NCBI GenBank assembly: GCA_033549065.1
Contig: JAWSUE010000004.1
Coordinates: 62,001-126,000 of the forward strand
Direction: 5' to 3'
DNA length: 64,000 bases
Origin: Bacillota bacterium
GTDB taxonomy: Bacteria > Bacillota > Dethiobacteria > DTU022
The translations under genes were made by a program, and so were the position numbers. Below, piece by piece: positions 1-64,000 of this stretch. Under the pieces are notes generated by a model. It worked only from the letters and a program-made list of their open reading frames with translations, did no database searches and was not told where the DNA came from. Position 1 is the first letter of the stretch; the number at the start of each line of letters is the position of its first letter.

Positions 1-637
1 CCTGCCAGCCGTATGCTCTAAACCGGAGACCGGTATCTTCAGTAAATGCCAGGTCCGTGCTGCCATCTATGGTAATTTTATTATCATCATAAAGGCAAAT
101 TAGTTTCCCCAATCCAAGATGGCCGGCCAGCGAGGCAGCTTCAGACGTTACCCCCTCCATCATGCAGCCATCACTGGAGAGGACATAAGTATAATGATCA
201 ATCAGTGTATACCCCGGCCGGTTAAATTCTGCTGCCAGTCTTCTTTCTGCAATGGCCATTCCCACCGCATTGGCAAAACCCTGGCCTAAAGGTCCGGTAG
301 TTGTTTCAACACCTGGAGTGTATCCATATTCGGGGTGGCCTGGGGTTTTACTCCCCCACTGCCTGAAATTTTTTATTTCCTCCAGGGGAAGAGCATATCC
401 TGACAGGTGGAGGAGCCCGTAAAGCAGCATCGAACCATGTCCTGCTGAAAGAACGAAACGGTCACGGTCAACCCAATCCGGACAATCGGGGCAATGCTTC
501 AGATGGTGTTTCCAGAGAGTATAGCCTACAGCTGCCGCTCCCATGGGAAGTCCGGGATGTCCTGAGTTAGCTTTTTCAACTGCATCAACCGCTAAAAACC
601 GGATTGTATTTACAGCCACTTGATCAATATTGTTCAA
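1..637 (-). CDS. tkt: Transketolase, N-terminal part (cut by window edge)
   Basis: This is the N-terminal ~212 residues of a thiamine-diphosphate transketolase, which moves two-carbon ketol units in the non-oxidative pentose phosphate pathway. Visible family motifs are [10 protein letters not shown] (residues 24-33), SAGHGS, the TGPLGQG loop, and the ThDP/metal segment SDGCMMEG followed by DDNKI. The start is the TTG at 637, about 10 nt after a GGAG ribosome binding site. The 3' part lies beyond the left edge, so it is unknown whether the gene is full length or split into subunits. It follows the lipoprotein gene at 656-1306 by 18 bp and is probably cotranscribed with it. Confidence 0.93.
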
Positions 638-655
638 TTTCCAAACACTCCTTCT

Positions 656-1306
656 TTATGGATTACCAATGACTATCATTTCTACGTCCAGGGCAATGTA
701 ATCGCTTAGCCCGCCAGTCACAGCGCTCTCCTGTTGTTTGCCAAAAATAATTGTATTAATAATTACTTTGAAACCCTGTTGTTCATCAGATTGATTTACA
801 ATCACTTCACGGATACCTTCCTCACCGGACTCTAACATAAGGTCTTCAATATTAAATTCAAAGTAGATGTCAGACAACCACTCATTTTGTTCATAATATT
901 CTACATCAAATGCCAGATTTACCCAATCCAGATCAAATACATCCGACTCTTCAACGAACCAGATCAGCCGGCCGGTATAAGCATATTCTTCGGTAAACTC
1001 AGCAATAAATCCAATATCGGATACAAAAAGATCCGGGCCAAGAATGACCTCTCCACTGGATAAACTTAGTTGGGCATGACTGATCCAGGGCCAATAGTAG
1101 TCAGAGATGATTGTCGCCGGAGGCTGATCAGGCTCACCAACTTCATCATTTTCATCTATTTCTACCTCTTCTACCTCAGGTTCTTCGTCAATCTCTTCTT
1201 CTGCCGGCGGACTTACCTGAGTAGGTTCAACTAGACATCCAATAAGCAAAATCATAAATATGGTGGTCAGCAAAAATACCATTAAAAAGCGGGTATTAAA
1301 TTTCAA
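656..1306 (-). CDS. Hypothetical lipoprotein with acidic linker
   Basis: 216 residues, not recognised as a named family. The N-terminus is a lipoprotein signal: basic start, hydrophobic stretch and lipobox LIGC with Cys24. An acidic, proline-containing linker (about residues 30-65, rich in Glu and Asp) should hold the C-terminal part away from the membrane. That part is mixed beta-rich sequence with many aromatic residues. The start is TTG at 1306, about 9 nt after GGAGG; the nearby ATG is out of frame and meets a stop at once. It lies between a SLC13-type carrier gene and tkt. Function unknown; an extracellular domain is inferred. Confidence 0.75.
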   Translation of the reverse strand: MKFNTRFLMVFLLTTIFMILLIGCLVEPTQVSPPAEEEIDEEPEVEEVEIDENDEVGEPDQPPATIISDYYWPWISHAQLSLSSGEVILGPDLFVSDIGFIAEFTEEYAYTGRLIWFVEESDVFDLDWVNLAFDVEYYEQNEWLSDIYFEFNIEDLMLESGEEGIREVIVNQSDEQQGFKVIINTIIFGKQQESAVTGGLSDYIALDVEMIVIGNP

Positions 1307-1418
1307 TGCATTCCACCTCCCTCAATAATTCAGATCGTGAATTAAAAGCAATCTATTTAATATGTACAACTTAGTACTTTTTCGACACAAGCCATTTAGA
1401 ACCTTCACCCAGCAATTC

Positions 1419-3197
1419 CTAAAGCGGCCAGACAATCATTATCAGCGGAATAGCAACCAAAACAATAATTATTTCCAGAGGAAGACCCATCCGCCAGTAA
1501 TCACCAAATCTATATCCACCAGGACCCATCACCAAAGTGTTGGATTGATGCCCGATGGGGGTTAGAAAAGCACAGGAAGCTCCAATTGCAACGGCCATCA
1601 AGAAAGGATCTACCGAAAAACCGGAACCAACCGCAACGCTGATGGCAATTGGGGCCATTAACACTGCTGCTGCTGCATTGTTGACCAGATCCGAAAGAAA
1701 CATTGTGCCGACCAGGATTAGCGTAAGGGTAACCCAGGGCATGGCATTCCCGGAAGTATGCATAATTAATTCTGCAATCATACCGGCTCCCCCGGTGGTT
1801 TCAAGAGCCTGGCTAACCGGAATCATTGCTCCCAACAATACAATAACCGGCCAATCCACGCTTTCATAGATCTCCCTTAAAGAAATAAAACCGGCTAATA
1901 CCATAACCAGGGCTGCAGATGTAAAAGCGATCTGGATCGGAAGAAGTCCCGTTGCCGCAAGTGTTAAGGCTGCAGCGAATATCAGTATCCCCAGGAAAAC
2001 CCTCTGGGGTTGATCAACCCGCAGACCTCTTTCAACAAGAGGCAGTAAACCGAGTGATGGTAAAACTTCATTCAGTGTATCTACCGGTCCCTGCAACAGC
2101 AAAACATCACCAACACGAAATTTGATTTTATCCGGTTTTTTACTAAGACGGCTGCCCTGTCTTGAAAGGCCAAGCAGGTTTACGCCGTATCGTGACCTGA
2201 GGTTTAACGATCGTGCTGTCTTCCCTTCAAGCATTGAATTTCTGGTTATAGTTGCCTCCATTACGGTAACCTCTTCGGAACTGAGCACTTCTTCATCCAG
2301 TTTATCTGTTTCTGCAAGCTTGAGACCGGTTGTATGAAGAAAATCTTTTAGATCTTCAGCATTGGCCCTGATTACAAGTTCATCGCCTTCCTTGAACGTC
2401 CGATATGGAGATGGAGCGGGAAACTTCTGCCCGTTACGGATATGTCCGACTACAATGATATCACCATCGGTTGCCTCTTCCAGATCCCGCAGTCTTTTTC
2501 CGGTTAAAGATGACTTCCCGGGAACAAAAATCTCGGTGATATAATCATCAATTTTAAAAAGCTCCTCCCTGGAAAGCTGTCCTTTCCGCTGTGGTATCAG
2601 CCGCCAACCGAGGAGAATAATAAAGATAAATCCGGCCAGGGCTACTCCTGCTCCCACCGGTGCAAAATCAAACATCCGGAAAGGAACTCCCAGAGAAGTC
2701 TCGGCTCTGAAAATTGAGATTATTATATTCGGGGGAGTGCCTACCTGGGTAATCAGCCCACCAAGAAGAGAACCAAAGGCAAGAGGCATCAAAAAAAGGG
2801 AAGGCGAGCGATTACTTTTGCGGGCCATTCTTATAGCCACAGGCATAAACAGGGCAAGGGCTCCAATATTATTCATAAATCCAGAACTTAATGTTACTGC
2901 TAAAACAAGCACTGATAGCTGTATATTTGCATTCTCACCAACCCTTGATATTAGGCGGGCAATATAGTCTACCATTCCGGAATTAAACAACGCCCTGCTG
3001 ACAATCAGCACTGCAGCAACGGTAATAACAGCAGGATGGCCAAACCCGGAAAAGGCATTCTCGGGAGGAACTAATCCTAGAACCGTCACAATCAGCAAGG
3101 CAAAAAGAGCAACCAGATCATATCTCCATCTCCCCCAGATAAAAAGAAACAGGATCAACCCCAGGACTGAAAAGATGATTATTTGTTCAATCGGCAT
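1419..3197 (-). CDS. SLC13/DASS-type anion symporter with two RCK_C domains (copy 2)
   Basis: 592-residue inner-membrane carrier of the divalent anion:Na+ symporter superfamily (citrate transporter-like fold). N-terminal membrane helices cover about residues 1-190. Two soluble TrkA-C (RCK_C) domains follow at about 200-290 and 310-395, and then a second membrane block. Symmetry-related segments are visible (FMNNIGALALFMPVAI in the first half, LVNNAAAAVLMAPIAI in the second). The start is the ATG at 3197, preceded by GGGAGG at 8 nt; a longer frame begins upstream but lacks a ribosome binding site. Its neighbour at 3270-5045 is a close paralogue, so this is a tandem duplication. The substrate (dicarboxylate, sulfate or other) cannot be read from sequence. 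Confidence 0.88.
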   Translation of the reverse strand: MPIEQIIIFSVLGLILFLFIWGRWRYDLVALFALLIVTVLGLVPPENAFSGFGHPAVITVAAVLIVSRALFNSGMVDYIARLISRVGENANIQLSVLVLAVTLSSGFMNNIGALALFMPVAIRMARKSNRSPSLFLMPLAFGSLLGGLITQVGTPPNIIISIFRAETSLGVPFRMFDFAPVGAGVALAGFIFIILLGWRLIPQRKGQLSREELFKIDDYITEIFVPGKSSLTGKRLRDLEEATDGDIIVVGHIRNGQKFPAPSPYRTFKEGDELVIRANAEDLKDFLHTTGLKLAETDKLDEEVLSSEEVTVMEATITRNSMLEGKTARSLNLRSRYGVNLLGLSRQGSRLSKKPDKIKFRVGDVLLLQGPVDTLNEVLPSLGLLPLVERGLRVDQPQRVFLGILIFAAALTLAATGLLPIQIAFTSAALVMVLAGFISLREIYESVDWPVIVLLGAMIPVSQALETTGGAGMIAELIMHTSGNAMPWVTLTLILVGTMFLSDLVNNAAAAVLMAPIAISVAVGSGFSVDPFLMAVAIGASCAFLTPIGHQSNTLVMGPGGYRFGDYWRMGLPLEIIIVLVAIPLIMIVWPL

Positions 3198-3269
3198 ATG
3201 TAAAACCTCCCTGAGATTGAAAAGCTCCAGAGACAGGCAAAAAGGAACTGGCATAAGATTAACAAGGCT

Positions 3270-5045
3270 TTATAAAGGCCAGAAGAGCATAATTAGCGGT
3301 ACTGTAGTAATTATTACCAGTAAAGTAAGCGGTAATCCCATACGCCAGTAATCACCAAAATGATACCCACCCGGCCCCATAACCAATGTGTTTGATTGGT
3401 GCCCGATGGGAGTAAGAAATGCACAGGATGCCCCGACAGCAACTACCATCAATAAGGGATCACCTGAATAACCAAGCCCGCCTGCCACGCTCAGGGCTAT
3501 TGGCGCCATTAGTAGTGCTGCAGCTGCATTATTAACAACATTGGATAACAATATGGTAATCACCAGTAAAATTGTCAGTACAACCCACGGCATCAAATCT
3601 CCGGTAAGATAAAAAATTGCTTCTCCGATAGTTTGAGCTCCTCCAGTGGTCTTCAGGGCATTACTGACCGGGATCATCGCTCCGAGGAGGACTATAATCG
3701 GCCATTCAATACTCTCATAAAGTTCTTTCAGGTTAATAAATCCGGTCAGCAGCATGACTGTAGCAGCCGAGATGAAAGAAACCTGAATGGGAAGCAAGCC
3801 GAATGTGGTACTTAATATTGCTGCCGTAAATATTCCGACACAAAGATAGGCCCGCCGGGATTGATTTAGTTTAAGCCCCCTTTCAACCAGGGGGAGACAG
3901 CCCAAAGTCGACATTACCTCCCGTAAAACCTCCATGCGTCCCTGAAGCAGCAGAACATCTCCTGGCCGGAGACGAATCTGGTCCGGACGGGCAGTTAATC
4001 TGGCACCCTCTCGTGAAATACCTAAAAGGTTAATTCCGTATATTGTACGCAGGGTCAGCGATCTTGCTGTTTGACCCTCAAGAGGTGAATTATTGGTCAC
4101 CACTGCTTCTACAACGCTTATTTCATCCGAGCGTAGATCTTCGGCACTAAGCTTTCGTGAAGCAGCGAGTTCTAGCCCGGTAACATCTAAAAATTCTTTC
4201 AGATCTTCAGCATTCGCCTTGATGATTATATGGTCATCTTCCTGAAATGCCCTGTAAGGCGAGAAAAAGGGCAGCTTCTTTTTATTTCTGACATGGCCGA
4301 CCACCATGATATCACCGTCTGTTGCCTTTCCGAGATCAAGCAGCCTTTTACCGGCGTACCTGGATCCTTTAGGTACATAGACTTCAGTAAGATAATTGTC
4401 AATTTCAAAAAGATCTTCCGGGGAAGTACGTCCTTTACGGCATGGAATCAGGCGCCATCCCAGAAAAATAATAAAGAGCAACCCGATCAATGCTACTCCT
4501 GCTCCAACCGGAGTAAAATCAAACATCCTGAAAGGTGCTCCAACCGCTGTGCCTTCACGAAAGAGGGAGATAATAATGTTGGGTGGTGTCCCTATCTGGG
4601 TCATTAATCCTCCCAGCAGAGAACCGGATGCCAGCGGCATAAGGTAAATTGACGGGGATCGGTTATTTTTCCGGGCAATGCGGATTGCGACCGGCATGAA
4701 TAAAGCCAGTGCCCCGATATTATTCATAAAAGCCGAAAATACAGTTACTCCTGTGATAAGGATAAAAAACTGCATGCCCGCACTTTTGTTGATACGGGCC
4801 ATCAATCTAACCAGGGAATCAATCAGTCCCGAATTCATCAAGGCTCTGGTTACTATCAATACCGAAGCCACAGTTATTACTGCCGGGTGGCCAAACCCCA
4901 GGAATGCTTCATCCCCGGGGATTATACCGATCGTGGTAAGCATAAGTAGGGCCAGAACAGCCACCAGGTCATAACGGAATCTTCCCCATATAAAAAAAAT
5001 GAGCACAACTGCCAATACTGAAAAAACAATATACTGTTCAGCCAT
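3270..5045 (-). CDS. SLC13/DASS-type anion symporter with two RCK_C domains (copy 1)
   Basis: 591-residue membrane carrier, collinear with and highly similar to the gene at 1419-3197. It has the same N-terminal helices, two central RCK_C domains and C-terminal helices. Conserved segments include AFMNNIGALALFMPVAI and the C-terminal GASCAFLTPIGHQSNTLVMG. RCK_C domains in such carriers are thought to bind a ligand that gates transport. The ribosome binding site AAAGGA lies about 12 nt before the ATG. It sits 25 bp after the DUF4097 lipoprotein gene, and an operon of lipoprotein, carrier 1 and carrier 2 is likely. Substrate unknown. Confidence 0.88.
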   Translation of the reverse strand: MAEQYIVFSVLAVVLIFFIWGRFRYDLVAVLALLMLTTIGIIPGDEAFLGFGHPAVITVASVLIVTRALMNSGLIDSLVRLMARINKSAGMQFFILITGVTVFSAFMNNIGALALFMPVAIRIARKNNRSPSIYLMPLASGSLLGGLMTQIGTPPNIIISLFREGTAVGAPFRMFDFTPVGAGVALIGLLFIIFLGWRLIPCRKGRTSPEDLFEIDNYLTEVYVPKGSRYAGKRLLDLGKATDGDIMVVGHVRNKKKLPFFSPYRAFQEDDHIIIKANAEDLKEFLDVTGLELAASRKLSAEDLRSDEISVVEAVVTNNSPLEGQTARSLTLRTIYGINLLGISREGARLTARPDQIRLRPGDVLLLQGRMEVLREVMSTLGCLPLVERGLKLNQSRRAYLCVGIFTAAILSTTFGLLPIQVSFISAATVMLLTGFINLKELYESIEWPIIVLLGAMIPVSNALKTTGGAQTIGEAIFYLTGDLMPWVVLTILLVITILLSNVVNNAAAALLMAPIALSVAGGLGYSGDPLLMVVAVGASCAFLTPIGHQSNTLVMGPGGYHFGDYWRMGLPLTLLVIITTVPLIMLFWPL

Positions 5046-5070
5046 TAACTGATAGTATCCTTTCGGGTGA

Positions 5071-5868
5071 TTACCTTAAAACCAACAAATCTATTGCTCC
5101 ATTAGAAGTGTTAAGCCTGATGCTATTACCGCCACCGTTCATAACCCCAACCAGGCTATTCTGCTTTAGATCAACTGAATCAAAATTGAGATTAGAAATA
5201 GTGATCGATCCATTTGAGGTTTCAGCCGCGAAATCCGCTTCTACGCTCTGGGCAACATGGAGAGTAATGGTGCCATTGCTGGTCCTGATTTCAAGATCAT
5301 CATGCAGAAGTCTTACTTCAGCTTCGATATTGCCATTAGAAGTGCTTAGCCCTCCCAAACTCCTGGCGCCGATAACTGAAATATCCCCGTTGCTGCTTCT
5401 GGCAGTGACAATCCCATTAATTTCCTGAGCTGAAATGGTGCCGTTAGATGTGGCCAACCATGGATTGCCGGTTACTCCGACAAGATTGATATTGCCATTT
5501 GAACACTCGATGTGGTTGACTGTTATATCTGCAGGAATTTTTATATCATATTTAACAGTGACATCAGTTGGCTGGCCGGGATGATCAGTTCGAATCGTCA
5601 TTGTTTCAGCGATATCTATAAATATTTCAACTTCCTCCAGAGCTGACTGCCCGTGAGTACTTTCCTTAACCGCCCTGATTTCAACATTGTCCTGGTCCCA
5701 ACCAACAACCGTTACATCACCATTGGGATTAAAAATCTCGAGTATAGTCCCAGAACGAACTTTATATGACTGCAGAAATTCTTCAGTGGTTATAACCCTG
5801 CCGCAGCCGGATAGAATTAGAAGCATAAAAATTACCGGAATAATAATATTGCGGGCCGAATAATTCAT
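5071..5868 (-). CDS. DUF4097-family beta-repeat lipoprotein
   Basis: 265-residue predicted lipoprotein (signal ending LILSGC) with a repetitive beta-strand domain of the DUF4097 type. The repeat core is seen seven times as SNG-x-I: SNGNI, SNGTI, SNGDI, SNGNI, SNGTI, SNGSI and SNGAI, spaced about 18-30 residues apart. This suggests a right-handed beta-solenoid with Asn-Gly turns. Start: ATG after AGGAGG. DUF4097 proteins are usually cell-surface or envelope proteins of unknown role. Here the gene leads the SLC13 carrier pair, which makes a link to that transport system possible but unproven. Confidence 0.82.
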   Translation of the reverse strand: MNYSARNIIIPVIFMLLILSGCGRVITTEEFLQSYKVRSGTILEIFNPNGDVTVVGWDQDNVEIRAVKESTHGQSALEEVEIFIDIAETMTIRTDHPGQPTDVTVKYDIKIPADITVNHIECSNGNINLVGVTGNPWLATSNGTISAQEINGIVTARSSNGDISVIGARSLGGLSTSNGNIEAEVRLLHDDLEIRTSNGTITLHVAQSVEADFAAETSNGSITISNLNFDSVDLKQNSLVGVMNGGGNSIRLNTSNGAIDLLVLR

Positions 5869-6086
5869 ATAATTATAACCTCCTGTATTAAATTATTATT
5901 TGTAAAGATCTTTTCGCTTTTATTTAAGAATCAATCATTTGCTGGCTTTATCATATCTTTTTTTAGGCTTTCAGATCAAGACATTATCGTTATGGCACCA
6001 AACATTTTTTCATTGATGCTTTCCTGGTCGGTTTTTTTATTATATAGTATTGGTTAGTCTTAAAATTAATTTTGGAGATTGATCCT

Positions 6087-7007
6087 TTGAATCGTTATTT
6101 ACCATACCTGGCTGGAATAGGAGTGGCTTTAACCTGGGGCTTTTCTTTCATGTTCACCAGAAGTGCTCTTGATCAATTGTCTCCATTTCATCTCCTTGGC
6201 CTGCGGTTTGCTGCGGCAGCAGGCGCAATGCTTCTATTAAGGTTATTTAAGATAATAACTATTGATATTATTCCCGCTGATTATATTTCGCTGCTTCCAC
6301 TGGCAGTATTTCAACCCATCCTTTATTTCTCAGCAGAAACTGCAGGTGTTATGCTTACATCGGCCTCTTATTCGGGTATGATGATTGCGGCAATCCCGAT
6401 TTTTGTTGCAATTTTTTCCGCATTCATTCTGCGGGAATACCCGTCAAAACTTCAGGTGTTTTTCATCATCGCTTCTGTTAGTGGTGTAGTATTTATTGTA
6501 TTTATGGATAACCAGTCGATTACCGGCGTTAACCCATTGGGTACTCTCGCCCTTTTAGGTGCTGTAATGGCTGCTGCATGTTACAATATTTCATCACGCA
6601 AAGCATCGGTTTATTACAATCCCCTGCAGCTTACATGGGTTATGATGGTTGTTGGAGCTATTGTCTTCAATGCTGTTTCTCTGGTTCAGCATATAATGGA
6701 TGGAAGGATCAATCAGTTTTTAACACCATTGGCTGATCAATGGCTGACAATAATCTATCTCGGTGTTGCATCATCCGTAGCTGCTTTTTTTATGTATAAT
6801 TTTATGCTCAGCAAGATTGCGGCCACCAGGGGATCTGTATTTGCCAATATGGTTACTGTAGTCGCTATTGCAGCCGGAGTTATTTTCAGGGGTGAGACAG
6901 TATACTGGTACCATCTGATCGGTACTGCTGCCATACTGGCCGGGGTTTGGGGAACAAATCGTTTCTCACCTCAGGTTGAAAAATATCTTGGGCAATCCGA
7001 CAACTAA
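6087..7007 (+). CDS. EamA (DMT superfamily) transporter
   Basis: 306-residue membrane protein with about ten hydrophobic helices in two EamA repeats, the layout of drug/metabolite exporters. The first repeat begins GIGVALTWGFSFMFTRSAL, a typical DMT opening (W-G-x-x-F). The C-terminal repeat ends with GTAAILAGVWGTNR. The start is the TTG at 6087, 8 nt after GGAG; another in-frame TTG at 6072 overlaps the ribosome binding site and is less likely. It converges with the MATE gene, and the two coding ends overlap by 4 bp. Substrate not predictable. Confidence 0.9.
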   Translation: MNRYLPYLAGIGVALTWGFSFMFTRSALDQLSPFHLLGLRFAAAAGAMLLLRLFKIITIDIIPADYISLLPLAVFQPILYFSAETAGVMLTSASYSGMMIAAIPIFVAIFSAFILREYPSKLQVFFIIASVSGVVFIVFMDNQSITGVNPLGTLALLGAVMAAACYNISSRKASVYYNPLQLTWVMMVVGAIVFNAVSLVQHIMDGRINQFLTPLADQWLTIIYLGVASSVAAFFMYNFMLSKIAATRGSVFANMVTVVAIAAGVIFRGETVYWYHLIGTAAILAGVWGTNRFSPQVEKYLGQSDN

Positions 7008-8428
7008 GATTCAATAGAAGGCAGCGGTTCAACAACTTGTCTTACCGAAGATATTTCAGGTTGTGTATACCAGCGATAGATTAAAATACCAACCAATAAT
7101 AGGGTCAATATTTCAGAAAAAATCGGGGTGATCCATATCCCCGTTTCTGCCCAATATTTTGGGAAAATGTTTAATCCAATTACCGTAAAAACCAATCCCC
7201 TCGACATGGCCACCAGTAAGGAACTCCCGGCCTTTTCAAGAGCTGTGAAAAACATGGAACTGATAATGCTAATCGGCATAATCAGCAGTGTCCAACTGAT
7301 AAATGCTGTCGCTTCTATTGTCAGTTTCATTGCTTCCGGATGTTCTGGAATAAAGAGCACAATCATGGCCGCCGATTGCGTCCTCAGGATGATAAAGAAT
7401 ACTAAACCCAGAAGGGAAGATATACTGATCAACCTGACTAAAGTTTGTTTGACTCTATCGTGATAGCCTGCTCCGTGGTTATAACTTAAGATAGGCTGTG
7501 ATCCGGTACAGAGCCCAAGGAAAACAACAGAGCCGATGAGCATCAGATATTGAACCATGGCGAATGCTGCCACACCATCGCTGCCGAGATAGTAGAGCAG
7601 GGTTCGGTTGAATAAAAAAGTGGTTACCCCGGCCGCTACACTGGTAAAAAACTCTGAAGAACCATTAAAGGCAACCATTTTCAGGGTAATAAATCCTCCG
7701 CCCGGTATGCCAAACCGAAGTCCGGCTTTTTGCTTCAGCGCTTTATAAACAAAATAAGCGATGAAGATGAAAGCACCAAGGGTTTGGGATAATCCTGTAG
7801 CTAACGCTGCCCCGCCTATGCCCATTCCGAGCCGAAAGAGAAAAAGATAGTCAAGCAAAATGTTAAGCCCTGCCATACCCATCATAACACCGGTAGCGAA
7901 GTTTGGGCGCCCGTCATTACGTACAGTCTGCTCCAGAACAAAGATCAAGATCATTGTAGTAAAAAAGGGATAGATGGTCAAAAGGTATTCTCCTGCCATC
8001 ACCCCAAGTGACCCTGATGTGCCGAGCAGATCCAGTATTACCGGATAGGCAAAAATCACAATTACACTGCCCGTAACACCAAGGATGGTGCCCAGTGTTA
8101 CAACCAATCCCAAAACTCTTCTGGCCATGATTGTTTTCCCTGCACCCTGCAAAACAGCAACCCTGGCGTTACCGCCAACACCGATCATAACCGCCAGGCC
8201 GATAAAAAAGGCCAGTATTGGATAAAGAATATTAACTGAAGCCAGCGCCTCCGGACCCAGGCTTCTACCAACCATAACGGCATCTGCTATATGGTAGCAG
8301 GCCATGAAAAGCATTGAAGCAACCGCCGGTAGAGAATTCCTCAGAATCAGTTTCCCCGGCGGATGATTTAAAAATGCCTCACGAGCCGGATCATCAGAAA
8401 ATATTTTCAGGTTATCAGCTCCGGTCAT
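7004..8428 (-). CDS. MATE family efflux transporter
   Basis: 474-residue multidrug and toxin extrusion type carrier with twelve predicted helices in two MatE halves. The N-terminus has the usual segment LPAVASMLFMACYHIADAVM with GRSLGPEALA. Members usually export cationic compounds using a Na+ or H+ gradient. The start ATG follows GGAGGT by about 9 nt. It converges on the EamA gene with a 4-bp overlap of the two stop regions, and no terminator hairpin is visible between them. Substrate unknown. Confidence 0.92.
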   Translation of the reverse strand: MTGADNLKIFSDDPAREAFLNHPPGKLILRNSLPAVASMLFMACYHIADAVMVGRSLGPEALASVNILYPILAFFIGLAVMIGVGGNARVAVLQGAGKTIMARRVLGLVVTLGTILGVTGSVIVIFAYPVILDLLGTSGSLGVMAGEYLLTIYPFFTTMILIFVLEQTVRNDGRPNFATGVMMGMAGLNILLDYLFLFRLGMGIGGAALATGLSQTLGAFIFIAYFVYKALKQKAGLRFGIPGGGFITLKMVAFNGSSEFFTSVAAGVTTFLFNRTLLYYLGSDGVAAFAMVQYLMLIGSVVFLGLCTGSQPILSYNHGAGYHDRVKQTLVRLISISSLLGLVFFIILRTQSAAMIVLFIPEHPEAMKLTIEATAFISWTLLIMPISIISSMFFTALEKAGSSLLVAMSRGLVFTVIGLNIFPKYWAETGIWITPIFSEILTLLLVGILIYRWYTQPEISSVRQVVEPLPSIES

Positions 8429-8534
8429 AGTTAACTACCTCCAGCTTTCTATATTAGCACTTTTAATATTTCATGACCAGATTAACGAAACTCCCTGAAC
8501 GAACAAAGGTACCTGTGAATGATTTTCAGTAAAA

Positions 8535-10019
8535 CTAAAGTCTGATTTTAAATGGTCTTTTCAGGTCATGGCAAATAATTTGAACAACATGGCGTCCCGT
8601 TAACATCGAACCGGGTAATCCGGATGGAGGCTCTACCCACTGTCCGATCTGATAAAAATTTCTCAACCCGGGCATTTTCTTTGGGATCTTGAAGCGCCCG
8701 GTTGCCGGAGGAACAATCCAGGCCATATAAGCCCCTTTATAGACATTGGTATAGTGGTTATATGTAGCCGGAGTTGCAACATCTACCACCTCGATATTTC
8801 CCCTGACTGCAGGAAATCGCTTTTCTACCAATTTTACTACCTGCTGCGCCAGTTTTTCTTTCTTATCGCGGTAGCGTATTTTATTTTGCGAATCTGCATG
8901 CCAGTAATCGTAATCAGAATAGAGGACAGCAGATACAAAGGTTTTTCCTGAAGGAGCCAGACTTGGATCATAAAAATGGTTAGTAATATAAAGATATTTA
9001 TTCTCTTCACTTCCCAACTTAATCGGGTTATCCAATTTGACAGCCAGCTTCTTATCTTCAGAAGACAAATCACAGTTAACACCCATGGAAACCTGAACAG
9101 ATGTATATATCGGCAATTTATTAAAACTATCCCGGATTAAAGGAGTGAGATATTTGCCTTTCAGCAATTCGTATGCTGTATGATGCAAATCAGCTGCGGA
9201 TATTATTATATCGCCTTTTACCTCACAGCCATCTTCAAGAAGTAAACCTACTGCCTGTCCTTCCTCTATAATAATTTCTCGAACTTTTTTACGATAATTT
9301 ATTGCCCCTCCGAGATCTATAAAATACTTCTCTATCGAGCGGGCAAATTGCAGGGATCCCCCTTGAGGGAAACCGGCATCCCGGTTATGAAAGGAAGCAA
9401 GGGTTGTGATCAAACCTATCATGGAATAGCGAGTTGGCATTATCAATTCCAGGGCTTCTCTCAGAAAGGGAGCCTTGATCTGTTTTAAATAATCAGCAAT
9501 GGTTACTCTGGCAAATTTGCCTGACACCTTAAACATGGGCATCATTTTGATCAGGATCATGAGGATATGCCATGCTTTGATCAATTCATCCGGTTTTTCC
9601 AGGGGAAATTCCAGCCCGGCCATTGTCCTCGCGCCGTCAATTAAATCTTTAATTATATCTGAATCATCAGGCGCGTATTCAATTAGATGTTCTTCCAGTC
9701 TGTCCAGATCAGAATAGATGTGAAGGATTCTACCTCCACTTCCTTCAACGCTCATAAAAATATCATGATCGATAATCTCCGTATCCTCCAGAGCGCCTAC
9801 TTCCCGCCAAAGGCGGTTAAACTGGCTTCCATCACCGGAACCAGTCAGCCAGGAAATACACCCATCAAAAGTAAATCCTTTTCTCTCCCAGGCAGTACAT
9901 AATCCACCCGGTAGGTTATGCATTTCAAATATCTCTGCATCAAAACCGTTTCTTCTGGCATGAATCCCTGCCGAGAGACCTGCCATACCGGCGCCAATGA
10001 TTAATAATTTTTCAGCCAT
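8535..10019 (-). CDS. FAD-dependent oxidoreductase, phytoene-desaturase/retinol-saturase-like
   Basis: 494 residues. The N-terminal dinucleotide-binding fold is complete: IIGAGMAGLSAG (residues 7-18), the acidic residue ending the second strand (EIFE), then LPGGLCTAW and GFTFDGCISW. The C-terminal signature of CrtI-like enzymes is present as YQIGQWVEPPSGLPGSMLTG. These enzymes desaturate or isomerise polyenes or related lipids, but many bacterial members are uncharacterised. No crt cluster is nearby, so a carotenoid role is not supported. Start: ATG after GGAGGAG. An amidohydrolase gene lies 20 bp upstream, probably in the same transcript. A decayed relative lies at 25861-27283. Confidence 0.85.
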   Translation of the reverse strand: MAEKLLIIGAGMAGLSAGIHARRNGFDAEIFEMHNLPGGLCTAWERKGFTFDGCISWLTGSGDGSQFNRLWREVGALEDTEIIDHDIFMSVEGSGGRILHIYSDLDRLEEHLIEYAPDDSDIIKDLIDGARTMAGLEFPLEKPDELIKAWHILMILIKMMPMFKVSGKFARVTIADYLKQIKAPFLREALELIMPTRYSMIGLITTLASFHNRDAGFPQGGSLQFARSIEKYFIDLGGAINYRKKVREIIIEEGQAVGLLLEDGCEVKGDIIISAADLHHTAYELLKGKYLTPLIRDSFNKLPIYTSVQVSMGVNCDLSSEDKKLAVKLDNPIKLGSEENKYLYITNHFYDPSLAPSGKTFVSAVLYSDYDYWHADSQNKIRYRDKKEKLAQQVVKLVEKRFPAVRGNIEVVDVATPATYNHYTNVYKGAYMAWIVPPATGRFKIPKKMPGLRNFYQIGQWVEPPSGLPGSMLTGRHVVQIICHDLKRPFKIRL

Positions 10020-10039
10020 ATTATCTCCTCCGAATCCTT

Positions 10040-11272
10040 TTATTTGCCTATTGGAATAAACATTCGCTCAACATTTTTTAATGAATCCAACTCCTGAAGG
10101 GGGTCACCATTAATAACCATAAGTGCCGGTTTCATGCCCCTGGCAATGGTCCCAATATTACTCCCGAGGCCAACAAGAGAAGCATTACCAGACGTCACTA
10201 TCTTTAATACTTCTCCTACCGGAATCCCGCTATCAACATAGAGCTTGATCTCTTCCAGTATAGCCTCTCCATGTTTAACGCCAGGTGCACCTGAGTCAGT
10301 TCCCATACCAAGGGGGACTCCCAATCTGAATGCAAGTTCAATTTTTTGGACCTGCTCTTCACATATTTTTTCTATTGTTTCAACTTCATCCATGCTCCAA
10401 TTTGAACGGTTCCAATTACGGGCCTGAGCAGCAACCGGAATTACCGTGGGTATCCAACTAACCTGCTTATCTGCCATCTTTTTTAGCGTTTCTGTTTTAA
10501 CAAAGTAGCCGTGTTCTACCGAATCTACTCCAGCCTGAACAGCCAACTCTACTGCTTCGTCTGAACTGGCATGGGCCATAGTTTTAAGCCCTTTTTTGTT
10601 TGCATAGCCAATAATGGCCTGCAACTCATCAAAGGGCATCAATTTACCTTCAACAGAACCATAAGAGTTAAAACTTACAACACCGGAAAGTACAATCTTT
10701 AACTGATCAATACCGGAATCTGAAAGTCTCTCGATTACAAAAGGGATTTCTTCAGGAGAATCGTAGCCATGACCCAGAAAAGAACCATAGCCTTCTTTTC
10801 TGCGTAAGGCTTCGCCAGTAGCAACAATTTGAGGTAAAACTTCTTTTCTTTTACTAAAATAATCCCTGAAATGAAGATTAAATCCCCTGCTATCCCCACC
10901 ATCCCTAACTACACCAACCCCAGCCCTGGCGGTATTCTCCAAAGCTTTGATAATATGAACCTTGAATCCTTCAGGGGTTCTCCACATTTCCAGCGCAGTA
11001 CTGAGACCATCGCCTCCCAGTGCCAGATGAACATGGGCATCAATTAATGACGGCATTAGAACCTGCCCTCTTTCTAAAGAAAACAGGTTGGGAGAATGGT
11101 AAACATGGACCGGTAATTTTTCATAGGAGATGGCTTGAAGTGAAGAAATTATACCATTTTCGATTTTAATAAGGATGTCTCTGGTCTGTAAAAGCTCACT
11201 ACCGACCAATGCTCCAGGTGCCCATATGTAAAGAGATGTATGTTTATCTATTGGGATAATCTCTGTCATCAA
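10040..11272 (-). CDS. Metal-dependent amidohydrolase (imidazolonepropionase/prolidase-like)
   Basis: 410-residue TIM-barrel hydrolase. Metal-binding features are in order: DAHVHL after the first barrel strand, a Lys in LKIVLSG that may be the carbamylated bridging residue, His residues in MAHASSDEA and SVEHGYF, and the metal Asp in GMGTDSGAPG. The C-terminal segment IARGMKPALMVINGDPL forms the small beta-sandwich seen in this family. Likely a cyclic amide, dipeptide or ester hydrolase; the substrate is not predictable. Start is TTG at 11272 or the adjacent ATG at 11269. The only Shine-Dalgarno (AGGA) is distant, so the start is uncertain. Confidence 0.85.
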   Translation of the reverse strand: MMTEIIPIDKHTSLYIWAPGALVGSELLQTRDILIKIENGIISSLQAISYEKLPVHVYHSPNLFSLERGQVLMPSLIDAHVHLALGGDGLSTALEMWRTPEGFKVHIIKALENTARAGVGVVRDGGDSRGFNLHFRDYFSKRKEVLPQIVATGEALRRKEGYGSFLGHGYDSPEEIPFVIERLSDSGIDQLKIVLSGVVSFNSYGSVEGKLMPFDELQAIIGYANKKGLKTMAHASSDEAVELAVQAGVDSVEHGYFVKTETLKKMADKQVSWIPTVIPVAAQARNWNRSNWSMDEVETIEKICEEQVQKIELAFRLGVPLGMGTDSGAPGVKHGEAILEEIKLYVDSGIPVGEVLKIVTSGNASLVGLGSNIGTIARGMKPALMVINGDPLQELDSLKNVERMFIPIGK

Positions 11273-11307
11273 TAAGCAACAGCTTCCTATCTGCTATAAA
11301 CATAAGG

Positions 11308-11499
11308 TTACTCCTGACCACGGCCGAGAAGGAGATAAATAACTGATCCAAAAATGATCACTGCTATGATCACGATCCAACCGGCTTTCGATATATACTT
11401 TACCTTCTTGCGCTGCATCAGATCGGTAATAGCAACAGCGATCAGCACCAGATTTATTACAAATATAATGGCGATGATCAATAGGGTGGAACCGGACAT
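11308..11499 (-). CDS. Small PLDc_N-type membrane protein
   Basis: 63 residues with two hydrophobic helices (about 5-25 and 38-57) separated by a basic loop, ITDLMQRKKVKYISKAGW, and ending YLLLGRG. This matches the short domain found at the N-terminus of cardiolipin synthases (PLDc_N), which also occurs as stand-alone small proteins. Start: ATG with GGAGGAGG about 10 nt upstream. Role unknown; it lacks any phospholipase catalytic domain. Confidence 0.72.
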   Translation of the reverse strand: MSGSTLLIIAIIFVINLVLIAVAITDLMQRKKVKYISKAGWIVIIAVIIFGSVIYLLLGRGQE

Positions 11500-11620
11500 A
11501 TCAGGAATTCCTCCTCCAATAACCTAATTAACCTATAAGACTCAGGTAACTTCTACAGTTAACCGCAGATAACCTTCCCCGTAAAGATACAATGAAAGAA
11601 GCTCTGCAGCTAAGAGATAA

Positions 11621-11660
11621 AAGCAGCGAAATCACCAGGGTAGGTTCATATTCGCTGCTT
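11621..11660 (-). terminator. Probable terminator after the 11704-12222 gene
   Basis: A perfect 10-bp inverted repeat (11621-11630 and 11651-11660, AAGCAGCGAA/TTCGCTGCTT) has a 20-nt loop and, on the minus strand, is followed by TTATC. It lies just after the stop codon of the membrane protein gene. The T-tract is weak, so termination is likely but not certain. Confidence 0.5.
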
Positions 11661-11703
11661 ACTTTTAATAGTATTATACAACAGGTTTTCAAATCATCCT
11701 GAG

Positions 11704-12222
11704 TCAGGATTCTTTTTTGCTTTTAGTGCTCTTGGCAATCATCCAGATGCCAACAACAATAAGACCAACGATCCATAAATAGTTCAGGTAACTCAGATAA
11801 TCAACCCAACGGCCTGATTCGGCAAAACCAATAAAACCGGCAAAGAGAAAAAGTCCTATAGCCGGGTATAAGGGCCAGAACCGTCCTCCATGATCGAGCT
11901 CTTTGAACCACATAGTGTGGACAAGCAAAACCGCAAAAAAACTTAATCCGAGAAGCAGAAAGAAATATGCTGCACTCACTACTCCGTCAGCCGGAGCTAC
12001 AGTGAGAGAAGCAAAGATACCAACTGCCAGCAGCACAGTTCCCGGAATTAGAAAACCGACATTCCCATATTCTTTTCGTCCGCCAAGTAAAACATAGGTT
12101 GCAATAAATCCCAGGGCAAGCATGAATAGAAAAATCTGTCCGGGTATTACACCTAATTGGCTTAGTAACAAGACAATACCTGCAACTATTAAAATAATAC
12201 CGCCTTTTACCGATTTACTCAT
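11704..12222 (-). CDS. Polytopic membrane protein downstream of a two-component system
   Basis: 172 residues with about five hydrophobic helices and almost no soluble part. It begins MSKSVKGGIILIVAGIVLLL, which recalls the helical N-terminus of LiaF/DUF5668 proteins. The start is the ATG at 12222, 9 nt after GGAG; an upstream TTG overlaps the ribosome binding site. It follows the NarL-type response regulator gene, from which it is separated by 146 bp holding a promoter-like sequence and a palindrome. That position suggests control by, or a role in, the same envelope-stress type circuit; this is inference. Confidence 0.7.
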   Translation of the reverse strand: MSKSVKGGIILIVAGIVLLLSQLGVIPGQIFLFMLALGFIATYVLLGGRKEYGNVGFLIPGTVLLAVGIFASLTVAPADGVVSAAYFFLLLGLSFFAVLLVHTMWFKELDHGGRFWPLYPAIGLFLFAGFIGFAESGRWVDYLSYLNYLWIVGLIVVGIWMIAKSTKSKKES

Positions 12223-12252
12223 TTCCAATCTCTCCTTTAGGGCTTGTTTTTC

Positions 12253-12315
12253 TATATAATAATCCCTGAATCTTCAGCAAAACAGTAACTGCGGTCATTA
12301 AATAGTCACTGACTA
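12253..12315 (-). promoter_or_regulatory. Promoter and palindromic operator candidate before the 12222 membrane gene
   Basis: On the minus strand a -35-like TTGCTG (12275-12280) and a -10-like TATATA (12253-12258) are 16 bp apart. About 28 bp upstream of the -35 lies a perfect palindrome, TAGTCA-C-TGACTA (12303-12315), inside a wider imperfect inverted repeat. The position, near -64, suits a NarL/LuxR-type activator, and the regulator gene is next door. Seen in sequence; the regulator assignment is inference. Confidence 0.42.
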
Positions 12316-12368
12316 ATATTACTGCAGTCATGTTTGTATTAGACGAAACAAAGAAGAAATTCTTTTAT

Positions 12369-13028
12369 CTAGATCAGGTATTTATTCAGGGCCAGCAGTA
12401 CTGCCTGCGTACGGTCGTTGGTTCCGAGTTTGCTGTAGATTACACTAACCTGGTTTTTCACAGTTCCTTCGCTTAAAAAAAGCTTGGACGCTATATCACT
12501 GTTGTTTAATCCATCAGCCATTAAGCTGAGTATCTCTTTTTCTCGCTTGGTTAATAAATCATTTTCCAATGCAGTAACTTTTGCTGTATCAATTTTTTCA
12601 GAACCAGCAGCCCTGCCAACTAGCTTGGCAGCAATCTCGGGCTGGAGCATTATATTGCCCTTGTGAGTTACCCTGATTGTTTCAAAAAGTTTTTCCGATG
12701 GTAAATCTTTGAGCAAAAATGTTTTTGCCCCGGCCTGCATAGCTTTGATTATCAGTTCGTCATCATCGAAGGTTGTCAGGATAATAACTTTTGTATCAGG
12801 GCACTCTTCAGCTATATACCTGGTTGCTTCAACACCGTCCATTTCGGGCATCCGGATATCCATCAGGACTATATCCGGCCCTAGCTGTCGACATAAGTTA
12901 AGCGCTTCCCTGCCATTCGCAGCTGTGCCAAGAGTAGTCAGATCTTCCTCCAGATCAATGATAGTCTGCAGACCTTCCCGCATCAGCTGTTGATCATCAG
13001 CAACTATAATTTTTATCTTACCTCTCAT
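12369..13028 (-). CDS. NarL/LuxR-family response regulator
   Basis: 219 residues. The N-terminal receiver domain has the acidic pair DD (11-12), phospho-acceptor Asp57 in LMDIRMPEMDG, Thr in ILTTFDD and Lys in FLLKD. The C-terminal LuxR helix-turn-helix is clear (LTKREKEILSLMADGLNNSD, then SEGTVKNQVSVIYSKL). Its gene overlaps the kinase gene by 4 bp (ATGA), so the two are translationally coupled partners. It probably activates an envelope-related target; the palindrome before the neighbouring membrane gene is a candidate site. Confidence 0.94.
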   Translation of the reverse strand: MRGKIKIIVADDQQLMREGLQTIIDLEEDLTTLGTAANGREALNLCRQLGPDIVLMDIRMPEMDGVEATRYIAEECPDTKVIILTTFDDDELIIKAMQAGAKTFLLKDLPSEKLFETIRVTHKGNIMLQPEIAAKLVGRAAGSEKIDTAKVTALENDLLTKREKEILSLMADGLNNSDIASKLFLSEGTVKNQVSVIYSKLGTNDRTQAVLLALNKYLI

Positions 13029-14209
13029 ACCTTGAAATCCTCCAGTAACATTCGAACCAAAAACCCTTGAGGCTGTAAATTCGTAAAAGAAACATCGCCA
13101 CCGATTGTTGCCGCCCGTTCACGAATTCCCTGCAGTCCGTATCCTTCTTGCAACTCTGTGTTTCCCTTTCCGTTATCTTCAATTTCGAGCAGTAGTTTCC
13201 GTTCCAGTTGCTGTAAGTTAATCTTTATAGTTGAAGCCTGTCCGTGGCGAATACCATTCGTAATGCTTTCCTGGGCAATTCTGTAAATAACAAGTTCAAC
13301 ATTCTCTGGCAATTCAATTCCGTCTTCGATATTTAACAGTATTGAAACTCCACTTCCTTCATAATCACGGATCAAGCCCTTCAGGGCATCTGGGAAGCCC
13401 AGCGTTTCAACAGGATCTGAACGTAATGACTTTACGGTCAGGCGCACTTCTTCAAGTCCCTTTCGGGCCTGCTCCTGGCTTTTCTTCAACTCATCAAGGG
13501 CTTTTTGTGGCTCCCGGATTACCAGCTTCTTCCCTGCCTCAAGGGTGACAATTATCGCCGTCAGCGTATGAGCCAGAGTATCATGAAGCTCCCGTGCAAT
13601 ACGGGTCCTTTCTTCAACAGCAGCAAGTTGTTCTCGTTCTTTGCTCACTTCCATAAGCTTCAGGTATGCTTTCTCAAGGTCTGCACGGGAGCGATCCAGC
13701 TGTTCCAGGGCTGCTTCAGCTCGCTCCCGTTCTTCGGTTTGCCTTCTGGCAAGGTAGCTGACAGCATAGGCAAAAAGAAAGAAGAGTGCATTGATCATAA
13801 TTACTGCCATATTATCCCAATTTAAGGTGTTCCTCCAGTAAAATCCGGCTGCACTGACAGCAATGAACCCGGTGATCGCAAAAATAAAAATATATTCTCC
13901 CGTGGGGCTTTTGTAAGCCAGGAGACTTTCGGCAATTAAAATAATCAGTAAAATGCCACCGACAGAAGTCCCATCCATGAATATAAAGATATAAGCTGCC
14001 AGGAGCTGTATGTATAGACTGGGGATACTATATGCTGGATACTTATTATCAAGGTAAAAAGTCCTGATATTGTCAAGTGTAAATATAATCAAAAACGGCA
14101 GAAAGGGACCCTTAAAAGATATCCCTTCAGTAATTACCGAAACCCAGAGGACTGCCGTGTATCCTCCATATTTGCCCAAGTTCAAAATCAGGCCAGTTTT
14201 TCGATCCAT
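13025..14209 (-). CDS. Sensor histidine kinase, HisKA_3 type (LiaS/DesK-like)
   Basis: 394 residues. The first ~150 form about six hydrophobic helices with short loops, so there is no large extracellular sensor. A coiled coil (about 155-195) leads to the dimerisation/phospho-acceptor box EERTRIARELHDTLAHTLTA, where the His of ELHD is phosphorylated. The HATPase domain shows ESITNGIRHG (N box), IEDNGKG (G1) and GYGLQGIRERA (G2). Partner of the response regulator that overlaps its 3' end. Start: ATG, AGGAG 6 nt upstream. Membrane stress or a lipid-phase signal is a reasonable guess given the fold. Confidence 0.93.
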   Translation of the reverse strand: MDRKTGLILNLGKYGGYTAVLWVSVITEGISFKGPFLPFLIIFTLDNIRTFYLDNKYPAYSIPSLYIQLLAAYIFIFMDGTSVGGILLIILIAESLLAYKSPTGEYIFIFAITGFIAVSAAGFYWRNTLNWDNMAVIMINALFFLFAYAVSYLARRQTEERERAEAALEQLDRSRADLEKAYLKLMEVSKEREQLAAVEERTRIARELHDTLAHTLTAIIVTLEAGKKLVIREPQKALDELKKSQEQARKGLEEVRLTVKSLRSDPVETLGFPDALKGLIRDYEGSGVSILLNIEDGIELPENVELVIYRIAQESITNGIRHGQASTIKINLQQLERKLLLEIEDNGKGNTELQEGYGLQGIRERAATIGGDVSFTNLQPQGFLVRMLLEDFKV

Positions 14210-14260
14210 TTATTACTCCTGTTAATATCAGAAATTGCTGCAAAATTGCACTTCAAACCC

Positions 14261-14334
14261 ATTATAGCACAGTGATTGCTCCATAATGAAACGTTTCAAA
14301 AAAGTTTGACTTTTACAGCATAAAATGGCATAAT
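14261..14334. promoter_or_regulatory. Divergent promoter region with TGAAACGTTTCA palindrome
   Basis: Two promoters point away from each other. On the plus strand TTGACT (14306-14311) and CATAAT (14329-14334) have a 17-bp spacer and drive the riboswitch gene. On the minus strand an extended -10 (TGCTATAAT, with TATAAT at 14261-14266) precedes the histidine kinase. Between them lies a perfect 12-bp palindrome, TGAAACGTTTCA (14287-14298), 8 bp upstream of the plus -35. It resembles operators of LacI-family regulators; no such regulator is in the window. Confidence 0.65.
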
Positions 14335-14340
14335 GTTAAT

Positions 14341-14440
14341 ATTCAGGAATGAAAAGGCAAAACTGCTGAAAAGTGGCGACGCAAAACTACAGGGGCTAAG
14401 AGCATTTTTATGCTGATGCCAGCCAGCTGCCGGTTTGAAT
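14341..14440 (+). ncRNA. Cyclic di-GMP-I (GEMM-I) riboswitch
   Basis: The leader of the metalloprotease gene matches the c-di-GMP-I riboswitch. Key conserved pieces appear in order: GGCAAA, a short hairpin closed by a GAAA tetraloop, the invariant GACGCAAA, then GGGGCTAAG, a hairpin AGCAT-TTTT-ATGCT, and the tetraloop-receptor side GATGCCAGCCAG leading to TGCC. The outer P1 helix can form from ATTCA (14341-14345) and TGAAT (14436-14440). It begins close to the predicted transcription start. Binding of c-di-GMP should control the downstream terminator; whether the ligand switches expression on or off cannot be read with certainty. Confidence 0.88.
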
Positions 14441-14481
14441 AGCAATAAACCGGTCCCGTCTGGAAATTAGGCGGGTTTTTT
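14430..14481 (+). terminator. Riboswitch expression platform with intrinsic terminator
   Basis: Two hairpins follow the aptamer. The first pairs CCGGTTT (14430-14436) with AAACCGG (14447-14453); its left arm overlaps the 3' strand of aptamer helix P1, so the two structures compete. The second pairs CCCGTCT (14455-14461) with AGGCGGG (14469-14475) and is followed by six T (14476-14481), a standard intrinsic terminator lying before the metalloprotease start codon. Confidence 0.78.
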
Positions 14482-14523
14482 GGTCTTTTCTATGATGGTC
14501 TGATCCTCTCATGGAGGATGCAT

Positions 14524-17355
14524 ATGTTTAATAAGAATCAAAAAAAGCAATATTTACTTGCTGCTTTGCTGGCCATTTTAATTACATTTGGTCCGGCCGG
14601 GATGGCTCATGCTGTAATGGTCGAACTGAGTCTGGAAGAACTCTCAACTGAGGCTGACTCTGTAATATTGGGAACGGTTGAAGAAATATCGAGCCAGTGG
14701 AATGAGGATTATACCAGCATATACAGTACTGTAACTGTTATTGTGGAAGAATTAATAAGTGGCGTAACCACTGGTAATACTGTAAGTATAATTGTTCCCG
14801 GTGGAAATGTTGATGGAATTACCCAGTTTGTATCGGATAATCCAAATTTCAAACCGGGAGAAACAGCGGTTTTTTTCCTCAATGAACGCCCCGGACAAAT
14901 ACTACCGCGCAGGCAGATCCAGCCAAAGACATACGATGTTTTTGGAAGTTTCCAGGGTAAGTTTGAAGTAAAAGGCAATAAATCCAGGGGCATCCCGGTA
15001 GAAATATTAAAAGAAGAGATCAAAACGATAGCTGTCAAAGGGCATTCACAGCTAAATCTTGATCTGACTGAAGTAGAAACCGACTATGTAAATGGCTACG
15101 ATTATACCTATAGCGGTGTGCGCTGGCCGGGATCTTCACCGGTAGTTCCTTACAAAATAAATGCATCTACGAGTGATCGGAATCAACATATCCAGGCTGC
15201 CGCAGGCACCTGGAATAATGCCGGTGCAAACTTTACCTTCAGGTATGACGGAACACACTCACGCATTGGTTTAGCATCAAAAAATAATATAAACGAAATA
15301 CTCTGGGGCGATCTTAATACGGGCGCCCTGGCTACCGCTACAATCTGGTACGATCAGAATAAGCGGATATTGGAAACGGATATCGTGTTCAATACCAGGT
15401 ATAGTTGGTATACAAATGGCTATGCTTATTATGATGTCCAGACCGTTGCTCTCCACGAGCTTGGCCATTGGCTCTGCCTGGAGCATTCTTCAGTGGAAGG
15501 ATCAATTATGTACTACAGAATGACCGGCCTGCAGCGGTACCTGCATGAAGTTGATATTGCGGGCATACACCATATTTATGGAACTTCAGGTACGGTTATC
15601 GAAAACAATGACAATTTTGCCGACCGTTATCTGATCAACGGCTTGAGCGGGCAAACAACAGGTACGAATATCAATTCTACCAGTGAACCTGGAGAACCAA
15701 TCCACGCCAGGTCAGGAGGAGGCCGTTCCGTTTGGTGGGAATGGGTTGCCCCGCAGTCAGGTTTTGCAGAAATCACAACTTTTGGCAGCAACTATGATAC
15801 TGTACTGGCTGTATATACCGGCAATACTGTATCAAGTTTAACTGAAATTGCTTCAAATGATGATTATGGTGGAACCCGTCAGAGCAGGGTCGGCTTCAAT
15901 GCCAATAGTGGAAATAGCTACAAGATTGCTGTTGACGGATGGTTGGGCGCTACCGGGAATATCGTTTTGAACTGGCAGTTATCGCCTATTGACTGTGCCA
16001 TTTCTGTCCCCCCCCTTCCTTCAGGACCTGACAGCGGTTTTACAGAGACAACTTATATCTATAGCATAGAAACTGGTGCCTCCTGCTCAAACAGCCACCC
16101 TGTTGAATACCGATTTGACTGGGGAGACGACAGATATTCCGGTTGGAGCAGTTCGCTGAGTTCAGAAATAATATGGAGCGTTCCGGGCACCTATCAGGTC
16201 CGCTCACAAGCTCGCTGTGCAACTGAAACAACTAAGCTATCTTCATGGTCAGCTGGAAAGGAAGTCACGATTACAGTTGAACCTGTTGAGTACAGTTTGC
16301 TGGTTTCCATTGAAGGAGAAGGCATGACAGATCCCCTTCCCGGCACATATAGATATGAAGAAAATACCTTAGTAAATTTATCTGCAACAGCAGATCAAAA
16401 TTGGACCTTTGATAAATGGATTATCGATGACGAAGAAACTAGTGAATCGGCACTGCTTATCAATATGGATAGTGATATAACAGCAACTGCAGTATTCATA
16501 GAAAATCCTGATTCAGTCGGCCAAAACCCGGACAATCCCAATCCCGAAGAACCTGAAGGGCCCGAAGAATATGTACTGACAATACAAATAATCGGTCAGG
16601 GTATTACAGAACCTGCTGCCGGAACATATACTGTTGAAGAAGGCAGTGAAATTAGCCTCAATGCAATCGAAGTGGATAACTGGCATTTCCAGAAATGGGT
16701 TATTAATGATGTTGAAGATACAGCACTTTCTGTAACAATCGATATAGATGAAGATACAGATGTAACAGCTATTTTTAACGAAGATTTGCTCGATGAGCCG
16801 TTACCGAGCCCAACTCCCACGCCAGTTCCCAGCCCTGAGCCGACACCGCAATCACCATCTCAGCCAACAACGAATCCTCCAGTATCATATCCACCGACAT
16901 CCAATCCACCCGTCGTGTCTGCACCTGCACCTGCCAATTTATTTTCACTGACAGTTGTCGTTAAAGGGAATGGAACCACCAACCCTGCACCGGGATTATA
17001 TACATACAACCAGGATGACAAGCTAGAATTAACTGCTAAACCGGATGCAGGGTGGAGGTTTGACCGGTGGCAGATCGGTAACAGCACTATTAAAGATATT
17101 AAAGTAAGGGTAACTATCAATGAAAATAAAACTGCTATTGCATATTTCATGATGTTAGGAAAAGGAGACTTAACCGGTGATGGCAAGGTAACCGTAAATG
17201 ATGTTGCGCTGGTAGCCCGTTATGTAGTAGGCTTAGCAATCCTTGATGAAGCTCAGCAAATAAATGCCGATGTGAACGGCGACGGGCTTATTAATGTTCT
17301 TGATATAGCTTTACTTATGCGTTTTTCTCTTGGTTTGATTGATACTTTTCAATAG
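14524..17355 (+). CDS. Secreted matrixin-like metalloprotease with InlB-like repeats and dockerin
   Basis: 943 residues. A Sec signal peptide (about 1-30, ending AHA) is followed by an N-terminal domain of unknown type (about 35-175). The zinc protease core has HELGHWLCLEH at 311-321 and a Met-turn (SIMYYRM, Met329), as in M10-like metzincins. Next come a beta-sandwich domain (about 365-490), a PKD-like segment with Cys pairs (490-585), three InlB-type repeats (about 589-660, 682-755, 805-875) and a Pro-rich linker. A type-I dockerin with two calcium loops (DLTGDGKVTVND and DVNGDGLINVLD) ends the protein. The start ATG at 14524 is 6 nt after GGAGG; the ATG at 14518 touches the ribosome binding site. 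Oddity: Cys replaces the usual Gly in HExxHxxGxxH. Expression is probably set by c-di-GMP through the riboswitch. Confidence 0.87.
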   Translation: MFNKNQKKQYLLAALLAILITFGPAGMAHAVMVELSLEELSTEADSVILGTVEEISSQWNEDYTSIYSTVTVIVEELISGVTTGNTVSIIVPGGNVDGITQFVSDNPNFKPGETAVFFLNERPGQILPRRQIQPKTYDVFGSFQGKFEVKGNKSRGIPVEILKEEIKTIAVKGHSQLNLDLTEVETDYVNGYDYTYSGVRWPGSSPVVPYKINASTSDRNQHIQAAAGTWNNAGANFTFRYDGTHSRIGLASKNNINEILWGDLNTGALATATIWYDQNKRILETDIVFNTRYSWYTNGYAYYDVQTVALHELGHWLCLEHSSVEGSIMYYRMTGLQRYLHEVDIAGIHHIYGTSGTVIENNDNFADRYLINGLSGQTTGTNINSTSEPGEPIHARSGGGRSVWWEWVAPQSGFAEITTFGSNYDTVLAVYTGNTVSSLTEIASNDDYGGTRQSRVGFNANSGNSYKIAVDGWLGATGNIVLNWQLSPIDCAISVPPLPSGPDSGFTETTYIYSIETGASCSNSHPVEYRFDWGDDRYSGWSSSLSSEIIWSVPGTYQVRSQARCATETTKLSSWSAGKEVTITVEPVEYSLLVSIEGEGMTDPLPGTYRYEENTLVNLSATADQNWTFDKWIIDDEETSESALLINMDSDITATAVFIENPDSVGQNPDNPNPEEPEGPEEYVLTIQIIGQGITEPAAGTYTVEEGSEISLNAIEVDNWHFQKWVINDVEDTALSVTIDIDEDTDVTAIFNEDLLDEPLPSPTPTPVPSPEPTPQSPSQPTTNPPVSYPPTSNPPVVSAPAPANLFSLTVVVKGNGTTNPAPGLYTYNQDDKLELTAKPDAGWRFDRWQIGNSTIKDIKVRVTINENKTAIAYFMMLGKGDLTGDGKVTVNDVALVARYVVGLAILDEAQQINADVNGDGLINVLDIALLMRFSLGLIDTFQ

Positions 17356-17401
17356 CAAACCCCTTCATGCACTGCCCACTAAATTAATTCCGGCAAGAAA
17401 A

Positions 17402-17410
17402 TGCTATAAT
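17402..17410 (+). promoter_or_regulatory. Extended -10 promoter for the deacetylase gene
   Basis: TGCTATAAT (TGn plus TATAAT at 17405-17410) is a strong extended -10 element. No good -35 is present, as is usual for this promoter class. It lies 37 bp before the chosen start of the deacetylase and would free that gene from the riboswitch-controlled transcript. Confidence 0.5.
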
Positions 17411-17446
17411 ATGATTAATCACAAGTACTGCAGGCTTTATCGCCTT

Positions 17447-18349
17447 ATGGAGAGGATTAGGCTGTATAAAAAATTTTTGTACATGTTAATCTTATTGCTA
17501 ATTCCTGCAATTTGTTTCTTCACAACCAGCTGCAGTAAATTACCAATCAGTGAAACACTACCAGAAATCCAAACTGAACTCTTGACATCACCAGGTGAAC
17601 AAAATATAGGAGTCAGCCCAATGCCTGATGTATCTGAGCAGGAACCAGTTCAGGATCAGATCTTAAGAAATGAATTTTTGGATTCAATTTTAATTGAATT
17701 TAAGGAGACGGTAGAAAATCAGGCCCGTAAATTTCCTGAATGCTTTTATTTACATTCACCATCGAACAAGAAGCAAATAGCCCTTACCTTTGATGATGGC
17801 CCCGATGGCAGGTATACACCGGGGATACTGGACGTTTTAAAAGAGTGTAATGTTAAAGCGACATTCTTCCTCCTGGGACAAAATATGGAGCTTAATCCGG
17901 AAATGACCAAACGTATTGTCGATGAAGGACATGCTGTTGGTAATCACAGCTATTCCCACCCGGATTTCAGATATCTCAAAGTAGAGGAAGCGCATCAAAA
18001 GCAGGTAATTAAAACCCAGCAAATATTTGAAGAAATTTTAGGATTCAGGCCAGCCTATTTTCGTCCCCCTTACGGGGTTGTAACAGACGAACAGATCAAG
18101 GTGCTGTGTGAAGAAAGCATGATTATTGTTAACTGGTCAATTGAAACTTTTGACTGGTCAGATACCCAGAACAGCCCTGGAAAAATCCTCGATCGAATCA
18201 AGCGATATCACCATGAAGGTGCTGTTATATTAATGCATTCGGCGGGTGGAGATCGAAGCAATACAATCACGGTTTTACCAGAACTTATTGAATTTCTGCA
18301 GAATGAAGGTTATGAGTTTGTAACGATAGATAGGATGTTTAATAAATAG
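17447..18349 (+). CDS. Polysaccharide deacetylase (NodB domain) lipoprotein
   Basis: About 300 residues, using the ATG at 17447. The N-terminus is a hydrophobic signal ending FTTSC, a likely lipobox. The NodB domain fills the C-terminal two thirds with all main motifs: TFDDGP (metal-binding Asp), HSYSH (zinc His pair), RPPYG, ETFDWSD and LMHSAG. Such enzymes remove acetyl groups from N-acetylglucosamine in peptidoglycan or other glycans at the cell surface. The ribosome binding site is weak, so the start is uncertain; in-frame ATGs exist upstream. It follows the metalloprotease gene by about 90 bp but has its own extended -10 promoter. Confidence 0.88.
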   Translation: MERIRLYKKFLYMLILLLIPAICFFTTSCSKLPISETLPEIQTELLTSPGEQNIGVSPMPDVSEQEPVQDQILRNEFLDSILIEFKETVENQARKFPECFYLHSPSNKKQIALTFDDGPDGRYTPGILDVLKECNVKATFFLLGQNMELNPEMTKRIVDEGHAVGNHSYSHPDFRYLKVEEAHQKQVIKTQQIFEEILGFRPAYFRPPYGVVTDEQIKVLCEESMIIVNWSIETFDWSDTQNSPGKILDRIKRYHHEGAVILMHSAGGDRSNTITVLPELIEFLQNEGYEFVTIDRMFNK

Positions 18350-18373
18350 GAAAGCACATCCATACATATCACC

Positions 18374-18448
18374 TGGTGGGGACGAGAGGTATTGAACCTC
18401 CGACCTCTTGAATGTGAATCAAGCGCTCTCCCGCTGAGCTACGTCCCC
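18374..18448 (-). tRNA. tRNA-Val (anticodon CAC)
   Basis: Full cloverleaf on the minus strand. The acceptor stem GGGGACG pairs with CGTCCCC; the D arm is GCTC...GAGC. The anticodon stem CTTGA/TCAAG carries loop TTCACAT, giving anticodon CAC, which reads GTG (Val). The T loop is TTCAATA and the CCA end is encoded. 75 nt, stands alone. Confidence 0.95.
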
Positions 18449-18529
18449 ATCTTTATACTTACTTAATCGAAATTAGATCAGGTTCATTATAGCACAACTG
18501 CAATGTAACCCACCTTTTTATAATATATC

Positions 18530-20356
18530 TTACAAATCGCTATAGAGGCTTTCCAGAACATCGCAATAGCGTACGGTGATTGCTTTCCGTTTGACCTTTT
18601 GAGTCGGCGTTATTTCCCCAAGTACCTGGCTGAAATCGGCATCAAGAATTACAAACTTTCTGATCTGCTCTGCCCGGGAAAACTCACTGTTCTTCTCGGC
18701 AACATACTGTTCAACAACCCTATAAAGCTCTTTATTCTCTGACGGCCTTTTAGTTTGTTTTAGATCAATGCCAAATCTGGGAGCTTGTTCCGGCAGTGAT
18801 TCTTCATCAAGAGTAATTAAAGCTACCAGGTATGGCTTAGCATCACCGTAAACCAATACCTGACTGATCAGTGGGTGTGTTTTTAATGCATTCTCCAGGT
18901 TCTGTGGCGTGATATTTTTACCACCGGCGGTAATGATCATATCCTTTTTACGATCACTGATCACCAAAAACCCTTCTTCATTGAAATACCCGATATCTCC
19001 TGAATAGAACCAACCCTCGGCATCAATAGCTTCCCTTGTGGTTGCTTCATTCTTATAGTAGCCTTTTAGTACACCCGGTGAACGGATCAGGATTTCCCCG
19101 TCAGCAGCTATCTTTATTTCAGCTCCGGGAATGGGAAGCCCGACTGTTCCAAACCGGTAATGATCAAGACGATTGATGGAACATACGACCGTACATTCTG
19201 TAAGGCCATAACCTTCGGCTATTAGTAAACCCAGCGAAGAAAAGAATTCTATGATCTCTCTTGCCAGTGGAGCTCCACCTGATATGAAAAAGCGCATACG
19301 GCCACCCATAAGCTTTTTAATTTTACGGTAAACCAAGCGATCGGCAATTTTATACCTGAATCCATAAAGGAGTGGAAGCTTTTTACCATCCTGGCGATAA
19401 ATATTTGATTCTTTCCCTACTTTAAGCGCCCAGTTAAATATTTTCTTTTTAACCGGGCTGTAATCTTGAACTGCAGCCTGAACTCGATTGTATGCTTTTT
19501 CAAAAAAGCGGGGAACTGCCCTGGACCAGGTAGGTTGAACTTCTATTAAATCTGTCCTTACCGTATCAAGGCTTGCTGAATAGGCAGTAGGCAAACGAAA
19601 ATAGATGCTGAGAAATTGTCCACCATGCCTTTCCATAGAATGCGCCAGGGGCAGAAATGATAGAACAAGATCGTCTTTATCCAGCGGAAGCAGGTAAGAA
19701 ACACTCTGACATATATAAATTATATTACCATGTGACAGGAGACAGCCTTTAGGCGGTCCGGTCGTCCCGGATGTATACATAATTGCATTGATATCCTCAA
19801 GGCTGAGCGAAGAACATAAATCGTTATAGGTCAATGCATTTGTCCGCTGATATTTTCGGCCTAAATCCAGGAATTCTTCAAAGCTAAGATCAAATATATC
19901 TTCCCCGGAATAGAAATTAAATGAGATTACCTTTTCAAGGCCCGGCATCTGCGGAAGGATTGAATTAACCTTCTCCAACTGTTCCTTTGAATTCACGAAT
20001 ATAACTTTAGATGATGAATGATTAAGTATGTATAGAACCTGTTCAGCAGCACTTGTGGCATAAATGGGCACGGATACTGCCCCGGCAGCAAGAATTCCCA
20101 TATCAGCATATGTCCATTCAACACGATTCTCTGAGAATATGGCAACTCTGTCACCCTTTTCAATTCCCAAAGCCTGTAATCCGCAGGCAATGTTCAAAAC
20201 TTTTTCGCCATATTCCCGCCAGCTGATTTTATGCCAGCTTTCTCCTCTTTTTTCAATCAGTGCTGTAGTTTCAGGGAAATCGGTTGCCCAGCGTGCAAAT
20301 ACATGAACAATCGTATCATTCTCTGGTTGTTCAATCTCCTCACCCTTGTAATACAT
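18530..20356 (-). CDS. Long-chain acyl-CoA synthetase (AMP-forming)
   Basis: 608 residues, ANL superfamily. Core motifs: the P-loop-like YTSGTTGPPKG, AEGYGLTE, the hinge SGDIGYFNEEGFLVISDRKKD, and the catalytic-Lys region ITAGGKNITPQNLE. It activates fatty acids to acyl-CoA through an acyl-AMP intermediate. Length and domain layout fit the FadD15/ACSL type found in many bacteria. The start is the ATG at 20356, preceded by GGGGAGG; a longer frame starting at 20383 overlaps that site. It is followed by tRNA-Val on the same strand. Substrate chain length cannot be told. Confidence 0.92.
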   Translation of the reverse strand: MYYKGEEIEQPENDTIVHVFARWATDFPETTALIEKRGESWHKISWREYGEKVLNIACGLQALGIEKGDRVAIFSENRVEWTYADMGILAAGAVSVPIYATSAAEQVLYILNHSSSKVIFVNSKEQLEKVNSILPQMPGLEKVISFNFYSGEDIFDLSFEEFLDLGRKYQRTNALTYNDLCSSLSLEDINAIMYTSGTTGPPKGCLLSHGNIIYICQSVSYLLPLDKDDLVLSFLPLAHSMERHGGQFLSIYFRLPTAYSASLDTVRTDLIEVQPTWSRAVPRFFEKAYNRVQAAVQDYSPVKKKIFNWALKVGKESNIYRQDGKKLPLLYGFRYKIADRLVYRKIKKLMGGRMRFFISGGAPLAREIIEFFSSLGLLIAEGYGLTECTVVCSINRLDHYRFGTVGLPIPGAEIKIAADGEILIRSPGVLKGYYKNEATTREAIDAEGWFYSGDIGYFNEEGFLVISDRKKDMIITAGGKNITPQNLENALKTHPLISQVLVYGDAKPYLVALITLDEESLPEQAPRFGIDLKQTKRPSENKELYRVVEQYVAEKNSEFSRAEQIRKFVILDADFSQVLGEITPTQKVKRKAITVRYCDVLESLYSDL

Positions 20357-20440
20357 ACTTAACCTCCCCGGGGTTTCTAACATAATTTATATCTTATATT
20401 TTGAAATATATCAAATATTTATTATATTTTGTTTATAATA

Positions 20441-20473
20441 AAAAACACCACTTAATCTTTTGAATTAGCGGTG
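20441..20473 (-). terminator. Intrinsic terminator after msrA
   Basis: On the minus strand CACCGCTAATTC pairs with GATTAAGTGGTG (one wobble, one bulge) and is followed by TTTTTTATT. It lies about 30 bp after the msrA stop codon and suits rho-independent termination. Confidence 0.75.
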
Positions 20474-20499
20474 CACATAGAAATATAATTTATATCATT

Positions 20500-21327
20500 T
20501 TACCTGGCGATTAGCATTAGAAGCTCTTTACCTTCTTCTGAGAGGCCGTAACTTTCGATTTCTTCACTTATCAAATCTTTATCACCATATCCACCAATAA
20601 TACCATTAAGACGGGCTGCTGTTGTCGAGTTTACGAAACTGCTGAAGTCCGGAAAAAGCGCCCTGATTTCTCTAATAAGTTCGGGCACTCCCTGAAGGTA
20701 ATATTTCTGGTGATAATCTTCGGCAAGGTAGAAGTTTGTAAGCGGTGCTACTTCTGTATTTACATCCCCGGTTGTTTCACTTTCTATCAGTGCCTTGCTT
20801 TCCAGAGCAATCCTTTCCTGTTCATCATTATGATAAAGAATCAACGACATATATTGTCTTGACCAGCAAGGAATTGTCGGGTCATGGTTTTCCCAGAATA
20901 TCTTGATTAAATCTTCGTAACTGACAACCGAAGGATCATAGTCAATCTGTATAGTTTCGGTATGGTCTCCCAGATTCTGATATGTTGGGTTCTCATAAAC
21001 TCCGCCTGCATAACCAACTCTCGTCCTGTATACACCCTTGATCTGCCCGAACTGGGCATCGGGGCCCCAAAATCACCCCAACCCAAAAGTTGCAGTTTCC
21101 AAATTTTCGGGGATTGTAAACTCAAGAGGGGGTATTGCATATTTATCAAAATCCCTATTTTGTTCCACTAAACCCACTTCCTCTCCTATTTCAGGTTCAG
21201 CCTTGGAATCAAGAACAGCTTGATTGTCATCAGCATACGAACATCCGGTAATTAAAAGTGACCATAAAACAACATTCACGATCAATATTAATAAACCCGG
21301 CTTTAAACCGTAGACAAACTTTTTCAT
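20500..21327 (-). CDS. msrA: Selenocysteine-containing methionine sulfoxide reductase A lipoprotein
   Basis: One reading frame of 276 codons interrupted only by TGA at 21073-21075 (codon 85), exactly where MsrA has its catalytic Cys: family motif G-C-F-W-G, here GLG-(TGA)-FWGPDAQFG. The rest is normal MsrA: GVYRTRVGYAGG, the NPTYQNLGDHTETIQI segment, SYEDLIKIFWENHDPT, and FYLAEDYHQKYY. The frame stays open for 191 codons after the TGA, so it reads as selenocysteine, not as a frameshift or decay. The N-terminus is a lipoprotein signal (LLITGC, Cys30), so it should repair oxidised Met in surface proteins. Cys154 (DPTIPCWSRQY) is a candidate resolving residue. The ribosome binding site is weak. 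The Sec machinery is not in this window. Confidence 0.9.
21030..21075 (-). other. Candidate bacterial SECIS element and Sec UGA codon
   Basis: Just 3' of the in-frame UGA the mRNA can fold a hairpin: TGCCC, loop AGTTC, GGGCA. Flanking GA/TC and CCC/GGG pairs extend it with small bulges. The loop G is 21 nt after the UGA, within the spacing known for bacterial SECIS elements recognised by SelB. The structure was drawn by eye. Confidence 0.7.
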
Positions 21328-21387
21328 GATATCATTACCTAACTTTTAGTATATTTTTAATCATTCAAGATAGTGATGTCGTAAGTT

Positions 21388-21418
21388 ATAGGCTGCCTGG
21401 TACTACCTGGCAGCCTAT
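21388..21418. repeat. Perfect inverted repeat between msrA and the beta-helix gene
   Basis: ATAGGCTGCC (21388-21397) and GGCAGCCTAT (21409-21418) form a 10-bp stem with a short loop. It lies 3' of the beta-helix gene and 5' of msrA. There is no T-tract on either strand, so it may be a weak terminator, an operator or an RNA processing site. Confidence 0.5.
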
Positions 21419-21474
21419 CAATGTTATGAATCTGCAAAATTTATATCTCAATCATTTTTAAACTATTTAATTGC

Positions 21475-22890
21475 TTATTCCTGGTGAATATCCCCGGGGA
21501 TATTGCCCTGGTACGTATTATCATCGGGATCACCTATCTGCAGGGTCGCTCCTTCAGAGAGATGCACTGCACCACCTTCACTGGCCCGGTTGCTGTCAAA
21601 AGTATTGCTGGATAAAGTAACCACTGCATCCAGAAGAGCTAACAATCCACCGCCGTTTCGCCTTGCCTCGTTATTCCTGAATATGTTTCCGTTAAATACA
21701 GGATTCGATGCCTGGATATATACTCCTGCACCACTGCGCTCGACGAAATTCTCCGATATCTCATTGTTCGAGAATTCAGGATTGGAGGATTCATTAATAA
21801 CCACACCGCCACCAATGCTGGCCCGGTTATCAGATATAGTATTACCTTCAAGAACAGGAGATGAATTAATAAAAATTGAAATGCCTCCCCCGGCCGTTGC
21901 GTTATTGCCGATAATAAGATTATCCTGCAGAAGCGGAGAAGATTCGAAATAAATAGCAACTCCTCCACCGGATGGTCCTGCCTGGTTATCTGAGATATCA
22001 TTTCCGATTAGTGTCGGAGAAGACATGATCATGTAAAAACCACCGCCAACCTGGGTGGCGCTATTGTTAATTACACTGTTATTATTAATATCCGGGCTTG
22101 CCTCAAAGATTGAAAATGCTCCACCGTTTTCAGCTCGGTTATCGGTAATCGAATTTCCTTCGAAAATTGTATGAGCGTCTCCTTCACCGCTGATTGCTAC
22201 AGCTCCACCGCTTCGGCCGGCAGAATTGCTGGTAATTTCATTATCAGTGATCGTTGCTGACGCATAGGCTAGGAAGATTCCACCGCCGCCGCCGGTTGAG
22301 ATATTGTCGTGGATCCGGTTGCCGGTGATAACCGGACTTGAGCCGTATATCAGAACTCCGCCACCACGCTCGGCCACATTATTGGTAATAATGTTTTTGC
22401 TTATCGTAGGTGAACCGCCATTTAAAACTATAACTCCTCCACCGTAAAAAGAAGGAATCTGCTGCATCTCACCTTCTATCTCAAATTCCAAAACTTCCAT
22501 ATTTCCACTTCCACCGGTGATAGTAAAACCGGTGATAACGGCGTTTTCGTTTTCTCCGCTTTCGAAGGTTACAACAGAATCGACACCGTTTCCATCAATA
22601 ATTGTTCCTGTTACAACTTCCGGATCATCGGGATCAACACTGCGAATAGTGATATTTTTCCCGTTGAAGTTAATGCTTTCATTATATGTGCCCGGTCGAA
22701 CCAAAATTACATCGCCATCTTCTGCAGCATCAATTGCTTCCTGAATTGTAGAAAAGTCATCAGGAACTGATATTGCACCCTCGACGACAACCTCATCTTC
22801 ACCACAGGCTGTAACAAAGGCTGTTAAAGCAATAAATAAAACTGCAAGAATTATATTGTAAAGAGGATGCTTTCGCTTACTTTTCTTCAT
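21475..22890 (-). CDS. Right-handed parallel beta-helix lipoprotein
   Basis: 471 residues. The lipoprotein signal ends FVTAC (Cys29). It is followed by the domain opening seen in DUF1565/NosD-like proteins (SVPDDFSTIQEAIDAAEDGD...VRPGTYNE). From about residue 120 to the end there are roughly a dozen helical rungs, each about 23-27 residues, with alternating N-x-I/F strands and GGG turns such as ERGGGV, SGGGV and RNGGGL. This is a polysaccharide-binding or lyase-like scaffold, but no catalytic residues can be assigned. Start: ATG, with GGAGG 10 nt upstream. It is upstream of msrA on the same strand. Confidence 0.82.
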   Translation of the reverse strand: MKKSKRKHPLYNIILAVLFIALTAFVTACGEDEVVVEGAISVPDDFSTIQEAIDAAEDGDVILVRPGTYNESINFNGKNITIRSVDPDDPEVVTGTIIDGNGVDSVVTFESGENENAVITGFTITGGSGNMEVLEFEIEGEMQQIPSFYGGGVIVLNGGSPTISKNIITNNVAERGGGVLIYGSSPVITGNRIHDNISTGGGGGIFLAYASATITDNEITSNSAGRSGGAVAISGEGDAHTIFEGNSITDNRAENGGAFSIFEASPDINNNSVINNSATQVGGGFYMIMSSPTLIGNDISDNQAGPSGGGVAIYFESSPLLQDNLIIGNNATAGGGISIFINSSPVLEGNTISDNRASIGGGVVINESSNPEFSNNEISENFVERSGAGVYIQASNPVFNGNIFRNNEARRNGGGLLALLDAVVTLSSNTFDSNRASEGGAVHLSEGATLQIGDPDDNTYQGNIPGDIHQE

Positions 22891-22962
22891 CTAAAAATTA
22901 CCTCCATTCTGCCGTTATGACAAAGGTTTTCAGGCGGTTTACAATGCCCGAAAACCCTTACC

Positions 22963-23038
22963 TGGTGGACGTGAGGGGATTCGAACCCCTGACCTCTTGA
23001 ATGCGAGCCAAGTGCTCTCCCAACTGAGCTACACGCCC
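22963..23038 (-). tRNA. tRNA-Ala (anticodon CGC)
   Basis: Full cloverleaf on the minus strand. Acceptor GGGCGTG pairs with CACGTCC (one G-U). The D arm is GCTC...GAGC, the anticodon loop CTCGCAT gives anticodon CGC (reads GCG, Ala), the T loop is TTCGAAT, and CCA is encoded. 76 nt. Confidence 0.95.
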
Positions 23039-23083
23039 ATGCAACGGTATTATAGCAAATAGAAATCTAATAAGCAAATTTAA

Positions 23084-23134
23084 TTGACAGTGCATATTAT
23101 TTGTAGTAAGTTTTATTTAACACTCATTACAAAT
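23084..23134 (+). promoter_or_regulatory. Candidate promoter/operator of the perR-like-katG unit
   Basis: TTGACA (23084-23089) is a perfect -35. The -10 about 17 bp on (TAAGTT) is weak. An inverted repeat, ATTTGTA (23099-23105) and TACAAAT (23128-23134), straddles the start region and could be a Fur/PerR-family operator for autoregulation. It is not the classic PerR box, so this is tentative. Confidence 0.38.
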
Positions 23135-23170
23135 ACTAAATATTTAAAATAATTGGCGTTGAGGCTGCAT

Positions 23171-25812
<2,642 letters not shown>

Positions 25813-25860
25813 TCTTTTTAAAACTAATTATCATTATGCAGAATCCAGGGTGGAGATATT

Positions 25861-27283
25861 ATTAAGCAACCAAAACAATCATACGATGTCATAATTGTTG
25901 GTGCCTGCATCGCCGGGCTAACCTCAGCAGCTTTTTTGTCTAAATCCGGCTGCCGGGGGTATCATCAATTCCGGTGTTTTTATACCAATGATGGAACAGC
26001 TTGGACTCAATATTGAATTATTACCCAATCCTATCAAAATAACTGTTGGGAATAAATCTGTAACTTTTAAAGATAGATCAAGCATTGATGACTATGGTTC
26101 ACTGCTAAAGGAACTATACCCAGAACACCAGCAAGAAATTGATCACATCTTGAAGGATATAAAGAAAGTAATGGAGCATATGGATGTGCTCTACGGAATT
26201 GAAAACCCATTGTTTATGTCAAAACCATATGATTACGCCTATATGCTTAAAACACTATTGCCTTGGATGGTAAAGTTTGTCCTGAATATCCGCCAGGCAA
26301 TGAAACTGCTTGAACCAATCAATGATCATTTAAGAAGAATCACCGATAATGAGTCGTTAATCCACATTATAACCCAGCATTTTTTTGAAAATACTCCAAC
26401 CTTCTTTGCATTATCATATTTTTCACTTTACCTGGATTACCAGTATCCCAGGGGATCAACGCAAGTAATCGTTGATAGCATGGTAGAATTAATCCAGGAT
26501 AATCAGGGACAGATAATCAACGGTCATGAAGTCGTCCATATTGATACATCTAATAGGCAGGTCTGGCTTAAAGAAGGACAAAATGTCACATATAATCAAC
26601 TTATCTGGGCAGCAGACCTAAATACGCTATACAAATGCCTCGATGCAGAGCAGTGGCCATCCTCTCCACTGAAAGAGAAAGTACAGCAAAAACAGAATTT
26701 CTTGGCTACAAAAAAAGGAGCTGATTCTGTATTATCACTCTACATCATTGTTGATCAGCCTCCGGAAAGGTTTGAATCGATCAGTGGACCTCATGCTTTT
26801 TATACTCCAACTTCCGAGGGTATGTCCGGCATTTCTTTATCCACTTTGATGGACAACCAGATGACCTTTACCAGTAGCCGGGATAAAATTTTCGGCTGGC
26901 TTAAAACCTTCTTCAAACAAAATACATATGAGATATCCATTCCTGCTTTACGCGACCCTTCACTGTCACCACCCGGTGAGACTGCCTTAATCGTTTCTGT
27001 CTTATTTGACTACAAATTGACGAAGCATATTGCAGATTTAGGTTTGTTCGAAGAGTTTAAAACATCAGTCACCGAAATGATTGTAAGTAATATAGAGCTC
27101 CTTTTTTATGATCTGTCCAATCATATTATTAAGACAGTGTTAACAACACCTCTGACGATTGCCAACAAAACTAATAATACTGAAGGATCCTTGACCGGAT
27201 GGTCTTTTGCTAACCAACCTTTTCCGGCAGAATATCGCTTTTTGAAGATAAGTCAGTCGGTTATTACGCCTATTGACGAGTAG
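25861..27283 (+). pseudogene. Decayed CrtI-like FAD oxidoreductase
   Basis: Remains of a phytoene-desaturase-like enzyme. The N-terminal piece reads SYDVIIVGACIAGLTSAAF, the FAD-binding start with one Gly replaced by Cys, and has no normal start codon (ATT after GGTGGAG). After LSKSG about 30 residues (second strand, GG and FD motifs) are missing. The frame then changes to ...GIINSGVFIPMMEQLGLN and stays open to TAG at 27281. The C-terminal motif (as YQIGQW...GLPGSMLTG in the intact gene at 8535-10019) is missing, because the transposase element starts 2 bp after the stop. Beyond the element, 28216-28250 reads FALPGLPNLV, a probable remnant of that motif. Confidence 0.8.
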
Positions 27284-27284
27284 T

Positions 27285-28204
27285 GGGGTCAGGTCTTGAA
27301 TCATCACTTTTTCTTTTCCCGCACAACCTTACTTACAGTTGAATAGTGAACACCAATAGAGTCAGCAATTTCTTTCAAACTATATCCATATTCCAGGTGA
27401 GCTTTAGAAATCTTTTGGTTTCTTAATTCTTTTGTAAGATCGGCTATATCAGAAAAAAGTTCCGACAGGCTTTGCCTACCTGCATAACGTTGATTTCGCG
27501 GAATTTCCACTATGTCTTTTTTGTCTTTCAAAATTTCCTGGACCTTATCAACAAATGCTTTATCCCCTATTATTATTTGTTCCTGAAGGTCATCCATGGG
27601 AGATTTATCATTTATACCTTGTCTAACAAAATGTTGGTAACGTTTTTGAGCAACATGGCGGTTGGTCCCAAACATGCCAAGGATCCAGTCTACTAAGAGA
27701 AATTCCGGAGCCTTGATAAGCCCTGCAGTTGCTCGGTAACTTCCCCATGGCCATTGGTCGGGTGATTCTACGAGCTTTGCTCTTACAGGATTAAGCACAA
27801 TATAACGACTCAGCTCAAGGAGATAGTTTTCTTTATCAACCAATATAGATTTAAATCTTCCCTGAAAAATATGGCCGACATTTCGATGCCTTCTGTTATG
27901 ACGTTGAGTATAGACGCCATTTAGCTGACGCATACCGTATGAGAGGTTAGCTTCGGGAGTTTCAATGAGAAGGTGATAATGATTATCCATCAAACAATAG
28001 GCGTGACAATACCAGTTACACTTCTCAACAGCTTCAGTAAGTACTTTCAGAAAGGTTTTACGGTCCTGATCATCTTTATATATATTATTCCCTGCATTAC
28101 CGCGAGAGGTAACGTGATATACTGCTCCAGGATACTCAATACGTAGTGGTCTGGCCATGTAGAAAATCTATCACATTCTATTTAACATTTCAAGACCTGA
28201 CCCC
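27285..28204. mobile_element. RAYT-type element with 16-bp terminal inverted repeats
   Basis: A 920-bp unit is bounded by perfect inverted copies of GGGGTCAGGTCTTGAA (27285-27300, and reversed at 28189-28204) and encodes one Y1-type transposase. It sits in the 3' part of a decayed oxidoreductase gene. No obvious target-site duplication is seen, as expected for Y1/HUH single-strand transposition. Confidence 0.82.
27304..28158 (-). CDS. REP-associated tyrosine transposase (Y1/HUH)
   Basis: 284 residues. It starts with the family opening MARPLRIEYPGAVYHVTSRG. The HUH metal motif is DNHYHLLIE (His60, His62), and Tyr83 in GVYTQRHNRR is the likely nucleophile. Conserved YIVLNPVRAKLV and W-PWGSY segments follow. 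The C-terminal part ends in a helix-turn-helix (SLKEIADSIGVHYSTVSKVV), typical of the longer RAYT proteins. It would nick and join single-stranded DNA at the flanking palindromic repeats. The frame is intact, so it may still be active. Confidence 0.93.
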   Translation of the reverse strand: MARPLRIEYPGAVYHVTSRGNAGNNIYKDDQDRKTFLKVLTEAVEKCNWYCHAYCLMDNHYHLLIETPEANLSYGMRQLNGVYTQRHNRRHRNVGHIFQGRFKSILVDKENYLLELSRYIVLNPVRAKLVESPDQWPWGSYRATAGLIKAPEFLLVDWILGMFGTNRHVAQKRYQHFVRQGINDKSPMDDLQEQIIIGDKAFVDKVQEILKDKKDIVEIPRNQRYAGRQSLSELFSDIADLTKELRNQKISKAHLEYGYSLKEIADSIGVHYSTVSKVVREKKK

Positions 28205-28267
28205 AATTTTTGATTCGCACTGCCTGGCTTACCCAATCTTGTTATTAATAAACGAACACTTATTAAC

Positions 28268-28392
28268 GGGGTCAGGTCTTGAAATATCACTTTATTAGGC
28301 ATAAATACTGTGCAAATGCAGAATATCATAGAAATGTTTAGTGTAATAAAAATAGATTATCTTTAAAAACTTATATTTCAAGACCTGACCCC
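28268..28392. repeat. 125-bp non-autonomous element with the same ends
   Basis: GGGGTCAGGTCTTGAA at 28268-28283 and its reverse at 28377-28392 are identical to the ends of the adjacent transposase element. Similarity continues inward (ATCACTTT near the left end). It has no coding capacity. It looks like a MITE or REP-type repeat mobilised by the RAYT transposase, inserted 63 bp from the larger copy. Confidence 0.8.
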
Positions 28393-28404
28393 GGCTTTTA
28401 CAGC

Positions 28405-28434
28405 AACGCGCGAGCCCGTTAAGACTCGCGCGTT
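28405..28434 (-). terminator. GC-rich hairpin after ssrA
   Basis: AACGCGCGAG and CTCGCGCGTT form a perfect 10-bp stem with a 10-nt loop, 14 bp beyond the tmRNA 3' end. The minus-strand T-tract is poor; on the plus strand TTTTAG follows. Probably ends the ssrA transcript. Confidence 0.5.
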
Positions 28435-28447
28435 TTAGCTATTTAAT

Positions 28448-28800
28448 TGGTGGAGGCGGCGGGAATCGAACCCGCGTCCGAAGGCCCGGCTACAGAAGCT
28501 TCTACAAGCTTAGTTTCGGCTTTGTTTCTCGCGCCTAAAGCTCCCCGAAACAGGATCTCTCAGCGCCAGTCCTCTTGATTTTCCCGGTTAAACGGCAGGA
28601 CGACCGTTCAAGCGGTAGGCCGGATGATTGACACCCCTGCTCCTGCCCCCGGCCAGGGAAGGAAGGGATGCGCTACTTTAGATTAAGCAGCGAGTGCGTA
28701 ATTCGGTTTGGCGTTTATAGCCGTTCCATGTTTTAACCAGGCCATGGTCCTGGACCTGCCACTTCTGCTTCCACAACCCCCGTCGAATCCTTACGCCCCC
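28448..28800 (-). ncRNA. ssrA: tmRNA (transfer-messenger RNA)
   Basis: 353 nt. The 5' end GGGGGCGTAAGGATTCGACG and 3' end GAATCCCGCCGCCTCCACCA form the tRNA-Ala-like acceptor domain, with CCA encoded. The tag frame reads GCC AAA CCG AAT TAC GCA CTC GCT GCT TAA, giving a tag ending AKPNYALAA. It rescues stalled ribosomes with SmpB, whose gene is immediately upstream on the same strand, as is usual in Firmicutes. Confidence 0.97.
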
Positions 28801-28805
28801 AAGAT

Positions 28806-29264
28806 TTATTCAATTTTGTGCCTTTCCCTGAAAGCTCTTTCCATCTCACGCTGACTATCTCTTTCAGCTATATCGCGTCTTTTATCATAAAGCTTTTTAC
28901 CGCGACCGAGGCCAAGTTCAATTTTTACCAGACCCCTGTTCAGGTATACTTTCAATGGAACAAGAGTATAGCCCTTTTCATTGATCTTGCCGGCCAACCG
29001 TCCTATCTCGGTCTTGTGCATTAGCAGCTTCCTAATGCGCAGCGGATCATGATTGAAGCGGTTTCCCGCTTCATAAGGGCTTATATGCATATTATACAGG
29101 AAAATCTGACCATTTTCAATCCGGGCATAGCTATCCTTAAGGTTAACCCTGGTATTGCGTACAGACTTAACTTCAGTCCCGGTCAGGGCGATACCGGCTT
29201 CGTATGTTTCTTCAATATGGTAATCATGCCTTGCTTTTCGGTTGGTGCTGATTAATTTATCCAT
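28806..29264 (-). CDS. smpB: SsrA-binding protein SmpB
   Basis: 152 residues, full length. Motifs: [21 protein letters not shown] at the N-terminus, [22 protein letters not shown] in the OB barrel, and the basic C-terminal tail with [17 protein letters not shown] that becomes helical in the mRNA channel. It delivers tmRNA to stalled ribosomes. It lies 5 bp upstream of the ssrA 5' end. The ribosome binding site is weak. Confidence 0.97.
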
Positions 29265-29295
29265 TTTTTCAATTCCGTTAACTATTATTTAATAT

Positions 29296-29838
29296 TTAAT
29301 AAATGTACGGTTTACCCCATTCTTCTCCCGAGACAATCTCTTCCAACCCTTTGCGCGGTCTCTCCGAGGGCTCTGTTCCGGGATAACCCAGAGGGGTAAG
29401 GCCTACAATACGAATACCTTCGGGGACGGAACATGCGGCACGTGCTTTTGCTTCGTCAAACCATGCTATCCAGCAGGTTCCCAATCCTTCAGCATGGGCT
29501 GCAAGCATCAACTGCTGCATAGCCAGGCCCGCATCAAGCAGGTAATATTCTTTACCATCCTGTACTCCCGATTCCTTTGGATCAGCACATATTACCAGCA
29601 CTACCGGAGCGGTTTGCCCCACAGCTTTTTTTGCCGGATTATTATCAGGCATGCTGTCGGCCAGCATTGCTTTTCTTTCAGAATCTTTAACTATGATAAA
29701 CCGCCAGCACTGCTGGTTGCTCCAGGAAGGAGCAATTCTTGCCGCGTCAAGTATTCGGTCCAGTTTCTCCTTTGGAATAGGATCGGGTAAATATTTTCTG
29801 ATGCTTCGCCTTTTCTTTAAAGCTTCATATAGATCCAT
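29296..29838 (-). CDS. Nitroreductase-family FMN oxidoreductase
   Basis: 180 residues. Family opening LYEALKKRRSIRKYLPDPIP holds the FMN-binding Arg-Arg-Ser-x-Arg, followed by APSWSNQQCWRF and the C-terminal GLTPLGYPGTEPSERPRK. It reduces flavin substrates or nitro compounds with NAD(P)H; the physiological substrate is unknown. Start: ATG with GGGAGG about 8 nt upstream. It lies between rnr and smpB, an unusual guest in an otherwise conserved RNA-quality-control cluster. Confidence 0.9.
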   Translation of the reverse strand: MDLYEALKKRRSIRKYLPDPIPKEKLDRILDAARIAPSWSNQQCWRFIIVKDSERKAMLADSMPDNNPAKKAVGQTAPVVLVICADPKESGVQDGKEYYLLDAGLAMQQLMLAAHAEGLGTCWIAWFDEAKARAACSVPEGIRIVGLTPLGYPGTEPSERPRKGLEEIVSGEEWGKPYIY

Positions 29839-29905
29839 TGAAATGCCTCCCTATTAACTTAAACTAAACAACAGCAGATTTTCGCCCACCATTGAAAACC
29901 TGGAA

Positions 29906-32071
29906 TCAAGAAATCTCCGTTTTTTTATATTCAGCAAATGTTATTTTGCCTTCCTCGCGGTTGACCCGGGTAACCTGGATCCGGATTAAATCACCTAGAC
30001 GGTATGTTTTTCGGGTTCGTTCACCGACCAGTGAGGCTGCCTTTTCGTTATAAATATAATAATCATCATCTAATTCGCTTACTGGAATCATCCCTTCAAT
30101 GGTGTTGTCGAGTTCAACAAATAGGCCAAAATTGGTTACCCCATTTATAATACCATCATAAACTTCTCCAATCTTCTGCTCCATATATTCGGCTTTTTTG
30201 ATTTCAATACTGGCCCTTTCAGCGTCAACCGCAGCTCTTTCCCTCTCTGAAGAATGCAGAGCTATTTCCGGCAGGCGTGTTTTCAGACGTTTAATCCTCT
30301 CGGCAGTCAAACCACCGGGTAGAAGTTTCTTTTTTAATATCCGGTGGACCACAAGATCAGGATAGCGCCGGATTGGTGATGTAAAATGACAGTAGTACGA
30401 AGATGATAGTCCAAAATGTCCTTCATTTGAAGCACTATATACTGCCTGCGGCAGTGAGCGCAATACCAGGTAACGCACCAGTTTCTGGTTTCTCTCACCT
30501 CTTGTTTTTTCAAGAAGCTCTTTTAAGTGTTTCGGTTTAAGATTTTTCATTCCTGATACAGCGCTTATTCCCATCAGGGATAGGGTTTCACGTAACATAG
30601 TCAATTTTTCTTCGGTCGGGATGGTATGAATCCTGTAAATACAGGGAATTTTTTTAGCTGCGAGATATGAAGCAACAGCTTCGTTACAGTAAATCATAAA
30701 TTCCTCAATAAGTGATTCTGATCGTCCCATTGCTCTTTTTTCGACAGAAACAGGCACTTCGTTTTCATCAAGTTCGATTCTTGCTTCCGGAAGATCAAGG
30801 TCCAGCGCTCCTCTTTGAAAACGATTTCTTCTGAGTATTTCTGCCAGCTGCGACATCTGATCTATTATTAAGGGTAGCGACTCATCTTTAAATTTTCCTT
30901 CGCCCGATTTCCCGTTAAAATATGCTTCAACCTGTTGATATGTTAATCTTTCAGTCACCCGGATCAAACTCGGGAAAAATCTTGCCGAGAGTAGATTGCC
31001 ATCAGAATCTATATCCATGATTGCACTGACTGCAAGGCGGTCTTTCTCAGCCTGCAGGCTGCAGAGGTTCTCTGAAAGGGCAGGTGGCAGCATGTGGATC
31101 GCCCGCTCAACCAGGTAAATACTTGTTCCCCGTTTAAAGGCTTCCCGGTCAAGGGGTTTGCCTTCACGAACATAATGGGAGACGTCGGCGATATGAACTC
31201 CTAGCCGGTGTCCGCCATCAGGAAGGTTTTCCAACGAAACCGCATCATCGAAGTCCCGGGCAGTCTGGTCATCGATCGTAACCATTTTAAGATCTCTAAG
31301 ATCTTCCCTGCCCTGTTCACTGGCAATTATTTTTACATCTTCCTCTTGTGGCAAATTTTCTATTTCCTGCATAACCTGAGCAGGAAAATCTCCGGGTAAA
31401 TCAAAACGATGTTTGAAAGCCAGCTTCTCCGCAAGGTAACTACCAGTGGGGCCAAGCAACTCGGCAACATTACCCCGGGCAAGCTTATTTCCCTGGGGCC
31501 ATTTTTCGATCTCTACAATAACCTTGTCACCACTTTGTGCTTTCTCCAGTTTATGTTTTTCAACACTGATAACTCCAGGAAAGCGCTGATCATCAGGAAT
31601 AACGTAATATCTCTTTTTTTCTTTTTGCAGGGTTCCAATAAGACGGTTTCTGCCGCGTTTAAGGATTCCGATTACCGTTCCTTCCCTTCGCCGCCTTCCC
31701 CGCTTTTTTTCATCAACCCGAACCATTACCTTATCACCGTGAGCAGCGTCATTCAGGTTACCGGCGCTGATAAAAATATCTTCTGCCTGCCGGTCAGGAC
31801 GGAGGAATGCAAAACCACGACGGTTTCCCTGAAGAACTCCGGTTATTAATCCCAGGCGATCGGGCAGGCCAAACCGTCCACGCTCTGTTTTAACCAAGAG
31901 TCCCTCATCCTGCATTTTACGGATTTCGTTAAGTAAAACTGCCTTGTCTTCGCGGCGTAACTTTAGACCTTCCAGTATTTGGGGCAAGGCCATTGAAGTT
32001 TGTTTCTGATGCCGCAATAGTTGTTCTAAAGAAATTCTAAGCTGCGCTGAACTATTTTTTCTATCGCTCAA
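29906..32071 (-). CDS. rnr: Ribonuclease R
   Basis: 721 residues. Domains in order: N-terminal winged-helix RNase B region, two cold-shock domains, the RNB catalytic domain with TIDDQTARDFDDAVSLE (metal-binding Asp cluster), and a C-terminal S1 domain (GEVYDGIINGVTNFGLFVEL). It is a 3'-to-5' exoribonuclease that degrades structured RNA and works with tmRNA-SmpB on faulty messages, which fits its neighbours. The start is TTG at 32071, with the ribosome binding site AGGAG rather far (14 nt) upstream. Confidence 0.95.
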   Translation of the reverse strand: MSDRKNSSAQLRISLEQLLRHQKQTSMALPQILEGLKLRREDKAVLLNEIRKMQDEGLLVKTERGRFGLPDRLGLITGVLQGNRRGFAFLRPDRQAEDIFISAGNLNDAAHGDKVMVRVDEKKRGRRRREGTVIGILKRGRNRLIGTLQKEKKRYYVIPDDQRFPGVISVEKHKLEKAQSGDKVIVEIEKWPQGNKLARGNVAELLGPTGSYLAEKLAFKHRFDLPGDFPAQVMQEIENLPQEEDVKIIASEQGREDLRDLKMVTIDDQTARDFDDAVSLENLPDGGHRLGVHIADVSHYVREGKPLDREAFKRGTSIYLVERAIHMLPPALSENLCSLQAEKDRLAVSAIMDIDSDGNLLSARFFPSLIRVTERLTYQQVEAYFNGKSGEGKFKDESLPLIIDQMSQLAEILRRNRFQRGALDLDLPEARIELDENEVPVSVEKRAMGRSESLIEEFMIYCNEAVASYLAAKKIPCIYRIHTIPTEEKLTMLRETLSLMGISAVSGMKNLKPKHLKELLEKTRGERNQKLVRYLVLRSLPQAVYSASNEGHFGLSSSYYCHFTSPIRRYPDLVVHRILKKKLLPGGLTAERIKRLKTRLPEIALHSSERERAAVDAERASIEIKKAEYMEQKIGEVYDGIINGVTNFGLFVELDNTIEGMIPVSELDDDYYIYNEKAASLVGERTRKTYRLGDLIRIQVTRVNREEGKITFAEYKKTEIS

Positions 32072-32156
32072 GGTAATTTATTCAACTCCTATTCCTGCCA
32101 CAACTTCACCTGGCGGGATTTGTTATCGTAAGAATAATTATAAATCCTTTTAATTT

Positions 32157-32193
32157 AAAATAAAAGGCAGGGGCATCATTGGCTCCCCTGCCT
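32157..32193 (-). terminator. Intrinsic terminator after secG
   Basis: On the minus strand AGGCAGGGG pairs with CCCCTGCCT (9 bp; plus coordinates 32165-32173 and 32185-32193), followed by TTTATTTT. It lies 24 bp after the secG stop and should end the glycolytic-secG transcript, giving rnr its own control. Confidence 0.85.
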
Positions 32194-32217
32194 GAATTTC
32201 TAGATATATTACCCGGA

Positions 32218-32442
32218 TTAGTTAATTACAACCAGTGCAATGGTAAAGAGCATAAAACCAACAGCCAGAAATGTTGTTACTTTACCCAGTTTTTCATCCA
32301 ATCCTTTCTTTTTGCCGACAAGTGACTGTGCACCACCGGCTATAGCTCCCAAACCCGCACTGCGCCCTGACTGCAGAAGCACCGTTGCGATCAAAGCCAG
32401 ACATAAAACCAGGTAAATAATCGTTAATACTGTTCCGAGCAT
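32218..32442 (-). CDS. secG: Preprotein translocase subunit SecG
   Basis: 74 residues with two hydrophobic helices (about 3-23 and 52-72) and the loop LLQSGRSAGLGAIAGGAQSLVGKKKGLD characteristic of SecG. It is the small third subunit of the SecYEG channel. The start is the ATG at 32442, 8 nt after GGAGG. The next genes upstream are eno and the other lower-glycolysis genes, the standard Firmicute order. Confidence 0.93.
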   Translation of the reverse strand: MLGTVLTIIYLVLCLALIATVLLQSGRSAGLGAIAGGAQSLVGKKKGLDEKLGKVTTFLAVGFMLFTIALVVIN

Positions 32443-32522
32443 AAGCAATACCTCCAAAATTCATCAATACAAACCGAACACTCGATATTTTAACACATTA
32501 AACCCTTTTTGACAAATAATTA

Positions 32523-33830
<1,308 letters not shown>

Positions 33831-33838
33831 CTAGTTAA

Positions 33839-35371
33839 TTATTCCTTCTTCAGCATACTCTTACCCGACATCTCGGATGGCACATCAAGGTCAGCCAATT
33901 CAAGGATAGTAGGAGCCACATCAGCCAGAATGCCCCTGTCCCGCAATTTATGTTCCTCGGGGCTCAGCATCAGAAAGGGAACCGGATTCGCACTGTGTGC
34001 TGTAAGGGTTTCCCCAGCCTTATCACGCATCTGTTCTGCGTTTCCATGATCGCCGCATATAAGAATGTTCCAACCCCGGGGCAACCCCGCTGCGGCTACA
34101 GCTCCCAGCCCCGTATCAACTGCTTCAACCGCTTTAATTGCCGCATTAAATTTGCCTGAATGCCCCACCATATCTGCGTTGGCAAAGTTGGCTACAATTA
34201 AGGGATGTTTACTTTCTTTTATCGTTTCAACAATCCGGCTGGTAACTTCAGGTGCGCTCATTTCCGGCATCAGATCGTATGTAGCCACCCCGGGAGATGG
34301 AACCAGGATACGATCTTCTCCGGGAAACGGGTATTCTCGGCCTCCGCTGAAAAAAAACGTTACATGTGCATATTTTTCGGTCTCGGCTATTCTCATCTGC
34401 GCAAGATTCCGGCTTGCATATACTTCACCCAGGGTTGATCGTAAATCTTCAGTTATGAATGCAGCCGGAACATTATATTGTTTGTTATACTCTGTCATCG
34501 TTGCAAAGAAAGGTAAGGGGAAATTATCTCCACGGTTGAAATGAGAAAAATCAGCTTCGATTAATGTGCGGCTGAGCTGACGGGCCCGATCAGGCCGAAA
34601 ATTGAAAAATATAACACTGTCTTCGGAATGAATTAACGTCCGCGGTCGCCCTGAACTATCCAGTATAACCGATGGTTGAACAAATTCATCACCTTCACCG
34701 CGTTCATAAGCTTGTTCCAGGGCTTCTATGGGATCATAATAGCTGATTCCTTCACCTCTGACATAAGCCCTGTAAGCTTTCTCGATCCGATCCCAACGGT
34801 TATCACGATCCATGGCATAGTATCGGCCGGTTACTGTAGCTATTTGCCCGTATCCTTTTTCTTTGCCAAGCTTATCCAGCTGTTCGAGGAAAGGTTTTGC
34901 TCCAAAAGGTATGGTATCTCGCCCATCCAGGATTGCATGGACAAAAACCTTCTGTAATTTCTGCCGGCCAGCCATTTCCAGCAGCGCCAGAAGATGATCA
35001 AAATGGCTGTGCACTCCTCCGTCTGATACGAGACCGATCAGGTGCAGAGAACTTTCATTGTTTTTTGCCGACTGCATTGCCTCTATTAAAACAGGGTTGT
35101 TAAAAAAATCACCTGAATTTATGCACCTGCTTATTCTGGTTAATTCCTGGTATACTATCCTTCCAGCCCCCAGGTTGAGATGGCCAACTTCTGAATTGCC
35201 CATCTGTCCATCAGGCAGTCCAACCGCTTCACCTGCAGCATCAAGCAGAGCCCAGGGGTACTCTGACATAAATCTGTCCATCTGTGGGGTATTTGCCTGA
35301 AGTATAGCATTGCCTTCAGATTCTTCACTGAAGCCCCATCCATCAAGCACAATCAAGATAATCTTTTTCAA
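33839..35371 (-). CDS. gpmI: Phosphoglycerate mutase, cofactor-independent
   Basis: 510 residues, alkaline-phosphatase superfamily. The first metal site includes LDGWGF; the catalytic Ser is in GQMGNSEVGHLNLGAG; HSHFDH and DGRDT follow; the second metal motif is ICGDHGNAEQM. Mn2+-dependent interconversion of 3- and 2-phosphoglycerate. Its start overlaps the tpiA stop by 4 bp, so the two are translationally coupled. Confidence 0.97.
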   Translation of the reverse strand: MKKIILIVLDGWGFSEESEGNAILQANTPQMDRFMSEYPWALLDAAGEAVGLPDGQMGNSEVGHLNLGAGRIVYQELTRISRCINSGDFFNNPVLIEAMQSAKNNESSLHLIGLVSDGGVHSHFDHLLALLEMAGRQKLQKVFVHAILDGRDTIPFGAKPFLEQLDKLGKEKGYGQIATVTGRYYAMDRDNRWDRIEKAYRAYVRGEGISYYDPIEALEQAYERGEGDEFVQPSVILDSSGRPRTLIHSEDSVIFFNFRPDRARQLSRTLIEADFSHFNRGDNFPLPFFATMTEYNKQYNVPAAFITEDLRSTLGEVYASRNLAQMRIAETEKYAHVTFFFSGGREYPFPGEDRILVPSPGVATYDLMPEMSAPEVTSRIVETIKESKHPLIVANFANADMVGHSGKFNAAIKAVEAVDTGLGAVAAAGLPRGWNILICGDHGNAEQMRDKAGETLTAHSANPVPFLMLSPEEHKLRDRGILADVAPTILELADLDVPSEMSGKSMLKKE

Positions 35372-36135
35372 TTATGAACCGCCTTCCGGGCTGCCTGAAC
35401 CAGCGTGCTGAACGAATCGGCTTCAAGGCTTGCACCCCCTACCAGGGCGCCATGAACTGAAGGGAGTTCAACAAAAGAGCCAATATTTTCTGAGTTAACA
35501 CTTCCTCCATATTGTACTCGAAGTTCCCCGGTAATCCGGGAACCTAACAAATTTTCGACCTTGCTGCGAATATACCTGGCAGCATTTTCGGCATCTTCTG
35601 CAGTAGCCGCCTTTCCGGTACCGATAGCCCAGATCGGTTCATAGGCTATTACCAGCCCGGATGTCTTAGCCTGATCAATTCCAACCAGGGCACTTTTAAG
35701 TTGTTTTTCAATGACATGATCAGTTGTTCCCCGGTTCCTTTCTGATTCAGACTCGCCAACACAAAGAATCGGCTTTAATCCATAGCTTAGGGCAGCAGCA
35801 ATCTTATCATGAATTTGTTGATCACTTTCTGCCATAAGCCGACGTCTTTCCGAGTGTCCGATAATCACATATTCAATCCCGAGTTCGAAAAGCATGGCCG
35901 AAGATATTTCTCCGGTATATGCTCCTTTCTCAGCCCAGTGAATATTTTGTGCACCAAGTTTAATTGAACTGTTTTTAAGAACTTCTGCTGCTGAAAAAAG
36001 TGCAGTAAAGGGGGGGCAGATTACAATATCTACATCACCAAATAACTTTTCTTCTACAATAATAGATCTACAGTATTCCTCTGTTTCAGCAACAGTTTTA
36101 TGCATCTTCCAATTTGCAGCTATTAAAAGTTTCAC
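35368..36135 (-). CDS. tpiA: Triosephosphate isomerase
   Basis: 255 residues. AANWKMHKT (catalytic Lys), GHSERRR (catalytic His), the signature AYEPIWAIGTGKAAT (catalytic Glu and loop 6), and the phosphate loop VQYGGSVN are all present. The start is the GTG at 36135, 7 nt after GGGGAGG; a TTG two codons upstream touches the ribosome binding site. Interconverts glyceraldehyde 3-phosphate and dihydroxyacetone phosphate. Confidence 0.97.
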   Translation of the reverse strand: MKLLIAANWKMHKTVAETEEYCRSIIVEEKLFGDVDIVICPPFTALFSAAEVLKNSSIKLGAQNIHWAEKGAYTGEISSAMLFELGIEYVIIGHSERRRLMAESDQQIHDKIAAALSYGLKPILCVGESESERNRGTTDHVIEKQLKSALVGIDQAKTSGLVIAYEPIWAIGTGKAATAEDAENAARYIRSKVENLLGSRITGELRVQYGGSVNSENIGSFVELPSVHGALVGGASLEADSFSTLVQAARKAVHN

Positions 36136-36168
36136 GATCAATCCTCCCCGATTACCTGGTTTATATCA

Positions 36169-37353
36169 TTATTTATCTTCAAGGGCAGATATACCGGGAA
36201 GATCTTTGCCTTCCCAGAATTCCAATGTAGCTCCACCGCCGGTTGAGATAAAATTTATCTTACCAGATAAACCTAACCCTTCCAGAGCCGCCACCAGATC
36301 TCCTCCACCAACGATTGAATAGGCCTTGCTCGAGGCAACAGCCCGGGCAATCATTTCTGTTCCCTGATCAAATGGAGATATTTCAAATACACCAAGGGGA
36401 CCATTCCACACTACCATTTCAGCGTCTTTTATATATTTACCAAATAAGTTTACCGTTTCCGGACCTATATCAACAGCCTTCCATTTACCGGAAACCTGTT
36501 CGGGAGACATAACTGCATAAGGTAAACCCGGTTCAAGATCTTCAGTTACAGTCAGGTCAAGCGGAAGTATAATCTTACCGCGTCGTTTTTCACTTTCTTC
36601 CAGTAATTCTCCGGCTTTTTCAACGAGTCCCTTTTCATAAAATGACGAACCCATGTTATAACCGCGGGCAGCCAAAAAAGTGTTGGCCATCCCACCACCG
36701 ATCAACAAATAATCAGCCAGGGATAAAAATTTATGGATTACATTAATTTTATCCGATACTTTGGCTCCACCCAGTATGACTGTCAGCGGACGCCCCGGTT
36801 GTTCAAGGCAGCGCGAAAGTTCTTCGATTTCTTTTTTCATCAGCAGCCCTGCCACGGCTGGAATATAAGCAGCAACTCCTGCTGTTGAAGCATGTGCACG
36901 ATGAGCAGTGCCAAAGGCATCATTGACATAGAGGTCGAAGGGTTCGGCCAACAGGCGGGCAAATTCAGGGTCATTATTTTCCTCCCGCTCATCAAACCGG
37001 AGATTTTCGAGAAGTAGAATATCCCCGTCTTTCATCCTTTTAACAGCATTTGATACTTCATGGCCAATAATGTAATCAATTTTATGTACAGGTTTATTTA
37101 ATAATTCAGCAAGCCTTGAAACGACAGGATCCATAACCATTTCTTTAACCGGTTTGCCTTTCGGCCGGCCAAGGTGTGAAGCTAAAACCAGATGTGCACC
37201 TCGTTCTGACAGCCATTTTATCGTTGGAATGGCAGCCCTGATCCGGCTGTCATCCCGGACAGCTCCTTCTTCCAGGGGAACATTGAAATCGACCCTTAGT
37301 AATATTTTTTTTCCGGCGACTTCAAGGTCAAGGATGCTTTTTTTATTCAGCAA
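36169..37353 (-). CDS. pgk: Phosphoglycerate kinase
   Basis: 394 residues. LRVDFNVP near the N-terminus, HLGRPKGK, the hinge and nucleotide-binding segment VILGGAKVSDKI, GGGMANTF, and GGGDLVAALE with STGGGATLEFWEGKDLPG at the C-terminus. Makes ATP from 1,3-bisphosphoglycerate. Start TTG at 37353 with GAGGTGG upstream. It lies 22 bp after rpoN; the usual gap gene is not between them. Confidence 0.97.
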   Translation of the reverse strand: MLNKKSILDLEVAGKKILLRVDFNVPLEEGAVRDDSRIRAAIPTIKWLSERGAHLVLASHLGRPKGKPVKEMVMDPVVSRLAELLNKPVHKIDYIIGHEVSNAVKRMKDGDILLLENLRFDEREENNDPEFARLLAEPFDLYVNDAFGTAHRAHASTAGVAAYIPAVAGLLMKKEIEELSRCLEQPGRPLTVILGGAKVSDKINVIHKFLSLADYLLIGGGMANTFLAARGYNMGSSFYEKGLVEKAGELLEESEKRRGKIILPLDLTVTEDLEPGLPYAVMSPEQVSGKWKAVDIGPETVNLFGKYIKDAEMVVWNGPLGVFEISPFDQGTEMIARAVASSKAYSIVGGGDLVAALEGLGLSGKINFISTGGGATLEFWEGKDLPGISALEDK

Positions 37354-37375
37354 CTGCCTTCACCACCTCTTGAAT

Positions 37376-38794
37376 CTATTTACGGCGTCTTTTGTATGAA
37401 GCGGGAATTGATATCTCCTCGCGGTACTTGGCAACTGTTCGTCTTGATATACTTATTCCCTTTTCCTGCAGCACCTCAGCTAACCGTTGATCGCTTAACG
37501 GTTTATCCGGCGATTCCGCATCAACCAGCTCTCGGATATACGTTTTTATACTGTGCGAGGAGTAATTGTCTCCTTCGGATCCGGTGATGCCGCTGGAAAA
37601 GAAAAATTTAAGGGGAAATAATCCACGGGGCGTTTGGATATATTTATTGGCGGTTGCCCTGCTTACAGTTGATTCATGAACTCCCACATTCTCCGCAACC
37701 TCTTTTAGGGTGAGGGGTTTTAGTTTTTTTATACCGTAATCGAGAAAAGGTTTTTGGATATCAATTATTTGTTGCGATACTCTAAATAAAGTCAGCCTTC
37801 TCTGTTCAATACTCCGGATAAGCCAATAAGCCTTTTCAATTTTCCCCTTGATAAATGAAGACAGCTGTTCATCTGTAGAGCTGCTTTTTAGCAATTTTTG
37901 GTAAACCGTACTGATGGTTAATTGTGGAAAGTTGCTGTCGTTGCCCATGATCACATACTGGTCATCAACCTTTTCCACAATCACATCGGGGATAATATAT
38001 CTGGTTTCTTCACCTTCACCAAATATACTTCCGGGTTTGGGGTTTAAAGTCCTGATCAGATTAACCGCTTCTTTTACTCGATTCTGATCACAACGCAAGC
38101 GTGAAGCAATATACTGATAGCGACCATCAGCGGCAGCAGGCAGAAATTTCTTTACTATTTCGCAGGCAAGAGGATGTGGATCTTCCATTTTGTCCAGCTG
38201 AAGCATCAGGCATTCCTGAAGATTTCGGCATCCGATCCCAGTTGGTTCCAGCTTTTGAATAATCCCAAGAGCCTCTTCCAGCTCAGGGATATCTACCCCC
38301 AGTGCAATAGCCAATTCATCAAGTTCTCCCTGGAGGTAGCCATTATGGTCAAGGCTGCCGACAAGAAAAGAAGCTACGTTAAACTGGCGTTCCGTCAGAG
38401 AGAGTAAACGCAGCTGTCCCAGGAGATCTTCGGCCATAGTACTTTCAGAACAGGCACAATTATCAATTGACGGGTAATTTTCATTATCGATCCTTATACC
38501 GCCTTTATAACTTTCAGCAGTATCAAGATCCATATCCCTGAAATATTCCTCCCAGGGAAATTCATCATCAGAAACCTTTTTGGCTTCCTCATCAATTACT
38601 ACCTCTTCATTTTCAGCTTTCTCTTCTTCCTGTGGCTCCTGCACTTCCAGTACCGGATTATTAAGCAGCTCTTCCTGGATATAATCCTGAAGTTCCAGCG
38701 CAGAGTACTGAAGCAGCGTTATCGCCAACTTCAGTTCAGGCGTAATGATCAGCTTTTGAGTTTGTTCCAGTTTGAGATTATAATCAAGCTTCAC
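37376..38794 (-). CDS. rpoN: RNA polymerase sigma-54 factor
   Basis: 472 residues. A Gln/Leu-rich activator-interacting region (about 1-50, KLEQTQKLIITPELKLAITLLQ), an acidic region II, the core-binding domain, the helix-turn-helix (TLKEVAENVGVHESTVSRAT) and the C-terminal RpoN box SRRTVAKYREE, which contacts the -24 element. It needs an AAA+ enhancer-binding protein, none of which is in the window. The start is GTG at 38794, 8 nt after GGAG. A consensus sigma-54 promoter lies just upstream of the gene on the opposite strand. Confidence 0.96.
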   Translation of the reverse strand: MKLDYNLKLEQTQKLIITPELKLAITLLQYSALELQDYIQEELLNNPVLEVQEPQEEEKAENEEVVIDEEAKKVSDDEFPWEEYFRDMDLDTAESYKGGIRIDNENYPSIDNCACSESTMAEDLLGQLRLLSLTERQFNVASFLVGSLDHNGYLQGELDELAIALGVDIPELEEALGIIQKLEPTGIGCRNLQECLMLQLDKMEDPHPLACEIVKKFLPAAADGRYQYIASRLRCDQNRVKEAVNLIRTLNPKPGSIFGEGEETRYIIPDVIVEKVDDQYVIMGNDSNFPQLTISTVYQKLLKSSSTDEQLSSFIKGKIEKAYWLIRSIEQRRLTLFRVSQQIIDIQKPFLDYGIKKLKPLTLKEVAENVGVHESTVSRATANKYIQTPRGLFPLKFFFSSGITGSEGDNYSSHSIKTYIRELVDAESPDKPLSDQRLAEVLQEKGISISRRTVAKYREEISIPASYKRRRK

Positions 38795-38912
38795 TATAAA
38801 AACTCCTATCAAAAAATCTTAAAAGTTCTGTCAGGATTTAGTAAGCCGCTAAAAAGCCGGTTAAAAGCTAGTTCGACATACTGAAAATAAATCCTGCCCT
38901 GGGTGAACTAAC

Positions 38913-38928
38913 TGGCACGCTTTTTGCT
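38913..38928 (+). promoter_or_regulatory. Consensus sigma-54 promoter, antisense to whiA
   Basis: TGGCACGCTTTTTGCT matches the full -24/-12 consensus TGGCACG-N4-TTGCW, with the GG and GC pairs correctly spaced. It lies in the short gap between whiA and rpoN and points into the 3' end of whiA on the opposite strand. No plus-strand gene follows, so any product would be an antisense or non-coding RNA. Confidence 0.6.
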
Positions 38929-38930
38929 AG

Positions 38931-39866
38931 CTACCCAGATTTTTTCTCCAGGATCTTTTCAAGCTGCCTGAACCGATGATTCATTGCAGATTTGCTTGCA
39001 GGAGGTTCAAGCATCTCACCAAGTTCTTTGAGTGAGGCTTCAGGAAAACGCCTGCGGGCAGCAGCGGCTTCCCTGAGAGATGGTGTGATATTGTTTAAAC
39101 CGATCAGAGCATCCACTTGATCAATAATATCAAGCTGGTGTCGTGAAGAAGCAATTACCTTCTCCAGATTAGCAGTTTCACAATTAACAAGGCGGTTAAC
39201 CTGGTTCCGCATACTGCTAACTACACGCATGCTCTCTAACTTCAATAATGTTCCGCCGGCACCTATTATGCGCAAGAAGTCGGCGACTGCTTCAGCACTT
39301 TTGAAATATATAAAGACAGAACCGCTGCGCCTTCTGATTATGGGCACCAGGTTAAATGATTCCAGGATCCGCTTGTAAACCTGGGCATCTTCAAAACTGC
39401 CGCAGTTTAATTCAAGATGATAACCCGATTTTCTTGATACACTGATACTGCCCCCGGCTAAAAAAAGTCCACGCAGAAATGCTTTCAAGCAGCAATTTCG
39501 TCTTGGGACAGCCGAAGATCTTCTAAAAAAACCGATGTGACATCCGGCCTCTTTTAAGTCAAGGTAAACCAGCAGGGCATCTATCTGCTCCGCCCCGGGG
39601 ACCTGAACAAGAAATTTGTTTTTACCCAACCTTTTTTCCTGCTGTCTGACTATAACCGGGGTTGCAACCCCGGCCTGCCTTAGAAGGTTGAATAACCTGC
39701 GGGCGACAATGCTGTCATCAACCGCAATGCTGAGAATATGGACATTTCTCCGAATAGTATAGTACCCGTGCCTAAGTAACAATGCCTTAAGTTCCCAGGA
39801 GCTACAGCAGTCGAGCAGCTCTTCCCGCCTGGTCAGTTCCTCTTTTACCTGCCTGGTCAAAGACAC
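38931..39866 (-). CDS. whiA: DNA-binding protein WhiA
   Basis: 311 residues. The N-terminal half is a degenerate LAGLIDADG homing-endonuclease fold (FLRGLFLAGGSIS, GYHLELNCGSFEDA). The C-terminal helix-turn-helix contains IDALIGLNNITPSLREAAAARR and ASLKELGEMLEPPASKSAMNHR. In Firmicutes WhiA affects cell division and chromosome segregation; in actinobacteria it controls sporulation. Start GTG with AAGGGG upstream. It follows rapZ by 20 bp. Confidence 0.94.
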   Translation of the reverse strand: MSLTRQVKEELTRREELLDCCSSWELKALLLRHGYYTIRRNVHILSIAVDDSIVARRLFNLLRQAGVATPVIVRQQEKRLGKNKFLVQVPGAEQIDALLVYLDLKEAGCHIGFFRRSSAVPRRNCCLKAFLRGLFLAGGSISVSRKSGYHLELNCGSFEDAQVYKRILESFNLVPIIRRRSGSVFIYFKSAEAVADFLRIIGAGGTLLKLESMRVVSSMRNQVNRLVNCETANLEKVIASSRHQLDIIDQVDALIGLNNITPSLREAAAARRRFPEASLKELGEMLEPPASKSAMNHRFRQLEKILEKKSG

Positions 39867-39886
39867 AGATAATACTACCCCTTTGA

Positions 39887-40732
39887 TCAGTTTTTGTGAA
39901 TATCGCGGTGTTCTATAATCAGGTTGAACCGGGAGCCAAGAGCCTGGCCCAGTTCATCAGCCAAGACTACGGATCGGTGTTTCCCACCGGTACAGCCGAT
40001 GGCTATTACCAGGTTGGATTTACCTTCTTTAAGATAGTAAGGGATCGAAAACTCGATGAGATCCTTCAGCTTTTGAAAATAGGTTGATGTTTCAGTCCAT
40101 CGCCAGAGATATTGCTTAACCTTATCGTCTTCGCCGGTAAGCGGCTTTAAATGATCTACGTAATGGGGGTTTGGTAAAAATCGCACATCAAAAACCAAAT
40201 CAGCATCCATGGGAAGCCCAAACTTGAAACCGAAAGAAATAATCCGGATCTGCATATTTTTATCACGCTGTTCCGGTTCATAGATCTCAACTATCCGGGC
40301 TTTCAATTCCCAGGGCTTCAGCGAGGAGGTGTCTATCTCCCGGTTGGCTCTTCCCCTCAACTCGCTTAAAACTTCGCGTTCTTTTTGAATAGCTTCAGGC
40401 AGACTCAAACTACCCAGGGGATGACGACGCCTGGTTTCTTTATATCGCCGGATCAACACATCATCATCTGCAGCTAGAAATAGAATTTCATAATCAATGT
40501 TACGATTTTCAAGATCCTGAAGCGATTCAAAAAGATCTTCGAAAAAAGCTGCTCCCCTCATATCACAAACCAGGGCAACTTTTTCATTTTCAGACTGAAT
40601 GAATAGATCGGCAAACTTCGGGATCAAAGTTGGAGGCATATTGTCAACACAGTAATATCCCAGGTCTTCAAAGCAATTTAAAGCATGACTCTTCCCTGCA
40701 CCTGAAAGCCCGGTAATTATGACAAATCGCAT
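39887..40732 (-). CDS. rapZ: RNase adapter / nucleotide-binding protein RapZ (YvcJ)
   Basis: 281 residues. The Walker A loop ITGLSGAGKSHAL is at the N-terminus. ATP/GTP-binding half, then the C-terminal domain with SFGFKFGLPMDADLVFDVRFLPNPHY and the GCTGGKHRSVVLAD loop. In E. coli RapZ directs degradation of the GlmZ small RNA; in Firmicutes YvcJ has a nucleotide-linked role that is less clear. It is next to whiA without the usual yvcK gene between them. Confidence 0.95.
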   Translation of the reverse strand: MRFVIITGLSGAGKSHALNCFEDLGYYCVDNMPPTLIPKFADLFIQSENEKVALVCDMRGAAFFEDLFESLQDLENRNIDYEILFLAADDDVLIRRYKETRRRHPLGSLSLPEAIQKEREVLSELRGRANREIDTSSLKPWELKARIVEIYEPEQRDKNMQIRIISFGFKFGLPMDADLVFDVRFLPNPHYVDHLKPLTGEDDKVKQYLWRWTETSTYFQKLKDLIEFSIPYYLKEGKSNLVIAIGCTGGKHRSVVLADELGQALGSRFNLIIEHRDIHKN

Positions 40733-40811
40733 TCCACTCTCAGTATTAATCGAAATCCACCTCCCTGTCTTGTGACCAGTATACCATATGAAACAGGGTT
40801 TATTAGGGGTA

Positions 40812-42674
40812 TTAAATATCTTGTAGCTGGCGGTTATGAAAAAACCTGAAGATATTTTCAGCCAGGGAGTGGTTAATACCTGGAACTTTTTGAAGATCTT
40901 CGGTAGAAGCCTGAATTATTCTTTCCTGGCTGCCAAAATATTCAAGCAATGCTTTTCGCTTTACCGGCCCCACACCAGGAATATTTTCCAAAACAGATCG
41001 GATATTCCGGCGATTTTTGCGCCTCCTGTGCCCGCTAATTGCAAACCGGTGAACTTCATTGCGAATTCGCTGCAGCAGTTTCAGCATGGCATTATCAGCC
41101 GACAGAAGCACAGGTTGTTTGCTGTTTTCAACGAAAAGCTGGTCTGGGTTTTTAGCTAACGCCAGCAGGGGCACATCAGAAAAGATTGTATCCTGAAGGA
41201 TCTCTTTAATTGTACTGAGCTGTCCCCTGCCTCCATCAATAAGAACAAGGTCCGGTTTCTGCCAGTGGTTCTGCTTAACTCTTCTCAACAGGACTTCTCT
41301 CAGCGATGCATAATCATCACCTGCAGGGGCACTGCGAATGTTAAAAAACCGGTAATCATCACTGCTGGATTCACCATTATTAAAAACAACCATCGCTCCC
41401 ACAGTTTCTTCTCCCCGCAGGTGAGATATATCATAGGCTTCTATTCTTCCCGGCGGTTCTTTGAGGCTGAGCAGCTCCTGCAAATCCTGTAAAGGTTTAT
41501 CGATCCTGGTCATACGGCGTTCTTCTTCCTCTTCCAGCCGGAGTAAACAATTCCTTTCTGCCAATTCAACAAGCTTTTTCAGGCCACCTCTAACTGGAAT
41601 TTTCAGGGTAACTTTTCTTTTTGCTTTATTTCCGAACCACTGCCCCAGAATTTCGCTATCAGCCGGCTGCACCGATAAAATTATCTCCGAAGGGATTTTA
41701 TCGACCCTGCTGTAGTAGGATTTAATAAAGGCCGTGATCACTTCCCGATCTTCAACATCAACAGTTCCTGTTAAATTAAAATAATCCCTGTTCAAAAGTT
41801 TACCACCTCTGATCTGAAACAGGGTAACAGCACTCTGTTTTCCCAGCCTTGACAGGGCGATAATATCACGATCCACACTCTTTTCAGATAGCAATACTTT
41901 TTGACGATATCCGGCAACCTGCTGCAAAGACTTTAGCCGATCTCTTATTACCGCTGCTTCTTCAAAATTCTGTCTTTCCGCTGCCTGTTCCATCTGCTGT
42001 TTAAGCTTCTGCTCAAGATCGGAAAACCGACCATCCAGAAATAACATCACCTGCCTGACTATGTTGTCATATTCCTCCGCAGATACATAATCTTCTCCGC
42101 GGCAGGGAGCAATGCATCGTTTCATCTGGAAATTCAGACAGGGTCTTGTCGAAGCCGGGGTTCCGTCAAGCGGCTGACGACAGCGCCTTAAAGGGAAAAT
42201 TGTCCCGAGAAACTGCATAGTTTCCCTTATTGAGCCAACATCGGTATAGGGACCATAACGAATCTCTTTTTTCCCCGGTACAGCGATGTAGCGCCCTCTT
42301 TTTCCACTTTTCTGCGATAACCTTAATAGTTCAAGACGAGGATATTTTTCCGGTGTGATTAACATATAAGGGTAGTCTTTATCATCTTTTAGGTTAACAT
42401 TAAAACGGGGGCGATATTCTTTGATCAGGCTGCATTCCAGAATTAAAGCTTCCACTTCGGAATCAGTCACAATATATTCAATTGCGGTCAACTTTTCCTG
42501 CAGGGATTTAAGCCGGGGCAAAGCAGCCGGCGATTCAGTAAGATATGATCGAACCCGATTGCGCAGTGATTGAGCCTTCCCTACATAAATAATCTTATCA
42601 TGCTTGTCCTTCAGCAGGTATACTCCCGGTAGATCGGGAAAATGGCTCACCGTTTTTTTCAGTTCTTTAATCAA
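40812..42674 (-). CDS. uvrC: Excinuclease ABC subunit C
   Basis: 620 residues. N-terminal GIY-YIG nuclease (LPGVYLLKDKHDKIIYVGKA) for the 3' incision, UvrB-binding UVR motif near LEQKLKQQMEQAAERQNFEEAA, RNase H-like domain for the 5' incision (YDISHLRGEETVGAMVVF, DLVLIDGGRGQL), and a C-terminal helix-hairpin-helix (NIPGVGPVKRKALLEYFGS). Nucleotide excision repair. Start TTG after GGAGG. It follows uvrA by 34 bp. Confidence 0.96.
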   Translation of the reverse strand: MIKELKKTVSHFPDLPGVYLLKDKHDKIIYVGKAQSLRNRVRSYLTESPAALPRLKSLQEKLTAIEYIVTDSEVEALILECSLIKEYRPRFNVNLKDDKDYPYMLITPEKYPRLELLRLSQKSGKRGRYIAVPGKKEIRYGPYTDVGSIRETMQFLGTIFPLRRCRQPLDGTPASTRPCLNFQMKRCIAPCRGEDYVSAEEYDNIVRQVMLFLDGRFSDLEQKLKQQMEQAAERQNFEEAAVIRDRLKSLQQVAGYRQKVLLSEKSVDRDIIALSRLGKQSAVTLFQIRGGKLLNRDYFNLTGTVDVEDREVITAFIKSYYSRVDKIPSEIILSVQPADSEILGQWFGNKAKRKVTLKIPVRGGLKKLVELAERNCLLRLEEEEERRMTRIDKPLQDLQELLSLKEPPGRIEAYDISHLRGEETVGAMVVFNNGESSSDDYRFFNIRSAPAGDDYASLREVLLRRVKQNHWQKPDLVLIDGGRGQLSTIKEILQDTIFSDVPLLALAKNPDQLFVENSKQPVLLSADNAMLKLLQRIRNEVHRFAISGHRRRKNRRNIRSVLENIPGVGPVKRKALLEYFGSQERIIQASTEDLQKVPGINHSLAENIFRFFHNRQLQDI

Positions 42675-42708
42675 CGATCTTAATCCTCCGGAATAATATG
42701 ATCACAAG

Positions 42709-45522
42709 TTACCCAGCCAAAATACGGGCCAACCACTGACCGGTATAAGATCCGGTACAGGCGGCAACCTCTTCCGGAGTGCCGCTGGCAACAACTGTTC
42801 CACCCCCGTCACCGCCTTCAGGCCCAAGATCTATAAGATAATCAGCCCGCTTCAACACTTCCAGATTATGTTCGATAACAACCACGGTATTACCGCTTTC
42901 AACCAATCGTTCCAAAATAATTAACAGTTTACTGATATCATCGAGGTGCAACCCGGTTGTTGGTTCATCAAGAATATAGAGACTGCGGCCATTACTGCGC
43001 CTGGAAAGCTCGGTGGCCAGTTTAACTCTCTGGGCTTCACCACCTGACAAAGTTGTTGCAGGCTGACCCAAATGAATATATCCCAGGCCAACATCATAGA
43101 GCAGCTGTAATTTACGCTGGATTTTAGGTATGGCAGAAAAAAAATCAAGTGCTTCTTCGACTGTCATTTCCAAAACATCGGCTATATTCCTGTCTTTATA
43201 ACGAACTTCAAGGGTTTCACGGTTATAACGTTTACTACGGCACACTTCGCAGGGAACGTAAACATCGGGTAGAAAGTGCATTTCAATACGCAGTATGCCA
43301 TCTCCACGACAGGCTTCACAACGACCACCCTTTACATTAAAACTAAACCGGCCTGGCCTGTAACCACGTCGTTTTGATTCGGTTGTCTTGGCAAATATTT
43401 CTCTTATACCGTCAAATAGACCTGTGTAAGTTGCCGGATTTGATCGGGGTGTTCTGCCGATTGGCGATTGGTCAATCTCGATCACCTTATCGAGCTGTTC
43501 AATACCTTCGATGGATCTATACCGGCCGGCCTGTTCTCTCGATCTATGCAGTTTACGGGCAAGAGCCCTGGCCAAAATCTCATTTATCAAGGTACTTTTT
43601 CCTGAACCGGAAACTCCGGCAACGCATACAAATAAACCGAGCGGAATGCCGACATCAATATCTTTAAGATTATGCTCGGCAGCTCCACGGATCCATAACC
43701 AGCGATCAGTCGCTGACCGCCTATTTTCCGGGATAGTCACAAAACGTCTTCCGGCGAGATAATCGCCTGTAATAGACGCAGGCGCGGTAATAATTTCTTC
43801 CAAAGATCCCTGGGCAACGATTTCTCCACCACCGGCACCTGCTCCGGGACCGATATCAACCAGGTGGTCAGCGCTACGAATAGTCTCTTCATCATGTTCC
43901 ACGACTAATACAGTATTTCCGAGATCTCTTAGCGCTTTAAGTGTGCCTATTAAACGGGCATTATCGCGCTGATGGAGTCCGATACTTGGCTCATCAAGGA
44001 TATAGATAACCCCGGTAAGCCCGGAACCGATCTGGGTTGCCAGCCTGATTCGCTGTGCTTCCCCGCCGGATAGAGTAGATGCTGTGCGATCAAGCGTTAA
44101 ATACTGAAGCCCCACATTACATAAAAATTGCAACCTTTCTCCGATCTCTTTCATAACCTGCCTTGCGATATGCTGTTCGCGTGAATTAAGCTGAAGTTCA
44201 GTGAAAAAACCAGCCGCCTCATCAACAGTTAAGGCAGTAATGTCTGCAATATTAACCCCTCCCAGCATTACAGAAAGGCTGGAAGGTTTCAAACGGCTTC
44301 CGGAACATGAAGGGCAGGGTTTTACCTGCATGTAGCGAGCCATTTCGGCGCGCATTTCCTCGGAACTGGTAGATGCATACCGTTTTTCCAGAAGCTTTAA
44401 TACTCCGGGAAAAGCCTTTTTATAAAAGCGAACCCGTTTGAACATATTTACATAACGGAAATTTATTTTTTCTGAAAAACCATAGAGAATTTTTTCCTGC
44501 TGTTCAGGATCGAGTTCTCCAAATGGTTTATTGAGATCTATTCCCCATGCTTTCGCAGCCGCTTCAAGAAACTGTTGGTAGTAATTCTGCCCCGACCAGG
44601 CCTGGACCGCTCCTTCACTGATCGAAAGTTCTGGATATGGAATAATCAGATCCGCAGCGAACTCAGCCCGACTGCCCAAACCACTGCATTCAGGACAGGC
44701 ACCATAAGGGCTGTTAAAGGAAAATATTCTGGGGCTGATTTCTTCGAAGCTGAAACCACAATCGGCACAGGCAAAATTTTCACTGAAAAGAAGTTCATTA
44801 CCACCGACCTCTTCGATTAAAACTAATCCTTCACTCAATTTAAGTGCTGTTTCAAGCGAATCTGCAAGGCGGGATTGTATCCCTTCACGGACGATCAGGC
44901 GATCTACCACAACCTCAATGTCATGTTTTTTTTGTTTATCAAGGTTTATTTCTTCTTCCAGTTCCCTTACTTCACCATCAACCCGTACCCGGACATATCC
45001 TTTCCGGCGCATGTCTTCGAAAAGCCGTGAATACTCGCCTTTTCTACTTCTGACCAGCGGGGCTAAAACCTGAATCCGGGTATCTTCCGGCAGGGTAATG
45101 ATCTGATCAACCATTTGCTGAACTGTTTGCTGGCTGATTGGCTTTTTACAGGTCGGACAGAATGGTTTTCCGATCCGGGCATAGAGCAGCCGAATATAAT
45201 CATAGATTTCCGTAACTGTCCCAACTGTAGAGCGGGGATTACGAGATGCCGTTTTTTGATCAATTGAAATGGCCGGAGATAACCCTTCAATATGATCGAG
45301 ATCAGGTTTATCCATCTGACCAAGAAATTGACGGGCATAAGCTGAAAGGGATTCAACATAACGCCGCTGTCCTTCAGCATAAATAGTATCAAATGCCAGT
45401 GAAGATTTTCCTGAACCACTGAGTCCGGTAAATACTATAAATTGGTTACGGGGGAGATTAAGATTAATATTCTTCAGGTTATGCTCCCTCGCCCCCCGAA
45501 TTATTATTTCTCCTGATGTCAA
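42709..45522 (-). CDS. uvrA: Excinuclease ABC subunit A
   Basis: 937 residues. Two ABC ATPase modules, with Walker A loops [16 protein letters not shown] and [14 protein letters not shown] and signatures [13 protein letters not shown] and [13 protein letters not shown]. Zinc-finger Cys pairs ([16 protein letters not shown]...CEVC) are present. Recognises DNA damage as a dimer and loads UvrB. The start is TTG at 45522, 8 nt after GAGG. It follows uvrB by 21 bp in an excision-repair operon. Confidence 0.96.
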
Positions 45523-45543
45523 GCTATTCACCTCTTCTAAACA

Positions 45544-47520
45544 TTACTGCTTCTCCAGTTCGAATATCATATCACGTAACTCTGCCGCCCGCTCAAAAGC
45601 TAGCTCTTTTGAAGCCTCTATCATCTCTTTTCGCAATTTATCTATGGCCTGTTTTCGCTCGCCCGGCGCCATTCTCTTAAATCCGTCACCCAGGTAGCGA
45701 CCTTCCTCTTCTGCCGCAACTGTAGCTTCAATCAGCGAACGGATCGGCTTCACAATGGTCTTCGGCGTAATATCATACCTTCTATTGTAATCCAGCTGTT
45801 TGCGCCTGCGGCGCTCCGTTTCATCAATAGCTCTGCGCATAGAAGATGTTATCCCATCCGCATACATTATAACTCTGCCCTCGGTATTGCGGGCTGTCCT
45901 TCCGATAGTCTGAATCAATGAACGATCGGACCGCAAAAACCCTTCCTTGTCTGCATCAAGGATGGCAACCAGGGTCACTTCAGGCAGATCCAATCCTTCT
46001 CTCAAGAGGTTGATTCCGATCAAAACATCGAATTCGCCGGTTCTTAATCCCCTTATTATGGTCATTCTTTCAAGAGCATTAATATCTGAATGCATATAGC
46101 GCACTTTTATCCCCATGTCACGGTAATATTCAGTAAGGTCCTCCGCCATTCTTTTGGTCATGGTTGTAACCAATACCCTTTGACCCGCCTCGGCTCTTTT
46201 CCTGATCTCACCATAAAGATCATCAACCTGTCCTTCTGCCGGTCTGACTTCAACTGCAGGATCTACCAGGCCGGTTGGCCTGATAATCTGTTCTACTATC
46301 GCATTGCTTTTCTCCAATTCCCAGGGACCGGGAGTCGCTGAAACAAATATTGCCTGGTTGACAAGTGATTCAAACTCTTCAAATTGCAGCGGACGGTTAT
46401 CAAGAGCTGACGGCAGCCTGAAGCCATGCTCCACCAGGGTTGTTTTCCTGGATAGGTCCCCACGGTACATACCGTTGATCTGGGGAATTGTAATGTGTGA
46501 TTCATCAATGACCACAAGGATATCTTCCGGGAAATAGTCAAGCAGGGTTGCCGGGCGGCTTCCTGGATCACGTCCATCTAAATGACGAGAATAATTTTCG
46601 ATACCGCTGCAAAAACCTATTTCCTGCAGCATTTCCAGGTCGAAGGAAGTACGCTGTTCAAGTCGTTGGGCTTCAAACAGTTTATTTTCTTTTTTAAAAT
46701 AGGCTAACCTATCCTGCAATTCAGCTTCAATATTTTTTATAGCACGCAGCAGCTGATCGGGAGCGGTTACATAATGTGTTGCAGGGAATATTGCTACATG
46801 ACTTCGTTCACCGGTAACCTTTCCACTGACTAGATCAATTTCCCTGATTCGTTCAATTTCATCGCCAAAAAGTTCCACCCGGATTGCAGCTTCAGAGAAA
46901 GAAGCAGGGATAATTTCGAGAACATCTCCCCTGACCCGAAATGTTCCCCGGTGGAAGTCGATTTCATTACGCTGATAATGAATATCTACGAGCCGCTCGA
47001 TGATCGCTTCCCGGCTGATTCTGGCACTTTTACGCAGAGATAAAACCTGATCAAGATAATCCTTGGGCGAGCCGAGTCCGTAAATACAGGAAACTGAAGC
47101 AACAATGATTACATCAGATCTTTCAAGAAGAGCGCTTGTTGCCGAATGACGCAATTTATCTATCTCATCATTGATAGAGGAATCCTTCTCGATATATGTA
47201 TCACTGTGCGGCAAATATGCTTCAGGCTGGTAATAATCATAATAACTGATGAAATATTCAACTGCATTATCCGGGAAAAGCTCTTTGAATTCGCTGCACA
47301 GCTGAGCAGCCAGAATTTTATTAGGAGCGATAACCAGGGTTGGCCGCTGAACCTGTTCAATTACATTGGCAATTGTAAATGTTTTACCGGATCCGGTTAC
47401 CCCCAGAAGCGTCTGGTAACGGGAGCCCTGGCACAATCCTTGCACCAGGGCTTTAATTGCTTCCGGTTGATCTCCGGATGGGTTGTGATCTGCATATATT
47501 TTGAAAGTACTGCCGGCCAA
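45544..47520 (-). CDS. uvrB: Excinuclease ABC subunit B
   Basis: 658 residues. Walker [17 protein letters not shown], the beta-hairpin region [21 protein letters not shown] that clamps DNA, helicase motifs [12 protein letters not shown] and [19 protein letters not shown], and the C-terminal UVR coiled coil that binds UvrC. The start is the TTG at 47520, 7 nt after GGAGG; a GTG two codons upstream is only 1 nt from that site. Confidence 0.96.
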
Positions 47521-47597
47521 TCTCACACCTCCCCGGCAGTTTATTAATAACTGATAAACATTATCAATTATACCATATAGAAATTACTTTTTATGAA

Positions 47598-48164
47598 TCA
47601 TCCTATCAAGCCTGACTCCAGAATAATAATCAGAAGGCCGATAATGATAAATACCATACTTGTACCGACCTTAAGCACTTTAGGATTTATCCTGGATATA
47701 AAACGGCTGCCAAGGTAAACAGCAATTAGGTGGTTAAAGAACATCGCCACCATTGCACCGGCAAAAACAGCCAGTGGATAACCAAAGCTAGCTGCAAGGA
47801 AGAGCGCGGCCAGCTGAGTTTTATCTCCAAACTCAGCAACAAATACCATGATCATTGTATGCAGAAAACCATTTCGATCTTTGCATTCCTCTGCAGAATC
47901 ATCCCTGCGAAGATAATTGGCAATCCCCATGATCAGGAAAACAGCGCCAGATATTATAACAACTACCGAATGTGGAATTGCTGTAAATATTAAACCTCCT
48001 ACCAATACAGCCAAACCCAGAACTGCAGCCAGAGCAACCATGGCCCCGCTCAAAACTTTCAGCGGAGGGTACCGGCAGGCCATAGCCAGCGAAACGAGTT
48101 GCGTTTTATCTCCAAATTCAGCTATAAATATAGTAATAAAAGCAGCGAATGCTGCAGCAAACAT
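47598..48164 (-). CDS. GDT1/UPF0016 (TMEM165-type) cation transporter
   Basis: 188 residues, six hydrophobic helices in two repeats, each with the signature EFGDKTQL (about residues 16-23 and 110-117). Members move Mn2+ or Ca2+; bacterial ones are mostly manganese exporters. No manganese riboswitch is visible before it, because the 30-bp gap to the upstream gene is too short. ATG follows AAGGTGG. It lies between the MinJ-like gene and uvrB. Confidence 0.9.
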   Translation of the reverse strand: MFAAAFAAFITIFIAEFGDKTQLVSLAMACRYPPLKVLSGAMVALAAVLGLAVLVGGLIFTAIPHSVVVIISGAVFLIMGIANYLRRDDSAEECKDRNGFLHTMIMVFVAEFGDKTQLAALFLAASFGYPLAVFAGAMVAMFFNHLIAVYLGSRFISRINPKVLKVGTSMVFIIIGLLIIILESGLIG

Positions 48165-48193
48165 ATTTCAATCCACCTTTTGGCCCATGGCAT

Positions 48194-49573
48194 TCAGGAA
48201 ATCCTGAGCATCACTTTAATTCTCTTCTTTATTTTTCTGATCCAGCCCAGCGTATCAGGTTTTCTCGCTTCGAGATAAACCGGCGAGTCAGGTTCGGGAA
48301 CCGGAATTACTCCTAATTCTACACATCTGTGAAGTAATAAAGAGGAAGAAGCTGGCCTCATTTGATCATTATAAATTCTACCTGTATCAGTTCTCGTTCC
48401 AGCTTCTTTTTTTAAAATAACCGAGAAATGACTGCCATCCCTTATCCCTTCAACAAAAACCATGAAATAACTTTCATCAATTTTTGTCATCAATTCCCTG
48501 GTGCTATTAACTTCCATATTGTTGATTCCGGTGATCTTATCTCCTTCCTGCAAACCTGCTTCCATGGCTGAACTTCCCGGTAAGACTGTCATTAACTGCA
48601 CTCCGTGGGGGGTGAATTGGTAATAAGAAGGCCTTTTTTCTTCTCTTTTTTTCCCATAAATAATAAGGATTTCATGCCCGACCGGAGCCAAAATCACTCC
48701 TATTATAATCAACGAAGGATAATATTCTGATGCTATAGCAATGATTAGAAGAACTATACTATAGGCTGCAAGCCATTTTGCAGAAAACCGGGATCTCTCA
48801 CGGGGAGACGAGGAGATAGCAATGTCGGCGTACCCCAGGCCGGCAGCTACCGGAATTACCATATACTGCAGGCTCTGGCCTTCACCGGGTTGAATAGTCG
48901 ATTGGAGTATAGGCCACCAGTCCGGCATGCTTACCCCGACAATCTCCGATTGGAGAACCACCGACACCAGAAGTCCAACCAGGGGTATGGGCCAGAACCT
49001 CTGCAGCAAGTATGCTCCAATCACACCACCCGATTCCTGTTTCAGGTAAACCGGGCTGCTTCCCTGGTGAGCGCCAAAGTAAATTAAAAACGCTTCAATA
49101 AGATGCAGAAGACCAATCAATACCAGGAGCGCCGGTATATGAATTTTTAACAGTGCCTCAACCATCAGATTTTCTGATAGACCGGGAAAAAGATCTGTCA
49201 GTATATAACGGGTAAAAAGGACAAGCAAAGCGACAATCCCACCGGCATATGAAAAGCAAAGATATCGGGGATTCAGAAGGAGTAACAATAAAGCCACAGG
49301 CCATATAAAATATAACCCGATCTGCTCCAGCGAAAGGCCCAGAAATACAAGGACTATGCTGGCTGCAATACCCCCGACTGCTCCCAGCCCAACTGATGTC
49401 AACATCTGTTTGCCCAGATTGTTAATTGCCCGGCCGAATAATTTCTTTTCAGTTAATAGCTGACGCCTGTATTGTAAGTAAACAAGAAATAAAACTATCC
49501 AAAAGATGGGCATCACGAATGCCAGGGCATAGGTCAACATGAAAACCCGGCTGATTTCCAGAAGAACTTCCAT
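48194..49573 (-). CDS. MinJ-like polytopic membrane protein with PDZ domain
   Basis: 459 residues with about eight to ten hydrophobic helices, then a PDZ domain (about 320-400: VQLMTVLPGSSAMEAGLQEGDKITGINNMEV). Bacillus subtilis has the PDZ protein MinJ (YvjD), a topological factor linking the Min system to DivIVA, in the same place between the Ctp protease and uvrBA. The similarity here rests on layout and position. Start: ATG, GGAGG 13 nt upstream. It follows the Ctp gene by only 3 bp. Confidence 0.7.
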   Translation of the reverse strand: MEVLLEISRVFMLTYALAFVMPIFWIVLFLVYLQYRRQLLTEKKLFGRAINNLGKQMLTSVGLGAVGGIAASIVLVFLGLSLEQIGLYFIWPVALLLLLLNPRYLCFSYAGGIVALLVLFTRYILTDLFPGLSENLMVEALLKIHIPALLVLIGLLHLIEAFLIYFGAHQGSSPVYLKQESGGVIGAYLLQRFWPIPLVGLLVSVVLQSEIVGVSMPDWWPILQSTIQPGEGQSLQYMVIPVAAGLGYADIAISSSPRERSRFSAKWLAAYSIVLLIIAIASEYYPSLIIIGVILAPVGHEILIIYGKKREEKRPSYYQFTPHGVQLMTVLPGSSAMEAGLQEGDKITGINNMEVNSTRELMTKIDESYFMVFVEGIRDGSHFSVILKKEAGTRTDTGRIYNDQMRPASSSLLLHRCVELGVIPVPEPDSPVYLEARKPDTLGWIRKIKKRIKVMLRIS

Positions 49574-49576
49574 ATT

Positions 49577-51052
49577 TTATTCAATTCCTCCGGTAATGGT
49601 CCACAACCCTGGTTTGTTGATCAGTTCAATTGCATAGTTAAGCTGTGCGTCCTGATCGCGGGCAGCAATATCAAGTGCTTCTCTTAGTTCTATCCACGTC
49701 TGATCATCAAATTCACCGCTTGGTCTAAGGTTTGCATAGATCTGGAATTCAGATAATGCCCGGGCTGTCTGATCATCAAAGTAACCGCTTACCTCAACTC
49801 TTATTCCGATTTGTTCCAGGATCATTTGTAAAACTTCCACATCAGGGCCATACGAGCCCTCTTCCAGCCTTCCGGGGTGGAAGTAACGATAATACCGCAA
49901 AACTTCGGGCATTTCAACAGTAAAATCAGGTTCTATCCCATATTTATCAATATCGTGGCCGGATGGAGTCAGGTAGCGGGCCATAGTTAAAAGTATGGCA
50001 TTATCTCCCGGTAAGTAGACTAACTGCTGGACAGATGCTTTTCCGTATGAAGTTTTCCCGACCAGCATTCCAGCCCCCCTGTCCTGAAGCGCACCCGCCA
50101 GCAGTTCAGATGCACTGGCAGATTCTTCGTTGATCAGAACAACGATAGGATAAGGTTTGCGGGCAGCACTGGAATTATAAATAGTTTTTACATCATCGTC
50201 ACGCCCGACAAGTCTGACAATCTCGCCTTCAGGAACTAATAGCTTGCCAATCTCAACAGCCTGATCAACCAGGCCTCCCGGGTTGTTCCTCAAATCTAGA
50301 ATCAAACCTGTGCTTAAACCTCTCTGCTCCATAGCCCTGAACTGCTCGGTGAATTCCCTGGCCGTATTGCTGTCAAAACTGCTGATCTGAATATAGCCAA
50401 GGCCGTCATCAAGCATTTCACTGAAAACTGTGGTTACCTGGATCTCTTCCCTACTAACATTAATCACGATGGGCTCATCCGCACCAGGCCTACTTATTTC
50501 AAGTTCGACTATTGTATCACTTGGACCACGTAGGTGTTCAACTGCAATCATCAGACCCTGTCCGGTTAATTCAACACCGTCAGCCTTAATAATTCTGTCA
50601 CCGGGGCTCAAGCCACTTCTTTCTGCCGGCGTCCCGGGGAATACATCAAAAACAACAATACTCTGATTTGATTCTATAATCCTAACCCCGATACCGCCGT
50701 AGGAACCCCTGGTTTCCATCAGGAATTCTTCTAAATCCTCGGCATCATAGTAACGGACCAGAGGGTCATCCAGACTCTGGATTATACCACGGACTGCTCC
50801 TTCGATCAGGACTTCTTTTTCAACAGGCGTGTAATAATTTTTCAAGATGGAGTCCAGCGCTTCAAATATAATTACCGTATCGGGATCAATATCGCTTCGT
50901 GTAGGTTCATACCTGATTATGGTTGTTGAATTATCATTCTCGCCTTCAGCAGCATTTCTGGAATAGTGATATGTTGCCAGATTCGTTATGATAATTAAGG
51001 CAAGTACAACCAATGCCCAGATAAAAAAATTCTTTCTATTGTTATTCTCCAT
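49577..51052 (-). CDS. Carboxy-terminal processing protease (S41) with peptidoglycan-binding domain
   Basis: 491 residues. A single N-terminal membrane anchor, a PDZ domain (GSYGGIGVRIIE...), and the S41 catalytic domain with Ser in SASASELLAGALQDRG and Lys in VGKTSYGKASVQQ. A C-terminal PG_binding_1 domain follows (GPDVEVLQMILEQIG...). It is related to CtpA/CtpB, which cleave extracytoplasmic substrates during sporulation or envelope maintenance. The start is ATG at 51052, 9 nt after GGAG. It lies near ftsEX and the EnvC-like gene, so a division or sporulation role is likely. Confidence 0.92.
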   Translation of the reverse strand: MENNNRKNFFIWALVVLALIIITNLATYHYSRNAAEGENDNSTTIIRYEPTRSDIDPDTVIIFEALDSILKNYYTPVEKEVLIEGAVRGIIQSLDDPLVRYYDAEDLEEFLMETRGSYGGIGVRIIESNQSIVVFDVFPGTPAERSGLSPGDRIIKADGVELTGQGLMIAVEHLRGPSDTIVELEISRPGADEPIVINVSREEIQVTTVFSEMLDDGLGYIQISSFDSNTAREFTEQFRAMEQRGLSTGLILDLRNNPGGLVDQAVEIGKLLVPEGEIVRLVGRDDDVKTIYNSSAARKPYPIVVLINEESASASELLAGALQDRGAGMLVGKTSYGKASVQQLVYLPGDNAILLTMARYLTPSGHDIDKYGIEPDFTVEMPEVLRYYRYFHPGRLEEGSYGPDVEVLQMILEQIGIRVEVSGYFDDQTARALSEFQIYANLRPSGEFDDQTWIELREALDIAARDQDAQLNYAIELINKPGLWTITGGIE

Positions 51053-51146
51053 AAAATTCATCTCCCAAAAAATTTCATGTGCAGTAATCCGGATTCAAAC
51101 CGGACACCTGTTATCTATAATATCATAAATATAATCTTCTACTACC

Positions 51147-51191
51147 CAAAAATAAATAGGCCGTTCAATACACGTGTGTTTGAACGGCCTA
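51147..51191 (-). terminator. Intrinsic terminator after the EnvC-like gene
   Basis: TAGGCCGTTCAA (51157-51168) pairs perfectly with TTGAACGGCCTA (51180-51191). On the minus strand the stem is followed by TTTATTTTT. It separates the ftsEX-envC unit from the ctp unit. Confidence 0.9.
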
Positions 51192-51213
51192 AAAAGTTAA
51201 ATAATTATGTTGC

Positions 51214-52410
51214 TTAAAAATAGTTCATCGGATTATACCTGTGATCCGGCTTTCCACTGGGATATCTTCGAACCGCCGGCTGGTTATATTCCCGAACTTC
51301 AAAATGTAGATGAACTCCTGTGCTATATCCTGTTGTCCCAGCCCGGGCTATACGCTGACCCTTTAGAACGATTTCACTTTTTTTAACCAGTAAACTGCTC
51401 ATGTGAGCATATAATGTTACAGTTCCATCACCATGATCTATCATAATACAGTTACCGTATCCACCATTCCAACCGGAATAGATTACTTCACCATCTGCTG
51501 CAGCCAGGATATAATTTGCTGCTCCATGATGTGGCGCCATATCCACACCGCCATGCCAGGCCTGGGCACCACTGAATGGATCACGTCGCCAACCATATCC
51601 CGAACTGATCCAGGTCGGTGGTTCAATCGGGTAATGCAGCGCTCCCTGAACTCCGGAAAATCTGCTGCTGGCTTCGGCAATTAAGCGTCGGATAAGATCG
51701 TCGAGCTCTTGTGCTTCACGTTCGAGATCCTCGATCGCTTTCAGGTTAAGGGTAATTTCTTCCTGAAGCTCTCCAAGGATGATAACCCTGTCTTCTGATA
51801 CCCTCTCCATCTCAGCTTCGTTGTCAGCAACCCTGCGGCGCATATTTTCCAGGTTAGCTTTCTTCTGCTCGAGCTCTTCTTTCCATGCTCTAATTAAATC
51901 TCTTTCTTCCTGAATCTCCTCAATAAGCCGTAGATCATTGGAAGCAATCAAACTTAAATTATATAATCGGGTTAAAAAGTCGGAAAAGCTGCTGGATTCA
52001 AGGAGAACTTCCACATAAGTCACTAGCCCGTGCTGTTGTATTGCCCTTAACCTCAGTTTTAATAAATCTTCCTGGTAACGCAGTTGTTCTTCAGCAACAG
52101 CAAGTTCGGCTTCTGCCTCTGAGATTTCATCTTCCACCAGGGCTATTTCTCCGGCCAATCTTTCCTGTTCCTGTCGCAGCTCCTGAATACGGTTCTCCAG
52201 GTATTTTAACTCTTCCTTTAAAGCAGATTCACGATTAAGACGCTGTTCAAGAGCGCTCTGTTCATCGCGCCTCTTTTTTTCAATTTCCTCTCTTTCCTGC
52301 TGTTTGGCTTCAATTTCTTCGTTTATTGCATAGGCAGGAATAGCGATAGAAATAAAAAACAGAAGTGTCAGGAAAATTAATAAAAACCAGGCTTTTTTAC
52401 CGGTCATCAT
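51214..52410 (-). CDS. EnvC-like murein hydrolase activator (coiled coil + M23)
   Basis: 398 residues. Signal sequence (about 1-28), a long coiled coil rich in Glu, Gln and Arg (about 30-250) and a C-terminal LytM/M23 domain. The M23 zinc-site residues look intact: HGGVDM (His and Asp) and HLHFEV (HxH), unlike EnvC of E. coli, which is degenerate. It may therefore be an active peptidoglycan hydrolase. In many bacteria FtsEX controls such a protein at the septum or side wall, and ftsX is immediately upstream here. Start: ATG after GGGAGG. Confidence 0.92.
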   Translation of the reverse strand: MMTGKKAWFLLIFLTLLFFISIAIPAYAINEEIEAKQQEREEIEKKRRDEQSALEQRLNRESALKEELKYLENRIQELRQEQERLAGEIALVEDEISEAEAELAVAEEQLRYQEDLLKLRLRAIQQHGLVTYVEVLLESSSFSDFLTRLYNLSLIASNDLRLIEEIQEERDLIRAWKEELEQKKANLENMRRRVADNEAEMERVSEDRVIILGELQEEITLNLKAIEDLEREAQELDDLIRRLIAEASSRFSGVQGALHYPIEPPTWISSGYGWRRDPFSGAQAWHGGVDMAPHHGAANYILAAADGEVIYSGWNGGYGNCIMIDHGDGTVTLYAHMSSLLVKKSEIVLKGQRIARAGTTGYSTGVHLHFEVREYNQPAVRRYPSGKPDHRYNPMNYF

Positions 52411-52454
52411 ATTCTTTTTCCTCCCTGCTTGTATTTCTTATATCTATATATTGT

Positions 52455-53342
52455 TTAAACCCGCAAAAAGCGTCCCATTGAAAATGTGCTTCCCAGGATT
52501 CCCAAACCGGTACCAAGTGGGACCAGGTACTTGGCTAACTCGATAATTACCATTTGGACTGGGAGCAAGCTCAGGAAAAAAAGATTATTGGCAACTACCC
52601 AGTCTACCGAGTATTGATATATATAGTATAAAGCTATCAATGGCAAAACAGCGCCGACGAAACCCATCATCAGGCCTTCCAACAGAAAAGGCCAACGGAT
52701 GAACCAGTTTGTAGCTCCCACATACTTCATTATTGCTATTTCTTTTTTCCGCATCATAACGGTAAGCTTGATCGTATGTGAAATCAAAAACACTGCTGTG
52801 ATTGACAACCCTGCCATAAGAGCCAGCCCAACATACTGGAGAACACGGGTTACAGCAAAAAGGTTTTCAACATAATCCTGTCCGTAAAATACTGAAGTAA
52901 CCCCTTCATATAGTTCAATTTCACCGGCCAGAGCAACAACATTCTCCGGAACGACAGTTTTAATTTCGTACGACGCGAGAAGAGGATTGTCAAGATCAGT
53001 ATCATAACCTTCCAACATCGCTCCAAGCTGACTCTGAAGCCGGTTCAGATGTTCTTCGCTTGATACGTAACGCACCTCTTCAATATCACGATGGCTGCGT
53101 AGATTCTGTTCCAAACGGCTTAGCACATCCTGATTTGCTCGATCATCTATGTAAACTACAATCTCGACTTGCTCTTTCACAGTATCTGTGATATGCCCTA
53201 TATTCAGGTTAACCAGCATAAAGAGACCAAGCATCAGTAAAGTTACAACAACCACCCCGGTTGATGTTATACACATCCACCTGTTGCGATAAAGCCCTTT
53301 AATGGTTTCCCTGATAATATAAATGAAGCCACTAATGAACAT
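52455..53342 (-). CDS. ftsX: Cell division ABC permease FtsX
   Basis: About 295 residues with an N-terminal helix, a large extracellular loop (about 55-165) and three C-terminal helices; type VII ABC membrane subunit. The segment MRKKEIAIMKYVGATNWFIRWPF is the family's coupling region. With FtsE it relays ATP-driven signals to extracellular hydrolases. The start ATG at 53342, after AAAAGGGG, overlaps the end of ftsE by 11 bp; another ATG at 53366 is possible. Confidence 0.93.
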   Translation of the reverse strand: MFISGFIYIIRETIKGLYRNRWMCITSTGVVVVTLLMLGLFMLVNLNIGHITDTVKEQVEIVVYIDDRANQDVLSRLEQNLRSHRDIEEVRYVSSEEHLNRLQSQLGAMLEGYDTDLDNPLLASYEIKTVVPENVVALAGEIELYEGVTSVFYGQDYVENLFAVTRVLQYVGLALMAGLSITAVFLISHTIKLTVMMRKKEIAIMKYVGATNWFIRWPFLLEGLMMGFVGAVLPLIALYYIYQYSVDWVVANNLFFLSLLPVQMVIIELAKYLVPLGTGLGILGSTFSMGRFLRV

Positions 53343-54021
53343 GGGAATAGATCCCCTTTTGTTCATCCCCGACTAATTTCCCGTTTTCAAGATAGAGGAC
53401 TCTTTTTTTAAAATAATCAACAATGTCCCGGTTATGGGTTGCCACTAAAACAGTCGTGCCCCGGAGATTGATACTGCGTAAAAGATTCATAATATCCAGA
53501 GTGGTCCCGGGATCAAGATTCCCGGTCGGCTCATCGGCTATAATAAGAGCAGGCCGATTGGCAATCGCCCGGGCCAGGCCAACACGCTGCTGCTCCCCTC
53601 CGGAAAGATCACAAACCCTTGCTTTTGCCTTCTCTTCAAGGCCAACCAGGCTTAAAACCTGTGGAACTCTCTTCTGGATTTCCCGTCGCGAAGAACCGAT
53701 CACCATCATGGCAAAGGCAACATTGTCATAGGCCGTCCGTTCTTCAATCAAACGAAAATCCTGGAAAACCATACCGATATTTCGCCTTAAGTAAGGTAAG
53801 CGATGTCTCGGCAAACGGGCTACATTTCTTCCAAAAACCTTTAAAGTGCCATCTGTCGGCATAAGCTCCCTGATAATCAGTTTCAGTAGAGTCGATTTTC
53901 CGGCACCACTGGACCCTACAAAAAAAACAAATTCTCCCCGTTCAATCAAAAAGCTTACATTATCAAGAGCATACTGCCCCTTTTTAGTATATTTCATGCA
54001 CACGTTTTTTGCTTCGACCAT
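53332..54021 (-). CDS. ftsE: Cell division ATP-binding protein FtsE
   Basis: 229 residues. Walker A FVGSSGAGKSTLLKLI, Q-loop in GMVFQDFRL, ABC signature LSGGEQQRVGLARA, Walker B ALIIADEPTGNLDP, H-loop VATHNRDIV. It is the ATPase partner of FtsX, its overlapping downstream gene. Start: ATG, GGAAGG upstream. Confidence 0.96.
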   Translation of the reverse strand: MVEAKNVCMKYTKKGQYALDNVSFLIERGEFVFFVGSSGAGKSTLLKLIIRELMPTDGTLKVFGRNVARLPRHRLPYLRRNIGMVFQDFRLIEERTAYDNVAFAMMVIGSSRREIQKRVPQVLSLVGLEEKAKARVCDLSGGEQQRVGLARAIANRPALIIADEPTGNLDPGTTLDIMNLLRSINLRGTTVLVATHNRDIVDYFKKRVLYLENGKLVGDEQKGIYSHVH

Positions 54022-54193
54022 GTAGTCAGACCTTCCTGTGCATACTTTACATAATATATGCAGTTAGCCTAAAATTCGACATCTAATCAGTCGATCCTTC
54101 TAAATATTTTAATATATTTTTACTTATTTTGCAAATAATTATACTCTATGACAGTAGAACCATATTCATAGGTATGCTTTATAAATTATCCAG

Positions 54194-55066
54194 CTAGCTC
54201 TGCTGCATTTTTTTAAATCCTTCTCCATGAACTTCAGTCGCATTGCCAATTATCACGAATGCTTCCGGATCTACTTCGTAAATAATAGCTTTTAAGCGTG
54301 CTGTCTGTTGACGGGTTATCACACAAAGCAGAACCTCTCTCAACTCACCTGTATACCCGCCTTTTCCTTCAAGCCATGTAACCCCTCGTCCAAGCTCGTA
54401 AAGCAATTTTTCATTTAATTTCTCACCAAAGCGTGTAATTATGATCGCTGACTTAGCCAGACCGAGGCCTTCAAGAACAGCATCTACAACTTTTACACTG
54501 ACAAAAAGCGACAGAGCTGCGTACATTGCTGCTTCTCCGCCAAATACAAACCCGGCAAAAGCCAAAACCACCAGATCACCCCAAAGCATGGCCTGACCGG
54601 GGCTTATTCCGGATGTTTTAGCCAGTATGAGCGACAAAATAGCAGTCCCCCCGGTTGATCCCCGGAATCGAAATACGATACCGACACCGATTCCGGTCAC
54701 CAGCCCGCCGTATACCGCGGCAAGCAGTAAATCATCTGTTGCTACCGGTAAAAGAGGCGCTGTAACTTCTAATGCCAGAGAGAAAAGGAGGGTACCGAGT
54801 AAACTTTGAAATATAACTCGAGGGCCTAATATTATATAACCGTAAATAAAAAGGGGAATATTCAGGACAATAACCGTCAGACCGACGGGAACCCTGAAAA
54901 GATGGTACAAAACTACTCCCAATCCGCTGATTCCTCCCGGAGCCAACATGTTGGGAACCATAAACATATTAAATCCTACAGCGAGGATCACTGATCCAAC
55001 TAATATACCAAAGAAATCTTTAATGATTATCTTTAATGCTTTTTTATCTAGTGATTTTATCTTCAT
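54194..55066 (-). CDS. YitT family membrane protein
   Basis: 290 residues. Five or more hydrophobic helices (YitT_membrane, about 15-195, with FNMFMVPNMLAPGGISGLG), then a C-terminal DUF2179 soluble domain (GRGVTWLEGKGGYTGELREVLLCVITRQQ). Function unknown. The gene lies between prfB and ftsE and is 15 bp after prfB. ATG with GGGG 12 nt upstream. Confidence 0.9.
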   Translation of the reverse strand: MKIKSLDKKALKIIIKDFFGILVGSVILAVGFNMFMVPNMLAPGGISGLGVVLYHLFRVPVGLTVIVLNIPLFIYGYIILGPRVIFQSLLGTLLFSLALEVTAPLLPVATDDLLLAAVYGGLVTGIGVGIVFRFRGSTGGTAILSLILAKTSGISPGQAMLWGDLVVLAFAGFVFGGEAAMYAALSLFVSVKVVDAVLEGLGLAKSAIIITRFGEKLNEKLLYELGRGVTWLEGKGGYTGELREVLLCVITRQQTARLKAIIYEVDPEAFVIIGNATEVHGEGFKKMQQS

Positions 55067-55081
55067 TATTAACTATTACCC

Positions 55082-56207
55082 CTATTTTTTCAGTGGAACC
55101 ATACCCCGGGCTTTCCAGCGGAGGTAACCTTCAATGAACGGATCGAGCATGCCATCCATTACAGCTTCGACCTGCCCTACCTCAATACCTGTGCGATGAT
55201 CTTTGACCAGAGTAAATGGATGAAAAGTATAGGTTCTGATCTGGCTGCCCCAGGCTATTTCCCTTTGCTGTCCGCGTTCGGCATCTATTTCTTTGGCCTG
55301 TTCCTGTCTTGCCAGTTCAGCCAGCCGTGCCTGTAATACTCTCATCGCCTGTTGCCGGTTGCTGTGCTGAGAACGGTCATTCTGACAGCTAACAACTATA
55401 CCTGTCGGAATATGGGTTATTCTAACCGCTGAGTCAGTCTTATTAACATGCTGTCCACCGGCTCCACTTGAGCGGAAGGTATCAATTTTAAGATCTTCAG
55501 GATTAATAACATACTCTTCCTCCTCCTCCACCTCAGGGATCACATCTACAGAGGCAAACGAGGTATGCCGGCGTTTTGATGTATCGAAGGGAGAAATCCG
55601 GATCATCCTGTGTACACCCTTTTCCGCCTGCAGGTAACCGTAAGCAGCATGGCCGCGGACAATAAAAATTGCACTTTTTATTCCAGCTTCATCATCAGTT
55701 AAGAGGTCAACCACTTCAACCTGATACCCTTTTTGTTCACACCAGCGGGTATACATGCGAAGAAGCATTTCCGCCCAATCCTGTGACTCAAGACCACCGG
55801 CGCCGGGATGTAGTGACAATATAGCATTGTTAAAGTCATAACTGCCGCTGAACAGGGTTTCCAATTCCAGGGAATCCAGTTTTTCTGTTATTTCTTCAAG
55901 TATCGGTCCTAATTCAACTACGGCTTCATCTATTTCTGACTCATCTTCACCAGCCAGTTCCATAAAAACACCGGCCTCTTCGATCAGGGTTTCCAATTCC
56001 ATAATCGGCTTAATCTGCTCTCGCAGAGTTCCCAGTTTTTTCATAAATTCCTGGGCTCTGCTGCTGTCATCCCAGAAATCCGGTTCAGCAGTTTTAGTCT
56101 CAGATTCTCTGAGTTCTTTTAGTTTCTCTTCATATTCAAAGAGAAGCCCTCATTTCGTCCAGCCTTTCTCTTTGCAACGCTAATTCTTCACGATACTCTT
56201 TAAGCAA
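55082..56207 (-). CDS. prfB: Peptide chain release factor 2 (programmed +1 frameshift)
   Basis: 374 residues from two frames. Frame 0 runs from TTG at 56207 through Leu23 to an in-frame TGA at 56136-56138. After a +1 slip at CTT-T the frame continues to 55082. The protein has the SPF codon-reading motif ([14 protein letters not shown]) and the GGQ catalytic motif ([16 protein letters not shown]). RF2 reads UAA and UGA, so low RF2 promotes the slip and raises its own synthesis. It follows secA by 30 bp. Confidence 0.94.
56134..56150 (-). other. prfB: RF2 programmed frameshift site
   Basis: The mRNA reads AGGGCTTCTCTTTGAA: a Shine-Dalgarno-like AGGG just upstream of the slippery CTT-TGA, as in other bacterial prfB genes. 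The A following the stop, instead of the usual C, makes the post-shift codon GAA (Glu) rather than GAC. Confidence 0.9.
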
Positions 56208-56237
56208 AGCAAGCACCTTCTCTCAATTACTTTATGA

Positions 56238-59219
56238 TCATGCTCCACAGCATTTTTTATATTTTTTGCCGCTTCCGCAGGGGCAGGGATCATTACGCCC
56301 GATTTTTTCTACAGTAACCGGTTCCTGTTTTTGCACCTGCCCCTGCTGATTTTGCACCTGACCCGGCCGGGACTGAGCCTTCCCCCCGCCCAGGGCGGCA
56401 ATTCTTGGCTGATATCCGGTTGCCTGACCTGCCACAGATGTTCTCCGGGGTGCAGCTGTAACCTGCACATGATAAACTGCCCTTACCACATCAGCCTGAA
56501 CCTGCCTGATCATATCTTCAAACATTTCAGCGCTCTGCAGCCTGTACTGAACCAGTGGATCCCTCTGTCCATAGGCCTGAAGATGAATTTCATGACGCAG
56601 TTGATGCATGACATCAATGAAATACATCCAGTGCCTGTCTACCGTTCGGAGTAAGATAACACGTTCAAGTTCACGCATAATTTCCGAAGTGAACTCTACT
56701 TCCCTGGATTCATAAAATGCTTTCGCTTCGTCAATCAATCGCGATCGGACATCTCCAACTTCATGGTCGGCTAATTCTTCAACCGCCAGACTGCCTTTAC
56801 GGACAAAAAGGTTTTCTGCTCTCTCCAGCAGAGCGTGAGCACTTTCATCATCCAGAAAACCATGTTCCATAGTATATTCTTCAAGCAGCCGATCAGCGAT
56901 TTCCTCAACCATTTCCATGATCGGCGCCTTCATATTTTCACCTTCAAGAACCCGCCTGCGCTGCCCGTATATAACTTCGCGCTGTTGGTTTAAAACATCA
57001 TCATAATCAAGTAAGTTGCGGCGAATCTCGAAGTTTCGGGCTTCAACTTTTTTTTGTGCATTTTCAATACCGCGACCAACCAATGGATGGTCGATGGGCA
57101 TATCTTCATCCAATCCAAAGCGGTCCATTAACGAAGCAATATTATCTCCGCCAAACAAGCGCATAAGATCGTCTTCAAGAGAGATAAAAAACTGTGATGA
57201 CCCCGGATCACCCTGGCGTCCGGAACGTCCTCGCAGCTGATTATCAATCCGCCGGCTTTCATGTCTTTCTGTCCCCAGAACATGCAGCCCTCCGAGTCGC
57301 AATACTTCTTCACGCTGTTTTATTGTCTCTTCATTGGCTCTTTCCAGCAGTTCTGCCTCTCTTTTCTCCCACCGATTCCTCTTATCCTCATCCAGTTCAC
57401 TTTCTTCCAGGCCGAACTCACTGATTAATTTCTCTTTAACGAGATACTGCGGATTACCGCCTAAAATAATATCTGTTCCCCGGCCGGCCATATTGGTCGA
57501 TATGGTAACAGCGCCTTTACTGCCGGCCTGAGCAATTATGTAAGCTTCACGGGTATGATTAACCGCATTTAAAACTTCGTGAGGTATATTCTGACGCTTT
57601 AGCATTTTGCTTAACATCTCGGATTTTTCAACAGATATTGTGCCAACCAGAACAGGCTGTTCTCTTCTTTGGCATTCCGCAATCTCATTAACAACAGCCC
57701 TGAATTTAGCCACTTCAGTTTTATATATAAGATCCGGAAGTTCTTTTCTGATCAGTACTCTGTTTGTCGGAATTTCAACAACATCCATCCCGTAAATCTT
57801 GCGAAATTCATCTTCTTCAGTTGCAGCAGTTCCCGTCATACCGGCAATCCTGGTGTACATTCTAAAGTAATTCTGAAAAGTAACAGACGCTACCGTTTTA
57901 GTAGCAGCCTGAATCTGTACGCCCTCTTTTGCTTCAATTGCCTGATGCAGGCCATCTGAATAACGGCGCCCGGGCATTAGTCTCCCGGTAAATTCATCAA
58001 CAATAATTACCTTTCCATCCTGTACAACGTATTCGACATCTCTCTCATATAGCGAATAGGCTTTAATAAGTTGATCAAAATAGTGCCGGTGCTCGGAAGC
58101 CGTTTCAAGATCATGCTCCTCATCATCAGCTGCTTCATCAGCTTTATCCCGTCCCAACCGCAGAAGCTGTAAAAGCTGAGGATTGATCCTTTCCAATTCA
58201 CGATAACCTTTATCCTTGATATCGGCAAGGCGGGTAGCTTCATCGATAACGTAATAAAGTTCTTCATCCAGATGGGTTAACCGTTTTTCCGTCATCAAGC
58301 GCTGTTTGGTTCTTTCAACCAGTCGTTCGATCCCCGGTTCCTTGAGAATTTTTAACAGCTTCTTATTTTTAGGAGATCCCCTGCGGGCAAGAAGTAACTT
58401 TTCAGCAGCATCTTCAAATCTTTCTTCTTTAAGATCTTTACGTGCTTCTTCAAGCAGATCAGAAACCATCCGGTTCTGCTTATGGATTAAATGCTCCACT
58501 TCTTTTTTCCAGCGGCCGTAATCTTCTTTTTCTTCAACTCTGCTGCTGATAATCAATGGAGTCCTGGCTTCATCAATCAGGATACTGTCAACTTCATCCA
58601 CGATAGCAAAATGCAGATCCTGCTGAACCATCTCTTCTTTATAAAGAACCATGTTATCTCTCAGGTAGTCAAAACCGAGTTCATTGTTTGTTGCATATGA
58701 AATATCTGCACTGTACTCTTTTTTTCGCTGGGCAGGTTCCAGTCCCTGGACAATCAGGCCAACTTTTAAGCCGAGGAATTCATATATGGGACCCATCCAT
58801 TCACGGTCACGGCGAGCCAGGTAATCGTTTACGGTTACTATATGAACTCCTTTGCCGGATAAGGCATTAAGATATGCCGGAAGCGTTGCAACCAGAGTTT
58901 TGCCTTCACCTGTTTTCATTTCGGCGATACGCCCCTGGTGCAAGACTATTGCTCCTAAAACCTGGACATCAAATGGCCGCATTCCTGTCTTACGATGAGC
59001 AGCTTCCCTGACCAGGGCAAATGCTTCCGGTAATAAATCATCAAGGCTTTCTCCATCCTGATAACGCTGTTTCAGACTTTCTGTTTGAACGGCAAATTGG
59101 TTATCAGGAAGCTGTGAGGCCCAGTCATCTAATTCATTAACCTGATCTACAATTTTCTGCAGCCGGCGGATTTCTTTTTCATTGGGATCCCCAAAAAATT
59201 TTTGAATAATTGCTGTCAT
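56238..59219 (-). CDS. secA: Preprotein translocase ATPase SecA, with large internal insertion
   Basis: 993 residues, about 150 longer than Bacillus SecA. Motifs: [17 protein letters not shown] (Walker A), [61 protein letters not shown] (in sections), and the C-terminal zinc motif [13 protein letters not shown]. The extra length is mostly between about 235 and 375, a charged, helical, Lys/Glu-rich stretch in the preprotein cross-linking region. It is the ATP-driven motor of the SecYEG channel. ATG follows AAAGGAA. A Gln-rich linker ([11 protein letters not shown]) precedes the zinc motif. Confidence 0.95.
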
Positions 59220-59290
59220 CCTTGAATTCCTTTCCCTTCAGAGATGTCTAATGTTTTCAGGTTACAATTGCCGTAAACGCTGAGTTATAA

Positions 59291-60412
59291 TCACTTAAGG
59301 CAACTTTCCGGGGCAAGCTCAGAACAAAGTGCCCAAAGACTGCCGGAAACAAGTGAGTGCCCACCAAGAATAACCGGAATGGAACACTCTTCGGCCGCTC
59401 TTGTAAATTCTTTAAGCCATAGATTATCAATTTCCTGCCAGCAGCCAAGATCCGAAAGAAATCGCTCTCTGTCCGATAGGTCCAATTGATAATGGTACAT
59501 GAGCACCCTGCTGTCTATAAAAGCACAGCGGCCAACCCGGGAAAGGTAGCTGAAAAAGCGGTCAATACCGGTATGGTCCAGCATTAACCCGAGCAGAGAG
59601 ACAACCTCTTTTGCTTCTATCCTTCCCAGGGCTTTCATGCCCCGTTCCTCGGAAAATACACGCAAACGCAGCTTTAAACGAGAATTCAGCCTCTCAATTA
59701 TCGGAGCGCCAACTCTTCCAATCAAGACAATATCTTCGTATTCATCAGACAGAATTGATTTAGCCCTGTTTAATTTACCATAATCCAGTTTAAAACTGTC
59801 AATCATTGTTTTGGTACGTCTGCCTGCATAAGGTCCCGCTCCAAGGATTATGATATCAGAAGGCGTATCAATGTCAAACAGCAGTCCGAGAGTGTGCGGC
59901 ATTAATTCCATGGTTAGCCCCAACTGATCACGGAGGGTAAGGGCCAGGCTATTATCCATTGCCGGCAGATCTACTTCATTGATATTTTCCGGCACTGTAA
60001 AAGCGATCATATCAACCGACTGAGTATTGTTAGTGTACACAAATCTCTCATTTTGCATCAGCTTACTGCAGATCATATTCAGCTCTTCAACTGTAATCAA
60101 GGGGCAGCCGGCGCCATTAAAGCAGAATACTTTGTCGAGGTTATGGTTTTTAATGGCTTTTTGGAGTTCCCGGCCAAAATGAAATTTTTCCGGGGCAATT
60201 GAGTTCAGGATTACTTTTGCATTCAGTTTAGAAGCAGGTTCAACCAGATCCGGGCGGTTAGTATGAAGATATAAATTTTCCAGAAAGGGAACACTGTTCA
60301 TCTTTTCTAAATTATCGAGCAGGGCGGCATGACGGATTGAAACCATCATTTCCTCCACCCTGCTCGTTGGTTGCGAACCTTCGAAAATAACGGCGCTGAC
60401 ACCTTTACTCAT
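59291..60412 (-). CDS. Uncharacterised protein with nucleotidyltransferase-like N-terminus
   Basis: 373 residues, not matched with confidence to a named family. The N-terminal ~210 residues look like a GT-A/NTP-transferase type fold with alternating strands and helices (VFCFNGAGCPLITVEEL resembles the metal-binding region of such folds), but the usual GGxSxRMG loop is absent. The rest is helical, with IVLIGRVGAPIIERLNSRL and a His/Cys-containing C-terminus. Start: ATG, with GGAAGAGG 8 nt upstream. It lies between hpf and secA on the same strand. Function unknown. Confidence 0.6.
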   Translation of the reverse strand: MSKGVSAVIFEGSQPTSRVEEMMVSIRHAALLDNLEKMNSVPFLENLYLHTNRPDLVEPASKLNAKVILNSIAPEKFHFGRELQKAIKNHNLDKVFCFNGAGCPLITVEELNMICSKLMQNERFVYTNNTQSVDMIAFTVPENINEVDLPAMDNSLALTLRDQLGLTMELMPHTLGLLFDIDTPSDIIILGAGPYAGRRTKTMIDSFKLDYGKLNRAKSILSDEYEDIVLIGRVGAPIIERLNSRLKLRLRVFSEERGMKALGRIEAKEVVSLLGLMLDHTGIDRFFSYLSRVGRCAFIDSRVLMYHYQLDLSDRERFLSDLGCWQEIDNLWLKEFTRAAEECSIPVILGGHSLVSGSLWALCSELAPESCLK

Positions 60413-60463
60413 AAAAGAAACCTCTTCCTGAACCAGCCAGGTTGGTAAAAAGAACTGGGAAGC

Positions 60464-61000
60464 TTACTCCGGTTCGATCAACCCGTAGTTTCCATCCTTG
60501 CGTTTATAGACCACGTTTACATCATCACTGTCAGCGTTTGCAAATACAAAGAAATTATGTCCGAGAAGATCCATTTGTAGTATTGCCTCTTCCACGGTCA
60601 TCGGTTTTAAGGGGAATCTTTTGGTTTTAACCAATTGTGGCTCTTCTTCTATCCTTGCTTCAGCTTCAATAGCCGCATGCTTTTCACTGATAATCCTTAC
60701 GCCCCTCTGACGTAAAGATTTATTCATCCTTGTTTTATACTTTTTAACCTGACGTTCAAGTTTTTCAACCACCATATCGATCGATGCATACATATCACCG
60801 GTTGACTCTTCCCCACGCAAGATCAACCCGTTTAAGCTGACTGTTACTTCAACGATATGATCTTCCCGAATAACACTCATCAGGACCTGGACATCGGTAG
60901 CTTTATCAAAATGCTTCTCCAACTTGCCAAGCTTTTTATGAGCATAATCAACCAGTGCAGGTGTTGCCTCAATGTTTTTCCCACGCACAGAAATTTTCAT
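60464..61000 (-). CDS. hpf: Ribosome hibernation promoting factor, long form
   Basis: 178 residues. The N-terminal HPF/RaiA domain (about 1-95, opening MKISVRGKNIEATPALVDYA) blocks the decoding site. A charged linker leads to the C-terminal dimerisation domain (about 122-178, TKRFPLKPMTVEEAILQMDL, GHNFFVFANADSDDVNVVYKR) that joins two ribosomes into 100S particles. The start is the ATG at 61000, 9 nt after GGAGG. Its place near secA is common in Firmicutes. Confidence 0.96.
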   Translation of the reverse strand: MKISVRGKNIEATPALVDYAHKKLGKLEKHFDKATDVQVLMSVIREDHIVEVTVSLNGLILRGEESTGDMYASIDMVVEKLERQVKKYKTRMNKSLRQRGVRIISEKHAAIEAEARIEEEPQLVKTKRFPLKPMTVEEAILQMDLLGHNFFVFANADSDDVNVVYKRKDGNYGLIEPE

Positions 61001-61202
61001 AAATATCAACCTCCTGCCGATTATTATAGACTTATATATTACTACAAATAATATTCCCCAGTCCAGTAAAAAATTCCTGCCCGCTATTTCAACGGGTTCA
61101 GTTGAATGACCGGGTAGTTATATACAAACATATACTAATATATATCAGGTTAGATATAAACTCAAGACTTTTTATTATAAGCCGGGGGAAATTATATTTC
61201 TA

Positions 61203-61946
61203 TCATAAGCTATTTCTAAAATTATAGGCTATTACAGCACCGAAGACTTCCGCTCCGCTTTTGCGCAAAGTCCGTGCTGCTTCATTCATTGTTGATCCTG
61301 TAGAATAAATATCGTCAATCAATAATACTTTTTTCCCTTTACACGATTGGTCAATACATTCAAAGGCTCCCCTGACATTACTCCGTCTTTCATAACGGGT
61401 TATCGTCGTTTGTGATACAGTATCTTTAAGCCTGGACAAAAGAGGAATGCATGGTGTATTTAACGCTTTTGCAGCATAACCTGCAATGAGTGCACTCTGG
61501 TTAAAACCTCTGTCTTTTTCCCGGCGATGATGTAATGGTACCGGAGCTAAGAAATCAGCTCTCATGAAATTCTTTTTTAAGAGCTCATAGCCTAACAGGT
61601 TGCCCAGGGGGCGAGCAAGGTGCTTTTTCTTTTTATATTTTAGATCGTGCAGGAGCAAGCGCCATTTGCCCTCATACCCGGACAAAGCAAAAAGCTTTTT
61701 TATCGATTCAGCGGGTGAACCACATTTACATTGCTTTACTCCCAGATCAATACTTTCACATACCGGACAGATTATACCAAGAGAACTGTATGATTTGCGG
61801 CAGGAATGACAAAAGGGCTGCCATTCTTCAGATGGACTTATTGCATGGCAGAAGAGACATCTTTCCGGAAATATTAATTCAAGAAGTTTTTCAGTCCATT
61901 TTTTCTTCAGGCTGTTATGTTCGGAAGAGTTATTCAAACAGGGCAC
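61203..61946 (-). CDS. comFC: ComF-family phosphoribosyltransferase-like protein (ComFC)
   Basis: 247 residues. An N-terminal zinc ribbon has four CxxC-type pairs (CLFC, CHSC, CPVC, CKC). The PRTase-like domain carries the PRPP loop VLLIDDIYSTGSTMNEAA and AGYAAKALN-type helices. ComFC is needed for uptake or handling of transforming DNA in Bacillus and others. The GTG start overlaps the recD2 stop by 1 bp (TAGTG); AGGAG is 10 nt upstream. Confidence 0.93.
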   Translation of the reverse strand: MPCLNNSSEHNSLKKKWTEKLLELIFPERCLFCHAISPSEEWQPFCHSCRKSYSSLGIICPVCESIDLGVKQCKCGSPAESIKKLFALSGYEGKWRLLLHDLKYKKKKHLARPLGNLLGYELLKKNFMRADFLAPVPLHHRREKDRGFNQSALIAGYAAKALNTPCIPLLSRLKDTVSQTTITRYERRSNVRGAFECIDQSCKGKKVLLIDDIYSTGSTMNEAARTLRKSGAEVFGAVIAYNFRNSL

Positions 61947-64000
61947 TATTCAAAATCTCCTGACCGAAGCCTGCCGTCAAGATTACTGTAACGTTCTTCT
62001 GCACGATTATTGCGAACTGCGATGGCAAGAGCTTTCCTGCTGCCAACCAGGACAGCAAGTTTCCTGGCCCGTGTAATCCCGGTGTAAAGAAGGTTACGCT
62101 GAAGAAGCATGTAATGCTGAGTTAATACCGGCATTATTATTACCGGATATTCACTGCCCTGACTCTTATGCACCGATACAGCGTAAGAAAGAACTAACTC
62201 ATCCAACTCTGTAAAGTCATAAATCACCGGTTTGGGCTGTAATAGATCTTTGAAGGTTACTACAAGCTCCCCTTCCTCGTTATCAATAGCCGTAATCAGA
62301 CCGATATCTCCATTATAGATCTCTTTTTGATAGTTATTGCGTATCTGCATTACCTTATCACCCAATCTGAATACGGTTCCTTTACTGCTTGTCTCAATTT
62401 TCCTTCTATCGCGTGGATTGAGCGCTTCCTGTAACAAAATATTCAGGTGGTCAACTCCGGCCGCCGTTTTGCGCATTGGTGTCAAAACCTGAATATCTAA
62501 AAGAGGATCATATGGTCCGTAATTGGGTAATCTTTCCCGGCACAATTGTACTACCAGCCGGGCAGCATGTTCGGGATCTTCTTCATGAATAAAAAAGAAA
62601 TCTTTATTTTTTTTATTAAGGTAAGGCATTTCACCGCGATTGACCCGGTGAGCATTAATGATAATCATGCTTTCCCGGGCTTGTCTGAAAATATGCCCCA
62701 ACCGGAAGCACGGGATATTTCCGGCACTGATCAAATCCCTGAGAACATTTCCTGCCCCGACTGCAGGCAGCTGGTCAATATCACCGACCATGATTAACCT
62801 GCATCCGGATGGGATCGCTTTGAGCAGATTGTACATGAGCATTAAATCAACCATTGAAGCCTCATCCACGATTAAAACCTGGGCATCGATCGGGTTTTTT
62901 TCATTACGCATGAACCGGAAGCCTTCTCCTTCATGATAGTTATATTCAAGCATCCGGTGGATGGTAAAAGCTTCTTCGCCGGTAGCCTCCGTAACTCGTT
63001 TTGCGGCCCGTCCCGTAGGCGCAGCAAGTAGTACTTTTTGGCGCATTAACTGGAATATTGTGAGTAAGGCCTTGATTGTTGTTGTTTTTCCGGTTCCCGG
63101 TCCCCCGGTAACGATTAAAACCCCGTTCTGAAGAGCCTCTTCCAGCACCTGCAGCTGTTCAGCAGTCAAATGGGAGCAATCATGCTTGATCGAACCTACG
63201 GCGTGGGCAGCCTCTATCGACGAATAGTGACGGGCTGTACTGCGAATTTTTATAAGTAGTCTGGCCGATCCCTGCTCGGCCTGGTAAAACGGGGCATAAT
63301 AAATTGCTTCATCAGAATCCTTTATTTCACTGAAAAGCCTCTTCTGTTCAACCATTGAGCGAAGCTGTGTATCAATAAAAGATTCATTTAATACTTGACC
63401 GGTAATATCCAGCAGATCATGAATTCTCTCGATCAGGAGCGTTCGAGGTAGAAAAACATGGCCCTGTTCAGCAGCTCTGCTCAGCGTGTAGGTAATCGAA
63501 GCCTGCACTCTTTCAGGTGAATCTTCAGGCATACCTAACTGGCGGGCAATTTTATCTGCTGTTTTAAACCCGATACCAAATATATCTTCAGCCATGCGGT
63601 AAGGATTTTCCCGGACCTGCCGAATTGTGTGGGAACCGTAACGGCGGTACAACCTCATTGCCTGACCGACGCTGACCCCATACCCCTGTAAAAAGACCAA
63701 TACATTCTGTACATCTTTATACTGTTGATAGCTCTCGATTATAGATGCAGCTTTGACTGCACCGATACCTTCAATTTCCTGCAGGCGGTATGGTTCATTT
63801 TCCAGTACATCGAGAGTGGAAAGGCCAAATGATTTGACAATTTTATCTGCAGTAACCGGACCAATCCCCTTAATCAACCCCGATGAAAGATATCGTTTCA
63901 GCCCTTCTTCGGTAGCCGGGAGCAGTCTTTCCCACTTGTCCACTGATAGCTGTTTGCCATAACGGCTATGGATTTGCCACTGGCCGCAGACTGCCAGGCT
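61946..64000 (-). CDS. recD2: RecD2-type helicase (cut by window edge)
   Basis: At least 684 residues; the 5' end is beyond the right edge. The frame enters from the edge with an OB-like start (YGKQLSVDKWERLLPAT, GLIKGIGPVTADKI). Then come helix-hairpin-helix repeats, the helicase core with Walker A VTGGPGTGKTTTIKALL and LIVDEASMVDLML, and the C-terminal YAVSVHKSQGSEYPVIIM motif. RecD2 is a 5'-to-3' helicase used in DNA repair outside RecBCD. It overlaps comFC by 1 bp, which suggests coupling to competence or recombination. Confidence 0.95.
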   Translation of the reverse strand, partial: SLAVCGQWQIHSRYGKQLSVDKWERLLPATEEGLKRYLSSGLIKGIGPVTADKIVKSFGLSTLDVLENEPYRLQEIEGIGAVKAASIIESYQQYKDVQNVLVFLQGYGVSVGQAMRLYRRYGSHTIRQVRENPYRMAEDIFGIGFKTADKIARQLGMPEDSPERVQASITYTLSRAAEQGHVFLPRTLLIERIHDLLDITGQVLNESFIDTQLRSMVEQKRLFSEIKDSDEAIYYAPFYQAEQGSARLLIKIRSTARHYSSIEAAHAVGSIKHDCSHLTAEQLQVLEEALQNGVLIVTGGPGTGKTTTIKALLTIFQLMRQKVLLAAPTGRAAKRVTEATGEEAFTIHRMLEYNYHEGEGFRFMRNEKNPIDAQVLIVDEASMVDLMLMYNLLKAIPSGCRLIMVGDIDQLPAVGAGNVLRDLISAGNIPCFRLGHIFRQARESMIIINAHRVNRGEMPYLNKKNKDFFFIHEEDPEHAARLVVQLCRERLPNYGPYDPLLDIQVLTPMRKTAAGVDHLNILLQEALNPRDRRKIETSSKGTVFRLGDKVMQIRNNYQKEIYNGDIGLITAIDNEEGELVVTFKDLLQPKPVIYDFTELDELVLSYAVSVHKSQGSEYPVIIMPVLTQHYMLLQRNLLYTGITRARKLAVLVGSRKALAIAVRNNRAEERYSNLDGRLRSGDFE

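Follow-up and report, generated by a model that had tools for sequence, protein, structure and literature searches.

A selenocysteine-containing MsrA of the Clostridium oremlandii type with a predicted lipoprotein anchor, and a candidate selenoprotein electron donor, in a Bacillota bacterium

The best-studied bacterial selenoprotein MsrA is that of Clostridium (Alkaliphilus) oremlandii (CoMsrA; PDB 4LWJ, 4U66 and 7C13). This enzyme, 209 amino acids long, lacks Cys altogether, and with the catalytic position at residue 16 there is no room for a signal peptide. A C-terminal helical domain is essential to its activity, and glutaredoxin, rather than thioredoxin, serves as the enzyme's reductant (PMC4333827). 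Its loop L2 moves in catalysis (PMC4479559). A selenocysteine (Sec)-containing glutaredoxin reduces Sec-MsrA in C. oremlandii, according to a study cited in a review (reference 85 of PMC13188914). Outside the cytoplasm, the tested Cys-based route of surface repair is the CcdA-Etrx-MsrAB2 system of Streptococcus pneumoniae. There, CcdA feeds an outward-facing MsrA via a membrane-anchored thioredoxin; this system relies on Cys for its redox residues, joins MsrA and MsrB in one protein, SpMsrAB2, and has separate, linked genes for thioredoxin and CcdA (PMC3914529). A DsbD/CcdA domain joined to a Sec domain occurs in TsoB, a rhodanese/DsbD fusion-like selenoprotein (NF045694), and in UxxC thiol:disulfide interchange selenoproteins (PMC13188914).

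We analyzed a 64-kb stretch of genomic DNA from a Bacillota bacterium (64,000 nucleotides, referred to here as the window). A first-pass annotation of the sequence had proposed a single open frame running through a TGA at the catalytic Cys position of an MsrA. Translation, the PMSR match and the alignment with CoMsrA all bore this out. The annotation named no strand; the gene is on the minus strand, starting with ATG at 21327 and with its stop codon ending at 20500 (Table 1). One in-frame TGA is the sole interruption, and 191 codons follow it, stop counted. Alignment with known Sec-MsrA, which the annotation had suggested as a check, was gap-free over residues 74 to 271 and placed Sec85 on the catalytic residue 16 of CoMsrA. 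When open reading frames of at least 90 amino acids were listed under translation table 11, the only piece of msrA retained was an internal 116-aa fragment (20500-20850). Ordinary gene callers would therefore miss the front of the gene, in keeping with the earlier prediction that they would split it. Among other TGA-interrupted genes in the window none was convincing, leaving msrA alone. A simple terminator scan gave no flag at the possible terminator downstream of the gene.

Table 1. Coordinates of msrA, its features and the candidate donor gene (window positions unless a contig is given)
Feature	Position	Strand	Basis
msrA (selenoprotein, 275 aa including Sec85)	20500..21327	-	Read with TGA as Sec
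Predicted signal peptide, residues 1-28 (MKK, hydrophobic core)	21244..21327	-	Heuristic scan; predicted helix 11-27
Predicted lipobox I-T-G-C29 (lipid-anchored Cys), residues 26-29	21241..21252	-	Heuristic scan; Lgt in genome
TGA (codon 85), read as Sec at the catalytic position of GLG-U-FWG	21073..21075	-	Alignment; same codon TGA in 79/83
bSECIS hairpin, 5 bp UGCCC/GGGCA, loop AGUUC, G at 21052	21044..21058	-	Conservation and folding
MsrA catalytic domain, residues 78-212	20692..21096	-	Pfam PMSR, AlphaFold, Foldseek
Cys154, loop next to active site (CoMsrA residue 85, beside loop L2)	20866..20868	-	Alignment
C-terminal helical domain shared with C. oremlandii MsrA, residues 213-275	20503..20691	-	Alignment, AlphaFold, Foldseek
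Possible transcription terminator 3' of msrA, hairpin then T run	20439..20473	-	Fold -11.6 kcal/mol
Sec-Trx-CcdA fusion	L130:904-2133, genome contig C5	+	TGA conserved in same-family relatives

The catalytic domain matched Pfam PMSR (PF01625) with an E value of 8.5e-43, and the product scored above the family cut-off of TIGR00401. An AlphaFold model (pLDDT 86 overall and at least 94 in every block from residue 71) displayed the MsrA fold followed by C-terminal helices. The best Foldseek matches to this model were all CoMsrA (TMt 0.89 over 200 columns, 50% identity). Sequence homology to CoMsrA was likewise strong (E 8e-62), the closest solved structures all being C. oremlandii MsrA. The catalytic Sec, the catalytic residues and the C-terminal helical domain are shared with CoMsrA (PMC4333827); E124, H206 and Y209, which correspond to CoMsrA E55, H137 and Y140, are invariant among relatives. 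Unlike CoMsrA, the window's MsrA has a lipobox, one additional Cys and a linker some 45 residues long. Enzymes of the 1-Cys type have no further Cys, whereas this protein has both Cys154 and the lipid Cys29, and it was therefore classed as a variant of the CoMsrA type. Judged by sequence, it belongs to the CoMsrA type of selenoprotein MsrA and has a predicted exported lipoprotein form. A search of its own genome with this MsrA returned no second copy, and the idea of a cytoplasmic paralogue was rejected.

We then compared 83 distinct sequences, the window included, that have the same domain make-up as msrA. The codon at the catalytic position was TGA in 79, TGC in two and TGT in two, and the TGA-bearing genes span at least nine phyla. 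The hairpin 3' of the TGA in msrA (UGCCC-AGUUC-GGGCA) has a loop G 21 nt after that codon. Published constraints for a bSECIS are a loop of 3 to 9 nt, a stem of 4 to 16 bp, a G in the first two loop positions, a spacing of 16 to 37 nt and a minimum free energy of at most -7.5 (PMC13188914). The msrA hairpin lies within the four published bSECIS constraints, with 5 bp, a 5-nt loop with G second, 19 nt of spacing and -8.2 kcal/mol. Its 21-nt core folded better than shuffled sequences (z -3.04), but the 41-nt stretch did not (z 0.28). For this reason we discarded folding energy alone as proof of a SECIS, and the case is built on conservation.

As a null model for the stem we used synonymous shuffling that preserved each protein and the codon usage of each gene, with 500 replicates. 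The 4-bp stem core was present in 73 of the 79 TGA relatives, compared with 8.2 expected, and 380 of 395 core pairs were formed, against a null of 260 +/- 7.5 (maximum 285 in 500), counts that are inflated by shared ancestry but for which the neighboring Gly codon and the Cys relatives serve as internal controls. The Gly codon within the stem is GGG in 78/79, whereas the preceding Gly codon is mixed (24/22/21/11). Three of the four Cys-coding relatives have lost the stem, as expected if it serves Sec. The fourth (L042 664, Syntrophobacterales) reads TGC and retains a SECIS-like stem, probably marking a recent change from Sec to Cys. Covariation was seen at the outermost core pair, with G-C and U-A alternatives, and at the loop-closing pair, which is G-C with the Arg codon CGG or A-U with the Gln codon CAG. 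These patterns indicate that the hairpin is selected at the RNA level. The bSECIS proposed in the first-pass annotation, with its loop G 21 nt past the TGA, thus agrees with both the conservation and the published constraints.

The genome search for selA, selB, selC and selD that had been suggested alongside found all four. The tRNA-Sec scored above its cut-off and was also called by ARAGORN, selB scored 384 bits (cut-off 242), and selA and selD were above their cut-offs at 592 and 381 bits. The selD gene itself carries one TGA.

Signal peptides and lipoboxes were judged with a simple home-made heuristic scan. The lipobox form claimed at the outset held up, with ITGC directly after a hydrophobic core and Lgt found in the genome (E 6.4e-50). 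Among the 83 sequences, the scan assigned a strict lipobox to 36, a relaxed one to 6 and another hydrophobic N-terminal segment to 22, leaving 19 with none, some of them cut at contig ends. About three quarters of the relatives thus carry a lipobox or another export segment by this heuristic. In a tree, the predicted exported forms are spread over at least nine phyla, and three Sec/Cys changes are needed. The earlier view that such enzymes are known but rare held in its first part, the Sec-MsrA kind having been described, and failed for the exported form, in view of this share of the subfamily. A limited literature search found no mention of an exported or lipoprotein Sec-MsrA, an absence that is no proof. 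The sole MsrB of the genome (L131:1447-2016, minus strand) is also a predicted lipoprotein (FLITGC); it has a catalytic Cys and no Sec, and its gene adjoins lgt. With the only MsrA predicted to be exported and the only MsrB a predicted lipoprotein, repair of both the S and R forms of methionine sulfoxide seems to lie outside the cytoplasm in this organism. In a Halanaerobiaceae sequence (L084 around 847), the C-terminal domain of an MsrB runs in frame into a Sec-MsrA, an apparent MsrB-MsrA(Sec) fusion.

Read through one TGA, the genome's only DsbD/CcdA match appears to be a selenoprotein of 409 amino acids. It consists of a membrane anchor, a thioredoxin domain (PF00085) with the motif W-U-P-A-C and a CcdA/DsbD_TM domain with two Cys. 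The TGA was conserved in 17/17 distinct homologous loci, all with GAG-CCC-GTG for the Glu-Pro-Val of the hairpin, which is also within bSECIS limits. In the window's family, this Sec-Trx-CcdA fusion was found in 11/11 genomes with Sec-MsrA versus 8/25 without (P = 1.5e-4, kinship ignored). Among tRNA-Sec-positive genomes, it was present in 10/10 with Sec-MsrA versus 7/15 without (P = 0.008, kinship again ignored). Only one of five Sec-MsrA genomes carried it in another family of the same order; the fusion is therefore no universal partner, and its pairing with Sec-MsrA is lineage-specific at best. The fusion gene and msrA are not linked in the genome. An outward-facing MsrA fed by CcdA via a membrane-anchored thioredoxin, as predicted here, resembles the S. 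pneumoniae system, with the differences that MsrA and thioredoxin carry Sec and that thioredoxin is fused to CcdA. Against the TsoB model NF045694, the protein scored 130 bits (cut-off 805), and its Sec domain is a thioredoxin, not a rhodanese, domain.

Other possible donors were also considered. The peroxiredoxin-family matches were set aside: two appear to be soluble, one is a Sec peroxiredoxin, and a signal peptide is visible in none. A peroxiredoxin-like protein with an in-frame TGA (L134:1423-1893, minus strand; FV-U-PFC) is probably another selenoprotein of this genome. In several relatives, one or two in-frame TGA codons occur in the gene of another, shorter thioredoxin-like protein (G061:C36:9474-9857 and similar). 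No redox partner was found among the conserved neighbors of msrA, where only an upstream membrane protein, presumably of the O-antigen-ligase type, recurs (10 close relatives). In the window, a Fur/PerR-like regulator gene followed by katG, coding for a catalase-peroxidase, lies 2 kb from msrA (23153-25812, plus strand). This fits an oxidative stress setting and is not a conserved context. Elsewhere in the window (14346-17355, plus strand), a c-di-GMP-I riboswitch precedes the gene for a secreted metalloprotease of the matrixin type that carries a dockerin and InlB-like repeats.

A stop codon does interrupt the msrA reading frame, and in a decaying gene or after a sequencing error it would be a true stop. 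Yet relatives in many phyla have TGA at this codon, the frame is otherwise open, the stem is kept at synonymous sites and the genome encodes the Sec machinery. We regard a true stop as vanishingly improbable; conservation of the TGA and the stem rules out a pseudogene or a sequencing error, and chance, decay or error can practically be dismissed as origins of the codon. The first-pass annotation had named a lack of sel genes, decayed homologues or a sequencing error as grounds for abandoning its reading, and none of the three holds. Reading TGA codon 85 as Sec is near certain from the gene sequence. The hydrophobic N-terminus could also stem from a mischosen start of a cytoplasmic enzyme, a reading with which the 19 sequences without an export segment would agree. 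We consider this very unlikely, as the reading frame continues through the MKK-hydrophobic-ITGC extension and the nearest relatives also have lipoboxes, followed by dissimilar linkers. From its N-terminal sequence, MsrA is very probably lipid anchored outside the cell membrane, and we hold with high confidence that it is a functional exported Sec-MsrA of the C. oremlandii type.

How the enzyme is regenerated allows less firm statements. We place the chance that the Sec-thioredoxin-CcdA passes electrons across the membrane to the lipid-anchored Sec-MsrA somewhat below even. Its U-P-A-C thioredoxin domain would be the likeliest donor here. An unrecognized exported thiol carrier, small thiols or a dimer at Sec as in CoMsrA might serve instead, which we judge conceivable but on balance improbable. 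CoMsrA forms dimers through the catalytic residue, with glutaredoxin as its reductant (PMC4479559), and Sec-MsrA genomes of other families mostly lack the fusion; however, both glutaredoxin-family matches of the genome are short (106 aa and a 79-aa open frame) and probably cytoplasmic, and the CcdA-type protein is single. The first-pass annotation had also raised a resolving role for Cys154, through which a Sec85-Cys154 selenenylsulfide would be reduced by thioredoxin (2-Cys type). Its place by the loop that is mobile in CoMsrA speaks for this role, as does the enrichment of sporadic Cys at residues 150 to 155 (7 among the 83 sequences, about 12-fold over equally variable columns; P = 7e-5, for a region picked after the data were seen). 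On the other hand, a Cys at position 154 was found in one of the 83 sequences, the window's own, and in 66 of the 83 the domain lacks any additional Cys. We consider the role of Cys154 doubtful; it would be compatible with the exported Sec-MsrA proposed here.

In the mechanism that we propose, SelB and tRNA-Sec would decode UGA codon 85 as Sec, guided by the hairpin just 3' of it. MsrA would then be secreted, lipidated on Cys29 and held facing outward, where exported proteins bearing S-methionine sulfoxide could be attacked by Sec85. The resulting selenenic acid would be resolved by an external thiol or selenol donor. Electrons may pass from cytoplasmic thioredoxin through CcdA and the Sec-thioredoxin to Sec-MsrA. 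The gene, its Sec codon, SECIS selection, the Sec machinery, the lipobox and the donor candidate were read at the sequence level, and from them we infer in vivo decoding, location, activity and the electron path. The CoMsrA kind of enzyme was known; its widespread exported lipoprotein form and the candidate selenium donor are new, and the electron path is a proposal. Tandem use of Sec has a precedent within the cell; a transmembrane version would be new as far as our literature search showed.

Together, these analyses suggest that most relatives of CoMsrA, the best-studied Sec-MsrA of bacteria, are exported, as predicted from their N-termini, and that they are common among uncultured anaerobes. 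Because ordinary callers split the gene, metagenome annotation probably often overlooks proteins of this kind. Sec-Trx-CcdA offers a testable candidate for regenerating an outward-facing selenoenzyme. If the relay is true, selenocysteine would serve both in the repair enzyme and in the donor that faces outward.
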